DNA of 64,000 nucleotides, from assembly GCF_013201935.1 (NCBI RefSeq), contig NZ_CP053833.1, positions 496,001 to 560,000 on the forward strand, given 5' to 3'. The DNA comes from Arcobacter cloacae. GTDB taxonomy: Bacteria; Campylobacterota; Campylobacteria; Campylobacterales; Arcobacteraceae. The position numbers and the translations under genes were made by a program. Positions 1-64,000 of the stretch are shown one piece after another; the first letter of the stretch is position 1; each line of letters opens with the position of its first letter. The notes below the pieces were generated by a model. It was not told where the DNA came from, ran no database searches, and was given only the letters and a program-made list of their open reading frames with translations.

Positions 1-1569
1 AAAAGCATTATTTATAGATATTATCTCTGCTTTTTCATTGGTAATTATAATTCCTTCAGTTGTATTTTCAAAAACTATATCTGAAAGTTTTAATTTTTTT
101 TGTATTTTTTCTTCTAGGGTAATATCCTTAAATACACAATGGGTTTTAATAGTTCCATTTACACTTGAGATATTTCCTGTAAAACTAGCTATTAATATCT
201 CACCATTTTTCTTTTTTATTTTAATTCTTTCATCAAAAATATGCTTCTCTTTTAAAAATATTGCAAATAAACCTTTTAGAGTTTCATGGGTTTCATCTGT
301 GAATTTAATAAATCTTTGATTTATAACTTCATCTTTACTATAACCTGTTAATTCAAGCCATTTATTATTCACACTTACAATTTCACCTAAATGATTTAAA
401 GATTGATAAGGATAAGGCATTTGTTCGTATAGAAGCTTAAAATTATTCTCTATTTGTATGTTTGTATTTGCTATTTCTGAGATATTTGTAAAAAGAAGTT
501 TTATAATAGAATTATCTAAAATTTTTGTAACAATAACTGTTAATTGAAAGATATTCTTACCAATTTCTATAATTTCATTTTCATTAAAACTATTAGTTTT
601 TATTTTTTTATAAATATAACTCCATTTTTGAAAAGGAATAATTGAGTCTATATTTTGGTCTATTTTTATATCAAATAATTTTTTTGCCTTATCATTAAAC
701 CAATAAATTATCTGTTCTTCATCATTATCAAAAAGTTCAATTACTGCCTCATTTAAAGAGTTAAAAGTATTTTTAACATCTTTTAATTTAGATTCCAAAA
801 ATAGATTGTAATTTCCTTTTATGTTATTTAAAATATCTTTAGATGTGATGATAAAATACTCTTTTTTTTCATTATCAAAAATTACAGCCCTTCTAATGTC
901 TTTCTCTTTTAAAATTTTTACAATTTCAAATAAAGGTTTTTTACTATCAAAAATAATTAAGTTTTTGTGACTATACTCATCTATTTTTAAAGAAGTATCT
1001 ATATGCTTTTGTGCAAGATTTATAACATCACTTTCTGTTAATATACCAACAGGAATAGCCTTATCAAAAACTAAAATTGAGCCTATATTATTGATATTCA
1101 TAATATTTAAAGCATCTTGAATAGAAGAGTTTATATTTACAAAAAGTGCCTTTTGTTTGTTTTTTACTAAATCTATAGCTTTTATATTTGTTTTAAAAAT
1201 ATCTTGTTCAAATTCGTAAATAATTTTTTCTTGTAAAATTGAACCAATATAATTATTCTCATTGTCTGTAACAATAACTCTTCTAATTTTGTGATTTAGC
1301 ATAAGACCTAAAATATAATTTGCTTTTCGATTTGATTTTGCTGTTATTAGATTTTTATTTGCATAATTTATTGCTTTTAGATTTAAGTTTACATGGTTTG
1401 TATATAAAAGTAAAATATCTCTTTCAGTAATTATTCCAACTGGTTTTTTGTTTTCAAGCAAAACAAAATGTTTTGTGTGATTTTCTATCATTGCATCTAA
1501 AATATCTTGTAAAGTTGCTTTACAATTAATAGAGTCTTTTACAGGAGAGATAAGATTGTTTAAGGACAT
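1..1569 (-). CDS. CBS-domain/PAS signalling protein, N-terminal part (runs off window)
   Basis: The frame is open from an ATG at 1569 down to the left edge, so only about 523 residues are seen. I read four CBS-type repeats in the first ~240 residues, with phrases such as PVGIITERDIL, YIGSILQEKII, PVGILTESDVI and IRRAVIFDN. A PAS-like stretch follows around residues 375-480 (WLELTGYSKDEVINQRF, then a KKNGEILIASFTGNIS core and a KDITLEEK linker), and a second PAS begins at the edge (TTEGIIITN). CBS pairs usually sense adenine nucleotides and PAS domains small ligands or redox. In this phylum such proteins commonly end in GGDEF and/or EAL domains, but that output lies outside the window. No signal peptide or membrane segment is seen. 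Confidence 0.85.
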   Translation of the reverse strand, partial: MSLNNLISPVKDSINCKATLQDILDAMIENHTKHFVLLENKKPVGIITERDILLLYTNHVNLNLKAINYANKNLITAKSNRKANYILGLMLNHKIRRVIVTDNENNYIGSILQEKIIYEFEQDIFKTNIKAIDLVKNKQKALFVNINSSIQDALNIMNINNIGSILVFDKAIPVGILTESDVINLAQKHIDTSLKIDEYSHKNLIIFDSKKPLFEIVKILKEKDIRRAVIFDNEKKEYFIITSKDILNNIKGNYNLFLESKLKDVKNTFNSLNEAVIELFDNDEEQIIYWFNDKAKKLFDIKIDQNIDSIIPFQKWSYIYKKIKTNSFNENEIIEIGKNIFQLTVIVTKILDNSIIKLLFTNISEIANTNIQIENNFKLLYEQMPYPYQSLNHLGEIVSVNNKWLELTGYSKDEVINQRFIKFTDETHETLKGLFAIFLKEKHIFDERIKIKKKNGEILIASFTGNISSVNGTIKTHCVFKDITLEEKIQKKLKLSDIVFENTTEGIIITNEKAEIISINNAF

Positions 1570-1663
1570 ATTTTTTCCATTGATAAGTATAAAAATTGAT
1601 TTAGATTTTATCAAAATAATACATAATAAAAACTAATACTCTGTTCTAGACTCTATAAATTTA

Positions 1664-1690
1664 CTATAAATTAGATATAATCCGCAACTA
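1664..1690 (+). promoter_or_regulatory. Promoter region of aroK, possibly giving a near-leaderless mRNA
   Basis: A consensus TATAAT lies at 1676-1681, and a second TATAAA at 1665-1670. The aroK ATG is at 1690 with no Shine-Dalgarno sequence before it. If the 1676 box is used, transcription would begin within about 2 nt of the ATG. The 120-bp gap to the divergent CBS/PAS gene holds nothing else that I recognise. Confidence 0.4.
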
Positions 1691-2199
1691 TGAAAGATAC
1701 AAATATTATACTAATTGGTTTTATGGGTGTTGGAAAAGGCACAGTTGCTAGAGCTATTGTTGAAAAATCAGGAATGTACGCTATTGATACAGATGATTTA
1801 ATTGAAAGTATGGAAAATCGAAAGATTAAAAAGATATTTGAAGAAGAGGGTGAACCTTATTTTAGAGAACTTGAGAAAAAAACTGCTTTATGGTTAGAAA
1901 ATAATGTAAAAGGAACATTGATTTCAACAGGTGGCGGTTTTTATAAGCAAGAAAATCTAAAAAAAATTGGAAAAGTTGTATATCTAAAATCATCATTTAA
2001 AGGGATATTAGATAGGATAAACAGCGCACCAAATGCTAAAAATAAATTAAGAAAAAGACCTCTTTTAAAAGATTTAAAAGCAGCAACAAAACTTTTTAAT
2101 GAAAGAGCACCTTTGTATGAAGGTATTGCAGATATTGTTGTTGATGTTGAAAAAAAAGATATAAAATTAATCGTTAAAGAGATTTTAGGACAAATATAA
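1690..2199 (+). CDS. aroK: Shikimate kinase
   Basis: Phosphorylates shikimate at the 3-hydroxyl with ATP, the fifth step of the cytoplasmic chorismate pathway. The 169 residues match the usual length. The P-loop GFMGVGKGT is at residues 10-18, the substrate-binding DTDD at 33-36, the FRELE segment (with the shikimate-binding Arg) at 58-62, and GGG at 81-83. A Lys/Arg-rich lid, RKRPLL, lies near residue 122. The P-loop has GKGT where many homologues have GKST. Only one base separates it from hisD, so the two are probably co-transcribed. Confidence 0.96.
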   Translation: MKDTNIILIGFMGVGKGTVARAIVEKSGMYAIDTDDLIESMENRKIKKIFEEEGEPYFRELEKKTALWLENNVKGTLISTGGGFYKQENLKKIGKVVYLKSSFKGILDRINSAPNAKNKLRKRPLLKDLKAATKLFNERAPLYEGIADIVVDVEKKDIKLIVKEILGQI

Positions 2200-2200
2200 A

Positions 2201-3493
2201 ATGAAAATAATAAATACAAAAGATACAAATTTTAATGAAGAGTTTGAAAATATACAAGCAAGAGCTAAAAGTGATATAAAAGGTGTTTCTTCTATTGTTA
2301 TGAATATTATTGATGAGATAGTAACAGATGGAAATGAAGCATTAAAAAGACATATTTCAAAATTTGATAAATGGGAAGTAGGAAGTGATGAGAATCTTTT
2401 AATCTCTTTAGATGATATGAAAAAAGCTTATGAAAATATTGATGATAATTTAAAAAAATCTTTACATATGGCTTATGATAGAATAAAAGCTTATCATGAA
2501 AAACAACTTCCAAAATCATGGCTTGATTTTGAAGAAAATGGAACTATCTTAGGACAAAAAGTTACAGCTGTTGATAGGGCTGGACTTTATATCCCAGGAG
2601 GAAAAGCTGCATATCCTAGTTCACTTTTAATGAATGCAATTCCAGCGATAGTTGCAGGTGTTAAGGAAATAGTTGTTTGTACGCCAACTCCAAATAATGA
2701 AGTAAATGAACTTTTACTTGCAGCTTGTTATTTATGCAAAGTTTCAAAAGTTTATAAAGTAGGTGGAGCTTCAGCAATTGCAGCTATGGCTTATGGAACA
2801 AAAACTATTCCAAAAGTGGATGTTATAACAGGTCCTGGTAATATATTTGTGGCAACTGCTAAAAAGTTAGTTTTTGGAGAAGTAAATATAGATATGATAG
2901 CAGGTCCTTCTGAAATAGGAATTTTAGCTGATGAAACAGCAAAGCCTCACTATTTAGCAATTGACCTTTTATCACAAGCTGAACACGATGAAATGGCAAG
3001 TTCTATTATGATTACAACTTGTGATGAAGTGGCAACTCTTACAAGTAAAGAAGTTGAAGAGTATTTGAAAAATCTAAGTAGAGAAGAAATCGCTAGAAAA
3101 TCTATAGAAGAAAGAGGAGCTATTATTGTAGCTTCATCTATGGAAGAAGCAATTAAACTTATGAATGAAATAGCACCTGAGCACTTAGAGGTTATGACTA
3201 AAAATCCTTTTGAGTTATTACCTTATATAAAACATGCAGGTGCAATTTTCTTGGGTGAAAATACACCTGAACCAATAGGTGATTATATAGCAGGTCCTAA
3301 TCATACTCTTCCAACAGGAAGTACAGCTAAGTTTTATAGTCCATTAAATGTGGAAAACTTTATGAAGAAAAGTTCAATTATTAGTTTTTCAAAAAATGCT
3401 ATAAATGAACTTGGAGAAGCGTGTGCAATTTTGGCTGATACAGAAGGCTTAACAGCCCATGCAAAATCTGTAAGAGTTAGATTAGAAAAATAA
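2201..3493 (+). CDS. hisD: Histidinol dehydrogenase
   Basis: A zinc enzyme that oxidises L-histidinol to histidine in two NAD-dependent steps, the last reactions of histidine synthesis. Its 430 residues are close to the 434 of E. coli HisD. Diagnostic segments are GLYIPGGKAAYPSS, TGPGNIFVATAKK, AGPSEIGILAD and SQAEHDE (zinc/catalytic region), then EHLEVM with the catalytic Glu-His, and GPNHTLPTGSTAKF near the C-terminus. It follows aroK by one base and precedes a DUF2018 gene. No other his gene is in this stretch, so the pathway is dispersed. Confidence 0.97.
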   Translation: MKIINTKDTNFNEEFENIQARAKSDIKGVSSIVMNIIDEIVTDGNEALKRHISKFDKWEVGSDENLLISLDDMKKAYENIDDNLKKSLHMAYDRIKAYHEKQLPKSWLDFEENGTILGQKVTAVDRAGLYIPGGKAAYPSSLLMNAIPAIVAGVKEIVVCTPTPNNEVNELLLAACYLCKVSKVYKVGGASAIAAMAYGTKTIPKVDVITGPGNIFVATAKKLVFGEVNIDMIAGPSEIGILADETAKPHYLAIDLLSQAEHDEMASSIMITTCDEVATLTSKEVEEYLKNLSREEIARKSIEERGAIIVASSMEEAIKLMNEIAPEHLEVMTKNPFELLPYIKHAGAIFLGENTPEPIGDYIAGPNHTLPTGSTAKFYSPLNVENFMKKSSIISFSKNAINELGEACAILADTEGLTAHAKSVRVRLEK

Positions 3494-3516
3494 ATAAAGA
3501 AATTAAGGAATAAGTT

Positions 3517-3819
3517 ATGTCAATGTTTGGTGATTGGTTTAGTGAAGATGAAGATGATATTTTTATGGGAAGTCCTAAATCGAAATTTTTTGATGTGAGT
3601 AGAGAAGCTTCTAAAGATATTGTAGAAGAAGAGATTGATAAAATTATTGAAAAATTAGCTGTTTTAGAGATGATAGTATCTCAAGATAAAGATGAAAATT
3701 TTGATATAAATGAGTATATCAAAGAGTACACTTTAGAAAATCATGAAAAAGTAAAAGCTATGAAAAAAGGTCTTTATGTTGAATTCACAGGTGAAATTAT
3801 CTGTAGATTAGATTCTTAA
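3517..3819 (+). CDS. DUF2018 family small acidic protein
   Basis: An acidic protein of 100 residues that opens with an FGDWFSEDEDDIF segment. The rest is predicted to be mostly helical (DIVEEEIDKIIEKLAVLEMIV). It resembles the DUF2018 family known from Campylobacter and Helicobacter. From memory, the H. pylori member is a small helical intertwined homodimer; its biochemical role is not established. A good Shine-Dalgarno (AAGGAA) sets the ATG. Its position just before a prenyl synthase and hemA matches my recollection of Campylobacter jejuni gene order. Confidence 0.75.
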   Translation: MSMFGDWFSEDEDDIFMGSPKSKFFDVSREASKDIVEEEIDKIIEKLAVLEMIVSQDKDENFDINEYIKEYTLENHEKVKAMKKGLYVEFTGEIICRLDS

Positions 3820-3829
3820 GGCTATTTTT

Positions 3830-4729
3830 GTGGAAGAGTTAGAAGAAGTAAAAAATAAAATAGTAGAGTTCGTAAAAGTTTGTAATCATGAAAAAAGTTT
3901 AGAACTTTTAGATAAATTAGCAACAGGTAAAATGTTGCGTTCAAAACTTATTTTAAAAATTGCAGGAGTAAATGAAGAAAGTATAAAGCTTTGTGCAGTT
4001 GTTGAGATGATTCATGCAGCATCACTTTTACATGATGATGTTATTGATGAGGCTGATACAAGACGAGGTCAGCCTAGTGTTAATGCACTTTATGACAATA
4101 AAACTTCAATAATGTTTGGAGATATCTTATATTCAAGAGCATTTACTGAACTTTCACAAATGGATAAAAAAGTTGCTTATAATGTTTCAAATGCGGTTAC
4201 TCTTTTAAGTATAGGAGAGATGTTAGATGTGGATTTAACAAACTCTTTTAATACTTCTTATGAAAAATATTTTGATATGATTTATAAAAAAACTGCTTCA
4301 TTAATAGAAGCAAGTGCAAGAAGTGCTGCAATAATAGCAGGTCTTAATGAAGAGAAGTATGCTTTATATGGAAAAAATCTTGGACTAGCATTTCAAATGA
4401 TAGATGATATTTTAGATATTACTCAAGACTCAGCAACACTTGGAAAACCAGCAATGTTAGATTTTGTGGAAGGTAAAGTAACTATTCCATATTTATTACT
4501 TCATGAAAGAATAGAAGATAAAACAAAATTAGAATCTTTATATAAAAAAGAGTTAACACAAGAAGAGAGTTCTTGGATAAAAGAGCAAATGATTAAGACA
4601 AATGCCTTAAATGATTCTATCTTACAAGCAAAAACTATAGGAAATGAAGCAATAAAAGCTGTTAAAGATGAAGAAAATAGCCAAAGTTTAGTGATGATTA
4701 TGAAAGATATGATAGAAAGAGAGTTTTAA
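3830..4729 (+). CDS. ispB: Long-chain polyprenyl diphosphate synthase
   Basis: Extends allylic diphosphates with isopentenyl diphosphate to make the side chain of the respiratory quinone. Both aspartate motifs of trans-prenyltransferases are present: HDDVIDEADTRRG near residues 68-80 and QMIDDILDITQD near 187-198, with KTASLIEAS between them. The start is GTG, 10 bases after the DUF2018 stop. The stop overlaps the hemA ATG by one base (TAATG), so translation is probably coupled. A second synthase at 59632 looks like the short-chain farnesyl type, so this one is more likely the octaprenyl/heptaprenyl enzyme. Chain length cannot be read with certainty. Confidence 0.85.
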   Translation: MEELEEVKNKIVEFVKVCNHEKSLELLDKLATGKMLRSKLILKIAGVNEESIKLCAVVEMIHAASLLHDDVIDEADTRRGQPSVNALYDNKTSIMFGDILYSRAFTELSQMDKKVAYNVSNAVTLLSIGEMLDVDLTNSFNTSYEKYFDMIYKKTASLIEASARSAAIIAGLNEEKYALYGKNLGLAFQMIDDILDITQDSATLGKPAMLDFVEGKVTIPYLLLHERIEDKTKLESLYKKELTQEESSWIKEQMIKTNALNDSILQAKTIGNEAIKAVKDEENSQSLVMIMKDMIEREF

Positions 4730-6027
4730 TGAGTTACTTAATAATAAGTTTTTCTCATAAAAATATTGATTTAAAAATGAGAGAAAAACTTGCATTTAAT
4801 AGTTTTGAAGATAAAGAGAGATTTATAAAATTAATTTTAGAAAATGAAACTACAAAAGAGGCTGTTTTACTATCAACCTGTAATAGAGTTGAGATAATTA
4901 CAAGGTCTTCAAATATAAAACAAAGTTCAAAAGATATTATTGAAAAACTTGCAACTTATTCAGGTTTAGATTTTGATATTTTATATAAAAGAGCTGATAT
5001 TTATGATAATGATGGAGCCGTTCATCATCTTTTTTCAGTAGCTTCAGCACTTGATTCTTTAGTTATTGGTGAGACACAAATAGTTGGACAATTAAAAGAT
5101 GCTTTTAGATTCTCACAAGCAAAAGGTTATTGTGCTACAAATATTACAAGAGTTATGCATTATGCTTTTAAGTGTGCTGCTAATGTAAGAAATGCTACGA
5201 GTTTAGGAACAGGTTCTGTTTCTGTGGCTTCTACAGCAGTTGCTAAAGCTAAAGATATTATAGGAAATACAAAAGGTATAAAAGCTTTAGTTATTGGTGC
5301 TGGTGAGATGAGTGAGTTGACAGTTAAACATCTTATATCTTCTGGATTTGATGTAACTATTACAAGTAGAGATATGAAAAAAGCTCAAAATCTTGCATCT
5401 ACTTTTGAAGTTCACGTAAATGTGGAACCATATAGTGAGTTGTCAAAATTACTTGAAAAAACTCCTATTATGATAACAGCTACTTCAGCACCTTATCCAA
5501 TTATTACAAAAGAGAATGCGCCAAGTTCTAGTATTGATAGATATTGGTTTGATATAGCCGTTCCAAGAGATATTGATGAGGATATCTCTTTGTCAAATTT
5601 AGAAATTTATTCAGTTGATGATTTACAAGATATAGTAAATGAAAATATGAGTTTAAGAGCAGAACAAGCAAAAACAGCTTATGGAATAGTAAGTCGTATG
5701 TCAATGGAATTTTTTGAGTGGCTAAAATCATTAGAAATTGAACCTGTTGTAAAAAATCTTTACATAAAAGGTGAAGAGATAATTGATAAAAAAGTAAAAA
5801 ATGCTATTAAAAAAGGTTTCATTAGTGCAAAAGATGAAGAGAATATAAGAAAACTATGTCAAACAGTGATTACTGAATATTTACATAATCCTTCACGGCA
5901 ACTCAAGGATATTTCTAAAAATATGGAGTGTGATGTGGTAATTGGAACTGTTCAAAATATGTTTGGATTATCAAATGATTCAAATTTGTCTAATAAATAT
6001 AAATGTGACCATTTAACAAAAAATTAA
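4729..6027 (+). CDS. hemA: Glutamyl-tRNA reductase
   Basis: Reduces glutamyl-tRNA(Glu) to glutamate-1-semialdehyde with NADPH, the entry step of tetrapyrrole synthesis by the C5 route. The catalytic cysteine is C51 in STCNRVEI. The family signature SLVIGETQIVGQLKDA follows near residues 110-125, and the Rossmann nucleotide loop VIGAGEMSELTVKHL near 188-202. Its 432 residues fit the family. A dimerisation helix occupies the C-terminal third. It overlaps the prenyl synthase stop by one base and is followed 20 bases later by proS. Confidence 0.97.
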   Translation: MSYLIISFSHKNIDLKMREKLAFNSFEDKERFIKLILENETTKEAVLLSTCNRVEIITRSSNIKQSSKDIIEKLATYSGLDFDILYKRADIYDNDGAVHHLFSVASALDSLVIGETQIVGQLKDAFRFSQAKGYCATNITRVMHYAFKCAANVRNATSLGTGSVSVASTAVAKAKDIIGNTKGIKALVIGAGEMSELTVKHLISSGFDVTITSRDMKKAQNLASTFEVHVNVEPYSELSKLLEKTPIMITATSAPYPIITKENAPSSSIDRYWFDIAVPRDIDEDISLSNLEIYSVDDLQDIVNENMSLRAEQAKTAYGIVSRMSMEFFEWLKSLEIEPVVKNLYIKGEEIIDKKVKNAIKKGFISAKDEENIRKLCQTVITEYLHNPSRQLKDISKNMECDVVIGTVQNMFGLSNDSNLSNKYKCDHLTKN

Positions 6028-6047
6028 TAATTATAGGAAAATAGTTT

Positions 6048-7754
6048 ATGAAATTCAGTAAGTTTTTTATGCCAACAACAAAAGAAGCACCAAAAGATGC
6101 AACTTTACCATCACATCAGTATCTAATAAGAGGTGGATTTATAGCTCAAACAGGAGCTGGAATCTATGATTTTATGCCATTAGGGAAAATCGTTTTAGAA
6201 AAAATTAGAGCTATTGTAAAAGAAGAGATGGATAATGCAGGTGCAAATGAAGTTCAATTAGGATTTGTAACACCACTATCTTTATGGGAAGAATCAGGTA
6301 GATCAAACACTATGGGTCACGAGATGCTACGATTTAAAGATAGAAAAAATAGTGATTTTGTTTTAAGTCCAACAAATGAAGAAGCAGTTGTAAATATGGT
6401 AAAAAATAGAATTACATCATATAAAGATTTACCTGTTCATCTTTATCAAATAAACACAAAATTCAGAGATGAAGCAAGACCTAGATTTGGTCTTATGAGA
6501 GGAAGAGAGTTTTTGATGAAAGATGGATACTCTTTTCATTCAAGTGAAGAGGATTTAATTAGAGAATTTAATCTAATGGAAGCTACATATAAAAAAATTT
6601 ATACAAAACTTGGCTTAGAGTTTAGAGTTGTAAATGCAGATAGTGGGGCTATTGGAGGAAGTGGTTCTAAAGAATTTCATGTTCTTGCAAATAGTGGAGA
6701 AGATACTATTGTTGTTTGTGATTCATGTGATTATGGTGCAAATATTGAAGCAGCAGTTAGAAAAGCAAATAAAAAAGAGAAATTACCAACAATTCCATTA
6801 GAAAAAGTAGAAACACCAAATCAAAAAAGTATTGAAGAGGTGAATAGCTTTTTAGGAACAGATTCTTACTATTCAATGAAAGCCGTTATAAAAAAAGCTA
6901 TTTATGAAGATAAAACAAAAATTGCTGTATTTTTTGTAAGAGGTTGTGATGAACTTGAAGAGACAAAAGCTGTAAATGCTGTTGGAGCTATAGATTTAGA
7001 AGATGCAAGTGAAGATGAAATAGAAAAAGCAGGATTAGTTGCAGGATATTGTGGAATTTTAAATATTACTTCAAACGTTTTAGTTGTTGTTGATAGTGAA
7101 CTTGAAGGTGAAAATAACCTTGTAATTGGTGCAAATGAAGAGAACTATCACTATAAAGGTTTTGATTTAACAACTTTGGAAAATGTAGTTTATAAAGATT
7201 TAGTAGCAGTTCAAGAGGGTGATATTTGTGCTTGTTGTGGTGGAAAATTATCTTATACAAAAGGAATTGAAGCAGGGCATATTTTCCAATTAGGAACTAA
7301 ATACTCTGCTGCTATGAATGCAAATTTCTTAGATGAAAATGGAAAAGCAAAACCATTTGTAATGGGATGTTATGGTATTGGAGTTTCAAGGTTAGTTGCA
7401 GCTGTAATTGAACAAAATCACGATGAAAAAGGTTGTATTTGGACAAAAGAGACAGCACCTTTTATGGTTGATATTATTGTTTCTAACTCTAAAAAAGAGG
7501 AAGAGGCACAAATCGGTGAAAAAATCTATAATGAATTAAAAGCATCTGGAGTTGAAACTATTTTAGATGATAGAATAAATGCTAGATTTGGTTTTAAAAT
7601 GAGTGATTTTGAATTAATTGGATTTCCATTTGCTGTTGTAATTGGAAAAAGATTAGAAGATGGAATGGTTGAAATAGTAAATAGAAAAACTTTGGAAAAA
7701 TTTGAAATAGAAGTTGAAAATGTTACTAAAAAAATAGTTGAGCTGTTAAAATAG
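6048..7754 (+). CDS. proS: Prolyl-tRNA synthetase (bacterial type, with editing insert)
   Basis: A class II aminoacyl-tRNA synthetase charging tRNA(Pro). Its 568 residues match the long bacterial form with an inserted deacylase (INS) domain that removes mischarged alanine. Motif 2 is seen as [17 protein letters not shown] around residue 141. The INS domain covers roughly 230-390, and motif 3 is [13 protein letters not shown] near 441. The C-terminal anticodon-binding domain contains [13 protein letters not shown]. The start ATG follows AGGAAAA. It is the last gene of the aroK-to-proS run before a new promoter. Confidence 0.97.
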
Positions 7755-7774
7755 TAAATTAATATATTATTTAT

Positions 7775-7795
7775 TATAATAGAAGCTTTAAGGAG
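7775..7795 (+). promoter_or_regulatory. Promoter -10 and SD of the mechanosensitive channel gene
   Basis: A consensus TATAAT at 7775-7780 and an AAGGAG ribosome-binding site at 7790-7795 lie in the 46-bp gap after proS. This suggests that the channel gene has its own start of transcription. Confidence 0.5.
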
Positions 7796-7800
7796 TAAAA

Positions 7801-8661
7801 ATGGAAAAAGAGATAGAAAAAGGTATTGAAACTATTACAAGAGATATAAAATCTTATATTCCAGATAATATAGTTGAAATATTAAGTGGTTATGCTTTTT
7901 CTTTATTAATGGCTTTATTGATTTTTATTATTGGTAAATGGGTAGTAAATAAAATAGTTGCTGTTTTTGGAAAAGTTTTAAGAAGAGTAAAAGGTATTGA
8001 GGAGACTTTGATAAAGTTTCTGGAAAACATCGTTTATTATGCTTTAATGATAGTTGTACTTTTAACTGCCTTAGGAAAATTAGGAGTTGAAACTACTTCT
8101 TTTTTAGCAATTCTTGGAGCAGCTGGTTTAGCTATTGGTTTAGCTTTAAAAGATTCTTTAAGTAATTTTGCTTCAGGAGTTATGATTATTTTATTTAAAC
8201 CTTTTAAAGTTGGTGATTTTGTAACTGCTGGTGGAGTTACTGGAAGTGTAACAGAAGTTGGTATTTTTAATTCAGTTTTTACAACAGGTGATAATCAAAG
8301 AATAATTGTTCCAAATGGAGCAATAACAAGTGGTTCTATAATCAACGTAAATGCAAATGATACAAGAAGAGTTGATTTAGTTGTTGGTATTTCATACGAT
8401 GATGATATCAAAAAAACTAAAGATGTTTTAAATGAGATTATTAAATCTAATGATAAAGTATTAATAGAAAAAGGAATCACAGTTGCTGTATCAGAATTAG
8501 CTGATTCTTCTGTAAATTTTGTGGTTAGAGCTTGGGTTAATACTCCTGATTATTGGGATGTAAAATTTGATTTAACAGAAAAAATAAAAACAACTTTCGA
8601 TAAAGAAGGAATTTGCATTCCATTCCCACAACAAGATGTACACCACTACAATAAAATTTAA
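7801..8661 (+). CDS. mscS: Small-conductance mechanosensitive channel, MscS family
   Basis: An inner-membrane safety valve that opens on membrane tension during hypo-osmotic shock. The 286 residues equal the size of E. coli MscS. Three membrane segments are read at about residues 30-50, 78-98 and 100-122. The pore-lining helix has the Ala/Gly packing typical of MscS (FLAILGAAGLAIGLALKD). The beta domain follows, with GDFVTAGGVTGSVTEVGIF and IIVPNGAITSGSIIN, then the C-terminal cage. Its last 26 bases overlap the next gene's start. Confidence 0.93.
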   Translation: MEKEIEKGIETITRDIKSYIPDNIVEILSGYAFSLLMALLIFIIGKWVVNKIVAVFGKVLRRVKGIEETLIKFLENIVYYALMIVVLLTALGKLGVETTSFLAILGAAGLAIGLALKDSLSNFASGVMIILFKPFKVGDFVTAGGVTGSVTEVGIFNSVFTTGDNQRIIVPNGAITSGSIINVNANDTRRVDLVVGISYDDDIKKTKDVLNEIIKSNDKVLIEKGITVAVSELADSSVNFVVRAWVNTPDYWDVKFDLTEKIKTTFDKEGICIPFPQQDVHHYNKI

Positions 8662-10054
8662 TATCCCTTTAATACTAAAAGAGATATTAAATACCCTACA
8701 AGAATTAAAAGCAAAACCTATTCTTGTAGGTGGATGTGTTAGAGACTTTTTTTTAAATATTCCCGTAAAAGATTATGATGTTGAAATTTTTGGAATAGAC
8801 TCTTTAGATATTATTGAAAAATCATTAAATAAATTTGGAAATGTAAAACTTGTAGGAAAATCCTTTGGTGTTTTAACTTTAAAAATTGATGAGTATGATT
8901 TTGATTTTGCACTTCCACGAATTGAAAAAAAAATAGGAAAGTCACATCAAGATTTTGAAGTTATTACAAATCCAAAACTCTCTTTTAAAGAAGCAGCCAT
9001 TAGAAGAGATTTTACAATAAATGCTATTGGATATGATTATTTTAAAGAGGAATTTATAGATCCTTTTGATGGTATAACAGATTTAAAAAATAAAATAATT
9101 AAACATATAAATGATAAAACTTTTTGTGAAGATAGTCTAAGAGTTTATAGAGCAGTTCAATTTGCTTCTAGATTTGATTTTAAAATTGCAGAAGAAACAA
9201 AAGTGTTATGTAAACAAATAGTTTTAAGTGATGAACTTTCATATTTACCAAAAGAGAGAATTTTTGAAGAGTTTAAAAAACTATTTTTAAAATCACAAAA
9301 ACCATCTATTGGATTAAATCTTTTAAAAGAGCTTGAAGTTTTAGTCTATTTTCCAGAGTTAAAAGCTTTGATAGATTGTATCCAAGATGAAGAGTATCAT
9401 CCTGAAGGTGATGTTTGGATTCACACTTTAATGGCTTTAGATGAATTAGCAAAAATATTAAATGAAGAAAAAATAGATGATGAATATAGAAAAATATATC
9501 TATTTTATGGGATTTTATGCCACGATTTTGGGAAGCCATTTTGTACAAAAGAGATAAATGGGAAAATTACTTCTTATAAACATGAAAGTTTGGGAATAGA
9601 GCCAACTATATCTTTTTTAGAAAGACTTACAAATGAGAAAAAATTTGTGCAGATAGTTTGTTCATTGGTTAAAAATCATTTAGTTCCTTTTCAATTGTAT
9701 CTTGCTGATTCTTCTTTAAAGGCCATAAAAAGGTTGTCTTTAAAGGTAAATATTGAAGATTTATGTTTAGTTTGTTTGGCTGATTGTTTAGGGCGAGATA
9801 TAAAAGATAAAGAAAAATGCTCAAAAGCTATAAATTGGGTTTTAGAAAAAGCAAAAGAGTTAAATATTCATCAAGAACCTATAAAAGCAATAGTGCAAGG
9901 GAAGGATTTGATAAAACTAGGTTTAAAACCATCAAAAGAGTTTAAAGAGATTTTGGATTTTGCTTTTGATTTACAAATTGATCTTGAATTATCAAAAGAA
10001 GATATAATAAATAAAATAATAAATAAATATATTAATGGGGTTTTATTAAGTTGA
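8636..10054 (+). CDS. cca: CCA-adding tRNA nucleotidyltransferase / poly(A) polymerase family, with HD domain
   Basis: A class II nucleotidyltransferase, probably adding or repairing the 3'-CCA of tRNAs. The head domain shows LVGGCVRDFF near residue 30, the metal-binding KDYDVEIFG near 43-51, and RRDFTINAIGYD near 122. A C-terminal HD phosphohydrolase domain shows WIHTLMALDEL and LCHDFGKPF near 260-298. The length of 472 is longer than E. coli Cca (412), but HD-bearing forms vary. The ATG lies inside the mscS 3' end, 26 bases before its stop, and I see no better start. A poly(A) polymerase role is the alternative; being the only family member in the window does not decide it. Confidence 0.85.
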   Translation: MYTTTIKFNIPLILKEILNTLQELKAKPILVGGCVRDFFLNIPVKDYDVEIFGIDSLDIIEKSLNKFGNVKLVGKSFGVLTLKIDEYDFDFALPRIEKKIGKSHQDFEVITNPKLSFKEAAIRRDFTINAIGYDYFKEEFIDPFDGITDLKNKIIKHINDKTFCEDSLRVYRAVQFASRFDFKIAEETKVLCKQIVLSDELSYLPKERIFEEFKKLFLKSQKPSIGLNLLKELEVLVYFPELKALIDCIQDEEYHPEGDVWIHTLMALDELAKILNEEKIDDEYRKIYLFYGILCHDFGKPFCTKEINGKITSYKHESLGIEPTISFLERLTNEKKFVQIVCSLVKNHLVPFQLYLADSSLKAIKRLSLKVNIEDLCLVCLADCLGRDIKDKEKCSKAINWVLEKAKELNIHQEPIKAIVQGKDLIKLGLKPSKEFKEILDFAFDLQIDLELSKEDIINKIINKYINGVLLS

Positions 10055-10102
10055 TATTTACTTTAAAAATAATAGAATCAATAAATTTTTTAAGGAGTTT
10101 AT

Positions 10103-10546
10103 ATGAAGAAAATAGTAAGTCTATTATTAACAGCTGGATTAACAGCATCACTTTATGCAGCAAATAATGAAAATACAGGTTGTGGATTAGGTTCAATTGT
10201 TATTAAAGATCAAAGTACAGTGTTATTACAAGTAATAGCAGCAACTACAAATGGAACTTCTGGAAACCAAACTTTTGGTATTACAAGTGGAACTTCAAAT
10301 TGTGATAAACCAACAAACTTTGTTTCAAATGATAAATTAAACCAATTTGTTGGTGAAAATATGGATGAATTAGCAATGGATATTTCATCAGGTAAAGGTG
10401 AAACTTTAAATACTGTTGCAAAACTTATGAATGTTGAAAATACTCAAGAATTTTCAGCTAAATTACAAGCAAACTTCTCAGAAATATATACAAGTGAAAA
10501 TGTAACTTCAGCACAAGTTATTGATTCAATTGCTAAATATATGTAA
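10103..10546 (+). CDS. DUF3015 family exported protein
   Basis: 147 residues with a clear Sec signal peptide (MKKIVSLLLTAGLTASLYAA, cleavage about residue 20). A mature domain follows with NTGCGLGSIVIKDQSTVLLQVIA and TFGITSGTSNCD, two cysteines and a Gly-rich start. It resembles the DUF3015 family of periplasmic or envelope proteins, for which I know no defined activity. It has a strong AAGGAG site. Its 3' end overlaps the start of the DUF4105 gene. The two families are often neighbours, which suggests joint work in the envelope. Confidence 0.75.
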   Translation: MKKIVSLLLTAGLTASLYAANNENTGCGLGSIVIKDQSTVLLQVIAATTNGTSGNQTFGITSGTSNCDKPTNFVSNDKLNQFVGENMDELAMDISSGKGETLNTVAKLMNVENTQEFSAKLQANFSEIYTSENVTSAQVIDSIAKYM

Positions 10547-12326
10547 TTTTTTTATTAGAAAGTTAAAGTATTTATTACTTTTCTTTCTATGTTTTAACTT
10601 TTCTTACTCTTCAGAAATTTTCAATCATATAGAAGATACTAAACTTTATGAAAATTCTTATTGGGCAAAATTATTACACTTTAGAGATGGAGTAAGTGAA
10701 ATAGATTCAGATAACTTTTTTATATCAAAAGATGGAAAAAAAGATTTAAAAAAAGAGTTATTTGAAACTATACAATCTTTACAAAATGGACAAAATAATG
10801 TTTTATGTAGATTTCCATTAAGAGTTGAATGGCTTAAACAAAATATTCCTTCTTTAGAAAAAACAATTATTTATTATTCTTGTGAAGAGTTAGATAAGTA
10901 TATTTCTTTACTTGATGCAAAATATGTAACTATGGTTTTTCCAACAGCGCATATAAACTCTCCAGCATCAATGTATGGACATACATTTTTAAGACTTGGT
11001 TCAAATAAACAAACTCCTCTTATTTCAAATGCGATAAATTATGCAGCAGTAACAAATGAAACAAATGGTTTTATTTTTGCATATAAAGGTTTATTTGGAC
11101 ACTATGAAGGAAGATATTCGATTCTGCCTTATTATGAAAAGATAAAAGAGTATAACAATCTCGAACAAAGAGATATTTGGGAGTATGATTTAGATTTAAA
11201 TCAAGAAGAAATAAATAGATTAGTTTTACATACTTTTGAATTAAAAGACTCATATTCAGATTATTTTTTCTTTAAAGAGAATTGCTCTTATAATATTTTA
11301 TGGCTTTTAGAGATTGCACGTCCTAGTTTACATTTAGTAAGTAATTTTGATTTTAAAACAGTTCCTCTTGATAGTATAAAAATTTTACAAAAATATGATT
11401 TGATAGAGAATACTAATTTTAGATACTCATCAATGAGAAAAATGAAACACATTTTAAATGAAGAAATAGAGAATAAAAAGTATTTAAAAGAGTTTGTAAA
11501 TGAAGATAAGCCATTAAATGAAAGTTTAAGTACAAAAGATAAAATCTCTTATTTGGATTTTAAAATCTCTTATTTACAATATCAAAGGTCAAACAATGAG
11601 TATGATAAAGATGAATATTTAAAAAGATATTTACAACTTCTAAAACAAAGAAGTTCTTTTAAAGAGGTTTCAAATTATGAAATAGAAACGCCTTTTGATC
11701 CTCTTTATTCTCATGATTCTGCAAGAGTTTCTTTTTTTTATGATTCAAATGATAGTTTTGAGTTAAGTGCAAAACCAGTTTATAACGATATGTATGATAT
11801 CACAGATGGATATTTACAAGGTGCTTACATAGATTTTTTTGAATTAAATTTAAAAAAACAAAAAGAAGATGATTTGAAACTTGATAGATTTACTTTACTA
11901 AAGATAAAATCTCTAGCTCCTAGAGATATGTTTTTCAAACCCATTTCATGGGGAATTGATTTAGGGTATGAGCATTTTAAAGAAGAAAATGATTATCTTA
12001 AAATAAAACCAGAAATAGGTCTTAGTTTTGGACAAAACAAAGATTATATTTATACTATGCTTTCTTCAAATATTTATTATAAAGCAAATGAACAATTAGC
12101 TTCAATAGGAACAAATATAGGTTTTGTTACAAATAGATTTAAAGATTTTAAAATAGGGTTGAATTACTCTTATGATAAATATAATAAGAACTTTGAAAAT
12201 AAGCAGTTTGAAGGATTTATAACTTATAAACTAAATAGAAATGCAAGTTTAAATCTAAGATATTTAAATGATAATTTATATGAAAAAGAGGATATTTTAA
12301 AAGTAGGAGTTTCCTACTACTTTTAA
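10521..12326 (+). CDS. DUF4105 (Lnb N-terminal periplasmic domain) protein with barrel-like C-terminus
   Basis: About 601 residues. A signal-peptide-like stretch (KLKYLLLFFLCFNFSYSSE) precedes the DUF4105/Lnb-N domain, whose hallmark AHINSPASMYGHTFLRL lies near residues 143-159, with FKENCSYNILWLLE further on. From about residue 390 the sequence becomes strand-rich, and the chain ends in GVSYYF. A terminal Phe like this is typical of outer-membrane beta-barrels. The only in-frame starts are TTG codons (10521 or 10530) inside the DUF3015 gene, so the exact start is uncertain. The stop TAA (12324-12326) lies within the target duplication of the adjacent insertion sequence. Confidence 0.7.
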   Translation: MIQLLNICNFFIRKLKYLLLFFLCFNFSYSSEIFNHIEDTKLYENSYWAKLLHFRDGVSEIDSDNFFISKDGKKDLKKELFETIQSLQNGQNNVLCRFPLRVEWLKQNIPSLEKTIIYYSCEELDKYISLLDAKYVTMVFPTAHINSPASMYGHTFLRLGSNKQTPLISNAINYAAVTNETNGFIFAYKGLFGHYEGRYSILPYYEKIKEYNNLEQRDIWEYDLDLNQEEINRLVLHTFELKDSYSDYFFFKENCSYNILWLLEIARPSLHLVSNFDFKTVPLDSIKILQKYDLIENTNFRYSSMRKMKHILNEEIENKKYLKEFVNEDKPLNESLSTKDKISYLDFKISYLQYQRSNNEYDKDEYLKRYLQLLKQRSSFKEVSNYEIETPFDPLYSHDSARVSFFYDSNDSFELSAKPVYNDMYDITDGYLQGAYIDFFELNLKKQKEDDLKLDRFTLLKIKSLAPRDMFFKPISWGIDLGYEHFKEENDYLKIKPEIGLSFGQNKDYIYTMLSSNIYYKANEQLASIGTNIGFVTNRFKDFKIGLNYSYDKYNKNFENKQFEGFITYKLNRNASLNLRYLNDNLYEKEDILKVGVSYYF

Positions 12327-12359
12327 GAGACTGTTAAATATTCCGTGTCAAAGTAATTC

Positions 12360-12379
12360 TGATAGGAGGAATCCTATCA
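12360..12379. repeat. 8-bp stem hairpin inside the IS, after the transposase stop
   Basis: TGATAGGA and TCCTATCA pair perfectly around a GGAA loop, just inside the left terminal repeat. It could shield the element from readthrough or end the transposase mRNA, but no clear T-tract follows on the minus strand. Confidence 0.5.
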
Positions 12380-12388
12380 CACCCAAAC

Positions 12389-13641
12389 TTAAATTTTAAG
12401 TTCGCTATCTAATCTACCCTCGAAAAATATTGCCAATTGTGAAAGTGTTAAGTTCCAGTTCCACCTTGGCATATTCCATTTTTTTGTGGCATTTTTTATT
12501 CCCATAAATAGTAATTTTAAAAGTGAATTCTCATTTGGAAAAGCACCTTTTGTTTTTCTCACACTTTGTGTTCGTTCTAAGCTGTCAATTTCCTAAATTG
12601 TCTATGTACTGATTCAATTATATTTGTTGTATATATTACTTTCCTAATCTCTGGAGGATATTTAAAATAAACAGAAAGATTCTCCCATTTATTATTCCAA
12701 GATTGAAGCACAATAGGATATAGTTTTCCCCATTTTTCATCTAAAGCTAAAAGAGCATCTTCTGCTGCTTCTTTGGAAACCGCTTGATAAACTGGTTTCA
12801 AATCATTCATAAACTCTTTATGATTTTTTGAAGCAACATAACGAATAGAATTTCTAATTTGATGAATAATACAAAGTTGCACTTCAGTATTTGGAAATAT
12901 TGTTTTAATTGCTTCTGGAAATCCTTTTAAGCCATCAACAGAAGCTATTAAAATATCATTTAATCCTCTATTGTTTAAATCTGTAAGAACTGAAAGCCAG
13001 AAGTTTGCTCCTTCACTCTCTGAAAGATACAATCCTAATATATCTTTTTTACCTTCCATATTTACACCTAAAACAGTATAAACAGCTTTTGAAACATATT
13101 TACCACCATCTTTGATTTTATAATGTATTGCATCTAACCAAACAAATGGATATATTGAATCGAGTGGACGAGATTGCCATTGTTTTACTTTATCAATTAT
13201 TTTATCTGTAATAGTGCTTATGGTTGCAGTTGAAATAGATACTTGATATATCTCTTCAATATGAGATGATATATCTGTGTAGCTCATTCCTAAACCATAC
13301 ATTGAAAGTATTTTTTCTTCTATTTCATTTGAAATTGTAGTTTGATGTTTTTTAACTATTTGAGGTTCGAATGTTCCATTTCTATCTCTTGGTGTTTCTA
13401 ATTCAAAACTACCATTAGATAAATCTTTGATAGTTTTTTTATTTACACCATTCTTTCTATTTCTTGTTCCAGAAAGAACATCATTAGCAATATGTGATTC
13501 TACTTCTGCTTCTAAAGCAGCTTCTGTTAATTGTTTTATAAGTGGAGCTAAAAGTCCATCTTTACCTGTAAGATTTTTACCATTTCTAAATTGTTCTAAA
13601 ACTTCATTGAAGTCAAAGTTTATTCTCTCTTCCATTGTCAA
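12389..13641 (-). pseudogene. IS256-family transposase, interrupted by a ~26-nt insertion
   Basis: From ATG 13641 the frame is open for 354 codons and stops at 12577. The mutator/IS256 catalytic acids are all present: Asp in WLDAIHYK (~169), Asp in ASVDGLKGF (~231) and Glu in TTNIIESVH (~342). The normal tail is still encoded in another frame: KTKGAFPNENSLLKLLFMG, then NMPRWNWNLTLSQLAIFFEG, stopping at 12389. About 26 extra nucleotides between FRKLT and KTKGAF cause the shift. Removing them gives a 408-residue protein, the usual family length. The product therefore lacks about 55 C-terminal residues and is probably inactive, although the catalytic triad is intact. A sequencing error of this size is unlikely. 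Confidence 0.85.
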
Positions 13642-13692
13642 TCCTTGATTTTATTTTATCAGATTGACACGGAATTTCTAACACTCCCACTT

Positions 13693-14925
13693 TTAAGGTC
13701 TATAGATTCTATTAGGACTTCCATTTGCCACATGAAAAATAGTAACTCCATATTTTTTAGAGTAATATTTCAATAACAAATGCTGAAGAGTTGGCTCAAT
13801 TGATGGCGTAAACCAAGCATTATTTGTAATCATAATCATATATCTAGTATCTCCTAGATTTTCAAAAATCTTATCAGTTGTTCCCTCGTAACAAATAGCA
13901 TTTCTAAATTTTTCACCTTTTATTATAAAATCTGTGGGATTTGAAGCTTTTGAATAATCACTAGCACCATTATAAAACACTTTATTAATCAAATCAACAA
14001 AATATTTAGGAAGAGGAATCTCTTCTCCAAAAGGAACTAAAACTACTTTTTTAGCTACTTGTATTTCACCTTTTGTAAAAAAATATGAAGCATTATAGAT
14101 TTGATTATTTTCAACATATAAAGCTCCTGTTAATATATCAATCTCATTTGACAAATAAATTAGTCTTTCTAAAAGTTCTGCATTTTTATTTAAAACATTA
14201 GTAAATGCTGTTTCGGGTAAAATTACTAAATCTTTTTTTAACTCTATTGCTTTTGTTATCTCTTCAAAATTTTTTTCAATTAACGTTGATTGATACTCTT
14301 TTTGCCACTTTAAACTTTGTTCTATATTCATTTGAGGCATATAAATATTAGCTTTTGGATTATCTATAAATTCACCTTTTCCAAAATCTAAAACAAATAA
14401 AAGAGGAATTAATCCTAAAATTTTGTGTCTTTTTAATTTAATTATAAAATAAAAAGAGATTAGAATTATTGCAAAATCAATTTTTGAAGTTCCAATATAT
14501 GAATCAATAAAAATTAGTTCAAATTTCATCCAATTAAAATTAAATGGAGCAAAAAAAGTAAAAGCAAAAACCATTGCTATTCTAATAGTTAATCTATCAT
14601 AAAAAGCAAAAAGATAAAAAATAATTGCATAAACTAATCCTATACCGATTATTATAACAGGAGTTAAATAGACTAAATCATAATATTGAAGACTAACAGC
14701 CATCCAATAACACCATAAAACCCCAGTTAGAAAACCTGTAATTGGCAAAGAACTTCTAGGAATTATTAGTAAAAAATAAATTGCAAAAAGACCTAAAAAA
14801 GTATTTAATAATTTTATTTCAATATTGAAATGACTTAAGTAAATAAAAGAACTCAACAAAATTGCTGTAATGAAGCCTTTTATTATAAAGTTTTTGTTAG
14901 AATAATCGCGTTTTAGTAAAAACAT
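13693..14925 (-). CDS. lnt: Apolipoprotein N-acyltransferase, short campylobacterial form
   Basis: Transfers an acyl chain from phospholipid to the N-terminal cysteine of lipoproteins at the inner membrane. The first ~180 residues hold about six hydrophobic segments. A nitrilase-fold periplasmic domain follows, with a Glu-Lys-Cys triad: VILPETAF (~236), KKVVLVPFGEEIP (~292) and AICYEGTTD (~343). NNAWFTPS and HVANGSP lie near the end. Its 410 residues make it shorter than the E. coli enzyme (512), lacking the final membrane helix. The stop codon falls in the IS target duplication, and the copy next to lnt restores the stop, so I see no truncation. It is divergent from yajC, 28 bp away. Confidence 0.88.
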   Translation of the reverse strand: MFLLKRDYSNKNFIIKGFITAILLSSFIYLSHFNIEIKLLNTFLGLFAIYFLLIIPRSSLPITGFLTGVLWCYWMAVSLQYYDLVYLTPVIIIGIGLVYAIIFYLFAFYDRLTIRIAMVFAFTFFAPFNFNWMKFELIFIDSYIGTSKIDFAIILISFYFIIKLKRHKILGLIPLLFVLDFGKGEFIDNPKANIYMPQMNIEQSLKWQKEYQSTLIEKNFEEITKAIELKKDLVILPETAFTNVLNKNAELLERLIYLSNEIDILTGALYVENNQIYNASYFFTKGEIQVAKKVVLVPFGEEIPLPKYFVDLINKVFYNGASDYSKASNPTDFIIKGEKFRNAICYEGTTDKIFENLGDTRYMIMITNNAWFTPSIEPTLQHLLLKYYSKKYGVTIFHVANGSPNRIYRP

Positions 14926-14953
14926 AATAAACTACTTTTTAAAAGGAAATTTG

Positions 14954-15229
14954 ATGGAAGGTTCAAGCGCAGATTTATTAAGTTCATTGTTACCTCTAGT
15001 TGCATTATTTGCAATTTTTTACTTTTTAATTATCAGACCACAACAAAAACAAGCGAAAGCTCATAAAGAAATGGTTGCAGGTCTTAAAAAAGGTGATAAA
15101 ATTGTAACAAATGGTGGCTTAATTGTTGAGGTTACAAAAGTAGAAGATACTTATTTTGTAGTAAAAAACAGTGATGGAACTGAAATGAAGCTTATTAAAG
15201 AGTTTGTAGCAAAACTTTTAGAAGACTAA
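14954..15229 (+). CDS. yajC: Sec translocase accessory subunit YajC
   Basis: A small single-span inner-membrane protein that associates with SecDF-YidC. The span is LLPLVALFAIFYFLII (residues ~13-28), followed by RPQQKQAKAHKEMV, a family hallmark, and then a soluble domain with LKKGDKIVTNGGLI. I place the start at ATG 14954 rather than the TTG three bases upstream, because AAAAGGAAA then sits at good spacing. That gives 91 residues. It leads the yajC-secD-secF operon. Confidence 0.93.
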   Translation: MEGSSADLLSSLLPLVALFAIFYFLIIRPQQKQAKAHKEMVAGLKKGDKIVTNGGLIVEVTKVEDTYFVVKNSDGTEMKLIKEFVAKLLED

Positions 15230-15240
15230 TTCTTCATATT

Positions 15241-15267
15241 TAAGATATGTAGTTTTTACATATCTTA
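15241..15267 (+). repeat. Perfect 11-bp hairpin between yajC and secD
   Basis: TAAGATATGTA and TACATATCTTA pair around the loop GTTTT in the 73-bp yajC-secD gap. There is no T-run immediately after it, so it is not a standard terminator. It might be an mRNA processing or stabilising element, or an attenuator that sets yajC above secD. Confidence 0.55.
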
Positions 15268-15302
15268 TAACTTCAAATTTAAACCCTAATCAAGGAAAAA
15301 AG

Positions 15303-16868
15303 TTGAGAATATTCAATTATAGACTCATAATATTTATATTAAGTATAATTTTCGGTATTGTTTTTTCAATCCCTTCAATATTACAAACAGACACAGGTAA
15401 AAAGATCTCATTGGGATTAGATTTACAAGGTGGATTACATATGCTTTTAGGTGTAAACACACATGAAGCAGTAACTTCAAAAATAAAAACAATAGCAACA
15501 TCAGTAAAATATTTTTCAGATGATGAAGAGTTATTAATAGATGGATTATCAATAGAAAATGATAGTGTTGTTTTTACAGTATTAGATGCAGATGAAATAC
15601 CAAAAATGGATGAGATGTTAAAACAAATCAAAGGTTTAGATATTTCAAAAAATGAATTAAAATATACTTTAAAATTAACAGCAGAAGATATAGCAAAAAC
15701 AAAAGATTTAGCTGTAGCACAAGCTGTTGAAACAATAAGAAATAGACTAGACCAATTTGGATTATCAGAACCAACAGTAGTAAGACAAGGATTAACAGAT
15801 ATCGTTGTGGAACTTCCAGGGATAAAAACACAAGAAGATGAAAAAGCAGCAAGAGAACTTATCTCAAAACCAGCAAACTTAGAATTAATGGCAGTTGATG
15901 AAGAGAGAAATGACCAAGTTTATAATCTTACAACAGCACAAGCTGCAGCATATGGAAATGTAATCTTAGAAGATACAAAAAATCCAAATATAAAATATCT
16001 AGTAAAAGAGATACCAATTTTAAATGGCTCACAAGTAATTGATGCTCAAGTTGCATTTGATATGTCAAATCAACCAATAATTAATTTTACATTAAACTCA
16101 ACGGGTGCTAGAATATTTGGAGAATTTACAAGTAAAAATATAGGGAAAAGATTAGCTGTAGTTTTAGATGGGAAAGTTTATTCAGCACCAAATATAAGAG
16201 AGAGAATTGGTGGAGGAAGTGGACAAATTTCAGGAGGATTTACAGTAAATGAAGCTGGAAATGTAGCAATAGCATTAAGAAGTGGAGCATTACCAGCAAC
16301 TGTAACACTATTAGAAAAAAGAAGTGTGGGACCATCATTGGGAGCTGATTCTATAAAAGCTTCGATGATAGCACTTATTTCAGGATTTTTAATAGTATTT
16401 GCATTTATGGTAATTTATTATAGAAGAGCTGGAATTATTGCAAATATAGCACTTGTAACAAATATTTTTATAATAATAGCTGTAATGGCTATGTTTGGGG
16501 CAACATTAACACTTCCTGGAATGGCTGGAATTGTTCTTACAGTTGGTATGGCAGTTGATGCAAATGTTATTATCACTGAAAGAATAAGAGAACTATTAAA
16601 AGAAGGTGCTTCTATGGCAAAAGCAATAGAAGATGGATATTCAAATGCAATGAGAGCAATTTTAGATGCAAATATTACAACCCTTTTAGTAGCAGTTATC
16701 CTATACGCTTATGGAACAGGTCCTATAAAAGGATTTGCTATAACTATTTCTATTGGTATCTTAGCTTCAATGTTAACAGCAATTTTAGGAACTCATGGTA
16801 TTTATGAAGCATTATTATCAAAAATGTCAAAAGATAAAGATAGTAAAAAATGGTTTGGAGTTAAATAA
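15303..16868 (+). CDS. secD: Protein translocase subunit SecD
   Basis: An RND-type inner-membrane subunit that uses proton motive force to complete Sec export. One N-terminal span (residues ~8-24) is followed by GLDLQGGLHMLLG near residue 38 and a large periplasmic domain. Five C-terminal helices contain GMAGIVLTVGMAVDANVIITE. The 521 residues are typical for this phylum. The start is TTG at 15303, chosen because AAGGAAAA lies just upstream and no ATG fits the signal-anchor. The stop overlaps the secF ATG (TAATG). Confidence 0.96.
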   Translation: MRIFNYRLIIFILSIIFGIVFSIPSILQTDTGKKISLGLDLQGGLHMLLGVNTHEAVTSKIKTIATSVKYFSDDEELLIDGLSIENDSVVFTVLDADEIPKMDEMLKQIKGLDISKNELKYTLKLTAEDIAKTKDLAVAQAVETIRNRLDQFGLSEPTVVRQGLTDIVVELPGIKTQEDEKAARELISKPANLELMAVDEERNDQVYNLTTAQAAAYGNVILEDTKNPNIKYLVKEIPILNGSQVIDAQVAFDMSNQPIINFTLNSTGARIFGEFTSKNIGKRLAVVLDGKVYSAPNIRERIGGGSGQISGGFTVNEAGNVAIALRSGALPATVTLLEKRSVGPSLGADSIKASMIALISGFLIVFAFMVIYYRRAGIIANIALVTNIFIIIAVMAMFGATLTLPGMAGIVLTVGMAVDANVIITERIRELLKEGASMAKAIEDGYSNAMRAILDANITTLLVAVILYAYGTGPIKGFAITISIGILASMLTAILGTHGIYEALLSKMSKDKDSKKWFGVK

Positions 16869-17836
16869 TGGAATTTTTTAAAACAGATAAAATATTTGAT
16901 TTTATGGGTAAGAGACTTCCTTTTTTAGGATTGTCTTTCGTTTTAGTTATTGCTTCAATAATCATACTTTTTACAAAGGGATTAAATTTTGGTATTGATT
17001 TTGCAGGTGGGACAGTAGTTCAAGTAAAATATGAACAAGCTGCACCAATAAGTCAAATAAGAGATACTTTAAAATCAACTAAATATGCAAACTCTTCAAT
17101 TACAAAGTTTGGAAGTGATGAAGAAGTGGTTATTAGAATTACAGGAAGTAGTTCTGATTTGACAAATGATATTAGTGATGAGATGCATAAAATACTAGAC
17201 TCAACTGGAAACTTTGAAATCAGAAGAGTTGATATGGTAGGTCCAAAAGTTGGAGGAGAGTTAAGAGAAAAAGGGCTTATGGCATTAGGATTGTCTTTGC
17301 TTGTAATGTTAGCTTATGTTTCATATAGATTTGAATGGAGATTTGCAGTTGCCTCAATTTTAGGATTAGCCCATGATGTTACTATTGCACTTGGAGCAAT
17401 AGCCTTGTTTAATGTGGAAGTAAATCTTGATATTTTAGCAGCGATTTTAACACTATTAGGATATTCAATCAATGATACAATAATAGTATTTGATAGAATA
17501 AGAGAGAAAATACAAACATCAAAAGAGGATGAATTAAAAAAGTTAATAAATCAATCAGTAAGTAAAACTTTATCAAGAACTACTTTAACTTCTTTGACTA
17601 CTTTATTTGTTGTAGCTACTTTACTATTTTTTGGTGGAGAGATAATATATGGCTTTTCTTTTACACTATTCATAGGTATTATAGTTGGAACTTACTCTTC
17701 TATATTTATAGCTGCAACATTACTTGTTCAACTAAAATTCTCAGTTGCAGATTTTAGAGCAAAAGAGGCTGAAAAATTAAAAAGTAAAAAAGAAAAAGAG
17801 AAATTAAGAGCTATGTACGAACAAGGTACAGTTTAA
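16868..17836 (+). CDS. secF: Protein translocase subunit SecF
   Basis: Partner of SecD in the proton-driven translocon complex. Of the 322 residues, the first span is near 18-35, followed by GLNFGIDFAGGTVVQV, the SecF counterpart of the SecD signature. A periplasmic part leads into five helices with LTLLGYSINDTIIVFDRIREK and SRTTLTSLTTLFVV. The lysine-rich tail is cytoplasmic. Translation is coupled to secD by the one-base overlap. A terminator follows. Confidence 0.96.
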   Translation: MEFFKTDKIFDFMGKRLPFLGLSFVLVIASIIILFTKGLNFGIDFAGGTVVQVKYEQAAPISQIRDTLKSTKYANSSITKFGSDEEVVIRITGSSSDLTNDISDEMHKILDSTGNFEIRRVDMVGPKVGGELREKGLMALGLSLLVMLAYVSYRFEWRFAVASILGLAHDVTIALGAIALFNVEVNLDILAAILTLLGYSINDTIIVFDRIREKIQTSKEDELKKLINQSVSKTLSRTTLTSLTTLFVVATLLFFGGEIIYGFSFTLFIGIIVGTYSSIFIAATLLVQLKFSVADFRAKEAEKLKSKKEKEKLRAMYEQGTV

Positions 17837-17869
17837 TAAAAAATCTTTTTTAATAAATTATGTTTTTAT

Positions 17870-17903
17870 AAAGGTAAGAGTTTTTAACTCTTGCCTTTTT
17901 TTA
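17870..17903 (+). terminator. Rho-independent terminator of the yajC-secD-secF operon
   Basis: GGTAAGAGTT pairs with AACTCTTGCC (one G-U pair) and is followed by seven T residues. Confidence 0.85.
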
Positions 17904-17947
17904 TTTTATAAACGTAAACAAATATAAAGTAGTGTTTATTTATTCTT

Positions 17948-18018
17948 TATAATATAAGTTCTTCAAAGCTTTTGAGTTTATTTGCAAAAATGACAAAAAG
18001 CAATTTTTTATCATTTTT
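17948..18018 (+). promoter_or_regulatory. Promoter and AT-rich leader hairpin ahead of the DUF6394-leuS unit
   Basis: A consensus TATAAT lies at 17948-17953, which gives a leader of about 105 nt. Within the leader, AAAAATGA (17986-17993) can pair with TCATTTTT downstream, with a second A5/T5 segment inside. A short T-run follows, so the element could be a weak attenuator. The rest of the 230-bp gap shows nothing else that I recognise. Confidence 0.4.
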
Positions 18019-18066
18019 TAGCTACCATATTTACCTTAATTAAAAGCAAAATTTCAAAGGATAAAA

Positions 18067-18411
18067 ATGGATTGGGGTAAAGTAACCTATATTTTCTTTT
18101 CACTAATGTCTTTAACTACAACAGCAGGTTTTTTATATGAACCAAATGCTATTGCGTTATTTATTGCAGCTGGAGTTAATGTAATTTCAACAATACTTAA
18201 ACTAGGTGTTAAAAATTTACTTGCAGCTGAATTATTAGCAAGTTCATTAGTGGCTGATTTACACCTAATACCAGCTTTTATGGTGCTTGTTTTCAGTGAT
18301 AATCTTGCTCTTGCTATCTCTTTAGCAATAGGTGCAGTTGTCGCAAATGTTTTTTCTATAGCATTAGCATTAATTGAAAGTGCAAAAAGTCAAGATAAGG
18401 AAGAGTTTTAA
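18067..18411 (+). CDS. Small integral membrane protein, DUF6394-like
   Basis: 114 residues, almost wholly hydrophobic, with three or four membrane helices (about 5-25, 28-48, 50-72 and 78-102) and a short acidic tail. I recall a campylobacterial family of this size labelled DUF6394 next to leuS, but cannot confirm membership by eye. No catalytic motif is seen. AAAGGATAAAA precedes the ATG. The stop overlaps the leuS ATG by one base, so the two are translationally coupled. Confidence 0.6.
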
Positions 18412-20876
18412 TGGAATATATTTCAAAAGATATTGAAAAGAAATGGCAAAATTTTTGGAGCGAAAACCAATCTTTTGAACCAAGTGATGATTTAACTAAA
18501 GAGAAAAAATATATTTTAAGTATGTTCCCATATCCAAGTGGAAGAATTCATATGGGACATGTTAGAAATTATTGTTTAGGTGATGCTTTTGCTAGACATT
18601 TTAGAAAATCTAATTTTAATGTTTTACATCCAATTGGATGGGATAGTTTTGGAATGCCAGCTGAAAACGCAGCTATAAAACATAAACTTCATCCAAAAAA
18701 ATGGACTTATGAAAATATTGATTATATGAGAGATGAGTTAAAGGCTTTAGGTTTATCTTTTAGTGAAACAAGAGAATTTGCAACAAGTGATGAACTTTAT
18801 ACAAAATGGGAACAAGAGTTTATTATTAAAATGTATGAAGCTGGAATCATTTATAGAAAATCAGCAACAGTAAACTGGTGTCCACATGATTTAACAGTTT
18901 TAGCAAACGAGCAGTTAGAAGATGGTTGTTGTTGGAGATGTGGAACACAAGTTGTTCAAAAAGAGATGCCAGGATATTATGTAGGAATTACAAAATATGC
19001 TCAAGAGTTACTTGATGATTTAGAATTATTAAAAAATGATTGGCCAAGCCAAGTTTTAACTATGCAAGAAAATTGGATTGGAAGAAGCGAAGGTTTAGAG
19101 TTTAAATTTGAGTTATCTGTAGAATCAAAAGCAAAACTAGAAAGAACATTTAGTAAATATTTTGTATTTACAACTCGTCCTGATACAATTTATGGAGTTT
19201 CTTATTCAGCCCTTGCTCCTGAGCATCCAATAGTAAAATATATAGTTGAAAATAATCTTTTACCAGAAAAAAAGATAAAAGCAATTAAAGATATGCAAAA
19301 AGTTCCTGAAAGAGATAGAGCTATTCAGGAAAAGGAGGGTGTTTGCCTTGAAATAGAGGTTATGCATCCATTAACAGGTGAGAGAATTCCTGTTTGGGTT
19401 GCTAACTTTGTTTTAGCTTCTTATGGTGGAGGAGCTGTTATGGCTGTTCCTGCCCATGATCAAAGAGATTTTGAATTTGCTAAGAAATATGATTTACCAA
19501 TTAAACAAGTAATTGTAGGAAATGAAGGAATCATAGATAATCCAACTGAAGCATTTACAGGTGAAGGAACTTTAATTAATAGTGAAAGTTTTACAGGTTT
19601 ACCAAATATAAAAGCTAAAAAAGCGATTATTTATCATTTTGAACAAAACTCTTTAGGAATAAAACAAGTTAATTTTAAACTTAGAGATTGGGGAGTTTCA
19701 AGACAAAGATACTGGGGTGCTCCTGTTCCATTTATTCATTGTGAGAGTTGTGGATTAGTTCCTGAGAAAATCGAAAATTTACCAGTTGCATTACCTGAAG
19801 ATGTTGAAATTACAGGTGAGGGAAATCCTTTGGATTCTCATCCTACTTGGAAACATTGTTCATGCCCAAAATGCGGAAAACCAGCTATTAGAGAAACAGA
19901 TACTTTAGATACTTTTGTTCAATCTTCTTGGTATTTTTTAAGATATGCAACAAATCCAAAAGTTTGGAATGAAACGGGAATTTTAAAATCTGATAGTGAT
20001 TATTGGATGGATGTTGATCAGTATATTGGTGGAATTGAACACGCAATTTTACACCTATTGTATGCAAGGTTTTTTACAAAAGTTTTAAGGGATTTAGGAT
20101 ACACAAATTCTACAGAACCATTTAAAAGATTATTAACACAAGGAATGGTTTTAAAAGATGGCGCTAAGATGTCAAAATCAAAAGGAAATGTTGTAGATCC
20201 TGATTTAATAGTAGAAAAATATGGAGCGGATACTGCAAGATTGTTTATGATGTTTGCAGCACCTCCAACAAAAGAGCTTGAATGGAATGATAGCGCTGTT
20301 GATGGTGCTTATAGATTTATTAAAAAATTCTTTGAAAGAGCAGAAAATGTAACAACTTCATCTTTAGAAGCATTTAAGAATATCGAGCACTCTTCTTTAA
20401 GTAAAGAAGAAAAAGAAGCGAGAAAAAAAGTTTATGAAGCATTACTAAAATCAAATGAAGTATTTACAAAAACTTATACTTTTAATACATTAATTGCATC
20501 TTCAATGGAAGCTTTAAATGCTTTACAAGCACAAAAAAATGAGTTAGTTTGGGCAGAAGGTTATTATATTTTAACAAATATTCTAGAGCCAATTATTCCT
20601 CATGCTTGTTGGGAACTATCAAATAGATTATTTGAATTAAAGAATTTTGATGGAAAAATAGAGATTAAAGAAGAAGTTTTTGCTTTAGAGTCTATAGTTT
20701 TAGCAGTTACTGTAAATGGTAAAAAAAGATGTGAAATTGAAGTATCACCTGAGGCTACAAAAGATGAAATTTTAGCCACTGCAAAAATTGCATCGGCTAA
20801 ATGGCTAGGAAATAGTGAATTAGTAAAAGAGATAGTTGTTCCTAATAAATTAGTTAATTTTGTGATTAAAGGATAA
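18411..20876 (+). CDS. leuS: Leucyl-tRNA synthetase
   Basis: A class Ia synthetase that charges tRNA(Leu). The HIGH-type signature HMGHVRNY lies near residues 47-54 and [13 protein letters not shown] near 587. The CP1 editing domain between them contains [15 protein letters not shown] and [16 protein letters not shown], the latter with the conserved Asp of the editing site. A zinc-knuckle-like CEHCG-type segment appears twice ([12 protein letters not shown], and CESCG...CPKCG). The 821 residues are normal. It is followed six bases later by lptE. Confidence 0.97.
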
Positions 20877-20882
20877 AAAATC

Positions 20883-21407
20883 ATGCATATTTATAAAAAT
20901 TTACCTTTTCTTATTTTTACACTAATTTTTACTTTTTTATTTAGTGCTTGTGGATATAAACCATCTAGCTATTATGCAAAGCAAGAGATGCAAGGTAATG
21001 TTTTTGTAAAACTACAAGTTAGTTTGGAAGATCCAAAGAATTCTGTTTTAGTAAAAGATGCTGTAAATAAAATCTTAATTCAAAAATTAGATTCAAGAAT
21101 GGTAAATGATATAAATAATGCAGAAGTTGTTATGAATCTGGCTATTAGTAGGGTTAGTATTTCAACATTACAGTATGATAAAGAGGGTTATAATAAACTT
21201 TATAAAGCTACAGTTGTTATTAGTGTTAATTATTATAGAAAAGATAATGGAATTAAAAAATCTTTTACAGTTGATGGAGAGTATGATTTTTCAATTGACC
21301 AAGGAAGTGTAATTAGTGAAACTAATAGATTTGATGCAATTACAAATGCTTCAAATAAAGCTATAGATGAAATTTTATCAAAAATCGCTGTTTCGTCATT
21401 TAAATAA
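20883..21407 (+). CDS. lptE: LPS-assembly lipoprotein LptE
   Basis: The outer-membrane lipoprotein plug of the LptD barrel that inserts lipopolysaccharide. The signal peptide ends in the lipobox LFSACGY, with the lipidated cysteine at residue 23. The mature chain is small and mixed alpha/beta, with DAVNKILIQKLDSRM and GEYDFSIDQGSV. Sequence conservation in this family is low. The call rests on the lipobox, the length of 174 and the leuS-lptE-folC order known from related genomes. Confidence 0.8.
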   Translation: MHIYKNLPFLIFTLIFTFLFSACGYKPSSYYAKQEMQGNVFVKLQVSLEDPKNSVLVKDAVNKILIQKLDSRMVNDINNAEVVMNLAISRVSISTLQYDKEGYNKLYKATVVISVNYYRKDNGIKKSFTVDGEYDFSIDQGSVISETNRFDAITNASNKAIDEILSKIAVSSFK

Positions 21408-21409
21408 AT

Positions 21410-22582
21410 ATGCAAGTAGATTTAAAAAAAGCAACTTTAAAAGAGTTTTTGGAACATAAAACTCTTTATTATGACAAGATAGATTTTAGTTATGTAAAAT
21501 CTTCTTGGAATATTTTATCTTCTAAAATTAAACTTCCTTTTGTTATTCATATTGTTGGAACAAATGGAAAAGGAAGTACAGGAAGATTTTTAGCTCACTA
21601 TTTAAATAAAAAAAAGTTTAATGTTCTACACTATAGTTCCCCACATATTATGAAGTTTAATGAAAGAATCTGGATAAATGGATTTGATGTTAGTGATGAA
21701 AATTTAGAAACTGCTCACCAATTTTTGCAAAAGTTATATGAAGTAGAACTTTTAGAAAAATTAACATATTTTGAATATACAACTTTATTAGCATTTTATT
21801 TATCAAAAGATTTTGATTATTTAGTTTTAGAAGCGGGACTTGGTGGGGAGTTTGATGCAACAAATGTTGTACCAAATGATATTTCATTAATTACAACAAT
21901 TGGACTTGACCATCAAAATTTTTTAGGAGATAGTGTTGAAAAAATAGCAACTACAAAAATGCGTTCAGTTGATAATAAAATGCTAGTTGGTTATCAACTT
22001 TTTGATAGTGTTATTAAAACAGCTTACGAAGTAAAAGAACAAATTTTAAAAGAAAGAGATAAAAATATAGAAATTATTGAATTAAAAGAGTTTGATAAAT
22101 ATGAAATAAATTCAAAATTTGCCACTTATTTAAAACGAAATTTACATTTAGTAATTGCTTGTTTAAATGAACTAAAAATTCCAGTTGATTTAAAGCTTTT
22201 TGATGATACACCACTTTTTGGAAGATGTCAAAAAATTTTGCCAAATGTAACTATTGATGTAGGACATAATCCACTAGCCGCACAAGTTTTAGTAAAAGAG
22301 TTTGAAAATAAAAAAATAAACCTTATTTACAACTCTTATGGAGATAAAGATTATAAAAGTGTATTAGAAATTTTAAGACCAATAATAAAAAGTATAACTA
22401 TTATTGAATTAAATGATAAAAGAATAGTAAAAAAAGAAGAGTTACAACAAGTAATATATGAACTAAATTTAACAAAAAAAGAAGAGATAAAAATAGAAAA
22501 AAATGAAGAATATCTAGTTTTTGGTTCATTTTTAGTTGTAGAAAAATTTTTGTCTTTGATTGGTTATGATGGAAACTCTTGA
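21410..22582 (+). CDS. folC: Folylpolyglutamate/dihydrofolate synthase
   Basis: A Mur-ligase-like ATP enzyme that adds glutamate to dihydropteroate or folate. The P-loop VGTNGKGSTGRFLAHYL starts near residue 47. HYSSPHIMKFNERI follows near 78, then the E-rich LEAGLGGEFDATN near 142 and TTIGLDHQNFLGD near 160. The C-terminal domain includes DVGHNPLAAQVL. Its 390 residues fit. It starts two bases after lptE, and its 3' end overlaps the next gene. Confidence 0.94.
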   Translation: MQVDLKKATLKEFLEHKTLYYDKIDFSYVKSSWNILSSKIKLPFVIHIVGTNGKGSTGRFLAHYLNKKKFNVLHYSSPHIMKFNERIWINGFDVSDENLETAHQFLQKLYEVELLEKLTYFEYTTLLAFYLSKDFDYLVLEAGLGGEFDATNVVPNDISLITTIGLDHQNFLGDSVEKIATTKMRSVDNKMLVGYQLFDSVIKTAYEVKEQILKERDKNIEIIELKEFDKYEINSKFATYLKRNLHLVIACLNELKIPVDLKLFDDTPLFGRCQKILPNVTIDVGHNPLAAQVLVKEFENKKINLIYNSYGDKDYKSVLEILRPIIKSITIIELNDKRIVKKEELQQVIYELNLTKKEEIKIEKNEEYLVFGSFLVVEKFLSLIGYDGNS

Positions 22583-24692
22583 AAAAAGATTAGATGAACT
22601 TTATATTCAAAAAACTAAAATTGAAGAAGAGATAGAACTTTTAAAAGAGCAAATAAAACAAAAAAATCACTTAGCTTTAATCAAAAAAAAGTTTACCAAA
22701 GATGAAAAAATAGAACTTTTTAAATCTTTATTTGTTGCACGATTTGATATTTATGCTAAGAAATGGATAAGTCGTGATGGAACAAAACAGGGCTTTTATC
22801 CTGTAACTGCTACTTTTCAAGCAGAAGATTATCTTCCTTTGACAAATAAAGAGATTGAAGAGCATTTAAGAGGAAATGTTTTTTTAGCAACTTATTGTAT
22901 AAATCAAAACAATATGTCAAAATTTATTGTTTTTGAAATAGCTGATGAAGATAAATTTAAACTACAGATTGCATTAAACTCTTTAAATATAAAGGCTTAT
23001 TATGAACTTAGTTCTTATAATTCTTTATTTGTTTGGATATTTTTACAAGAAGAGATTTCCTCTAAAATAGCTTTTAATTTTGCATTATATCTTTTGAAAA
23101 AAGCAAATATAAGTTCTAAAACTTACCCAAATAAAGAGTTTGCAACAAAAGAGAGTCTAGGAAATAGCATAGAATTACCTTTACATTTAAAACATAGAGA
23201 TAAAAATAGAACAGTTTTTATAGATGTAAATACAAATAAAATTTATGAAGACCAATGGAGTGTTTTGGCTAATGTTTCAAAGGTTTCAAAACAAATCATT
23301 TCTAATTTTGCAGATATTCCAAACTCTGTGAGTATTGAAAAGAGTCAAAAAAAGATAGATTTTCCATTACAAACTATAGAGATTATTTTAGAAGATTATA
23401 TCTATATCCCAACTCTTAAATTATCAAAATCATTGATTAGTAAATTAAAATCTTTTGCAACTTTTGAAAATCCTCAAATAAAAATTTTATTATCTTTGAG
23501 AAAACCGCTTTTTAATACTCCAAAATATATCAGGTCGTTTGAAGAGAATGAAAATTATTTGATGCTTCCAAGAGGTTTAAAGCAAACAATAGAAGATTTT
23601 TTTAATGAGTTTGCTGTTAAATACTCATTTATTGATAAAAGAGTTTATAATCAAATTGAAACAAAAAAAGTAACTTTTAATTTAAGACCTGAGCAAAATG
23701 ATGCAATAAAAGAGATAAAAAAAAGTGATTACTCTATTTGTGTTGCGCCTCCTGGATTTGGAAAAACACTACTAGGAGCTAAAATATTTGAAATAAGAGT
23801 TTGTAATACTTTGATAGTTGTAAATAAAAATATGCTTTTAAATCAATGGATTGAAAGATTTGTGGATTATTTTGGATATTCAAAAAAAGATATTGGATAT
23901 TTAGGAAAAGGACATAATAAATTAAATGGAATAATAGATGTAGCAACTATGCAAAGTTTAAAGAATGATTCAAAAATCATAGAAAACTACTCTTTTGTAA
24001 TTGTTGATGAGTGCCATCATATTCCAGCTTTGACTTTTGAGCAAATTATTAAAAGTTTTAAAGGAAGATATATTTTAGGTTTAAGTGCAACTCCAAATAG
24101 AAAAGATGAATTGCAACCTATTTTATATCAGCAATTAGGTGAGATTTCTTATGAGTATAAAAAGAAAAGAACACACACAAATAAACTACAAATAATCAGA
24201 ACAGAGTTTGTGAGTAATGCTGATAACTATGCTACAATCATAAACGAATTGTGTTTAGATGAAAATAGAAATAATTTAATAATAGATGCAATAAAAACAA
24301 ATATTCAAAGAAAAATTTTAGTTTTAACAGATAGAATAGAACATATAAATATTTTGGAAAATTTATTACAAAAGCAAAATATTGATTATATTTGTGTTCA
24401 TGGAAGTCAAAATAAAAAAGAACAAGTGGAAAATATGGCATTAGTAAAAACAAAATCTTTGATTCTTGCAACAACTTCATATTTTGGAGAGGGTATTGAT
24501 TTTCCACATTTAAATACTATTATGTTTGTAACCCCTATTTCATATTATGGAAGATTGATTCAATATTTAGGAAGAATAGGACGAGGAAATCAAGAGTGTT
24601 TAGCTATAGATTTTTTAGATTCAAAAAATGCTATGTTAAATTCAGCTTATAAAAAAAGGCTTGAAGGTTATAAGCAGATGCATTATAAATAA
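22566..24692 (+). CDS. SF2 helicase with N-terminal degenerate TOTE-type primase domain
   Basis: After an N-terminal coiled coil (~1-45), residues ~55-240 resemble the archaeo-eukaryotic primase domain of TOTE conflict systems: FVARFDIYAKKW, then GFYPVT, EEHLRGN, NSIELPLHLK and DQWSVLA. The catalytic places are altered. The family's FLAIDFDK is FIVFEIAD here (~119-126), and the SRSGNGAH-type histidine loop reads SSYNSLFVWIF. The helicase follows intact: APPGFGKT (~394), VIVDECHH (~480), LSATPNRKDE (~503) and QYLGRIGRG (~668). I chose ATG 22566; TTG 22560 and ATG 22569 are also possible. It overlaps folC by 17 bases. Its role is probably DNA unwinding or repair, but this is unproven. Confidence 0.75.
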   Translation: MMETLEKRLDELYIQKTKIEEEIELLKEQIKQKNHLALIKKKFTKDEKIELFKSLFVARFDIYAKKWISRDGTKQGFYPVTATFQAEDYLPLTNKEIEEHLRGNVFLATYCINQNNMSKFIVFEIADEDKFKLQIALNSLNIKAYYELSSYNSLFVWIFLQEEISSKIAFNFALYLLKKANISSKTYPNKEFATKESLGNSIELPLHLKHRDKNRTVFIDVNTNKIYEDQWSVLANVSKVSKQIISNFADIPNSVSIEKSQKKIDFPLQTIEIILEDYIYIPTLKLSKSLISKLKSFATFENPQIKILLSLRKPLFNTPKYIRSFEENENYLMLPRGLKQTIEDFFNEFAVKYSFIDKRVYNQIETKKVTFNLRPEQNDAIKEIKKSDYSICVAPPGFGKTLLGAKIFEIRVCNTLIVVNKNMLLNQWIERFVDYFGYSKKDIGYLGKGHNKLNGIIDVATMQSLKNDSKIIENYSFVIVDECHHIPALTFEQIIKSFKGRYILGLSATPNRKDELQPILYQQLGEISYEYKKKRTHTNKLQIIRTEFVSNADNYATIINELCLDENRNNLIIDAIKTNIQRKILVLTDRIEHINILENLLQKQNIDYICVHGSQNKKEQVENMALVKTKSLILATTSYFGEGIDFPHLNTIMFVTPISYYGRLIQYLGRIGRGNQECLAIDFLDSKNAMLNSAYKKRLEGYKQMHYK

Positions 24693-24703
24693 AAAGGAGT
24701 TTT

Positions 24704-26323
24704 ATGTTAGGGATAATTGTCGCAACAACATTAATTGCGTTAATTTTAAATTTATTACTTAAAAGAATACATTTACCTACGATTATAGGATATATTTTAA
24801 CAGGTACAATTATTGCATATGTATTTAATTTACATAATGCAGTTGATAATCATGAGCTTAGAGAAATAGGTGAATTTGGTGTAGTTTTTTTAATGTTTAC
24901 TATTGGATTGGAATTTTCTTTAAATCACTTAAAAAAGATGAGAAGAGAAGTTTTTCTAACAGGTAGTTTACAGATTTTAGTCACAGCTTTATTTGTATTT
25001 TTAATCTCAAGATATGTAATTGGACTTGAAGTTCAAACTTCTTTAATTGTTGGAATGGCATTGTCTTTATCTTCAACAGCTATTGTTTTAAAAACATTTA
25101 ATGAAACAAAAGAGATAACAAAACCTCATGGAAGAAGAGTTCTTGGTATTTTGATTATGCAAGATATCGCAGTTATTCCAATTCTTCTTATGATTTCATT
25201 TTTCTCTATGAAAGGTGATGCTTCATTAACTTATACAATAGGAAAAACTGTATTAGCAGCGATAGTTTTATTATCTTTATTATATTTTGCAGGTAAATAT
25301 CTATTAGAACCATTTTTGAGATATGTTTCATCAACAAGATCAGATGAATTGTTTGTAGCCTCTGTTTTACTTTTAGCTGTTGGATCTGCTTATTTGGCTT
25401 ATTATTTCGGATTTTCATACTCTTTAGGAGCATTTATTGCTGGTATGATGATTGCTGAAACAAAATTTAAACATCAAGTAGAAGCGGATTTAATTCCTTT
25501 TAGAAATATTCTATTGGGAATTTTCTTTATAACGGTTGGTATGCAGATTAATTTTAAAGTAATTTACGATTATGCTTGGATAATTGCTATTTTATTACCT
25601 GTTGTTATGGGATTGAAATTTGCAGTTATTTATGCTCTTGTAAGATATGAAGATAATAAAAGAGTTGCTTTTAAAACAGCTTTATCTTTGATTCAAATAG
25701 GGGAATTTTCACTGGCAATTTTAGAACTTGCAAGAAGCCAAAGTCTAATAGATACAACATATTCTCAAATTTTAATCGTAACAATTGTAATTTCAATGAT
25801 TTTAACTCCAATTATTCTAAAAAATCTTTCAAAAGCAGCAGCAAAATTAATTCCTGAAGATGTAATGATGATTACAAATACACATAATGTTTCAGAAGAT
25901 ACAGAAAATCACGTTATTGTTTTAGGATATGGAAGATTTGGACAAGCAATAGTTGAAGAATTAAAAGCCTTTGGACAAAAATATGTTATTTTAGAACATA
26001 ATGTTAAGTTTTATCAAATAGGAAAAGATAGAGGTGAACCTATTGTATTTGGGAATGCTGCTCAAAGACATATATTAAATTCATTAAATATCACCAAATC
26101 ATCTGCTGTTATAGTTGCTGTTAATAATCCTGAAGTATTATATTTGATTTGTGAGGCTGTAAGAGAACTTACACTTAATAGTAAAACAATTGTAACAGTT
26201 ACAACGGAAACAGAAAAAGAACATTTAAGAGGTTTAAATTTGGAGCATATTGTAGTTGCTACAAATCAAATAGCAAAAGCTGTTGTTGATGAAGTAATGT
26301 ATTGCAGATTGGATAATAATTAA
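24704..26323 (+). CDS. kefB: Cation:proton antiporter, KefB/CPA2 type with TrkA-N domain
   Basis: A membrane potassium or sodium/proton antiporter of the CPA2 family. The first ~380 residues hold about 12 spans, including LPTIIGYILTGTIIAYV, FGVVFLMFTIGLEFSL and SLSSTAIVLKTF. A cytoplasmic TrkA-N (RCK) nucleotide-binding domain begins at HVIVLGYGRFGQAIVEEL (~402). Its 539 residues are a little shorter than E. coli KefB. No glutathione-gating partner (KefG/F-like) is next to it, so thiol control is not supported here. AAGGAG precedes the ATG. Confidence 0.85.
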   Translation: MLGIIVATTLIALILNLLLKRIHLPTIIGYILTGTIIAYVFNLHNAVDNHELREIGEFGVVFLMFTIGLEFSLNHLKKMRREVFLTGSLQILVTALFVFLISRYVIGLEVQTSLIVGMALSLSSTAIVLKTFNETKEITKPHGRRVLGILIMQDIAVIPILLMISFFSMKGDASLTYTIGKTVLAAIVLLSLLYFAGKYLLEPFLRYVSSTRSDELFVASVLLLAVGSAYLAYYFGFSYSLGAFIAGMMIAETKFKHQVEADLIPFRNILLGIFFITVGMQINFKVIYDYAWIIAILLPVVMGLKFAVIYALVRYEDNKRVAFKTALSLIQIGEFSLAILELARSQSLIDTTYSQILIVTIVISMILTPIILKNLSKAAAKLIPEDVMMITNTHNVSEDTENHVIVLGYGRFGQAIVEELKAFGQKYVILEHNVKFYQIGKDRGEPIVFGNAAQRHILNSLNITKSSAVIVAVNNPEVLYLICEAVRELTLNSKTIVTVTTETEKEHLRGLNLEHIVVATNQIAKAVVDEVMYCRLDNN

Positions 26324-26431
26324 ACTATTATTACTTTTATATATAATTAATATTAATAAAATATATATAAGTATTAATTATAATATTTTATATATATTTA
26401 AACTCTTTTTAACTAAACTCTTATTATCAAA

Positions 26432-26458
26432 AGTGGCTAAAGTTAAGCTTTAGCTACT
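26432..26458 (+). terminator. Hairpin in the kefB-rhodanese gap, possible terminator
   Basis: AGTGGCTAAAG pairs with CTTTAGCTACT (one G-U pair) around TTAAG, followed by ATTTTAAT. It may end the kefB transcript, or lie in the leader of the rhodanese gene, which starts 22 bases later. The rest of the 156-bp gap is AT-only repeats with many TATA-like boxes. Confidence 0.45.
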
Positions 26459-26479
26459 ATTTTAATATAAGGGATACAA

Positions 26480-26995
26480 ATGAAACTTTCAAAAATTCTT
26501 TTTTCAGTTAGCTTAATAGCTAGTTCTGTTTTTGCATCTGAATTTTTAACTTATGATAAATTATCAAAAGTTTTAAAAGAAGAAGCAAAAAAATCTGGTA
26601 ATTACGCAACAACAGAAGAAGTAAAAAAAGCTTTAACTGAAAAAAATTGGGCAGTTGTTGATGTAAGAACAGCAGAAGAGTGGGCAGCTGGATTTATAAA
26701 AGGTACTCAAAGAGTTGGAAGAGAAGCACCTGAAAAAGCTTTAGAAGGAATAGTTTTAGATGACGATGATAAATTTGTAAAAGATAATTTGATTGTTGTT
26801 TGTAATACAGCTTCAAGAGCTTCTATTGAAGCTGAAACTTTTAGAAAAATGGGATTTAAAACAGTTAAGATTTATGATATGCACAAATGGATTGATGAGT
26901 GTAATCCTGTAACTACAAAATATAGTGATGCAGAAGATAAAACAGGAACAAAAAACAAATTTGGTGCTTATTACGCTGAACATTGTAAAAAATAG
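26480..26995 (+). CDS. Periplasmic rhodanese-domain protein
   Basis: 171 residues. A signal peptide (MKLSKILFSVSLIASSVFAS, cleavage near 19) precedes one rhodanese domain: VVDVRTAEEWAAGFI, then the active-site loop VVCNTASRA with the catalytic cysteine near residue 109 and Arg five residues on. The loop fits a single-domain sulfurtransferase. A second cysteine pair flanks the C-terminus (DECNP, EHCKK). The likely role is sulfur transfer or thiol handling in the periplasm; the substrate is unknown. It is monocistronic, with a terminator right after it. Confidence 0.82.
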   Translation: MKLSKILFSVSLIASSVFASEFLTYDKLSKVLKEEAKKSGNYATTEEVKKALTEKNWAVVDVRTAEEWAAGFIKGTQRVGREAPEKALEGIVLDDDDKFVKDNLIVVCNTASRASIEAETFRKMGFKTVKIYDMHKWIDECNPVTTKYSDAEDKTGTKNKFGAYYAEHCKK

Positions 26996-27004
26996 TTTTA
27001 TTTA

Positions 27005-27032
27005 AAAAAGAGTAGAATTTTCTACTCTTTTT
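27005..27032. terminator. Bidirectional terminator between the convergent rhodanese and olsF-like genes
   Basis: AAAAAGAGTAGAA and TTCTACTCTTTTT form a perfect palindrome with A- and T-runs, so it works on both strands. The stop codon of the minus-strand gene lies inside it. Confidence 0.88.
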
Positions 27033-28734
27033 CTATATATCTTTTTCTTGCACTATCTTTTATCTTATCTACTTCAACTAAAATAAAACTATCTATACAA
27101 TCACCAAAGTTTTTGTCAATATTAAAATCTAAAAATTTTATACCACCATCAACTGTAATTTCACTATATTGTTTGTACAAAGTAGGAATTGATAAACCTA
27201 TGTTTGATAGGGTAGATTTAAGAAATTTAAAATCTTTTGCCTTATCATTTAAATCAAAAAGTTCTTTTATTTCATTTATGTTGTTTGAATAGTGATAAGG
27301 ATTTTTAGCTTCAACTAAAGTTAATGGATTACTAAAATAGTGTGAATAATAAAAAACAATTAAATCTTTTGCCACATTTGGAAAAGAAGCACTTAAAGAA
27401 ACAGGTCCAAACATATATTTTATATTTGGGTTATTTTTTAAATAAGCACCTATTCCAAACCACAAATAATCCAAAGCTCTAGTTCCCCAATATTTTGGCT
27501 GAACAAAACTTCTTCCTAGTTCTATAGAGTTTTGTAAATAAGGCATAAAATCTTCGTTGTATTTAAATAAATTATTTGAATAGAAACCTTTTACTCCAAT
27601 ATTTTTAAAAATAAAATCAGAATTTCCTATTCTATATGAACCTACAATTTCAAGTTCATTTTCATCCCACAAAATTATATGTTGATAGTAAATATCGTAT
27701 TTATCCGTATCTCTTTTTTTGTTTACACCTTCTCCAACTTTTCTAAAAGAGATTTCTCTTAATCTTCCAAGCTCTTTTAAAACTATAGAGTCTTCAACAT
27801 AATCATATAAATAGATTTTTTTTCCATCAGCTGTTTGACCTATTAGTTTTGATTTTTTTAATTCATTTAATAAATCAATTCGGCTTACAGGATGAGCTAT
27901 TGCACTTTGTGTTTCAAAAAAAGATTTTTTACCTTTTTTTAAAGAATAAAGATGTTTTTTGTATAAATTTAATAAAAATTTCTTATCTATACCTTTAGGA
28001 ACAATATTTTCATTTGGAATGATTCTTCCTATTTTTATATTTATTCTTTTTGATTTTTTATTAAACATTTCATGTGATAAAAGTAAAGTTGAAAAAGTTT
28101 TATTAATAATAGAGATTGTATAAAAAGTTTTAGAATTTTTGGCATCTAAAAATATTGGTAAGATGGGTGCATTTGTGTTTTGTGCAAAGTTTAAAAAACC
28201 TCTATTCCATGAAGGATCTTTTATTCCTTTTGTTGTTGCACGACTAACTTCTCCTGCTGGAAAAATAATAACAGCCTCTTCTTTGTTTAAAGAATCATAT
28301 ATCTTTTTTATATCAGTTTTAGCTTGTTTTATTTTGTAATTGTCAATCATAATAGTTAAAGAATTTAAGGCTTCAAAACCTGCTAAAAAATCATTTGCAA
28401 CTATTTTTACGTCCTTTCGAACAGTTGAAATAAGTCTTAATAAACATAAAGCATCTAATCCTCCTAAAGGATGATTTGCAATTATTACAACTTTTCCTGA
28501 TGTTGGAATATTTTGTAAATCATTGCTTGAAATAGTATAATCAAAATCAAAATAATCCAACACAGCATCAACAAATTCAAAACCTTTTAAGTGAGAATTT
28601 TGTGATAAAAATTGGTTTATTGAATCTTCATGAACAATTTTTTTTGCTATTTTAAACAAAGACTTTTTTAAAAAATTCTCTTTTTCTTTTATTTTTGGGA
28701 ATTTTTTTTCTATCTCTTTTTGTATATCTATCAT
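27022..28734 (-). CDS. olsF: Bifunctional acyltransferase, OlsF-like (ornithine lipid synthase)
   Basis: 570 residues in two parts. The N-terminal half is a PlsC-type acyltransferase with NHPLGGLDAL (HX4D, ~83-92) and FPAGEVSRAT. The C-terminal part, from about residue 300, is a GNAT/OlsB-like N-acyltransferase: GRLREISFRKVGEG, then EIVGSYRIG, ELGRSFVQPKYWG and LFGP-like MFGPVSLS. In OlsF proteins one chain makes lyso-ornithine lipid and then ornithine lipid, phosphorus-free membrane lipids. The domain pairing supports this, but the acceptor amino acid cannot be read, so glycine or another amine is possible. The gene stands alone on the minus strand. Confidence 0.72.
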   Translation of the reverse strand: MIDIQKEIEKKFPKIKEKENFLKKSLFKIAKKIVHEDSINQFLSQNSHLKGFEFVDAVLDYFDFDYTISSNDLQNIPTSGKVVIIANHPLGGLDALCLLRLISTVRKDVKIVANDFLAGFEALNSLTIMIDNYKIKQAKTDIKKIYDSLNKEEAVIIFPAGEVSRATTKGIKDPSWNRGFLNFAQNTNAPILPIFLDAKNSKTFYTISIINKTFSTLLLSHEMFNKKSKRINIKIGRIIPNENIVPKGIDKKFLLNLYKKHLYSLKKGKKSFFETQSAIAHPVSRIDLLNELKKSKLIGQTADGKKIYLYDYVEDSIVLKELGRLREISFRKVGEGVNKKRDTDKYDIYYQHIILWDENELEIVGSYRIGNSDFIFKNIGVKGFYSNNLFKYNEDFMPYLQNSIELGRSFVQPKYWGTRALDYLWFGIGAYLKNNPNIKYMFGPVSLSASFPNVAKDLIVFYYSHYFSNPLTLVEAKNPYHYSNNINEIKELFDLNDKAKDFKFLKSTLSNIGLSIPTLYKQYSEITVDGGIKFLDFNIDKNFGDCIDSFILVEVDKIKDSARKRYIEKE

Positions 28735-28853
28735 TTATACTCCTATTTTAAAAATTTTAAATCAATTTGATTACAAAAGGGTGACAAATTGGTTTATAAA
28801 GGCTTTTAAAAAAGTTATGATAAAATCTTACTTATTCATAAAAGGAGAGAATT

Positions 28854-29561
28854 ATGAACAAAACAGACATAACAAACTTGGTAACAGTGCTAATAATGGC
28901 ATATGGTTATTCAAATGGAAATAATGTGATTTTTATGGTGGGACTTTTTGCATTAAGTGGCGCTGTTACAAATACTTTAGCTATTCATATGTTATTTGAA
29001 AAAGTTCCATTTTTATATGGAAGTGGAGTAATAGAGAGTAAATTTTCAGTTTTTAAAAGCTCAATTCATAGTATGATTATGAATCAGTTTTTTACACCGC
29101 AGAATTTAACAAAATTTTTTCAAGAAGAGGTAAATAGTGCAAAAAATACTATAGATTTTGAGAAAATTTTAAGTAAAACAGATTTTACACCTGCTTATAA
29201 TTCTTTGAAAGAATCAGTAATAGAGTCTCCTTTTGGTGGAATGTTAGGAATGTTTGGAGGAGAAGCTGCACTTGAGCCACTAAAAGAGCCTTTTGTAAAA
29301 AAACTTCAAGCTTCTATCATCTCAATTACAAGTTCACAAGCTTTCCAAGAAGTTGTAAATGAAAGCTTAAAATCAGAAGATTTAAGTGCAGATATACACC
29401 AAAAATTAAGCTTGATAGTTAGTGCAAGACTTGAAGAATTAACTCCTAAAATGGTAAAAGAGTTAGTACAAGAATTAATCAAAGAGCATTTAACATGGCT
29501 TGTTATTTGGGGAGCGGTATTTGGTGGACTGATTGGATTGGTTAGTTCTTTGGTTGCATAA
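28854..29561 (+). CDS. DUF445 family membrane protein
   Basis: 235 residues. Hydrophobic segments lie at about 7-45, with the DUF445 hallmark GAVTNTLAIHMLFEKVPF, and at the C-terminus (LVIWGAVFGGLIGLVSSLVA). The middle is soluble and helical. The family is widespread and membrane-bound, with no agreed function. It is shorter than many DUF445 proteins (around 400), so this is a compact form. AAAGGAGAG gives a strong ribosome-binding site. The gene is divergent from the olsF-like gene. Confidence 0.72.
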   Translation: MNKTDITNLVTVLIMAYGYSNGNNVIFMVGLFALSGAVTNTLAIHMLFEKVPFLYGSGVIESKFSVFKSSIHSMIMNQFFTPQNLTKFFQEEVNSAKNTIDFEKILSKTDFTPAYNSLKESVIESPFGGMLGMFGGEAALEPLKEPFVKKLQASIISITSSQAFQEVVNESLKSEDLSADIHQKLSLIVSARLEELTPKMVKELVQELIKEHLTWLVIWGAVFGGLIGLVSSLVA

Positions 29562-29575
29562 AATAAGTTTTATAT

Positions 29576-29605
29576 TTCAAAAGTTAGAATAAACTAACTT
29601 TTGAA
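29576..29605. terminator. Perfect 12-bp stem between the convergent DUF445 and coiled-coil genes
   Basis: TTCAAAAGTTAG pairs with CTAACTTTTGAA around AATAAA. The T-tract is weak on both strands, but the position between two converging genes fits a shared terminator. Confidence 0.7.
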
Positions 29606-29608
29606 TAT

Positions 29609-29845
29609 TTATGAGTAGTAAGAAAAAGGTTCTTTTTTCTCTTCCTCTTTAAACTCTAAAGCAGATTTTAAAGTCTCTATCTCTTTTTGTAAATCTTTTT
29701 TTTCATCTTCTAGTTTATTGATTTTAGATTTTAGATTTTCTATCTCATTGTGTAAGATTTCATTTCTTTTTCTTAAAATCAAAGCTTCATTTCTTGATTT
29801 TTCTGATTCTTCCATAGCAATTTTACTTAATAACTCGTAATTCAT
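29609..29845 (-). CDS. Small coiled-coil protein
   Basis: 78 residues, nearly all predicted helix. Heptad-like repeats run through residues ~20-68 (EILHNEIENLKSKINKLEDE and on), and the tail is KEPFSYYS. There is no membrane segment, cysteine or enzyme motif. I do not recognise a family; it resembles small structural or scaffold coiled coils. A good SD (AAGGA) precedes the ATG at 29845. It is convergent with the DUF445 gene. Confidence 0.6.
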   Translation of the reverse strand: MNYELLSKIAMEESEKSRNEALILRKRNEILHNEIENLKSKINKLEDEKKDLQKEIETLKSALEFKEEEKKEPFSYYS

Positions 29846-29979
29846 TTTGAATCCTTGAAAAGAAATTTCTTATCTATATTGTTATTTTACTCTAAATAGG
29901 ATAATTTTACTATTTTATTGCACAATGAATAACAAAACTTTAATATGTTAGAATAAACCAAAAATTTTTAGGGATATTT

Positions 29980-30285
29980 ATGGCTGGAATAGAGGTATTA
30001 GTTTTACTTGATGTTGGTGGTTTAGAAGACAAAGAGAAATTTGATAAACATGTTAAAAAAGAGGGATTTAAAGCAGTCGATGGGGAAGATTTTGTCTATA
30101 CGGCAAACTCAACAACTACAACTTTTTCTACAAAAGCATACATTTTAGAAGTATTTAAAAAAGGGCTTTTAAAAAATAATTTTAACGATGCAAATTTAAT
30201 TTTCTTATTAAATGAAACACCTTATCCTACATATTATTTTGATAAAAATACAAATGATTTTGAGTTAGTACAAGTAGAGAAATAG
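29980..30285 (+). CDS. Hypothetical protein, possible ferredoxin-like alpha/beta fold
   Basis: 101 residues of unknown function. The predicted order is strand (IEVLVLLDV), helix (KEKFDKHVKKEG), strand (FKAVDGEDFVYTANS), helix (KAYILEVFKKGLL), strand (ANLIFLLNE). This would suit a small ferredoxin-like fold, but no catalytic residues can be named. It has an SD-like AGGGATA. It lies eight bases before the methyltransferase that opens the restriction locus, and may be the ancestral upstream neighbour of mfd rather than part of the locus. Confidence 0.55.
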   Translation: MAGIEVLVLLDVGGLEDKEKFDKHVKKEGFKAVDGEDFVYTANSTTTTFSTKAYILEVFKKGLLKNNFNDANLIFLLNETPYPTYYFDKNTNDFELVQVEK

Positions 30286-30293
30286 GAAATAAA

Positions 30294-31169
30294 TTGACAA
30301 GTCCAGTACAAATAAAAAACGATTATCAACCTTTTGTAAAATGGGTGGGAGGAAAAAGAGGATTATTATCTCAAATAATTCCGCTATTACCTCGAAATTT
30401 CAATAACTACTTTGAACCATTTGTTGGTGGTGGAGCTTTGTTTTTTGAACTTTGTAAAATGGGTTTATTGAAAAACAAAGAGGTTTATTTGTTTGATATA
30501 AATGCCGAACTTATAAACGCTTATACTGTTGTAAAAAAACATCCAAACCAACTAATAAATGAACTTGAAAACTTCAAAATTAATCACTCAAAAGAGTTTT
30601 ATTATGAGGTTAGAAGTTGGGATAGGGAAAATGATTTTTTACAAAGAAGCGATATACAAAGGGCTTCAAGATTTATTTATCTAAACAAAACTTGTTTTAA
30701 CGGACTTTATAGGGTAAATAAAAACAATCAAAATAATGTTCCAATGGGAAGTTATAAAAATCCAAATATTTGTGATTATAGTGTGATTTTGAGTGCAAGT
30801 ACAGCTTTGCAAAATGCAAATATTTTAAATGCAAGTTATAAAGAAGTTTTAAAATATGCTTGTAAAAATGATTTGGTTTATTTTGATCCTCCCTATTATC
30901 CACTTACTCAAACTGCTAGTTTTACATCTTATAGCGAGTTTGAATTTTTGGAAAAAGAACAAATAGAACTTTATGAAATTTTTAAAAGTTTGAGTGAAAA
31001 AGGGTGTAATGTATTGCATAGTAACTCTGATACAGAGTTTATAAAAAATTTGTATGAAGAATTTGAGATAAAAGAAATTTTTGCAAATAGGTTTATAAAT
31101 AGTAAAAGTAGTGAGCGTGGGAAGATTAGTGAAATTATTGTGAGGAATGAAAATGTATATAATTTCTAA
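30294..31169 (+). CDS. dam: DNA adenine methyltransferase, Dam/DpnM (D12) class
   Basis: An N6-adenine methyltransferase of the alpha (D12) class, probably for GATC. Motif X is FVKWVGGKRGLL near residues 14-25, motif I YFEPFVGGGALFFEL near 41-55, and motif IV DPPYYP near 198-203. FIYLNKTCFNGLYRVN is typical of Dam/DpnII-type enzymes, and the 291 residues fit. The start is TTG behind AGGAAATA. The endonuclease encoded at 33570 resembles DpnII/MboI, which supports the GATC assignment. It overlaps the OLD gene by 17-23 bases. The inferred role is to protect host DNA from the partner endonuclease. Confidence 0.88.
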   Translation: MTSPVQIKNDYQPFVKWVGGKRGLLSQIIPLLPRNFNNYFEPFVGGGALFFELCKMGLLKNKEVYLFDINAELINAYTVVKKHPNQLINELENFKINHSKEFYYEVRSWDRENDFLQRSDIQRASRFIYLNKTCFNGLYRVNKNNQNNVPMGSYKNPNICDYSVILSASTALQNANILNASYKEVLKYACKNDLVYFDPPYYPLTQTASFTSYSEFEFLEKEQIELYEIFKSLSEKGCNVLHSNSDTEFIKNLYEEFEIKEIFANRFINSKSSERGKISEIIVRNENVYNF

Positions 31170-32910
31170 AATTATAATTAAAAGATTTAGATCTAATTTT
31201 GATTTAAAATTAGATATTGAGAATAATAGTATTGTAACTATTTGTGGTGCTAATAATAGTGGGAAAACGAATACATTACGAGCTATAAATATTTTTTTTA
31301 ATCCTTCTCTTTACGAAAGAAGTAAGGATGTTCCTTTCCATAAATTGGAAGGTTCAAGAGGAGCATCTCAATACCCAGAAATAACACTAATTTTAAAAAA
31401 TAATGATGAAGAATATGAAATTACAAGAAGTTTTGGAATGGATGATGGTACCTTTTTATCATTAACTGGTAAAAAATATAATTCAAAAATACCTAATAAT
31501 AAACAAAATATGAGTGGAGACTCAATAAATAGCATTTTAAATCATTTTGATATTTATTCTATAGAAACAATTAATGTTAATTTTCCTGAATTAATAAATA
31601 AAATTATTACTGATGTTTATGAAATTGAATTTTCTAAAAGTAGAATTAGCAATGATTTAAGAACAGCTTTTAGTAAATATGTAGATGGAGTTTTACAAAA
31701 GTTGAATACATTAGCAAAAGATATTTCTTCTGATTTTAAATTATTTAATATGAATTGGGGAGTTGAATTTGCATCAAAAACTGATATAAAAAAGTTTACA
31801 GATTTAATTAATGATGATATTGAGTTTTTAATAAAAGACAACTCTAATAAATATGTAGATTCAAAAGGTTCTGGTTTACAAAAATTAGCATATTTTTTAC
31901 TTATATCAAGAATAATAGAAACAAGAAAGGATAAAAATATAATACTATTAATTGATGAACCAGATACTTTTTTACATAATAAATTACAGATTTTATTGAA
32001 AAATAAATTAAATACTTTATTAAATAAATCACAAATATTTATTACAACTCACTCAAAAACTTTAATTGACACTTATACACTTAAAAACGTTTTTTTGTAC
32101 GATGTCGATTATAGTGAAAAATATTACGTTAGGATAAAAGGTAAAGAGATATTTCAAACTACTACGAAACTTATTGATTTAAATAAAGATGAAGGTTCAA
32201 AAAAAATTAAAGAATATTTAGGAATAGAAGAAGATAATTATGATTTATTATCAAGTTATAGTATTTTAGTTGAAGGAGATTCTGATAAAAAATATTTAGA
32301 AGAAATTGCAAAATATTTAAGTATTAAATTGCCTAAAATAGAATCAGTTGATGGGGCAGATAATGTTGAAAAATATTTAAATTTTTACAATTCTGTTTAT
32401 AAAACTATTCCTGATAAGAAACCTAAAATTTTAGTTCTTTTAGATAATGATTCAAAAGGTAAAGAAGTTTTTACTAAAATAAATAAGAAAATAGCAAGTT
32501 ATCAAAATTTGTCAATAAAAGTTTTCTTTATAACAGGGAAAAATGACTACATAGAATATGAAAATTATGAAATTGAAGATTTTGTTGATTATAAAATTTT
32601 GTTGTATTTAACAAATGAAATTTTATTCAAAGCAGGTTATAAAAAAATATCAGAAAAAGATTTAACTAAAAAATTAAAAAATAAAGAATTAAAAAAAAGG
32701 GGTATTTTATCATTATTGGAAATTGCAAAAAGTGAGGCTAATAGTGATGGAACAAATATTAGTATTGAAACTGAAAAGTTTAAAAAGAATTTAGCAGAAC
32801 ATTTTACTATTGAGGGAAATAAAAAATTAATTGATATGATGAATATAAGTGAACAGATTAAAAAAATTAAAGAGTTTATTATAAAAATTTCTGAATATAA
32901 TAATTTGTAA
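31153..32910 (+). CDS. OLD-family ATPase with C-terminal TOPRIM nuclease domain
   Basis: About 585 residues. The N-terminal ABC/SMC-like ATPase has the Walker A GANNSGKT (~30-37), Walker B ILLIDEPDTFL (~265) and a switch histidine in FITTHSKTL. A TOPRIM domain follows: the acidic LVEGDSDKKYLEE (~372) and VLLDNDSKG (~428, DxD). This layout is that of overcoming-lysogenization-defect (OLD) nucleases, many of which act in phage defence. No UvrD-like helicase sits beside it, so it is not a standard Gabija pair. I prefer ATG 31153 to 31147 for SD spacing (GAGG). It is embedded between a methyltransferase and an endonuclease gene. Confidence 0.83.
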   Translation: MYIISKIIIKRFRSNFDLKLDIENNSIVTICGANNSGKTNTLRAINIFFNPSLYERSKDVPFHKLEGSRGASQYPEITLILKNNDEEYEITRSFGMDDGTFLSLTGKKYNSKIPNNKQNMSGDSINSILNHFDIYSIETINVNFPELINKIITDVYEIEFSKSRISNDLRTAFSKYVDGVLQKLNTLAKDISSDFKLFNMNWGVEFASKTDIKKFTDLINDDIEFLIKDNSNKYVDSKGSGLQKLAYFLLISRIIETRKDKNIILLIDEPDTFLHNKLQILLKNKLNTLLNKSQIFITTHSKTLIDTYTLKNVFLYDVDYSEKYYVRIKGKEIFQTTTKLIDLNKDEGSKKIKEYLGIEEDNYDLLSSYSILVEGDSDKKYLEEIAKYLSIKLPKIESVDGADNVEKYLNFYNSVYKTIPDKKPKILVLLDNDSKGKEVFTKINKKIASYQNLSIKVFFITGKNDYIEYENYEIEDFVDYKILLYLTNEILFKAGYKKISEKDLTKKLKNKELKKRGILSLLEIAKSEANSDGTNISIETEKFKKNLAEHFTIEGNKKLIDMMNISEQIKKIKEFIIKISEYNNL

Positions 32911-32921
32911 AGGAATAAAAT

Positions 32922-32996
32922 ATGATTAGAGGTAGACTTGGTACACAAACAGGAATAAGTTTTGAAGGTAGAGTAGATATTATTTTGAATATTTAG
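32922..32996 (+). CDS. Possible 24-residue peptide or gene remnant
   Basis: A strong SD (AAAGGA) and an ATG open a 24-codon frame beginning MIRGRLGTQTGISFEGR and ending at TAG 32994-32996. It follows the OLD gene by 11 bases. It may be the stub of a gene lost from the locus, or a small peptide. I do not recognise it. Confidence 0.25.
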   Translation: MIRGRLGTQTGISFEGRVDIILNI

Positions 32997-33052
32997 TTTT
33001 AAATGTGCACCTAATATAGAAGTTGTTTAATTAAAAATTTGAAGGAAAAAAT

Positions 33053-33577
33053 ATGATAAGAAATGACGATTCACAAAATGTTAATTTGGCTAATATAGAA
33101 AATTATATAACAAGAAGTACTATTAGACAATTTTTGTTACAAATATGGTCTGCAGAAATGATTGCAACGAAGTATAGATATTTTGTTGAAATACTAAATA
33201 ATGGTAATAGAATATATTTGGAACGACCAGGTAGATTAAATAAAGGATGTGATTTTGTAATTTATATAGAAAATCAATTTTTATGGGGTAATGGAAATGA
33301 TAGACCACCTGCTCATGAATTTATTTTTAATGATTTGAATTCAAAAAAACAAATTTTGAATACACAAGAATGGAGTAGTTTACTTAATGCTATTGAAGTA
33401 ATTTTCAATTGTGGAAATTATAATGATACATTGCCTTATACATCTAATTTACCTAATATAGGATTAGAATACGAGTTATTACTTAAACTACTAAGATGGT
33501 TTTTTATTGAACAAGATTTAACATATTGGTCTGGTACTGGTAGAGAGATGTTATATCAAGGTATTTTAAATGTATGA
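33053..33577 (+). CDS. Hypothetical protein of the restriction locus
   Basis: 174 residues of unknown family. It looks soluble, with aromatic-rich segments (FLLQIWSAEMIATKYRYF; LLRWFFIEQDLTYWSGTGRE) and a short basic-to-acidic middle (GRLNKGCDFVIYIENQF). No classical nuclease, methyltransferase or HTH signature is seen. It has an AAGGAAA ribosome site, and its stop overlaps the endonuclease start by 8 bases, so it is made together with the endonuclease. That coupling suggests an accessory subunit or regulator of the endonuclease, which is inference only. Confidence 0.6.
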   Translation: MIRNDDSQNVNLANIENYITRSTIRQFLLQIWSAEMIATKYRYFVEILNNGNRIYLERPGRLNKGCDFVIYIENQFLWGNGNDRPPAHEFIFNDLNSKKQILNTQEWSSLLNAIEVIFNCGNYNDTLPYTSNLPNIGLEYELLLKLLRWFFIEQDLTYWSGTGREMLYQGILNV

Positions 33578-34451
33578 GTTTGAAACTCTAAAAACAACAT
33601 TGCAAGACTCAATTTTTACTTGGGATTATTTTACAGATTTTGAAAAAGTAAAAACAAATGTTAAAAAAATAGAAAAAGAATTAAATCTTTTAAATTATTT
33701 AATTGGTAAAGAAAATATTGAAGAAGAGTTTTTATCATTGGTTGAAGAGTATCCAAAGGTGAGAAAAATACTTCCTATTTTAATAGCAATTAGAGATGAT
33801 AAACTTTCTTCAACTCCAATAATTACAGATATGCAAAGTTTAATTCCCCAAAATAAAAGATATATTTTTAATGATGAAATAGATGAAAATATCAAAAAAG
33901 AGTTACTTTTATTTTTTAGAGAAACTGGATTAAAAGATTTTTTTGAAAATAAGGCTGTTAAAAATTTGGTCGATTATTGTGTGGGCGTGGAAGTTGGATT
34001 TGATACAAATGCAAGAAAAAATAGAACTGGTATTTTGATGGAAAATATAGTTGGAAAGTATCTACAAAACTATTGTTCTAAATATACAAATTTCTCATTT
34101 ATCGAACAAGGAACTCAAAAAAGAATAAAAGATTTTTTTAATTATGATATAGAAATTGATAAAAATAGTAGAAGATTTGATTTTGCTTTGTATGACAAAG
34201 TATTAAATAAACTATTTTTGATTGAAGTAAATTATTATAGTGGTGGTGGTTCAAAATTAAAAGCAACAGCTGGAGAATACCAATACTTAAATGATTTTTT
34301 AAAAGCACAAAATCTTACTTTTATTTGGATAACTGATGGAATGGGCTGGAATACTGCACTTAGACCGTTGGAAGAAACATTTAATCATAATGATTATGTT
34401 ATTAATCTTGAAATGCTTAAAAGTGGTGTTTTGGATGAAATTTGTAAATAA
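33570..34451 (+). CDS. Type II restriction endonuclease, DpnII/MboI family (GATC)
   Basis: 293 residues. The family-typical GFDTNARKNRTG...ME segment lies near 147-160. The PD-(D/E)XK-like core is RRFDFALYD followed by LFLIEVNYYSGGGSKLK (~201-230), in which Asp and Glu supply metal ligands. GEYQYLNDFLK and FIWITDGMGW follow. These match the DpnII/MboI endonucleases that cut unmethylated GATC. The Dam-type methyltransferase three genes upstream is the obvious modification partner. The start lies inside the preceding gene (8-base overlap). No premature stop is seen, so the enzyme appears functional. Confidence 0.87.
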   Translation: MYEFETLKTTLQDSIFTWDYFTDFEKVKTNVKKIEKELNLLNYLIGKENIEEEFLSLVEEYPKVRKILPILIAIRDDKLSSTPIITDMQSLIPQNKRYIFNDEIDENIKKELLLFFRETGLKDFFENKAVKNLVDYCVGVEVGFDTNARKNRTGILMENIVGKYLQNYCSKYTNFSFIEQGTQKRIKDFFNYDIEIDKNSRRFDFALYDKVLNKLFLIEVNYYSGGGSKLKATAGEYQYLNDFLKAQNLTFIWITDGMGWNTALRPLEETFNHNDYVINLEMLKSGVLDEICK

Positions 34452-34456
34452 AAAAA

Positions 34457-34492
34457 TATATTTTGTAAACAGTTTTATATACAAAATATAAA
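34457..34492 (+). promoter_or_regulatory. Operator-like 11-bp inverted repeat overlapping a promoter, upstream of the HTH gene
   Basis: TATATTTTGTA (34457-34467) and TACAAAATATA (34480-34490) are perfect inverted arms 12 bases apart. A possible -35 TTGTAA (34463-34468) lies in the left arm, and a -10 TATAAA (34487-34492) overlaps the right arm, with an 18-bp spacer. A protein bound here would block the promoter. The natural candidate is the HTH protein encoded 16 bases downstream. No T-run follows, so a terminator is less likely. Confidence 0.6.
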
Positions 34493-34507
34493 AAATGAGA
34501 TATAATT

Positions 34508-34705
34508 ATGTTAGAAAAAGATATTAAAATTGAGTTGATAAAAAGAGGTTTAAAACCAAGTGATGTTTATAAATCATTAAATATTGAAAGGGCTTTATTT
34601 TATCAAGCTATAAGAAGTACAAACTTAACCAATAAAACTTTATTAAAAATATTGGATTATTTAAAGTTAGAAATATCTGTTTCACTAAAACATAAGGATA
34701 ATTAA
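34508..34705 (+). CDS. Small HTH DNA-binding protein, candidate controller
   Basis: 65 residues, nearly all helical, with a helix-turn-helix read as IKIELIKRGLKPSDVYKSL then IERALFYQAIRSTNLTNKT. It resembles small Xre/phage-type regulators, but is not close to any C protein I can name. It follows the inverted repeat by 16 bases, and its stop overlaps the next ATG (TAATG). In many type II systems a small HTH controller sets the balance of methylase and endonuclease. The same job is inferred here, probably by autorepression. Confidence 0.6.
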   Translation: MLEKDIKIELIKRGLKPSDVYKSLNIERALFYQAIRSTNLTNKTLLKILDYLKLEISVSLKHKDN

Positions 34706-34962
34706 TGCAACATTTTGAAAAATTGTATATTGCAAATATAGAAGAAGTTTCTAAAAAAGTTGAAAATAGTTTTTTATTTTGTGGTAAAAATTGGGATTTT
34801 TATTTCACAAAAAGAGATAATAAAACTGATTTTGAAGAGTTAGAAAATGTTAAATATATCGAATTTGTAGATAAAAAAGATTTTGAAAGTTTTATTTTGA
34901 GTAATCAAATTATAGATTATTCAATAGAGTTAGATAAATCAATGGTTTTATATCATGGCTAA
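34705..34962 (+). CDS. Hypothetical 85-residue protein
   Basis: An acidic, soluble-looking protein with alternating strand and helix (FLFCGKNWDFYFTKRD, KYIEFVDKKDFESFIL). I recognise no family. It is coupled to both neighbours: TAATG with the HTH gene, and an 8-base overlap with the methyltransferase. That arrangement points to a small partner or inhibitor of one of them, but nothing in the sequence settles it. Confidence 0.5.
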   Translation: MQHFEKLYIANIEEVSKKVENSFLFCGKNWDFYFTKRDNKTDFEELENVKYIEFVDKKDFESFILSNQIIDYSIELDKSMVLYHG

Positions 34963-35719
34963 AATAAAAAAACTTAACCCTGAAAACTTTGAACAAGAAT
35001 GCACAACTGTTTGGAGTTTTGAACGAAGAGGAAATTGGGCAACTCATAACTCAAAATATAGAGGAAATTGGTCGCCAGATGTTGTAAGAAATTTACTTCT
35101 TAGATATTCAAATGAAAATGATTATTTACTTGATCCTATGATAGGTGGTGGAACTACTGCTATTGAATGTAAACTTTTAAATAGAAATTTATTAGCACTT
35201 GATATAAATCCAAATGCAATAGAACTTACAAATACAGCTTTAAATTTTGAATGTGAATTTAATCCAAAAATAAAAGTTGAACTGAATGATGCAAGAAATT
35301 TAGGAATGTTAAAAAATGAGAGTATAGATTTTGTACTTAATCATCCACCTTATGCAGATATTGTTAAATATAGTGAAAAACAAATTGAAGAAGATTTATC
35401 AAATATTCACGATTTGGAAAAGTTTTGTGATGAATATGAAAAAGTTATAAAAGAGTTATTTAGAGTTTTAAAACCAAATAAATATTGTGCAATTCTGATA
35501 GGTGACACAAGAAGAAACAAAATGTATCAGCCTTTGGCTTTTATGGTAATGCAAAGATTTTTACAAAATGGATTTACATTAAAAGAAGATATTATAAAAC
35601 ACCAACATAATTGTAAAGCTACGGGATTTTGGGTAAACAAAAGTAAAGAAGCAAATTTTTTATTGATTATGCACGAGCATTTATTTGTGTTTCAAAAATT
35701 AAATGAAAAAGAGAAATAG
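34955..35719 (+). CDS. DNA methyltransferase, N4-cytosine/N6-adenine type
   Basis: 254 residues. The SAM-binding motif I is LDPMIGGGTTAIECKLLNRN near 52-71. The catalytic motif IV is NHPPYAD near 129-135, where relatives have THPPY. WSFERRGNWATHNSKYRGNW and KYCAILIGDTRRNKMYQPL are shared with a family of compact DNA methyltransferases. Motif I precedes motif IV with little room for a target-recognition domain, so the site cannot be predicted. It might be a DpnA-like second methylase or an independent orphan. Its TAG stop overlaps the mfd GTG by one base, so mfd is coupled to the locus. Confidence 0.78.
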   Translation: MAKIKKLNPENFEQECTTVWSFERRGNWATHNSKYRGNWSPDVVRNLLLRYSNENDYLLDPMIGGGTTAIECKLLNRNLLALDINPNAIELTNTALNFECEFNPKIKVELNDARNLGMLKNESIDFVLNHPPYADIVKYSEKQIEEDLSNIHDLEKFCDEYEKVIKELFRVLKPNKYCAILIGDTRRNKMYQPLAFMVMQRFLQNGFTLKEDIIKHQHNCKATGFWVNKSKEANFLLIMHEHLFVFQKLNEKEK

Positions 35720-38706
35720 TGAAAAATATTTATGAATTTTTAAAAAATTTAAAAGATGAAAAACGATTAAAAGAGTGTCAACTTTTAATCGTAAACGATG
35801 ACAGACAAGCTCAAATAGCTTCTGATATAGTTTCATTTTTAGGTTTTAAGCCTTTTGTGTTAGCTGATTTTAGAGCAAATTTTGGAGATGATTTACTCTC
35901 TTTTAGTGATGAATTACATGAAATTACAAAAGCTTTAGGAGATTTTTATTCCTATAAAAAACAAGATAAAATCCTAATCTCTCCAATACGAACTATCTCA
36001 TTTTCACTTCCAAAAGAGAAATGTTTTGAAAGTTTTACTATAAATTTTGCAGATACTTTAAAAATTGATGAGTTAAAATCAAAACTTTACAATTGGGGAT
36101 ATTACTTTGTAGATATTGTAACAAGTGAAGGAGAAGTCTCTATTCGTGGAGATATTATTGATATTTGCCCACTTGGAAGTGAAGCAGGATTTAGAATTTC
36201 TTTATTCGATGATGAAGTTGAAAGTATTAGAAAATTTGACATTGAAGACCAAAAATCATCAAAAGAAGAGATAGAAACTATTTCGATAAACCCAGCTTTT
36301 TTAGCTTTAGATGAAAAATCATTTGAAGAGATAAATGAACAAGTTCAAACTGTTTCAAGTGATGCATTTATAAAAGATATTCACTCTTTAGGTTTTTGGT
36401 ATTTAGGTGATTTAGGTGAATATTTATCTCAAAATTTATCTTCATTTATTACCCAAGAAGCTTTAGAAGAGTTAGATGAAGTTTATGTTTTTGAAGAAAA
36501 AAGAATAAACAAAGATAAATTTTTACTCACACCTCAAATTTATAATAGTAAAAACTATCAAGAGATAAATCCAGCAAACATAAAAGAGTTTATCTCTTTT
36601 CATAAAGAGAAAAAAATCACTATCATAAGTGGAACTGAAGCCAAGGTAAAAGGTTATGATTTAGATTTAAATGATAAAAATATCAAATATATTTTTGACA
36701 ATCAAATTATAAATCTTGTAAGTAATGAAGAAGTAATTATTTCTTTAAATAAAGAAATAAAAAAACGAAGAAAGAAAAAAGTAAAACTTGTTCTTGATGA
36801 GTTACAATACAATGATTTTGTAGTTCATGAAAAACACGGTATTGGTCAGTATAAGGGTATTGAACCTGTTACTGTAATGGGTGCAAAAAGAGATTTTGTT
36901 ATTGTTCAATATCAAGGTGAAGATAAACTTTTAATTCCTGTTGAAAATATTGATTTAATTGATAGATATGTAGCTGATGGAAACTCTTATGCGGTTGTTG
37001 ATAAGCTAGGTAAGGGAAGCTTTGCAAAATTAAAAGAAAAAGTTAAAGATAGACTTTTTGCCATTGCAAATGATATTATAAAATTAGCAGCTGCTAGAGA
37101 ACTTGTAAATGGAATTAAAATCAATACAGATAAAAAAATTCTTGAAGATTTCCAAAAAACTGCTGGATTTGAATACACAAAAGACCAAAAAAGAAGCATC
37201 AAAGAGATTTTTGCTGATTTAAGTAGCGGTCGAGTTATGGATAGACTTCTTTCTGGTGATGTTGGTTTTGGAAAAACTGAAGTTGCTATGAATGCTTTAC
37301 TTGCTGTTATACTTGATGGTTATCAAACTATTTTTGTATGTCCAACAACACTTTTGGCAACTCAACACTATCATAGTATTCAAAAAAGACTTGAAAATTT
37401 TGGAATAAGAGTTGCTAAACTTGATGGAAAAACAACAGCAAAAGAGAAAACTTCTATCAAAAAAGGTTTGGAAAACGGGGATATAAAACTTGTTATTGGA
37501 ACTCACTCTTTACTTGATATAAAAACTTCTAATTTAGCTTTAGTAATCATCGATGAAGAGCATAAGTTTGGAGTAAAACAAAAAGAGAAACTAAAACAAT
37601 TAAGAGAAGATGTACATATTTTCTCTATGAGTGCAACTCCAATTCCAAGAACTTTAAATCTAGCCTTATCAAAACTAAAAGGTATGAGTTCACTTCTTAC
37701 CCCTCCAAGTGAAAGATTGGGAGTGAGAACTTATGTAAAAGAGTATAGTGAAAAACTAATCAAAGAGGTTATTTTAAGAGAAAAAAGAAGAGGTGGACAA
37801 CTATTTTATGTTCACAATAACATAGCTTCAATTGAAGCAAAAAAAGCAGATATAGAAGCAATAGTTCCAAATATCAAAATAGATATTATTCACTCTCAAA
37901 TAAAACCTGACCATGCTGAAAAAATCATTGAAGCCTTTGAAAACAAAGAGTTTGATATTCTTCTTGCTACTTCAATAGTTGAATCAGGAATTCATCTTCC
38001 AAATGCAAACTCTATTATCATTGATGGAGCAGATAGATTTGGAATTGCAGATTTACATCAGCTTCGAGGACGTGTTGGACGAAGTAATAAAGAAGGGTAT
38101 TGTTATTATGTAGTTGAAGATAAAAAACAAATCACACCTGATGCGGTAAAAAGACTTGTTGCTTTAGAGTCAAACTCATATTTAGGAAGTGGAACTGCTT
38201 TAGCTCATCAAGATTTAGAGATTCGTGGTGGTGGAAATATCATAGGTGAGGCTCAAAGTGGACATATCAAACAAATAGGATATGGTTTATATCTTAAAAT
38301 GTTAGAAGATACCCTTGCAAGTTTAAGTGGAGAAGATAGGGTTGAAAAGAAATCTGTTGATATAAAACTAGCAATTAGTGCCTATATTAGTGAAGAGTAT
38401 ATCAGTGAAGATAGAGTTAGACTTGAACTTTATAGAAGGCTAAGTAAGGCTAGTGATATACAAAAAGTTTATGCTATCGAAGAAGAGATGGAAGATAGAT
38501 TTGGAAAACCTGATGTTGTTACAAAACAGTTTATAGAACTAATTATCATAAAGATTTTAGCTTTAAAACTTGGAATTCAAACTATTAGTTCTTATGAAAT
38601 GAATATTACATTTACAAAAGCTGATGATACAAAAGAGACAATTAAAAGTCCAAGTAAAGATGATGATGATATTATTGCTACTACGTTGAGGTATCTTAGA
38701 AAATAA
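35719..38706 (+). CDS. mfd: Transcription-repair coupling factor Mfd
   Basis: Removes RNA polymerase stalled at lesions and recruits UvrA. The N-terminal UvrB-like region occupies about the first 340 residues. The RNA-polymerase-interaction domain contains DFVVHEKHGIGQYKGIEPV near 370. The RecG-like translocase has LLSGDVGFGKTEVAM near 513, VIIDEEHKFGVKQKEK near 613 and RGRVGRSNKEGYCYY near 785. The 995 residues are on the short side (E. coli 1148). The GTG start overlaps the methyltransferase stop, so mfd expression may depend partly on the restriction locus transcript. Confidence 0.95.
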   Translation: MKNIYEFLKNLKDEKRLKECQLLIVNDDRQAQIASDIVSFLGFKPFVLADFRANFGDDLLSFSDELHEITKALGDFYSYKKQDKILISPIRTISFSLPKEKCFESFTINFADTLKIDELKSKLYNWGYYFVDIVTSEGEVSIRGDIIDICPLGSEAGFRISLFDDEVESIRKFDIEDQKSSKEEIETISINPAFLALDEKSFEEINEQVQTVSSDAFIKDIHSLGFWYLGDLGEYLSQNLSSFITQEALEELDEVYVFEEKRINKDKFLLTPQIYNSKNYQEINPANIKEFISFHKEKKITIISGTEAKVKGYDLDLNDKNIKYIFDNQIINLVSNEEVIISLNKEIKKRRKKKVKLVLDELQYNDFVVHEKHGIGQYKGIEPVTVMGAKRDFVIVQYQGEDKLLIPVENIDLIDRYVADGNSYAVVDKLGKGSFAKLKEKVKDRLFAIANDIIKLAAARELVNGIKINTDKKILEDFQKTAGFEYTKDQKRSIKEIFADLSSGRVMDRLLSGDVGFGKTEVAMNALLAVILDGYQTIFVCPTTLLATQHYHSIQKRLENFGIRVAKLDGKTTAKEKTSIKKGLENGDIKLVIGTHSLLDIKTSNLALVIIDEEHKFGVKQKEKLKQLREDVHIFSMSATPIPRTLNLALSKLKGMSSLLTPPSERLGVRTYVKEYSEKLIKEVILREKRRGGQLFYVHNNIASIEAKKADIEAIVPNIKIDIIHSQIKPDHAEKIIEAFENKEFDILLATSIVESGIHLPNANSIIIDGADRFGIADLHQLRGRVGRSNKEGYCYYVVEDKKQITPDAVKRLVALESNSYLGSGTALAHQDLEIRGGGNIIGEAQSGHIKQIGYGLYLKMLEDTLASLSGEDRVEKKSVDIKLAISAYISEEYISEDRVRLELYRRLSKASDIQKVYAIEEEMEDRFGKPDVVTKQFIELIIIKILALKLGIQTISSYEMNITFTKADDTKETIKSPSKDDDDIIATTLRYLRK

Positions 38707-38738
38707 AAAGAGAAAGAAAGCACACTTTCTCTTTTTTT
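38705..38738 (+). terminator. Rho-independent terminator of mfd
   Basis: AAAAAGAGAAAG pairs with CTTTCTCTTTTT around an 8-base loop and continues into a run of T. Confidence 0.85.
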
Positions 38739-38792
38739 ATAATAGGAAGAGCTTGTTTGAATTCAAATAGGTTAAAATTTTTAGTTGCTCTT

Positions 38793-38819
38793 ATAATAAA
38801 TTGCTGCAAAATTTATTAT
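38793..38819. repeat. 10-bp hairpin in the mfd/phosphatase convergent gap
   Basis: ATAATAAATT and AATTTATTAT pair around GCTGCAA. This may be the minus-strand terminator for the gene ending at 38859, although its T-tract is poor. Confidence 0.4.
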
Positions 38820-38858
38820 GAAAGAATTATATAAAAATAAAGTGTAAGAAAAGTGTCT

Positions 38859-39860
38859 TTATAAAAATTCTAATTCACAAACAACTTGAGCATGGTCACT
38901 ATTTAATAAAGAGCCATTTTGATTTTTTTGAAGATGCATATCTAATATTTCATAATTTGTAACTTTAGCGATTGAATTTTTATTTTTTTTATCAAAATGT
39001 TTTGAAACAAAAATAAAATCTAAAACATTTCCTTTTCCTGCAAAATAGCTTGTAGGAGTTCTTTTTATACCTTTAAATTCAGGATGAGGATTATAAACTT
39101 TTTTTTCAAAAAGATGATAAGCATCAACTAATAAAAAATCATCTTTTTTTAGTGTTTCATTATGATATCTTTTGTTTGTCAAAGCATCAATAGTTAATGA
39201 AAATTCCCTATCATTTAAATCACATACTAAAATAGAGGGTTTGTTATTTCTTTTTATATCACTAAATAAAGAACTTGCTTCACAAAGTCTTTGTTTTAAT
39301 GACATCGAATAGTTATTTTCTAAAGCAGTTTTTACTTTTGTTAGTTTATCTTCTAATTTTTCATCTTTTGTAAAGATATACTCAAATTCATTTTCTCTAT
39401 TTGATTTAAGATGACAAACATATAGACTAATTTCTAGTTGATTTGGTAAAACTATTGTAGCTTTTATTGGCTCTCTTGCAAATTTAAAAAATCCTTCAAG
39501 ATTATGTTTTTTAAGAGTTGAAAAATCTGTTTGTACTTTTTTTAGATTTTTAATTGGAAACTTTGAAGCAAGAGCAACTGTAGTGCTTATATAGACAGAT
39601 TCATTTTTTTTGTCTATTTTTGCATTATCGATAGTCTTAAAATATTTAAATCCTAATTCAAAAAGTAAATCTTTTAAAGCATCTTTTGAAAAAACCTCTT
39701 GAAAACCTATAATATCACAGTTCATATCTGATATTTGTTTTTTTATCCAAGAGGTTTTTTCTTCCCATTCTTCTTTTGTAAATTTTTCTCTTTTTGTATA
39801 CCATGAAAATGGTGGTTCAACAAATTGGAAAAGGTTAAATGTTCCTACTCTTATTTTCAT
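38859..39860 (-). CDS. Endonuclease/exonuclease/phosphatase (EEP) family protein
   Basis: 333 residues of the metal-dependent EEP fold. GTFNLFQF holds the first Asn, IIGFQEVFS the metal-binding Glu (~54), CHLKSNR the His, VCDLNDR the Asp/Asn pair (~220), LDFIFVSK a further Asp, and SDHAQVVCELEF the final Asp-His. Substrates of the family range from DNA to phospholipids and phosphoinositides, and none can be chosen here. No signal peptide is seen. It starts three bases after the GGDEF protein gene, so the two form a minus-strand operon. Confidence 0.82.
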   Translation of the reverse strand: MKIRVGTFNLFQFVEPPFSWYTKREKFTKEEWEEKTSWIKKQISDMNCDIIGFQEVFSKDALKDLLFELGFKYFKTIDNAKIDKKNESVYISTTVALASKFPIKNLKKVQTDFSTLKKHNLEGFFKFAREPIKATIVLPNQLEISLYVCHLKSNRENEFEYIFTKDEKLEDKLTKVKTALENNYSMSLKQRLCEASSLFSDIKRNNKPSILVCDLNDREFSLTIDALTNKRYHNETLKKDDFLLVDAYHLFEKKVYNPHPEFKGIKRTPTSYFAGKGNVLDFIFVSKHFDKKNKNSIAKVTNYEILDMHLQKNQNGSLLNSDHAQVVCELEFL

Positions 39861-39863
39861 GTT

Positions 39864-41969
39864 TTATTGTATAAAAATACAATTTCTCCCAAGTTTTTTT
39901 GCTTCATAAAGATTATCGTCAGCCTCTTTAAATAATTCATCACTATCTTTTATTTCAATAGCCATTTTTGAAACAGCACCTATTGAAATAGTTACATATT
40001 TAGAGATTTCACTAGCTTTATGTGCTATTTTTAGATTTTCTATATCTTCTTTTATTAATTGAGCAAATTCAATGGTTTTATCTTTTTCTAAAGATGTAAT
40101 TATTGCAAACTCTTCTCCACCAATTCTAAAAGCAAAATCACTTGCTCTATTTGTTTTATTTGCTAATACTTTTGCTACACTCTCTAATACAAAATCACCT
40201 TTTTGATGCCCATAAGTGTCATTATATTGTTTAAAATAATCTATATCAAGAATCAATAAACAAAGAGTTTTATTCTCTCTTTTTGCTCTATTTATCTCTT
40301 CTTCTATTTTATTATTAAAAAATCTTCTATTATATAGTTTTGTTAATTCATCAGTAATTGAAAGTTGCTCAATATATTTTTTATTAGTTATATTATTTCT
40401 AATGGCTGTGAATCCTTCAATTTCATTATTGATTAAAATTGGTGTAATAATTGCATAAACCCAGTAAACTTTTCCATCTTTTGATTTGTTTTTTATTTCA
40501 CCTCTCCACTCTTTACCACTTAAAAGTTGATTCCACATATCTTTATAAAAATCATTTGACGTTTCAGGATGTCTTACTAAAGAGTGAGTTTTTCCTATTA
40601 ATTCATCTTTTGAATATCCAGAAACTTTACAAAAAGCTTCACTAACATCTATAATTATCCCTTCTTTATTAGTTGTTGAAATAATCACATTTTGATTTAC
40701 TATTTGTATATAATCTTGTAGTTTCTTTTCTACCATATTCTTATTTTCAAGAGTTTTATTTAGATTATCAGCAAGGGAAACAAACTCTTTATAGGTTAAC
40801 TCTTCAGTGTTTATTTTTTCATTATTTAGTGAAGCTTTTGAAAATGCTTGAATTAAACTATTAATATTATAATTAATAAAAGTTGACATTCTTTTTGACA
40901 ATAAATAAATAACCACAGCTAAAAGTAAAAATATGATTAACATAGATTTTATTTGGTTATTTATGGTTTTTTTAAACATCTCTTCTTTTCTTTTGATTTC
41001 ATTATCTAGTTCATCTAAATAAACACCACAACCAATAATCCAATTATATTCATTATATTTTTTTACAAATGATACTTTATCAAACTCTTGAGTAGTATTT
41101 GGTTTTTTAAATTTATACTCAAAAAAATCACCATTTTTATTTTTTACAGCCTCTATTTGTTGGTTCATTAACTCAGGGAAAGGATGAGGTTTTGGATCTA
41201 CAATATTCCCTTCAAAAACTAATGTTTTCCCATCATTTGAATTAACAAATATATAGCCACTATTTTCAAATCTTAATGAAGCTATCCAATTTAACAATTC
41301 ATTTTGATTTTTTTCTCTTAATTCATCTATATATTCACCAAGCCCAATATGCCAATTAAATGGTTCAAAAAGTTTTACATAAGATAGTTTTGAATACTGT
41401 TTTGTATCATTTGAATCAGGTTTAATAAAAGTATTCATTAAAAAACCCTCTTTTTTTTCTAAAGCTATTTTGGATTGGTTTTGTATTATGAAATTTCCAT
41501 TATTATCTTTTAAATTCCAAACGTCATGGTATTTATCAAGTTTTATCTCTTTATTAAACAATATGGCTTGACCTTTATTACTATTTATAAAAAAGTAGGT
41601 GTTGTCATTTTCATAAGTTAAATCTTTTAAAGCAAGTGCAATTAAATATTTAATCTCTTCATCAGTTTTTTCATCTTTGTTGATTTCATAAACATTTTTA
41701 GCAATTCCATAGGCTTGATTAACTTTTTCTTTTAATCTTCTTTCAACGCTTTTTTTAAGAAGGTCCTCTTTATGTTCAATTAGGTTATAAACCATTAGAA
41801 CTTCATTTTTAACTTCCTTTTTCTTTTGTTCTGTAAACTCTTTTTTTATGTGAACCATATCATTTTCAAAGTTATTATATTGATATAGTATAGATATTAA
41901 AAAAGCTAACAATAAAGAGGAAAAAGCAGTTAAAAAAATAAATCTTCTTATAAATTTTGATAGTTTCAC
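39864..41969 (-). CDS. Membrane diguanylate cyclase: Cache-Cache-PAS-GGDEF
   Basis: 701 residues. The first membrane span is at ~10-30. An extracytoplasmic double-Cache-like sensor follows, with repeated phrases GYIFVNSNDGKTLVF and WIIGCGVYLDEL. The second span lies at ~343-362, then a PAS domain (VSEAFCKVSGYSKDELIGK), then GGDEF. The active site reads RIGGEEFAII (~615). An RASD inhibitory I-site sits five residues before it, so product feedback is expected. LTKLYNRRFF and DIDYFKQYNDTYGHQ are intact. It should make cyclic di-GMP. The start is GTG, 13 bases from a perfect inverted repeat. Confidence 0.9.
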   Translation of the reverse strand: MKLSKFIRRFIFLTAFSSLLLAFLISILYQYNNFENDMVHIKKEFTEQKKKEVKNEVLMVYNLIEHKEDLLKKSVERRLKEKVNQAYGIAKNVYEINKDEKTDEEIKYLIALALKDLTYENDNTYFFINSNKGQAILFNKEIKLDKYHDVWNLKDNNGNFIIQNQSKIALEKKEGFLMNTFIKPDSNDTKQYSKLSYVKLFEPFNWHIGLGEYIDELREKNQNELLNWIASLRFENSGYIFVNSNDGKTLVFEGNIVDPKPHPFPELMNQQIEAVKNKNGDFFEYKFKKPNTTQEFDKVSFVKKYNEYNWIIGCGVYLDELDNEIKRKEEMFKKTINNQIKSMLIIFLLLAVVIYLLSKRMSTFINYNINSLIQAFSKASLNNEKINTEELTYKEFVSLADNLNKTLENKNMVEKKLQDYIQIVNQNVIISTTNKEGIIIDVSEAFCKVSGYSKDELIGKTHSLVRHPETSNDFYKDMWNQLLSGKEWRGEIKNKSKDGKVYWVYAIITPILINNEIEGFTAIRNNITNKKYIEQLSITDELTKLYNRRFFNNKIEEEINRAKRENKTLCLLILDIDYFKQYNDTYGHQKGDFVLESVAKVLANKTNRASDFAFRIGGEEFAIITSLEKDKTIEFAQLIKEDIENLKIAHKASEISKYVTISIGAVSKMAIEIKDSDELFKEADDNLYEAKKLGRNCIFIQ

Positions 41970-41981
41970 TTGTATAATCTT

Positions 41982-42006
41982 TTTATTTAGATTCTATCTA
42001 AATAAA
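41982..42006. promoter_or_regulatory. 25-bp dyad in the divergent cyclase / Spy-like promoter region
   Basis: TTTATTTAGAT and ATCTAAATAAA are perfect 11-bp inverted arms around TCT. The element lies between the divergent cyclase and Spy-like genes, where a repressor or response regulator could bind. The short 3-base centre suits a protein dyad better than an RNA hairpin. Confidence 0.5.
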
Positions 42007-42072
42007 TATTATTATTTGATATATCTTGTTAAGTTTTCATTAATATAAAATTTAAATATGGTTAATTTGAAA

Positions 42073-42089
42073 ATGTGATAATTTCACAT
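42073..42089 (+). promoter_or_regulatory. Short inverted repeat before the Spy-like gene
   Basis: ATGTGA and TCACAT flank 5 bases, about 20 bases upstream of the start. A TATAAA at 42044-42049 would place this at roughly +17 to +33. It may be an operator or a small leader hairpin. Confidence 0.35.
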
Positions 42090-42109
42090 ATCAAAAAAAA
42101 GGATAAAAA

Positions 42110-42574
42110 ATGAAAACTCAAAACAAGATTTTTAAAGGATTATTAGTAAGTGCTATTTTAGCAGGAGGTTTATATGCTTCAAATTGTGATATGAATAAAA
42201 AAGATAAAGATAGAACAAATTGTGATAAATCAAGTTGTATGATGCAAAAAGGAAAATCTCATAAAGGTTATTATAAAAAAGATGGACATATTTTTGGAAT
42301 GTTCAAAGAGTTAAATCTAACACAAGAGCAAGAAAAAAAGATTGAAGAGATTATTGCCCAAAGTAGAAAAAACAATAAATCACCAAATGAAGCATTTTCA
42401 AAAGATGGTTTTGATAAAGCTAAGTATGTTCAGATTATGAATGAAAAAAGAGATAATATGATAAAATCAAAAGCTGAAATAATAGAAAAGTCTTATGCTG
42501 TTTTAACTCCTAAACAAAAAGAGCAGTTAAAAGTTTTGATAGATTTACAAAATGAGAAAATAGATAAAAAATAA
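42110..42574 (+). CDS. Spy/CpxP-like periplasmic protein
   Basis: 154 residues with a signal peptide ending near LAGGLYAS (~24). A Cys/Lys-rich segment (NCDMNKKDKDRTNCDKSSCM) is followed by a helical domain with two LTxxQ-type motifs, LNLTQEQEKKI and LTPKQKEQLK. These motifs define the Spy/CpxP family of stress chaperones and metal or stress sensors. The cysteines near the N-terminus are unusual and could bind metal. It sits directly upstream of an OmpR-type regulator and a kinase, the same partnership as CpxP with CpxRA, so it may be a target and modulator of that pair. Confidence 0.8.
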   Translation: MKTQNKIFKGLLVSAILAGGLYASNCDMNKKDKDRTNCDKSSCMMQKGKSHKGYYKKDGHIFGMFKELNLTQEQEKKIEEIIAQSRKNNKSPNEAFSKDGFDKAKYVQIMNEKRDNMIKSKAEIIEKSYAVLTPKQKEQLKVLIDLQNEKIDKK

Positions 42575-42599
42575 TAAGATAAGTTTAGAAGGATAAATT

Positions 42600-43280
42600 T
42601 TGATAAAAATTGCGATGATAGAGGATGATTTAGAATTAGCAGAAGTTCTGTGTCAATATTTAAAGCAATTTAATATAGAAGTAACTAATTACGAAGAGCC
42701 ATATTTGGCTCTTTCGTCTTTAAAAATAAATAAATATGACTTAATAATTTTAGATTTAACACTTCCTGGAATGGATGGATTAGATGTTTGTAAAGCAATA
42801 GTAAAAGATTTTGATATTCCTATTATTATTTCAAGTGCAAGAAGTGATATAACTGATAAAGTAACTGCTCTTAAAATGGGTGCAGATGATTATTTGCCAA
42901 AACCTTATGACCCAAGAGAGTTAGAGGTTCGAATAAAAACAATTTTACGAAGATTTAATCACTCAAATAATCAAGAAGATGAAGCTAAAAATAAGATATT
43001 TATTTTAGATGAAGCTAAAAAAGAGATAACAAAAAATAATAAATATATAAAACTAACAGCAGCAGAATTTGAGGTTTTATCACTTTTGATAAAAAGAGAG
43101 GGTTTTGTAATAAGTAGAGAAGATATTTTTGAAAATTCTGATATATTAAATCAGGATTATGAAAGTTCAGGTTCACTTGCTGTTATAATAAATAGAATTA
43201 GACATAAAATTGAAGATAATCCTAAAGAAACAAAATATTTACATACAATAAGAGGAATGGGATATAAATTTATACAATGA
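42600..43280 (+). CDS. OmpR/CpxR-type response regulator
   Basis: 226 residues: a receiver with acidic pocket EDD (~8-10), phospho-acceptor D52 (IILDLTLPGMDG), conserved Ser (SSARS, ~79) and Lys (LPKPYD, ~102), then a winged-helix DNA-binding domain (TAAEFEVLSLLIKREG and HTIRGMGYKF). The start is TTG behind AGAAGGATAAA. It follows the Spy-like gene by 26 bases and overlaps the kinase by 4 bases (ATGA). It probably controls the envelope-stress genes next to it. Confidence 0.92.
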   Translation: MIKIAMIEDDLELAEVLCQYLKQFNIEVTNYEEPYLALSSLKINKYDLIILDLTLPGMDGLDVCKAIVKDFDIPIIISSARSDITDKVTALKMGADDYLPKPYDPRELEVRIKTILRRFNHSNNQEDEAKNKIFILDEAKKEITKNNKYIKLTAAEFEVLSLLIKREGFVISREDIFENSDILNQDYESSGSLAVIINRIRHKIEDNPKETKYLHTIRGMGYKFIQ

Positions 43281-44524
43281 ATAGACAATCAATATTTTTT
43301 ACAATTACAGTTAGTTTTATAATATCAATACTTTTGGTAGTGGTTAGTTTTTTAATTCTTTTAACGCATAATTACAAAACTCAAGAAAATCAACTTTTAG
43401 ATAAATATGTTTATGTTTCAAAAATGGTGAATAAACAAGATTTTAAATTTCAAGAAGGTTTTTTAAAAAATTTAGAAGATATAAATTACACACTTATTTT
43501 GGATAAAGGGCAAATAAATGCAATTACATACAATCCAAAAACAAAGATTTTAGTAGAAAGAATTCATCCAAAACATAATGATATTTTTAGAGTTTTAAAT
43601 CTAAATGATGTGAATTACATTTATATGAAAAGAAGAGGAGATACTATTTTAATAAAAGATGGAGATACTTCAAATAGTGATACTTCTATTTATATTATTT
43701 TAGTTTTTGCTATTTTATTTATTACTATCGTTTTAGTTTATTTAATAACTTTACGAAAATTAATGCCTTTAAAAATCCTAAAAGATAAAGTTAGAACTTT
43801 AGGTGATGAAAATTTTGATTTTGAGTGTTGTAATACTAAAGGAAAAGATGAGGTCTCTTTATTAGCAGTTGAATTTAAAAAATCAGCACAAAAATTAAAA
43901 AATCTAAAAGAAGCTAGAAATATTTTTATTAGAAATATTATGCATGAGTTAAAAACACCAATCACAAAAGGAAAGTTTTTAACTTCATTAGAGCAAAATG
44001 AACAAAATAATGAAAAATTAAAATCAGTTTTTAATAGACTTGAAGCTCTTATAAATGAGTTTGCTTCAATAGAAGAACTAATCTCTTCAAATAAAAATAT
44101 TGATAAAAAGTTTTACTTTTTAGATGATATTATTGATAATGCAAAAGATATTTTGATGATTGAAGATGAAAATATAATTTCAAGATATGAAAATAAAAAA
44201 TTAGAAGTTAATTTTAAACTATTCTCAATTGCTGTTAAAAATCTGATTGATAATGCAATTAAATATTCACCAAATAAAGAAGTGATAATAAAAACAGAAG
44301 ATGAAAATATAATTTTTGAAAATATAGGATTAGAGCTTGAAGCTCCTTTTGAAAAATATTTTGAGCCATTTTTTTCAAATGAAGATAAATCAAAAGACTC
44401 TTTTGGTTTAGGTTTGTATATAGTTCATAATATATTAAAAGCAAATGGATATATTTTAGAATATGAATATAAAAATGAGACAAATAGATTTATTTGTAAA
44501 AAGGAAGAAACATCTACGATATAG
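43277..44524 (+). CDS. Envelope-stress sensor histidine kinase
   Basis: 415 residues. Two membrane spans (~8-30 and ~140-160) frame a short periplasmic sensor. A HAMP-like linker follows, then the H-box IMHELKTPITKGKF (His ~223), N-box NLIDNAIKYSPNK (~318) and a G-box reading FGLGLYIVHNILKANG (~375). It looks catalytically complete. The 4-base overlap with the regulator gene makes a coupled pair. The sensor domain is small, as in CpxA relatives, but its signal is not readable. Confidence 0.9.
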   Translation: MNRQSIFFTITVSFIISILLVVVSFLILLTHNYKTQENQLLDKYVYVSKMVNKQDFKFQEGFLKNLEDINYTLILDKGQINAITYNPKTKILVERIHPKHNDIFRVLNLNDVNYIYMKRRGDTILIKDGDTSNSDTSIYIILVFAILFITIVLVYLITLRKLMPLKILKDKVRTLGDENFDFECCNTKGKDEVSLLAVEFKKSAQKLKNLKEARNIFIRNIMHELKTPITKGKFLTSLEQNEQNNEKLKSVFNRLEALINEFASIEELISSNKNIDKKFYFLDDIIDNAKDILMIEDENIISRYENKKLEVNFKLFSIAVKNLIDNAIKYSPNKEVIIKTEDENIIFENIGLELEAPFEKYFEPFFSNEDKSKDSFGLGLYIVHNILKANGYILEYEYKNETNRFICKKEETSTI

Positions 44525-45660
44525 CAATTATTGGAGCAGGTGCAAGTGCTTTGATGCTTGCTTCAAATTTAGATAAAAAAAAGTATAAAAATATTTGTCT
44601 TATTGATACAAATACAAAATTAGCACCAAAGATAAAAGTATCAGGTGGAGCTAAATGTAATATTACAAATGAGTTAGTAAGCAAAAAAAATTATTTAGGA
44701 GATAGAGATTTTGTTGAGAAGTTATTAAATAAATTTTCAAAAAATGATTTGTTGGTTTTTTTAAATAAAAATCAAGTTTTTCCAAAAATAAATCCAAAAA
44801 TTGTAAAAGGAACATATTTTTGCAACTCTTCACAAGATGTTATAGATATGTTTACAAAACTAACAAGTCATGTAAAAAAATATTTAGGAACCACTGCTTT
44901 AGATGTTGATTTTGAAAAGCATTATAAAATTAAAACGGATACAAAAATAATTGAAGCAAAAAAGTTAGTAATTGCAAGTGGAGGTTTGTCTTATTCTATG
45001 TTGGGGGCTTCAAGTATTGCTTTTGATATAGCAAAAAAATTTGGACATACTATAGAAAAACTTGAACCTGCACTTGTAGGATTTACTGTTCAAAAAGAGC
45101 AATTTTGGTTTAAAAATTTAGCAGGTATTTCAATGCCTGTTATCTCTTTTGTGGATGAAAAGAGTTTTGAAGGTTCACTTTTATTTGCCCATAAAGGATG
45201 TTCAGGTCCTGTTATTTTAACTACTTCTTTATATTGGAAAAAAGGCAAAATAGCTCTTGATTTTTTACCAAAACAAAAAATAGAGAAATTTTTAGTTGGT
45301 AATAAAAATATCTCAACAGCAATTCCTCTTCCTAAAAGATTTATTCAAGAGTTTTTACAAAGTATTGAACTTGAAGATAAAAAAGTTTCTACTTTAAGTA
45401 ATGAAGAAAAAGAGAAATTAAAACTATTGAAATATTATGAATTCTCTCCTGCTGGAAATTTTGGTTATACAAAGGCAGAAGTTACAAAAGGTGGTATAAA
45501 TACAGATGAAATCAATCATAATAGTTTTGAAAGTTTAAAACAAAAAGATTTGTATTTTATAGGAGAGTGTTTAAATATCACAGGAGAATTAGGTGGTTTT
45601 AATTTTCAGATAGTTTTTAGCCAATCTTACGTTTGCGCACAGCAATTAAATAGCAATTGA
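44512..45660 (+). CDS. HI0933/BaiN-type flavoprotein (NAD(P)/FAD oxidoreductase) with apparent ATC start
   Basis: The FAD-binding loop YDIAIIGAGASALML is fully encoded from 44515, but no ATG, GTG or TTG precedes it in frame. The next usable codon (TTG 44551) would cut off the Gly motif. An AAAGGAAG site sits four bases before ATC at 44512, exactly where relatives begin with Met-Tyr-Asp. I therefore set the start at ATC, giving 382 residues. KVSGGAKCNITN, GGLSYSMLGASS and FIGECLNITGELGGFNFQ are family hallmarks. The exact reaction of these flavoproteins is poorly known. It overlaps the kinase stop by 13 bases. Confidence 0.8.
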   Translation: MYDIAIIGAGASALMLASNLDKKKYKNICLIDTNTKLAPKIKVSGGAKCNITNELVSKKNYLGDRDFVEKLLNKFSKNDLLVFLNKNQVFPKINPKIVKGTYFCNSSQDVIDMFTKLTSHVKKYLGTTALDVDFEKHYKIKTDTKIIEAKKLVIASGGLSYSMLGASSIAFDIAKKFGHTIEKLEPALVGFTVQKEQFWFKNLAGISMPVISFVDEKSFEGSLLFAHKGCSGPVILTTSLYWKKGKIALDFLPKQKIEKFLVGNKNISTAIPLPKRFIQEFLQSIELEDKKVSTLSNEEKEKLKLLKYYEFSPAGNFGYTKAEVTKGGINTDEINHNSFESLKQKDLYFIGECLNITGELGGFNFQIVFSQSYVCAQQLNSN

Positions 45661-45705
45661 AAGTTATTTTTAGTAAATATTTATTCATTTTTAGTTATTA
45701 TCTCA

Positions 45706-45711
45706 TATAAT
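45706..45711 (+). promoter_or_regulatory. -10 box of the chemoreceptor operon
   Basis: TATAAT lies about 24 bases upstream of the chemoreceptor ATG in a 74-bp gap after the flavoprotein gene. Confidence 0.45.
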
Positions 45712-45734
45712 TCACCATAAATTGAGGTTGTAAA

Positions 45735-47141
45735 ATGTTTTTTGGAAATAAGAACCTAGAAGAAAAAGTTATACTTTTAGAAAAAGAGATAGAAGAACTA
45801 AAAAATCAGTTAAATTCAAAAGAGTCTTTCATTGAACAAATAGAAGCAAATCATTTAAAACAAATTGATAGTTTAAAAAATGAAGAAAAAAGTGAACTTC
45901 AACTTTTTAAGGAGATAGCTGCTTTTTCTCAAGAAGAGGGCTTAGTTGTTTTTGATGAAAATAATAAAGTTTTTTTCACAAATAAACTAGCTGGTGCTAA
46001 TATAAAAGATTATTCAGTTGTATTAAAAGCTGTTTTAGAAAATAGCAATAGATTAGTTTTAGAAGATTGTGAAGCAAATATTGAAATCAAAACATACAAT
46101 CAATACAAAATAGTTTCTTTAAGAAAAACATCAATTCACGATAATAAAGATGGTGGTTTATTATCAAGACATAATAAAAATATGACAAAATCCCTTGATA
46201 ATACACAAAAAACATATTTGTCTTTATTAGATGAATTACAAGAGATGGCAAAAGAGTCGAAAGAGACAGCAACAGGTTCAACGGAAGGTTTATCTCTTAT
46301 AACTGAAATTGTTGCAGATACAAATGAATTACATAAAGAAATAGAATTAGAAAATGAAGTTGTGAATTTATTAGTTGCAAAAAGTAAAGATATTGCACAA
46401 GTAATCAACATCATTCAAGAAATAGCTTTCCAAACAAATATTTTATCACTAAACGCTGCGGTTGAAGCAGCAACCGCTGGTGAAGCTGGACGAGGTTTTG
46501 CTGTAGTTGCTCAAGAGGTGAGAAATTTAGCAAGTAGAAGTGCAGAAGCTGCAAAACAGATAAAAGATGTTGTAACTTCAATTCAAAATGAAACTCAAAA
46601 AATCAAAAGTAGTTCAGAAACAGTTTCAAGTGTAGTAAATGAGACAAAATCAAGAATTGATATTTTAAGTAAATTAATGAATACTTTCCAAAAAAATGCA
46701 AATAGATCAGTATATGAAGTAGAGAGTATTTCAAATAAAATCTTTATAAATCTGGCAAAACTAGATCACGTAATTTATAAAAATAATGTTTATCAATTGA
46801 TTTTTGGAGGAGATCACAACTTTAAAGCTGTGGATCATCATAATTGTAGACTTGGAAAATGGTACGATACAGGATTAGGAAAAGAACAATTTAGTTTTGT
46901 GCCTTCTTATAAAGGATTAGAAAAACATCACCATATAGTTCATCATGAAGCAAATATTTTAGCAAAAGAGTGTTCAGGACATAGTGTTTCTTGTTCAAAA
47001 CAATTAATTGAAGATAAAATAGAGTTAGTAGAACAAGCAAGTGAACAAGTATTTATCTACTTAGATAGAATTTTAGAAGAGAAAAATGAGGCAGTTATGA
47101 AAGAGGCTGCAAAAAGATTATTTGATGGAGAAGTAAAATGA
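45735..47141 (+). CDS. Soluble methyl-accepting chemotaxis protein with C-terminal CZB zinc domain
   Basis: 468 residues and no membrane span. An N-terminal coiled coil (~5-60) leads to a small PAS-like region ([17 protein letters not shown]). The signalling hairpin has the conserved tip [20 protein letters not shown] near 230-250 and [15 protein letters not shown]. The C-terminus is a chemoreceptor zinc-binding domain: [12 protein letters not shown] (~373), with later histidines in [14 protein letters not shown] domains bind zinc through a Cys/His set and respond to oxidants or zinc. It leads an operon with a CheY-like protein and two kinases, an uncommon pairing. Confidence 0.9.
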
Positions 47142-47515
47142 GTAAAAAATATTCTATAGCAATTGTTGATGACGAAACAGAAATTTTAAATGTATTAAGT
47201 AGATTTTTGACAAGAAATCCAGACTTTTCAGTAAATACATATTCAAACCCAGTTTCAGCAGTAGCTTCTGTTGATAATAATAAATATGACTTAATACTTT
47301 TAGATATTATGATGCCTCAAATGAATGGTTTAGAAGCTTTAGAAAAAATAAAGTCAAAAAATCCAGAACAAAAAGTTATTATGATGACAGCTTATTCAAC
47401 ATTGGATAAGGTTTTAAAATCACATAAAGAGGGTGCAACAAATTATGTTATGAAACCTTTTGACTCTTTACAAGCTTTAGAAAAAAAGATAATAGAAGTT
47501 CTTGAGTCAAAATAA
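47138..47515 (+). CDS. Single-domain CheY-like response regulator
   Basis: 125 residues, a receiver only. The acidic pair is DDE (11-13), the phospho-acceptor D56 ([13 protein letters not shown]), the conserved Thr is in MMTAYST (~84) and the Lys in VMKPFD (~106). It overlaps the chemoreceptor by 4 bases and abuts the next kinase without a gap. With no output domain it must act by protein contact, either on the flagellar motor or as a phosphate shuttle between the kinases. Confidence 0.93.
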
Positions 47516-49555
47516 ATGGTTCAAAAAAGCCTAAATATTAGGTATTTTATATATTTTGTAATATCTTTATCTTTTATTGTAATTTTTTTAAATTTTTTAA
47601 AGCAGAGAGATTTTAAATACTCTTTATTGGATTATGAACAAAAAGTTCAAAAAGAGTATTTAAAAACATTTGAACACTACGAGAATATTTCAGAACTTAT
47701 TTATTTTAATGAATTTATCAAAAATCAAAATCTTATTAATATTTTAAAAGAGTTAGAAACTAAAGATAAAGAGTTATTAAAAAGTCAATTATTAACTCAA
47801 TTTGAAGATAGTTTTACTTTTTATAAAACTTTAGAATTAGAAGAAACAACTATTTACTCTTATAAAAATCAACTTGTTTTAAGTACAAATGAGAAAGTAA
47901 AAGATAATTTTATTTCAAAAATTGTTGATAAAGTAATAACTTTTAAAAAAGATATGATTGAATATGAGATTGATAAAGATAAAATATATTTAATATTTTC
48001 AAAACCAATTTTTGATGAAAAATTAAATTTTCTAGCTGTTATAAATTTAAAATTCAATTTTGATTCTTTAATAAACCATCTTGAAAAAAATAGTGATTTT
48101 AGATTTAAAAAAATAGTTTCAAATGATTTTGTTTTAGATGAGAGTTTTTTCTTAAATATGACATCACAAAACAGGGATAAGTTGATTGTTGATTTAAATA
48201 GACAAGTAGATGTTTCACTTATTTTAAAAGAAAAATTAGTTAAGTTCCCTTTGATTTTTAAAACATTGTTTTATTCGGATTTTTATAAAAATAGTATTTA
48301 TTTAATCTCTTATGATTTAAGTGATGATAATCAAATAAAAAAAATAGATGAATTTTTTGATTATTTGATGTTATTTTTAATTTTTGTATTGGTTGTTGTA
48401 TATTTTTTACTTTATAAAATAAATAATTTTAAAATGCAAAAAGAGTTTTTAACTAAAGAGTATGAAGAGTTATTTGAACAAATTGATAATTATATTCTAA
48501 AAGTAGAAACTGATTTAGAAGGAAATGTTACTTTTGTCACAAAGAATTTTTGTAAAATATCTGGATATACAAAAGAAGAATTAATTGGTAAAAATATAAA
48601 TATTTTAAAACATCCAGATGTTTCAGATAAATTTTTTGAAAAACTTTGGAGTGATTTACAAGTTAATAATATTTGGGAAGGAGAGATTAAAAATCAAGAT
48701 AAATATGGAAATTCATATTGGATAAAAGCTATTATTTTCCCTAAATATGATATCAATAAACAAATAGTTGGTTATAACTCTATTAGAATAAATATCACAG
48801 ATACAAAACAATTACAAAAAATAAATAGACTTTTAAAAGAAGATTTATCAAATAAATTAAATGAAATAAAAGTTAAAGATAAGACATTAGTTGATTCAAC
48901 AAAAGTTCATTTAATGTCAAAAATCTTAGACTCATTATCTCATCAATGGAAAATCCCAATTTCAAAAATTTCGTTTGAACTTCAAAAATTACATAAATTA
49001 AATCAATTAGAGATTGAAAATAATATTGACTTAGAGTTAAAAAACTTATCAAATATGTTAAATGAAATAAAATATCTTTTTAGTACAAGAAATAGTGAAA
49101 AAACAAATCTTTTATCAGTTGTTAGTGAATCTATATTTAGCTTAAAAGATGAGTTAGATAAGAGTGGTATAAAAGTAAAGTTTGATATTAAACCTGAAAT
49201 TTATACAACAATTTCATTTAATGAGATAAAAAATATTATTTTAAATATATTAAAAAACTGTTTAGAACAAGCAAATATGAATAAATCTGAAAATGTTTTG
49301 ATTTATATTATGGCTATTGATGAAAAGGTGGATGGAAATAGTGATGTTGTAATTAAGATAGAAGATAATATAAAAGGGGAAAACAAAAGAGATTTTATAA
49401 ATGAGATTTTAAATGCGACTGATGATAAGTATTTTGATACTTATTTATATTTATCAAAACTATTTATTGAGAAAAATGGTGGACTTTTTTGGTGTGATAA
49501 TACTATTTATAATACAAGTTATTATATAAAATTAAATAAGCAAGGTTCAAAATGA
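47516..49555 (+). CDS. PAS-containing histidine kinase with degenerate ATPase domain
   Basis: 679 residues. Two spans (~10-27 and ~280-300) border an extracytoplasmic sensor. A PAS domain (NFCKISGYTKEELIGK) and a His-bearing dimerisation helix (DSLSHQWKIPISK, His ~476) follow. The N-box survives loosely (NILKNCLEQAN). The G1 box reads EDNIKGENK where DxGxG is expected. The FEPF segment is absent, and the G2 GxGxGL box is replaced by FDTYLYLSKLF. It probably binds ATP poorly, if at all. It could act as a pseudokinase partner of the intact kinase that follows, overlapping by 4 bases. Confidence 0.85.
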   Translation: MVQKSLNIRYFIYFVISLSFIVIFLNFLKQRDFKYSLLDYEQKVQKEYLKTFEHYENISELIYFNEFIKNQNLINILKELETKDKELLKSQLLTQFEDSFTFYKTLELEETTIYSYKNQLVLSTNEKVKDNFISKIVDKVITFKKDMIEYEIDKDKIYLIFSKPIFDEKLNFLAVINLKFNFDSLINHLEKNSDFRFKKIVSNDFVLDESFFLNMTSQNRDKLIVDLNRQVDVSLILKEKLVKFPLIFKTLFYSDFYKNSIYLISYDLSDDNQIKKIDEFFDYLMLFLIFVLVVVYFLLYKINNFKMQKEFLTKEYEELFEQIDNYILKVETDLEGNVTFVTKNFCKISGYTKEELIGKNINILKHPDVSDKFFEKLWSDLQVNNIWEGEIKNQDKYGNSYWIKAIIFPKYDINKQIVGYNSIRINITDTKQLQKINRLLKEDLSNKLNEIKVKDKTLVDSTKVHLMSKILDSLSHQWKIPISKISFELQKLHKLNQLEIENNIDLELKNLSNMLNEIKYLFSTRNSEKTNLLSVVSESIFSLKDELDKSGIKVKFDIKPEIYTTISFNEIKNIILNILKNCLEQANMNKSENVLIYIMAIDEKVDGNSDVVIKIEDNIKGENKRDFINEILNATDDKYFDTYLYLSKLFIEKNGGLFWCDNTIYNTSYYIKLNKQGSK

Positions 49556-51942
49556 AAGTCTCATTTTATATAAAACTTTTTATTGCATTTGTAATATTTG
49601 CAGTTTTATTACTTGGTTTTTCATCATTTGCTTTTAATAATTTTTATACTTTTCATAATGAAAAAAAACAAAAAGAACAAAATTATAATATTTTAAATCA
49701 TCAAGAAGATATATTTAAAACCTATTTAAAAAGTTATGATGAAAAGCTTTTATTATTAAAAAATACTCTTTCTAATTTTGAAGATGAAGAAAAAAAGATT
49801 CAATTTCTAAAAATGTTTTTAAAAGAAGATGAAAATATTAAACAATTTAAAATAATCTCTTTAGATGCAAGTGAAAAGCTAAAAATAGAAAAACAAGGTA
49901 ATAATATAAATATTTATAAGCCTGATGAATTAAAAAAAATATTTACAGCTTCATATTATAAAGAGATTAGAGTTTTAAAAAATAAAGAAATTCTTCACTA
50001 TATCTCAATAGATTCAACAATAGATTTCATATTAAGAAATGAAGATAGTTTTTATGTATTAAAAATAGATTTAAAAAATATATTTTCAAAGATATATAAT
50101 AATTTCCCCATAAAAACAGCTATTTTTGATAATAATGAAGATTTATTATTAAAAGAATCTTTTTTAAAAAAATTTTTTATAAATGAAAAACAATATTATA
50201 TTTTTGTGTTGCAAGATGTTTTAATAAACAAAGATAATTATATAAAAGATTATTATGAATCTGTAATAATTATAGGATTTTGTTTAGCTTTACTTTTGTC
50301 TTTATTATTTAGTGAACCAATTGCAAAATTGAATGAAAAAGTAGAAGAAGAGAATAAAAAACTAGATTTAGATATTAAACAAAATTTCTTAGAATTAAAT
50401 GAGAATCAACGTGTAATAGATAAACATATTATGTTTGTAAGACTTGATAAAAACTATGTAATAATTGATTCAAGTGAAGCTTTTTGTTATTTTCTAGGAT
50501 TTTCAAAAGGTGAATTATTAGGTCATAGTTATGAAATTTTGATTCATAAAGATATGAAAATTAAAGAGAGAATTAAAATCTTAAAATATCTCAAAAATAA
50601 AAAATCATACATAGCAGAGATAAAAGGAAACAAAAAAGATGGTGAAGTATTTTGGATTAATCTTTTTATTGAAGCAATTTTTGAAGATAAACAAATAGTT
50701 GGATATACAATAATTTGTACAGATATCACAAATAAAAAAAAGATTGAAGAGTTATATGGAGATTTAAATAATCAAGTAGAACAATATAATGCAATTTTTG
50801 AAAATGTAAATAGCGGAATTGCTTTGATAAATTTAGAGGGTGAATTTATTAAATCAAATAAAACTTTCAATAAATTTTTAGGTTACGAAAATGATGAACT
50901 TTTACAAATGAATTGTATTGATATAATAAATCCTGATTCAAAAAATCTTTTAAAGAAAATTTTAAAAGAGGTAGAAGATATAGGAAATATCTTAAATTTA
51001 GAGAAAATATTTATAAGAAAAGATGGAACCCCTATTCATCTTGAGTTATCTTTGAGTATTTTATCAGATCATAAGCATCTTGTTTTTGTGGTAAATTCTT
51101 TGGAAGATAAAAGAAAATTACAAGAGTTAAATCAACATTTAGAAGAAAAGATAAATCAAGAAGTAGAAAAAAGTATTCAAAAAGATAAACTTCATCAACA
51201 AGAACAAATTAAAAATGCAAAATTAACTTCGATTGGTTCACTCGCTGCTGGAATTGCCCATGAAATAAACACTCCACTTACATATATAAAAGGAAATCTT
51301 GAATTAATGTCTTATGATATTATGGATTTACCAAAAAGTGAAATTCAAGAAAGAATGAAATTTGATAGTGAAAAGATGAAAGAGGGAATTAACAGAATTG
51401 CAAATATTGTTGAATCAATGAGAGAAATGTCTCAAAGTAGTAAAGAGATAAAAGAGAATACAAATATCTATGCTACATTAATTACCTCTTTAACAATGGC
51501 TTATAATCGTTCAAGACAGGTTACAAGAATATTTTTAAATGATAGACTTTTTGATATAGATTCTATAAATAAAAATGAATTTGTATTTTGTAGTAAAGTT
51601 CAAAAACAAAGAATTGAACAGGTTTGGATTATTGTGATAAATAATGCCTTAGATGAATTAGTAAAAATTGATGATTATGAAAAGAGAGCTTTAAACATAA
51701 TTTTATTTGAAGAAGCTGATGAAATTGTAATAAAATTCAAAGATAGTGCAGGTGGAATAAAACAAGAGATTCTTGAAGATATTTTTGAGCCTTTTATTTC
51801 ATCAAAAGAGCATAGTGGTATGGGTGTTGGATTAAATATTGCTAAAAAAATAGTTGATGAACAAGATGGGATAATTAAAGCTTATAATGAAGATTTTGGT
51901 GCTGTTTTTGAAATAAGATTACAAAAATGTGAAGAAGAATAA
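49552..51942 (+). CDS. PAS-PAS sensor histidine kinase
   Basis: 796 residues. Membrane spans lie at ~8-28 and ~230-250 around a periplasmic domain, with coiled coil next. Two PAS domains follow (SSEAFCYFLGFSKGELLGH and SNKTFNKFLGYENDELLQM). The H-box SLAAGIAHEINTPLTYIKGN has its His near 570. The N-box IVINNALDELVKID, G1 KDSAGGIKQE, FEPF and G2 HSGMGVGLNIAKK are all intact, so this is a working kinase by motif. It overlaps the degenerate kinase by 4 bases. It may phosphorylate the CheY-like protein two genes upstream. Confidence 0.92.
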   Translation: MKVSFYIKLFIAFVIFAVLLLGFSSFAFNNFYTFHNEKKQKEQNYNILNHQEDIFKTYLKSYDEKLLLLKNTLSNFEDEEKKIQFLKMFLKEDENIKQFKIISLDASEKLKIEKQGNNINIYKPDELKKIFTASYYKEIRVLKNKEILHYISIDSTIDFILRNEDSFYVLKIDLKNIFSKIYNNFPIKTAIFDNNEDLLLKESFLKKFFINEKQYYIFVLQDVLINKDNYIKDYYESVIIIGFCLALLLSLLFSEPIAKLNEKVEEENKKLDLDIKQNFLELNENQRVIDKHIMFVRLDKNYVIIDSSEAFCYFLGFSKGELLGHSYEILIHKDMKIKERIKILKYLKNKKSYIAEIKGNKKDGEVFWINLFIEAIFEDKQIVGYTIICTDITNKKKIEELYGDLNNQVEQYNAIFENVNSGIALINLEGEFIKSNKTFNKFLGYENDELLQMNCIDIINPDSKNLLKKILKEVEDIGNILNLEKIFIRKDGTPIHLELSLSILSDHKHLVFVVNSLEDKRKLQELNQHLEEKINQEVEKSIQKDKLHQQEQIKNAKLTSIGSLAAGIAHEINTPLTYIKGNLELMSYDIMDLPKSEIQERMKFDSEKMKEGINRIANIVESMREMSQSSKEIKENTNIYATLITSLTMAYNRSRQVTRIFLNDRLFDIDSINKNEFVFCSKVQKQRIEQVWIIVINNALDELVKIDDYEKRALNIILFEEADEIVIKFKDSAGGIKQEILEDIFEPFISSKEHSGMGVGLNIAKKIVDEQDGIIKAYNEDFGAVFEIRLQKCEEE

Positions 51943-51988
51943 AAGTTTATTTTTATACAATAAGAAAAAAATTAAATAAAGAAGATAG

Positions 51989-52813
51989 ATGAGAATAGGA
52001 TTTATAGGTGATATTGTAGGACGACCTGGAAGAAAAATAATAAAAGAAAATTTAATAAAAATCAAAAAAGAGTATGAGATTGATTTTATAATTGCAAATG
52101 GTGAAAATGCAAGTCATGGTTTTGGGTTAACAATTGAAGGTTCAAAAGAGCTTTTAAAAAGTGGAATAGATTTAATAACAGGTGGAAATCACAGTTTTGA
52201 TAAGAAAAAAGATATGATGGTTTTGCTTGAAACTTCTAATGTTTTAAGACCTGATAATTATCCTGAAGGTTTAATTGGAAGTGGTATTAAAATCTGTGAA
52301 ATTGAAACACAAGATGGAATTGAAAAACTAGCAGTTATAAATCTAATGGGAATTTATGGTATGCCAACTGTTGAAAATCCTTTTAATTGGGCAAAAAAAT
52401 TAGTTTCAAATCTTCATGAAGAGGGAATTAAAAATATTTTTATAGATTTTCACGCAGAAGCAACAAGTGAAAAAAGAATAATGCTAATGATGTTTAAAAA
52501 TCAAGTGAGTGCAATTTGTGGAACACATACTCATGTGGGAACAGATGATTTACAGATTTTTGAAAACACTGCATATTTAACTGATATTGGCTTAACAGGA
52601 TGTAGAGATAATGTAATAGGAATGGATTCAAAGATTCCTATTCAAAAGGTTACTACAGGACTTGGAGGACATTTTGAAGTTCCAAACTCTTGTAAATCAA
52701 TTTTGCAGATGATGGTAGTTGATATAGATGATGGAAAAGCTTCAAGTGCTTTTAAAATAAAAAAATATTGTCATAATCCTAAGATTTTTGTAACTGAAGC
52801 CTTTATTGATTAA
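51989..52813 (+). CDS. YmdB/TIGR00282-type metallophosphoesterase
   Basis: 274 residues with the dinuclear-metal residues of the family: GDIVGRPGRK (~6), ANGENASHGFG (~38), TGGNHSFDKK (~66), FIDFHAEATSEK (~149) and CGTHTHVGTDDLQ (~177). Bacillus YmdB hydrolyses cyclic AMP and influences RNA turnover; the native substrate here is unknown. The gene starts 47 bases after the kinase operon and seems separate from it. No membrane segment is seen. Confidence 0.87.
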   Translation: MRIGFIGDIVGRPGRKIIKENLIKIKKEYEIDFIIANGENASHGFGLTIEGSKELLKSGIDLITGGNHSFDKKKDMMVLLETSNVLRPDNYPEGLIGSGIKICEIETQDGIEKLAVINLMGIYGMPTVENPFNWAKKLVSNLHEEGIKNIFIDFHAEATSEKRIMLMMFKNQVSAICGTHTHVGTDDLQIFENTAYLTDIGLTGCRDNVIGMDSKIPIQKVTTGLGGHFEVPNSCKSILQMMVVDIDDGKASSAFKIKKYCHNPKIFVTEAFID

Positions 52814-52892
52814 CATTTAAACTATACGGAATTAATAAATATTACGATAAAATAAATGAACTATATAATTATAAAATCCAAAGGTTTAATTG

Positions 52893-53684
52893 ATGATTAT
52901 AATTCCACAAACAAAAGGTGGCGTAGGTAAATCTACTGTTGCTATGCAAGTAATTGCGCCATATTTGTATAAAAAACATGGTAAAAAAATTACATATATT
53001 GAAATCGATGATGAAAATAATGACTCAAGATCATTTACAAGAACAGAGATTGTAAATAAAAAAATGTTGGGAACAAACAGATTAACAGAACTTGATGAGT
53101 TAATCTTAATGGATGATAATCATGAAGTTATTGTCGATGTTGGAGGAAATAAAACTTCATCTTTAGTTCTTGATGAGATTAAAAAAGTGGGTTCTTTTGG
53201 AAATGTTAAATGGATTATTCCTTTAGGTGATGGTGAACTTGATGGAAAAAATGCGATTGCTACTATGAAAAAAATTAGAAAAATTGAGAAAAATCCAGAA
53301 GATAATATAATTTTTGCTTTAAATAGAGCTATTTCTATGGATGAAGATTATTATAATGAGCAGTTTATCAACTTTTTTGGACATAAATATCTTGATTCAA
53401 ACTCTGTAATTTGTGATTTTGTAAAAGAGCCAAAATATTTTCCTGTAAAAAATGACAAAGTTATAACTATGAGTAGATATTTAGGGTCAACAGTTTGGGA
53501 AATGGCTTATAACAATACAGATTTTGCGGCAAAAGCTATTCAAGCAAAAGAGGTTGGAGATATTGAAAGTGCTAGAAAATATCTATTTTTTAGAAGAATT
53601 CAAACAGAAGCAAAAGATTATGTTTTAAATACTTTAAATAAAATATTTTGTGATTTAGACAGATGGATTGAAATTAAAAAATGA
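52893..53684 (+). CDS. ParA/MinD-like ATPase
   Basis: 263 residues with the deviant Walker A PQTKGGVGKSTVAMQV (~4-19, two lysines) of the ParA/MinD class. It also has VDVGGNKT in place of the usual Walker B DTPP-type loop, and a possible switch PLGDGELDGKN. The C-terminal part is helical. I start at ATG 52893, because AAAGG lies upstream and the TTG just before it is less likely. It overlaps the tail-anchored gene by 4 bases. No parB or centromere-like repeats are nearby, so plasmid-type partition is not supported. Positioning of a cell structure is more plausible. Confidence 0.8.
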   Translation: MIIIPQTKGGVGKSTVAMQVIAPYLYKKHGKKITYIEIDDENNDSRSFTRTEIVNKKMLGTNRLTELDELILMDDNHEVIVDVGGNKTSSLVLDEIKKVGSFGNVKWIIPLGDGELDGKNAIATMKKIRKIEKNPEDNIIFALNRAISMDEDYYNEQFINFFGHKYLDSNSVICDFVKEPKYFPVKNDKVITMSRYLGSTVWEMAYNNTDFAAKAIQAKEVGDIESARKYLFFRRIQTEAKDYVLNTLNKIFCDLDRWIEIKK

Positions 53685-53929
53685 GTGATATGAGCTTCAA
53701 ACAAGCCAAAGAGCTTGTTGAAAGAATGGAGTTTTCTGAAATTGCTTTACGAAAAGCAGTTGATAATTTGGAAAAATCTTCACAAAATTTTGAAACAACT
53801 TTAAAACACCAAGAAGATATTATAAATAAACTTCCTTATGCAGATAAAAAATTATCATATATGTATATTGCTGTTGCTGTTAATGTAGGGCTTATTATTG
53901 GATTATTAATAGGAAAATATCTTTTATAA
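53681..53929 (+). CDS. Small tail-anchored coiled-coil membrane protein
   Basis: 82 residues. A helical coiled-coil-like body (~5-55) is followed by one C-terminal span with a glycine zipper (VAVNVGLIIGLLIGKYLL). The N-terminus should face the cytoplasm. It overlaps the ParA-like gene by ATGA, so the two are made together. It may be the membrane anchor for that ATPase, as MinE/MinD-like or FlhF/FlhG-like systems have membrane contacts; this is inference. I know no named family. Confidence 0.65.
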   Translation: MSDMSFKQAKELVERMEFSEIALRKAVDNLEKSSQNFETTLKHQEDIINKLPYADKKLSYMYIAVAVNVGLIIGLLIGKYLL

Positions 53930-53954
53930 AATAAGAAAATTAGGAAAAATAAAA

Positions 53955-54665
53955 ATGGAAAAACAACAAAAAATTGTATCAATGTTCAATGATATCGCAG
54001 GAACTTATGATGTTGCAAATAGGGTTTTATCAATGGGAATTGATAAATCTTGGAGAAATAAAGCTTGTAATAAAACTTTTGAATTATATGGTCAAAAATC
54101 AATAGAAAAAATAGTTGATGTTGCTTGTGGAACAGGAGATATGATTCTATTTTGGGAAAAAGTAGCTCGTGAAAATTCAATTGAAATAAAAAATATTATT
54201 GGAATTGACCCAAGTGTTGGAATGATGGAAGTAGGAAAAAAGAAACTTCCTCATGTTGAATTTATAGAAGCAGGAGCAGCTTCAATGCCTCTTGAAAGTG
54301 AATCTACAGATATTATTTCTATATCTTATGGAATTAGAAATGTTGTTCAAAGACAAGAAGCATTTCATGAATTTGCAAGAGTTCTAAAAAAAGATGGATT
54401 AGTTGTAATAAATGAATTTACAAAAAATAAAAAAGAGAAGTTGCTTGACCATTTAACAGATTTTTATATGAATAAAATTTTACCAGTTTTAGGTGGATTG
54501 ATTTCAAAAAATAAAAAAGCTTATACATATTTACCAAACTCAATTGATGAATTTTTAACAACTGAAAATTTATGTAAAGAGTTAAAAAATGCTGGTCTTG
54601 AGCCAATTCATGTTAAAGCTTTTTCTATGAATATATCAACTTTAATAATCGCTAAAAAATTGTAG
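53955..54665 (+). CDS. ubiE: Demethylmenaquinone/ubiquinone C-methyltransferase UbiE family
   Basis: 236 residues of class I SAM methyltransferase: MFNDIAGTYDVANRVLSMG at the start, motif I VDVACGTGDMI (~55-65), GIDPSVGMM (~83), and ISISYGIRNVVQRQEAFHE (~118), typical of UbiE/MenG. It adds the ring methyl to the respiratory quinone. Campylobacterota usually make menaquinone by the futalosine route, which still ends with such a methyltransferase. It lies 25 bases after the tail-anchored protein gene. Confidence 0.92.
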   Translation: MEKQQKIVSMFNDIAGTYDVANRVLSMGIDKSWRNKACNKTFELYGQKSIEKIVDVACGTGDMILFWEKVARENSIEIKNIIGIDPSVGMMEVGKKKLPHVEFIEAGAASMPLESESTDIISISYGIRNVVQRQEAFHEFARVLKKDGLVVINEFTKNKKEKLLDHLTDFYMNKILPVLGGLISKNKKAYTYLPNSIDEFLTTENLCKELKNAGLEPIHVKAFSMNISTLIIAKKL

Positions 54666-54683
54666 TTTTTAGCACTAATTAAT

Positions 54684-55937
54684 ATGAATAAACCAATTTC
54701 CGTATCAACACTTAATGTTCAAATAAAATCCCTTTTAGAAACTACTTTTATTCAAGTTTATGTGGAGGGTGAAATTTCAAATATTACCCATCATAGTTCA
54801 GGACATATCTATTTTTCAATAAAAGATGAGAGTTCAACCCTTTCTTGTGTAATGTTCAAAGGAAATACAAAATATTTAAAGTTTCAACTTGAAAATGGTT
54901 TAAAAGTTGTAATTACTGGAAATATCACAGTTTATGCACCAAGGGGAAATTATCAACTTTTATGCAATAAAATTGAACCTTCAGGTCAAGGAGCTTTAGC
55001 ATTTGCATTTGAGCAATTAAAAAATAAACTAGAAGCAAAGGGTTATTTCGATGGTAATTATAAGCAACCCCTTCCTAAATATCCAAAAAAAATCGCATTA
55101 GTTACTTCTCCTACAGGTGCAGCAATTGAAGATATGAAAAAAGTTGCAAGTCATAGATGGCCTTTAACTAGATTTATTTTAGTTCCTACTTTAGTTCAAG
55201 GTGAAGGTGCTGCTTTTGATATAGTTAATTCTATAAAATATGCAGATAAATTAGGTTGTGATATTATGATTGTAGGTCGAGGTGGTGGAAGTATTGAAGA
55301 CTTATGGGCATTTAATGAAGAAATTGTTGCAAATGCAATACATGAAGCAAAAACGCCAATAATTTCAGCCGTTGGACATGAAATAGATTATATGATTTCT
55401 GATTTTGTGGCTGATATAAGAGCTGCAACACCATCAAATGCTATAGAAATAGCATTACCAGATATAAATGAACATAGAATTTATTTGGACTCTTTAGTAA
55501 ATGAGTATAATAATCGAATGAAAAATATACTTTTTAATAAAGAACAAGAACTTTTAAATATGAAAAGATTGTTTGAGCAAAACTCAATAGAGACAAAATT
55601 TAGATTTATTCAAACAGAAATAAATCTTTTAAAATCATCTTTTAAAACAGATTTATCACAAAAAATTTTAAGTTCTCAAAATGAGTTGAGTTTATTAAAA
55701 AGTAGTATGAAAAATAGTTTTTCAGCATTTTTACTAAAAACACAAAACCAAATTGATTTATTAAAATCAAATTTTGAATTAAATCATCCAGATAAAAAAA
55801 ATAAAAATGGATTTGTACAAATCTCCAAGGATAATAAAATAATTTCTTTAGAAGAGTTACAAATAGGAGACAAAATAGAATTACAAACACCAAAATATAT
55901 TGCTAGCTGTACTTTAAATAGCTTAGAACAACAATAG
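54684..55937 (+). CDS. xseA: Exodeoxyribonuclease VII large subunit
   Basis: 417 residues. The N-terminal OB-fold (VYVEGEISNITHHSSGHIYF) binds single-stranded DNA. The catalytic domain includes ALVTSPTGAAIEDM (~134), MIVGRGGGSIEDLWAFN (~195) and SAVGHEIDYMISDFVAD (~228). A long coiled-coil region follows to the C-terminus. With the small subunit XseB (not in this window) it degrades single-stranded DNA from either end. It follows ubiE by 18 bases. Confidence 0.94.
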   Translation: MNKPISVSTLNVQIKSLLETTFIQVYVEGEISNITHHSSGHIYFSIKDESSTLSCVMFKGNTKYLKFQLENGLKVVITGNITVYAPRGNYQLLCNKIEPSGQGALAFAFEQLKNKLEAKGYFDGNYKQPLPKYPKKIALVTSPTGAAIEDMKKVASHRWPLTRFILVPTLVQGEGAAFDIVNSIKYADKLGCDIMIVGRGGGSIEDLWAFNEEIVANAIHEAKTPIISAVGHEIDYMISDFVADIRAATPSNAIEIALPDINEHRIYLDSLVNEYNNRMKNILFNKEQELLNMKRLFEQNSIETKFRFIQTEINLLKSSFKTDLSQKILSSQNELSLLKSSMKNSFSAFLLKTQNQIDLLKSNFELNHPDKKNKNGFVQISKDNKIISLEELQIGDKIELQTPKYIASCTLNSLEQQ

Positions 55938-56009
55938 AGTTTAAGTTTAGTGTAGGTAGAATAATAAAAAACTAGCAAAATAAAAAGAGTTAAATTAAAA
56001 GGAATATTT

Positions 56010-56489
56010 ATGGAAAGCAATGACAATAAAGTTATAGATTACGCAAATACAAGTGAGTTTATGACATTTGAATTAGGTGCAATGAAATATGCTATAGAAT
56101 TACCTAAAATAAGAGAAATATTGACATATCCTGATAATATTACTCCTCTTCCAAATACTTCTAAGTGGGTTAAAGGATTGATAAATCTAAGAGGTGAAGT
56201 TGTTCCAATTTTAGATATTAGAATTAAATTTAACACAGGTCCTGGAACTTATGATGAAAATACTTCTGTAATTGCTGTAATTACTGAAGATAAAAGAATG
56301 ATAGGAATTATTGTTGATTTAGTTGATGATGTTCAAAGATTAGATACAAGTATGTTGGCACCTGTTTCTGAAATGGGTTCAGCAATTCCAGCTAAATACT
56401 TAAAGGGTTATGTAAGATTAGATAATAATCAAATGCTTGTTGTTATGGATATTGAGCGAGTTGTAGCAAAAGAAGAGTTAAAAGATTAA
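56010..56489 (+). CDS. cheW: CheW-like chemotaxis coupling protein
   Basis: 159 residues forming one CheW domain: EFMTFELGAMKYAIELPKIR, then PNTSKWVKGLINLRGEVVPI (the receptor/kinase-binding face), RIKFN, and IIVDLVDDVQRL near the end. It couples chemoreceptors to CheA. It is not beside a cheA here. It lies 12 bases before a response-regulator/PAS gene, so a separate coupling role with that protein is possible. AAAAGGAATA precedes the ATG. Confidence 0.92.
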   Translation: MESNDNKVIDYANTSEFMTFELGAMKYAIELPKIREILTYPDNITPLPNTSKWVKGLINLRGEVVPILDIRIKFNTGPGTYDENTSVIAVITEDKRMIGIIVDLVDDVQRLDTSMLAPVSEMGSAIPAKYLKGYVRLDNNQMLVVMDIERVVAKEELKD

Positions 56490-56501
56490 GAATTAACTTT
56501 T

Positions 56502-57854
56502 ATGAGTATAGATAAAAATTTACTAAAAAGATTAACTTTATTATATGTAGAAGATGATGATACGATAAGAAGTGAATTAACTGATTTATTAGGTAATTTT
56601 TTTAAAAAAGTATTTTCATCAAAAGACGGTAAAGAAGGTCTTAGAACTTTTTTAGAGAATGAAGATGAAATTAATATCATATTAACAGATATAAATATGC
56701 CTGTTTTAAATGGTATTGAAATGATTAGAAAAATTCGTGGAGTAAACGAAAAAGTTCCTATAATATTTGCAACAGCTTATTCAGATAATGAATTTTTAGC
56801 TGAAGCAATAAAATTAAAAGTAAGAGAATATATAGTAAAACCTATTGATATTAGAAACTTACTTTCCTTAATGAATGAAATTGCATCAAATTTATACCAA
56901 GAATTTTTATTAAAACAACAACAAGATGAACTAGCAAAATATAAAGAGATCCTTGATAGTAATAATATTGTTATAAAAACAGATGTTCATCTTAATATAA
57001 CTTATGTAAATGAACTTTTTTGTCAAATTTCAGGATTCCAAAAAGATGAATTACTTGGTAAAGAGTTTAAATATCTTAAATATCCAGATGTTGCAAATGA
57101 TATTTATACAAATTTATATGCAAGGGTTTTAAATAATAAATCTTGGCAAGGTAAATTAAAAAATATCAAAAAAGATGGAACTTTTTACAACACAGATGCT
57201 TATGTTATTCCTACTTTAGATGATACAGGAGAGATGACAGGAGTTATTTCTATTCAAAAAGATATTACTGAAGAACTCAATAAAAAAAGAGAAATACAAT
57301 TAGCATTAATGAGAGAAAAAAGTGATATTTATATAAGAAGTAAAGAGGGTAGTTTAGAACAAAATTTAGTAATAAATGATTTAAAAAATAGGCTTGAAGC
57401 TACCCAGTTAGAATTAGACCAAGCTATAAAAAATTTAGATAAGTACATTTATAGTAATGAAAAATATAGATTAGAAAATAAAAATTTAAAAACAGAAATA
57501 GGTTTATATAAAAAAAATTCAAATACAAGTATTGCTTTTAAACTTTCAAAAGAGAGTAGTGATTTAAGATTAGAAGTTAAGAAATTAAAAGAAAAATTAA
57601 CTTCATTAGAACAAAATGATGAAAAAAGATTTGTTCAATTGAAAATTAATTATGAAGAAAAAATTACAGAACTTGAAGAAAAAATTGCAGAATTAACAGA
57701 ACAGTTAGACTCTGTTCAATCTGATGATGTTCTTTTACAAAAACTTGAATATTGGAAAGATAAGGCAAAAGAAGAGACTCAAAGATTAGAGAATCTTGAA
57801 AAACAAATAATTGCTTTTGCAGATAAAAATCTTCTGACAAAAATTTTTGGCTAA
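56502..57854 (+). CDS. Response regulator with PAS domain and long coiled coil, no enzymatic output
   Basis: 450 residues. The receiver (1-125) has EDDD (~17-20), phospho-Asp in ILTDINMPVLNG (~64), Thr in FATAYS and Lys in IVKPID (~113). A PAS domain follows (~145-265, NELFCQISGFQKDELLGK). The remainder, about 185 residues, is nearly continuous coiled coil (for example KLKEKLTSLEQNDEKR). No GGDEF, EAL, kinase or DNA-binding domain is present, so its output must be protein contact. The cheW gene next door suggests a tie to chemotaxis or to cell-pole organisation. Confidence 0.85.
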   Translation: MSIDKNLLKRLTLLYVEDDDTIRSELTDLLGNFFKKVFSSKDGKEGLRTFLENEDEINIILTDINMPVLNGIEMIRKIRGVNEKVPIIFATAYSDNEFLAEAIKLKVREYIVKPIDIRNLLSLMNEIASNLYQEFLLKQQQDELAKYKEILDSNNIVIKTDVHLNITYVNELFCQISGFQKDELLGKEFKYLKYPDVANDIYTNLYARVLNNKSWQGKLKNIKKDGTFYNTDAYVIPTLDDTGEMTGVISIQKDITEELNKKREIQLALMREKSDIYIRSKEGSLEQNLVINDLKNRLEATQLELDQAIKNLDKYIYSNEKYRLENKNLKTEIGLYKKNSNTSIAFKLSKESSDLRLEVKKLKEKLTSLEQNDEKRFVQLKINYEEKITELEEKIAELTEQLDSVQSDDVLLQKLEYWKDKAKEETQRLENLEKQIIAFADKNLLTKIFG

Positions 57855-57885
57855 ATAAATCAAGAAAAATCTTGATTTATTCTTT
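57854..57885. terminator. Bidirectional terminator, RR-PAS gene / cyclophilin gene
   Basis: AATAAATCAAGA pairs perfectly with TCTTGATTTATT around AAAA, followed by CTTTT on the plus strand. The cyclophilin stop codon lies in the right arm. Confidence 0.8.
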
Positions 57886-58410
57886 TATAGAAATAGAGAT
57901 AATTTTAACATCTTCTAAAGGTTTATCCCCTCTATATTTACCGTTTGTTTCAACAGCTTCTATTTTTTTTACAATATCAAATCCTTCAGTTACATAACCA
58001 AAAATTGTATGTCTTCCATTTAGCCAATAAGTAGGAACAGTTGTTATAAAAAATTGACTACTATTAGTATTTGGACCTTTATTTGCCATTGCTAAAATTC
58101 CTGCTTTATCAAAAACAGCATTTGGAGCAAATTCATCATCAAAAGGTTTATTCCAAATTGATTCTCCACCAGCTCCTGTTCCTGTAGGATCTCCACCTTG
58201 AATCATAAAGTTTTTTATAACTCTATGAAAAATTAATCCATTATAATAACCATTTTTTGCATGTGTAACAAAGTTTTCAACAGCCTTTGGTGCTAAATCT
58301 GGTCTTAATTCAATTTGAATATTTCCTTTTGTTGTTTCAAATAAAGCAACAGGATTTGATGCTTCTAAAAGTAACATAAAAGAGCAAATTAAAATTAAAA
58401 TTTTTTTCAT
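57877..58410 (-). CDS. Periplasmic cyclophilin-type peptidyl-prolyl isomerase
   Basis: 177 residues. A signal peptide (MKKILILICSFMLLLEAS, ~18) precedes a compact cyclophilin domain: FHRVIKNFMIQGGDPTGTG (~60), MANKGPNTNSSQFFITT (~108) and LNGRHTIFGYV (~130). The catalytic Arg and Phe-Met-Gln residues are present. It assists folding of exported proteins. It is convergent with the regulator gene and shares its terminator. Confidence 0.92.
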   Translation of the reverse strand: MKKILILICSFMLLLEASNPVALFETTKGNIQIELRPDLAPKAVENFVTHAKNGYYNGLIFHRVIKNFMIQGGDPTGTGAGGESIWNKPFDDEFAPNAVFDKAGILAMANKGPNTNSSQFFITTVPTYWLNGRHTIFGYVTEGFDIVKKIEAVETNGKYRGDKPLEDVKIISISIKE

Positions 58411-58554
58411 TTAATTCCTTTTTTTAGTATTTGTGAATTTAGTATATTATATATGCTTTGAAAAAATGATAAAAGAAATATTTTATTAAAATTTAAAAAA
58501 AAAGTGTTAGAATTCCCCAAATTATTATAAAATGTATTTAAAAAAGGAAAATCA

Positions 58555-58917
58555 ATGGAAATGCCAACTTTACCACAACCTACATTTTATATATTTAAGT
58601 GCGAACAAAGTTCACCTCCTGGAATGCCAAAACCTTCATGTGTGAATGAAAATAGTAGAGATTTATTTAATCACACTATGCAGACTTTGATGAAAAATGG
58701 AGTTATGGGACCTGTACAACTTGTAAGAACTTCTTGTCTTGGTAGATGTCAAATGGGTCCATTGATGTTAGTTGAACCTGGACATTATATGTATGCACAG
58801 TTATCTAAGGAAAAAATAGATAAAATAGTAGAAGAACATATATTAGGTGGAAAGCCCGTAGAAGAGTATTTAATACCATCTTCTTATTGGGGTGAACCTG
58901 TAAATTTAGTAAAATAA
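58555..58917 (+). CDS. [2Fe-2S] thioredoxin-like ferredoxin
   Basis: 120 residues with the four cluster cysteines C16, C29, C61 and C65 (FKCEQ, KPSCV, TSCLGRC). This spacing is typical of thioredoxin-fold [2Fe-2S] proteins such as the NuoE C-terminal domain and shethna-type ferredoxins. [20 protein letters not shown] is the core motif. It is probably a small electron carrier; partners are not evident. It heads a run to ispA with gaps of only a few bases (14 bases to panD). Confidence 0.85.
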
Positions 58918-58931
58918 AAAGGGATTTATAT

Positions 58932-59315
58932 ATGACATTTGATATGCTATATTGTAAGATTCATAGAGCAACAGTAACTGATGCAAATTTGAATTACGTT
59001 GGTTCAATTACAATAGATGAAGATTTAATGAATGCAGCAAATTTGATGGTTGGTCAAAAAGTTGATATTGTAAATATTAATAATGGTGAAAGATTCCAAA
59101 CTTACGTTATAAAAGGGAAAGCTGGTTCTAAAGATATGTGTCTAAATGGAGCTGCAGCTAGAAAAGTGGAAATTGGTGATAAAATAATTGTAATAGCATA
59201 TGCAAGTTATAGCCCAGCAGAATTAGAAAATTATAAACCTACAGTTGTTTTGGTTGATGATAAAAACAATATAGAGTTAATAACTAATGAATTAGTAGGA
59301 AGTGACAATGTTTGA
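58932..59315 (+). CDS. panD: Aspartate 1-decarboxylase
   Basis: Makes beta-alanine for pantothenate and coenzyme A. The proenzyme cuts itself between G24 and S25 (NYVGSITID) to form the pyruvoyl group. [13 protein letters not shown] precedes the cut, and the family block NGAARK-like [20 protein letters not shown] follows. Its 127 residues are standard. Its stop overlaps the ybaB start by 8 bases. Confidence 0.95.
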
Positions 59316-59628
59316 TGGTATTGATTTAAAAAATTTAAATTTAGGTGATATGTTAAATCAGTTTCAAGATATGGCAAAAAATGCTAAAGATGAAAATGCG
59401 TCTAAAATATTTACTTCAAAAGCTGGTGGTGGAATGATTGAAATTTCAATCAATGGAAATTCAGAAGTAATAGATTTAAAAATTGACGATTCATTACTTG
59501 AAGATAAGGATTCTTTACAAATTTTGTTAATTTCATGTATGAATGATGTTATAAAACAAAGTGATGAAAATAAAAAAATGATGGCAATGAATTTAATGGG
59601 TGGATTTGGCTCTTTTGGTCAAAAATAA
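59308..59628 (+). CDS. ybaB: YbaB/EbfC family nucleoid-associated protein
   Basis: 106 residues from ATG 59308; a GTG two codons earlier is possible but less likely. An N-terminal helical arm ([15 protein letters not shown]) is followed by a [20 protein letters not shown] strand region and a C-terminal helix. YbaB proteins bind DNA as dimers. Usually they sit beside dnaX and recR; here the gene lies between panD and ispA. Confidence 0.82.
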
Positions 59629-59631
59629 TTT

Positions 59632-60492
59632 ATGAAAAATTTATTAAACTCTTTTGAGGATTATTTATTAAATAATCTTCCTTTATCAAATACTTTTCAT
59701 CCAAATTTCCAAAACGCATTAGGTGATATGTTAAAAGCAGGTGGAAAAAGATTTAGACCAATGCTTTTACTTTCAGTTATCAAATCAAATAAATCTTTAC
59801 TTATTCCTAATTCTATGCCAGTAGCTTTAGGAATAGAGTTTTTACATACATACTCTTTAATTCATGATGATTTACCAGCTATGGATAATGCTGATTTAAG
59901 AAGAGGTTTTCAAACCTTACATAAAAAATATGATGAAGTGACAGCTATTTTAGTTGGAGATGCACTAAATACAGAAGCTTTTAATTTAATTTCGAATGCT
60001 TCTTTATCAAATGATATAAAAATTGATTTAATTAAATGTTTAGCTTCTAATGGTGGAATTGATGGTATGATAATTGGTCAAGCTATTGATTGTTTTTTTG
60101 AAAATAAAAAATTAGAATTAAGTCAATTAGAATTTTTACATATTCATAAAACTGCTAAATTAATTGCTGCAAGTCTAAAAATGGGTGCAATAATTAGTGA
60201 ATATGATTTGCAAACACAAGAAAAATTATATAATTTTGGAATTGATTTAGGATTACTTTTTCAAATTCAAGATGATATTATAGATGAAACTTTAAGTAGT
60301 GAAGAAGCTGGTAAAACTACAAAAAATGATAATTCTAAAAACTCTTTTGTGAATTTACTAGGACTAGAAGGTGCAAAAGAAAGTGCTAATAAATTAGCAG
60401 ATAAATGTAAAAAGAGTTTAAACTCTTTTGATAGTAAGTTAAAAAACTCTTTAGAAGAGTTACTTTTGAGCTACATAAATAGACATAATTAA
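59632..60492 (+). CDS. ispA: Farnesyl/geranyl diphosphate synthase
   Basis: 286 residues. The first aspartate motif HDDLPAMDNADLRRG lies near 83-97 and the second QIQDDIIDETLS near 217. The two residues between the Asp pairs of the first motif (LPAM, DDx4D) are typical of bacterial farnesyl synthases. GGKRFRPMLLLS and LHTYSLIHDD are also present. It supplies the precursor for the longer synthase at 3830. It starts three bases after ybaB. Confidence 0.9.
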   Translation: MKNLLNSFEDYLLNNLPLSNTFHPNFQNALGDMLKAGGKRFRPMLLLSVIKSNKSLLIPNSMPVALGIEFLHTYSLIHDDLPAMDNADLRRGFQTLHKKYDEVTAILVGDALNTEAFNLISNASLSNDIKIDLIKCLASNGGIDGMIIGQAIDCFFENKKLELSQLEFLHIHKTAKLIAASLKMGAIISEYDLQTQEKLYNFGIDLGLLFQIQDDIIDETLSSEEAGKTTKNDNSKNSFVNLLGLEGAKESANKLADKCKKSLNSFDSKLKNSLEELLLSYINRHN

Positions 60493-60531
60493 ATTTTCAA
60501 CAAAACTCTTAGTCAAATTAACTCAAATCTC

Positions 60532-60587
60532 TTGACAATTATTGAAAAATTTTATAAAATTTAGCACTTAGAAATTTAGAGTGCTAA
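60532..60587 (+). promoter_or_regulatory. groESL promoter with CIRCE operator
   Basis: TTGACA (60532-60537) and TAAAAT (60555-60560, 17-bp spacer) form a good promoter. TTAGCACTT (60561-60569), nine bases and GAGTGCTAA (60579-60587) form a CIRCE element with one mismatch. HrcA repressor should bind here, right at the transcription start, and release on heat shock. Confidence 0.9.
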
Positions 60588-60633
60588 ATTCTAAGTTTTA
60601 GCAGAAATATTAATTTTTATAAAAGGACGTATC

Positions 60634-60891
60634 ATGAATTTTAGACCACTAGGAAAAAGAGTACTAGTTCAAAGAACACAAGCAGAAGAAAAAACTGCAA
60701 GCGGAATTATTTTAGTTGATTCAGCAAAGCAAAAACCAAATACTGCTGAAGTTAAAGCAATTGGTTCAGAAGTAACTGAATTAAAAGTTGGTGATACAAT
60801 TGTTTTTGAACAATATAGAGGAACGGAGTTTACTTTAGATGGTGAAGATTATTTAGTATTAGAAATTGAAAATATAATTGGTGTTTTATAA
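60634..60891 (+). CDS. groES: Co-chaperonin GroES
   Basis: 85 residues. It forms the heptameric lid of the GroEL chamber. NFRPLGKRVLVQR starts the chain, the mobile loop EEKTASGIILVDSAKQKP lies near 19-36, and YRGTEFTLDGEDYLVL closes it. AAAGGAC precedes the ATG. It is the first gene of the CIRCE-controlled operon. Confidence 0.97.
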   Translation: MNFRPLGKRVLVQRTQAEEKTASGIILVDSAKQKPNTAEVKAIGSEVTELKVGDTIVFEQYRGTEFTLDGEDYLVLEIENIIGVL

Positions 60892-60907
60892 GATTTTTAA
60901 ATCTTAA

Positions 60908-62575
<1,668 letters not shown>

Positions 62576-62599
62576 TAATATAATTTTATATCAAAAGTG

Positions 62600-62632
62600 A
62601 AAAGGGAAGTTCAAAGAACTTCCCTTTTTTTA
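62600..62632 (+). terminator. Rho-independent terminator of groESL
   Basis: AAAAGGGAAGTTC pairs with GAACTTCCCTTTT around AAA, and more T residues follow. On the minus strand the T-run is shorter, so it could also stop minus-strand transcripts weakly. Confidence 0.92.
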
Positions 62633-62636
62633 TTAT

Positions 62637-62663
62637 TTTATAGAAAGAACTTCTTTCTATAAA
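62637..62663. repeat. 11-bp hairpin just after the groESL terminator
   Basis: TTTATAGAAAG pairs perfectly with CTTTCTATAAA around AACTT. For a minus-strand transcript it would lie just after the micro-ORF and just before the groESL terminator. Confidence 0.55.
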
Positions 62664-62691
62664 GCTTATTTGTAAATAAACTTAAAGTCAT

Positions 62692-62771
62692 TTAACAGTT
62701 TGTAACAATCCTAAATCGAGAAATTAAATCCATTAACACCTCCAATTGTTTTAGATAACGTAATTATAACA
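62692..62771 (-). ncRNA. Minus-strand micro-unit: extended -10 promoter, strong SD and a 13-codon ORF
   Basis: Read on the minus strand, an extended -10 (TGT then TATAAT, 62771-62763) is followed about 20 bases on by GGAGG (62743-62739). Five bases later is an ATG (62733) opening the frame MDLISRFRIVTNC, which stops at 62692. Two hairpins (62663-62637 and 62632-62600) follow. No minus-strand gene lies downstream, so the transcript would be about 120-160 nt. It could be a small RNA, a dual-function RNA or an orphan leader peptide. The peptide ends in Cys and has two Arg, but a regulatory link is speculation. Confidence 0.4.
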
Positions 62772-62894
62772 TCATTTAAAATTAAAATAAACTGAATTTA
62801 TAATAAATAAATTAAAAATATTATTTTCTATAAAAAAGATTAAATTATTTACTAAGTTTGGATAAAATATAAAAAACAAATAAAAAGAGATAAA

Positions 62895-63668
62895 ATGAAA
62901 AAAGATTTAATAAAAATAATAAAAAAAGCTGGAAAGATTTTAAGAAAAGGCTATTACTCAAATAAAGAGGTAAGTTTAAAAGCAAAAAAAGATCTAGTAA
63001 CAAAATATGATGTGGCAGTTGAAGAGTATTTAAAAAAGAAATTTTCAAAAAAATTTAAAGAGTTTAATATAATCGCTGAAGAGTCTGATAATAGTTCAGT
63101 TGAATTTAATAATTCAATAATAATCGATCCAATTGATGGAACAACAAATTTTGTAAATGGTGTTCCTCATACTGCTATTTCAGTTGGAGTTTATAAAGAT
63201 AAAAAACCATATTTAGCAGTTGTTTATAATCCAATTTTAGATGAATTATATGAAGCTAAAATTGGATGTGGTGCTTATTTAAATGGAAAAAAATTAGAAG
63301 TGTCAAAAGAAGAAAATTTTCAAAAAGCACTTATTGCAACAGGTTTCCCATATTCAAGTGGAACAAACAATGATGATTTAGATGATGTAATAAAAAAAAT
63401 AAAAGATATTTTACCTTTATGTCAAGATATCAGAAGATTAGGAAGTGCATCTATTGATTTATGTATGGTTGCAAAGGGTGTTTTTGAAGGATATTATGAA
63501 ATGAACTTAAAAGCTTGGGATGTTAGTGCTGGAATTTTAATACTTACAGAAGCAGGTGGAAAAATCACAAATATAGAAGGTGTAGATTATAAACTTTTTG
63601 AAGATAAATATATTGTTGCTTCAAATAGCAAAATACACGAAGAATTTATTAAAAATTTAAATTTATAA
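62895..63668 (+). CDS. suhB: Inositol-monophosphatase family protein
   Basis: 257 residues of the lithium-sensitive Mg-dependent phosphatase fold. IIAEESDNSS gives the metal-binding Glu, IIDPIDGTTNFVNGVPH (~77-93) is the main signature, and KAWDVSAGILILTEAGG (~209) is the second. Members act on inositol phosphates, on 3'-phosphoadenosine phosphate, or as SuhB in rRNA transcription. The family is clear but the substrate is not. A leading Lys-rich helix is unremarkable. It stands alone between groEL and glmS. Confidence 0.85.
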   Translation: MKKDLIKIIKKAGKILRKGYYSNKEVSLKAKKDLVTKYDVAVEEYLKKKFSKKFKEFNIIAEESDNSSVEFNNSIIIDPIDGTTNFVNGVPHTAISVGVYKDKKPYLAVVYNPILDELYEAKIGCGAYLNGKKLEVSKEENFQKALIATGFPYSSGTNNDDLDDVIKKIKDILPLCQDIRRLGSASIDLCMVAKGVFEGYYEMNLKAWDVSAGILILTEAGGKITNIEGVDYKLFEDKYIVASNSKIHEEFIKNLNL

Positions 63669-63713
63669 AATAATCAAAAAAGTTAGAAAAGGGCAGATTT
63701 AGTTATTATTAAA

Positions 63714-63719
63714 TATAAT
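63714..63719 (+). promoter_or_regulatory. -10 box of glmS
   Basis: TATAAT lies 34 bases before the glmS ATG. The 84-bp gap is too short for a glmS ribozyme, and no ribozyme-like structure is seen. Confidence 0.45.
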
Positions 63720-63752
63720 AATTACTTTAAAATAAGAATAAGAGGTTTTTTT

Positions 63753-64000
63753 ATGTGTGGAATAGTTGGATATATTGGTAAAAATGATACTACGAAAATA
63801 TTGTTAGATGGACTAAAAGAGTTAGAGTACAGAGGATATGATAGTGCAGGAATTGCTGTATTAAAAGATGATAAAATTGATGTATTTAAAGCATTAGGAA
63901 AACTTGTAAATCTTGAAGAAAAAGTTAATGCAACAGCAAATAGCGATTACAATTTGGGAATTGGACACACAAGATGGGCAACACATGGAAAACCAACAGA
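63753..64000 (+). CDS. glmS: Glutamine-fructose-6-phosphate aminotransferase, N-terminal part (runs off window)
   Basis: The first 82 residues are seen. Cys2 after Met (MCGIVGYIG) is the N-terminal nucleophile of the glutaminase domain. [14 protein letters not shown] (~26-39) and [13 protein letters not shown] (~70-82) are family hallmarks. The enzyme makes glucosamine-6-phosphate for peptidoglycan and lipopolysaccharide. The isomerase half lies beyond the right edge. Confidence 0.95.

Follow-up and report, generated by a model that had tools for sequence, protein, structure and literature searches.

A catalytically degenerate AEP domain fused to an XPB-like helicase in the housekeeping gene row of Arcobacteraceae

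How does a fusion of an archaeo-eukaryotic primase (AEP) domain and a helicase, whose intact relatives lie on plasmids or at scattered sites, come to sit in a row of housekeeping genes, and what could it do there? We addressed this question for a gene in a 64,000-nucleotide stretch of DNA (the window; contig 1, positions 496001-560000) from a 2.81-Mb genome with a second contig of 189-kb. The genome belongs to the family Arcobacteraceae, and its closest rows in our trees are Aliarcobacter/Arcobacter genomes. The locus contains the following features.

18411..21407, + strand: leuS and lptE, the fixed row upstream (ORFs, synteny)
21410..22582, + strand: folC, directly upstream and overlapping, a fixed neighbour (ORFs, synteny)
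22569..24692, + strand: the pseudo-AEP/XPB-like helicase gene, 707 aa, with ATG at 22569 and an alternative in-frame ATG at 22566 (ORF and Pfam)
24704..26323, + strand: Kef-type Na+/H+ exchanger-TrkA_N gene, the usual downstream neighbour (ORFs, synteny)
26432-26458: terminator-like hairpin 3' of the Kef-type/TrkA_N gene

The ORF ends with a stop at 24692, and its 5' end overlaps folC by 14-17 nt. Genes encoding a rhodanese and an acyltransferase are also found at the locus, beside leuS, lptE, folC, and kef. A preliminary description had placed the gene in a conserved housekeeping row overlapping folC, and both the overlap and the synteny described below bear this out. A promoter scan at the locus gave a match count equal to that of shuffled sequences. 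Our literature search found neither a description of the Arcobacteraceae protein nor an Arcobacter study with transposon or transcriptome data.

Analysis of the 707-aa protein confirmed that it consists of a coiled coil, an AEP fold, and an XPB/UvsW-type SF2 helicase, arranged as follows.

22572..22682, + strand: long N-terminal helix (residues 2-38), a probable coiled coil and the fastest-evolving part (AlphaFold2 models; dN/dS)
22701..23330, + strand: catalytically degenerate AEP/Prim-Pol domain (residues 45-254; Pfam AEP-TOTE, CAPP structural alignment)
23370..23648, + strand: domain that follows the AEP and precedes the helicase (residues 268-360), which aligns with the XPB/UvsW N-terminal domain
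23664..24158, + strand: RecA-like domain 1, with motif I GFGKT (K399), motif II DECHH (480-484), and motif III SATP (506-509) (Pfam ResIII)
24159..24638, + strand: RecA-like domain 2, with motif IV, motif V GEGID, and motif VI QYLGRIGR (665-672) (Pfam Helicase_C)

Residues 46-246 match Pfam AEP-TOTE (PF22548) end to end with 181.8 bits (E = 2e-53), where the curated cut-off is 27 bits, and ResIII and then Helicase_C follow C-terminally. Mean pLDDT in the AlphaFold2 models was 87.8 for the whole protein and 88.6 for residues 2-362. Because the corresponding pTM values were 0.53 and 0.62, domain placement is unreliable in these models. The nearest solved fold for residues 45-254 is that of CAPP, the CRISPR-associated Prim-Pol of Marinitoga (PDB 7nqd/7nqf/7p9j; 23-24% identity). 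The modeled domain aligned with 7nqd/7nqf over 193-194 residues (Z 23.5, rmsd 2.4-2.5), and Foldseek matched it to CAPP with an E value of 1e-13; the next fold matches were HP0184, Prim-PolC, LigD, and PriS. By both Foldseek and VIA-align, the model therefore has the catalytic-core fold of AEPs. The earlier proposal that the N-terminal region keeps a TOTE primase scaffold is upheld by the Pfam score and the Z score to CAPP, and structure prediction returned an AEP fold rather than a different one.

The helicase half resembles XPB/Rad25 throughout its length. Residues 268-699 of the model aligned as a whole with XPB-II from S. tokodaii (6p4f_C 0..435; VIA-align Z 27.7, 377 residues aligned), including its N-terminal domain, so that the XPB arrangement of an N-terminal domain followed by two RecA domains is present. 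The N-terminal domain of T4 UvsW (1rif 1..87) also aligned, with residues 267-358 (Z 6.5, 23% identity). In these models, the region connecting AEP and helicase thus looks like an XPB/UvsW-type N-terminal domain and not a plain linker. Identity to XPB/Rad25 and UvsW is only about 20%, however, the window protein differs from them in its fusion to an AEP, and the NCBIfam XPB equivalog model scored 56.9 bits against a cut-off of 610. As first described, the helicase retains all its motifs (GFGKT, DECHH, SATP, GEGID, and QYLGRIGR), and the key residues (GFGKT, DECHH, SATP, GEG-D, and QYLGR-GR) are invariant in all 53 distinct chromosomal sequences compared; GYGKT occurs in a few copies read beyond those 53. 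Since the helicase half is XPB/UvsW-like by its modeled fold, a role on DNA appears more likely than a role on RNA.

The AEP domain has changed at each of its three catalytic motif groups.

22935..22943, + strand: motif I position, where E123-I-A125 replaces D-x-D (both Asp present in 59/59 intact relatives)
23010..23030, + strand: motif II loop SSYNSLF (residues 148-154), whose F154 replaces the His of 59/59 intact relatives
23106..23141, + strand: motif III region (residues 180-191), GID stretch deleted, D replaced by S183 and R by K184 (alignments)

In AEPs, motifs I and III bind metals and sxH binds nucleotide, and active members have an acidic motif I, an sxH motif II, and an hD/E motif III (PMC4538821). 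The window protein departs from this pattern with E123/A125, with F154, and with a motif III that is deleted or substituted. S183 occupies the position of the YDR Asp found in 59/59 intact copies, and the His loop also lacks two glycines that are invariant in the intact relatives. The preliminary description had read the DxD pair as ExA and had found no His in the histidine loop (SYNSLF). Alignment with the 59 intact relatives agrees that the Asp and His columns are lost, and the loss of motif III is new. CAPP differs from the window AEP, which lacks the active site, in having D177/D179 and polymerase activity. The D177A/D179A mutant of MpCAPP is inactive (PMC8211822), and this motif aligns with E123 and A125. 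As a caution, primase activity was later shown for BcMCM, which had at first been reported to lack it (PMC4538821). From its sequence, we predict that the window AEP domain is inactive.

These losses extend across the family. All 78 Arcobacteraceae chromosomal copies were read, and none retains the full catalytic set, compared with 59/59 sampled relatives elsewhere (about a dozen phyla in all, with 18 from Campylobacterota); the search that yielded these relatives was seeded mainly with intact sequences, such that degenerate copies elsewhere could escape it. Chance cannot account for the losses, as they are common to all 78 family genomes with the gene. Neither the first motif I Asp nor the motif III Asp is kept in any of the 53 distinct sequences. 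His is lost in 50 of them, and the three that keep this column (L034, L126, and L142) also lack the Asp pair.

Could the domain have diverged and stayed active by using shifted acidic residues (E123, D126/E127, and E190)? Glu is conserved at the first motif I position in 89% of the degenerate sequences, and the RepE/RepS family of AEPs, in which Gln replaces the motif III Asp, provides a precedent for substitution (PMC5862659). We nevertheless consider an active enzyme very unlikely, given that the second motif I residue is non-acidic in nearly all sequences (A, N, L, T, S, or another such residue), that so few retain His, that the GID/YDR stretch is deleted or replaced, and that the His loop no longer has its invariant glycines.

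The gene is present in 78 of 104 Arcobacteraceae genomes (70 of the 88 of good quality), and the remaining 26, some of which are incomplete drafts, gave no match. In genome G330, the site between bactofilin and kef is empty. Some lineages can therefore do without the gene; those that lack it are mostly early-branching or small-genome lineages in the LeuS tree. Full-length matches in a phylum sample of 397 genomes came from Arcobacteraceae and, scattered, from other families. A survey of whether all Campylobacterota copies are degenerate, suggested at the outset, gave a negative answer: the chromosomal Arcobacteraceae copies are degenerate, and the scattered copies, several of them plasmid-borne, are intact. 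Three further observations concern individual genomes. The copy in draft genome G292 (L039, about 4752-6863) has an in-frame TAG within the AEP domain, which may be a sequencing error or a real break, and likewise lacks the catalytic set. In genus g4 (G134, G456, and G457; L046, L273, and L274), about 60 further residues have been lost, leaving proteins of 647-659 aa with an intact helicase. Genome G403 carries a second, very divergent AEP-TOTE match (contig 121, 2189-2692; L272; 49.5 bits) in an 893-aa frame.

The degenerate copy is a core gene with vertical inheritance. All 53 degenerate sequences fall into a single clade (SH-aLRT 100), which is joined to 17 intact Campylobacterota sequences with a support of 83 in a quick tree whose long branches were flagged by the program. 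Pairwise distances among degenerate copies track those of LeuS (r = 0.89) and FolC (r = 0.93), and their evolutionary rate equals that of FolC. The order leuS-lptE-folC-helicase was found in all chromosomal loci whose length allowed the comparison. In most genera, folC and the helicase gene are separated by genes for an M23 peptidase and a bactofilin (e.g., L086, 4817-6111); these two are absent from that spot in Aliarcobacter and in the long-branch LC1 lineage (L045/L142). The date of entry is uncertain, and the gene may have been present in the family ancestor and later lost in places or may have arrived slightly later. Among 72,556 plasmids, no copy was at least 60% identical to the degenerate type, and viral contigs held no close relative of it (best match, 32%); in phage records, matches were confined to the helicase half. 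Given these searches, a recent arrival of the degenerate type from phages or plasmids was rejected. In other families, the row runs folC-M23-bactofilin-mfd or folC-mfd, and replacement of Mfd was also considered and rejected: mfd is present in 96 of 104 genomes. Because Mfd is still encoded in the window genome, about 15 kb downstream, the helicase is not a substitute for that SF2 protein.

Selection acts on the AEP part as it does on the helicase. In pairwise comparisons (18 pairs), dN/dS of the degenerate AEP part was 0.02-0.17, close to the values for both helicase domains, and that of the AEP part of intact copies was about 0.06. Only the N-terminal coil was under looser constraint. Ongoing decay of the AEP is rejected by these values. 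A dead scaffold held by purifying selection is thus well supported, and survey, tree, synteny, and selection together support the suggestion that a mobile-type gene was domesticated in the housekeeping row.

A retained fold need not do more than hold the protein together, and the AEP could be a structural remnant, with the helicase doing the work and the N-terminal half stabilizing the fold or dimerizing the protein. The further loss of residues in genus g4, where the helicase is kept, would fit such a remnant, as would the smaller share of near-invariant positions in the AEP part (39 of 201) than in the helicase (176 of 335). The AEP part, however, matches the helicase and intact AEPs in its low dN/dS, and at least 94% of the degenerate sequences carry each of the fixed clade-specific residues R101, K131, and K184. 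On balance, we regard a mere remnant as rather unlikely. The mean net charge of the AEP domain is +4.5 in degenerate and +1.0 in intact copies, and this weakly favors nucleic-acid binding by the dead domain.

The window genome also encodes an intact counterpart. Its 189-kb contig 2 carries an AEP-TOTE paralogue of 732 aa (235.9 bits) that is 43% identical to the window protein from end to end and has intact motifs (VIDLDK, SGNGIH, and SYDRMFPNQD). This paralogue (L072, 7128-11495) lies directly 3' of an AbiEi/AbiEii-like pair. The same toxin-antitoxin arrangement occurs on plasmids of Aliarcobacter cibarius and cryaerophilus (L226 and L227), HipA is also among the toxin-antitoxin genes beside plasmid-borne intact relatives, and on the Aliarcobacter plasmids examined the intact copies are surrounded by transposases and other plasmid genes. 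AEP-TOTE/SF2 proteins from Aliarcobacter plasmids (e.g., WP_151029588.1 from A. cibarius pACIB), Sulfurimonas, Sulfurovum, and Sulfurospirillum share domain order, length class, and 41-44% whole-protein identity with the window protein but keep their own DxD, SGxGxH, and YDRxFPxQD motifs and lie on plasmids or at scattered sites.

The name TOTE stands for TPR, OB (cold-shock), TBP, and Effector genes in an operon (PMC12458937). Judged by gene identity, no TPR/OB, TBP, or effector partners were recognized at the locus, nor were TPR, OB, or TBP genes recognized near the Aliarcobacter plasmid copies examined. The original designation as TOTE-type thus stands for the Pfam domain and not for a TOTE system; here, it is a domain label only. 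The mobile intact relatives resemble non-CRISPR CAPP-helicase proteins, and CAPP_A type 3 likewise fuses Prim-Pol to a helicase (PMC8211822). From gene identity alone, none of the genes at 18-30 kb of the window is recognizable as Cas.

Dead enzyme domains serve as sensors in immunity. The chromosomal copy could accordingly be an immune gene that has become fixed, with the dead AEP sensing foreign DNA or the replication intermediates of phages and the helicase acting on invading DNA. The toxin-antitoxin genes adjoining the intact plasmid relatives (AbiEi/AbiEii and HipA) and the naming of the Pfam family for conflict systems both speak for defence. Typical defence genes are patchy and mobile, though, whereas this gene shows vertical inheritance, a FolC-like rate, fixed synteny, and low dN/dS, and we recognized no effector or partner gene beside it. 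We judge a defensive function unlikely.

Our preferred explanation, to which we assign a probability of roughly 55%, is that a mobile AEP-helicase was domesticated and that its dead AEP now places an XPB-like translocase. Sequence, tree, synteny, and rates show that one copy of a mobile AEP (Prim-Pol)-helicase settled into the leuS-lptE-folC-M23-bactofilin row early in the history of Arcobacteraceae, lost all three catalytic motif groups and with them, by prediction, primer and DNA synthesis, and has been passed on vertically ever since. Judging from its family, the XPB/UvsW-type SF2 ATPase half most likely uses ATP to translocate on double-stranded or branched DNA. The dead AEP fold, retained under strong selection, most likely serves as a nucleic-acid-binding or docking module that brings the translocase to places where single-stranded meets double-stranded DNA, for example at stalled forks, at gaps, or at sites of damage. 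If so, the protein would contribute to genome maintenance or to the remodeling of forks or branches in the cell. That the AEP is a dead scaffold is highly probable, and its specific role in targeting the translocase is more tentative. The domain might be a protein-protein scaffold instead of a DNA binder, and the only link to repair is the fold of the helicase half.

A second degenerate AEP is found elsewhere in the phylum. The weak AEP-TOTE matches examined in other families are DUF1882 proteins (HP0184 family; PDB 2ATZ; L048, 4656-5198, and L228-L247), and HP0184 is known as an AEP subfamily (PMC8065100) and as a Prim-pol domain (PMC3397514). Like the window domain, HP0184/DUF1882 has an AEP fold (Z 13.2 between the two) and is degenerate: motif I reads D-Y-N in 26 of 27 aligned sequences, and the motif III Asp is absent. 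It differs in being a stand-alone protein of about 180 aa, in lying in the glyA operon in H. pylori, and in retaining a His. DUF1882 occurs in 306 of the 397 genomes of the phylum sample and in 0 of 104 Arcobacteraceae, a distribution complementary to that of the helicase-fused form. Campylobacterota may repeatedly use dead Prim-Pol folds as core nucleic-acid-handling modules, HP0184/DUF1882 in most other families and the helicase-fused form in Arcobacteraceae, where it would have taken over the DUF1882 role upon loss of DUF1882, but we think this improbable. Because this is a single between-family contrast, and DUF1882 is missing as well from Arcobacteraceae that lack the helicase, replacement is offered as a hypothesis only.

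What began as an enzyme of mobile elements seems here to have become a regular part of the cell. The same cell holds an intact primase-helicase of the plasmid type and, at 43% identity, a dead chromosomal version that is passed on vertically, which amounts to a natural experiment. Comparison of the pair could reveal what the AEP fold does apart from catalysis, how replication enzymes of mobile elements turn into housekeeping proteins, and which function an XPB-like bacterial translocase has in Aliarcobacter and the rest of its family. Naming by Pfam label, as a primase or a conflict system, would misname the gene across Arcobacteraceae. A split form of the intact type also occurs (contig 2 of genome G318, L076, 7954-10151; Aliarcobacter faecis plasmid NZ_CP053838.1), in which the N-terminal half and the helicase are separate ORFs of 431 and 299 aa.
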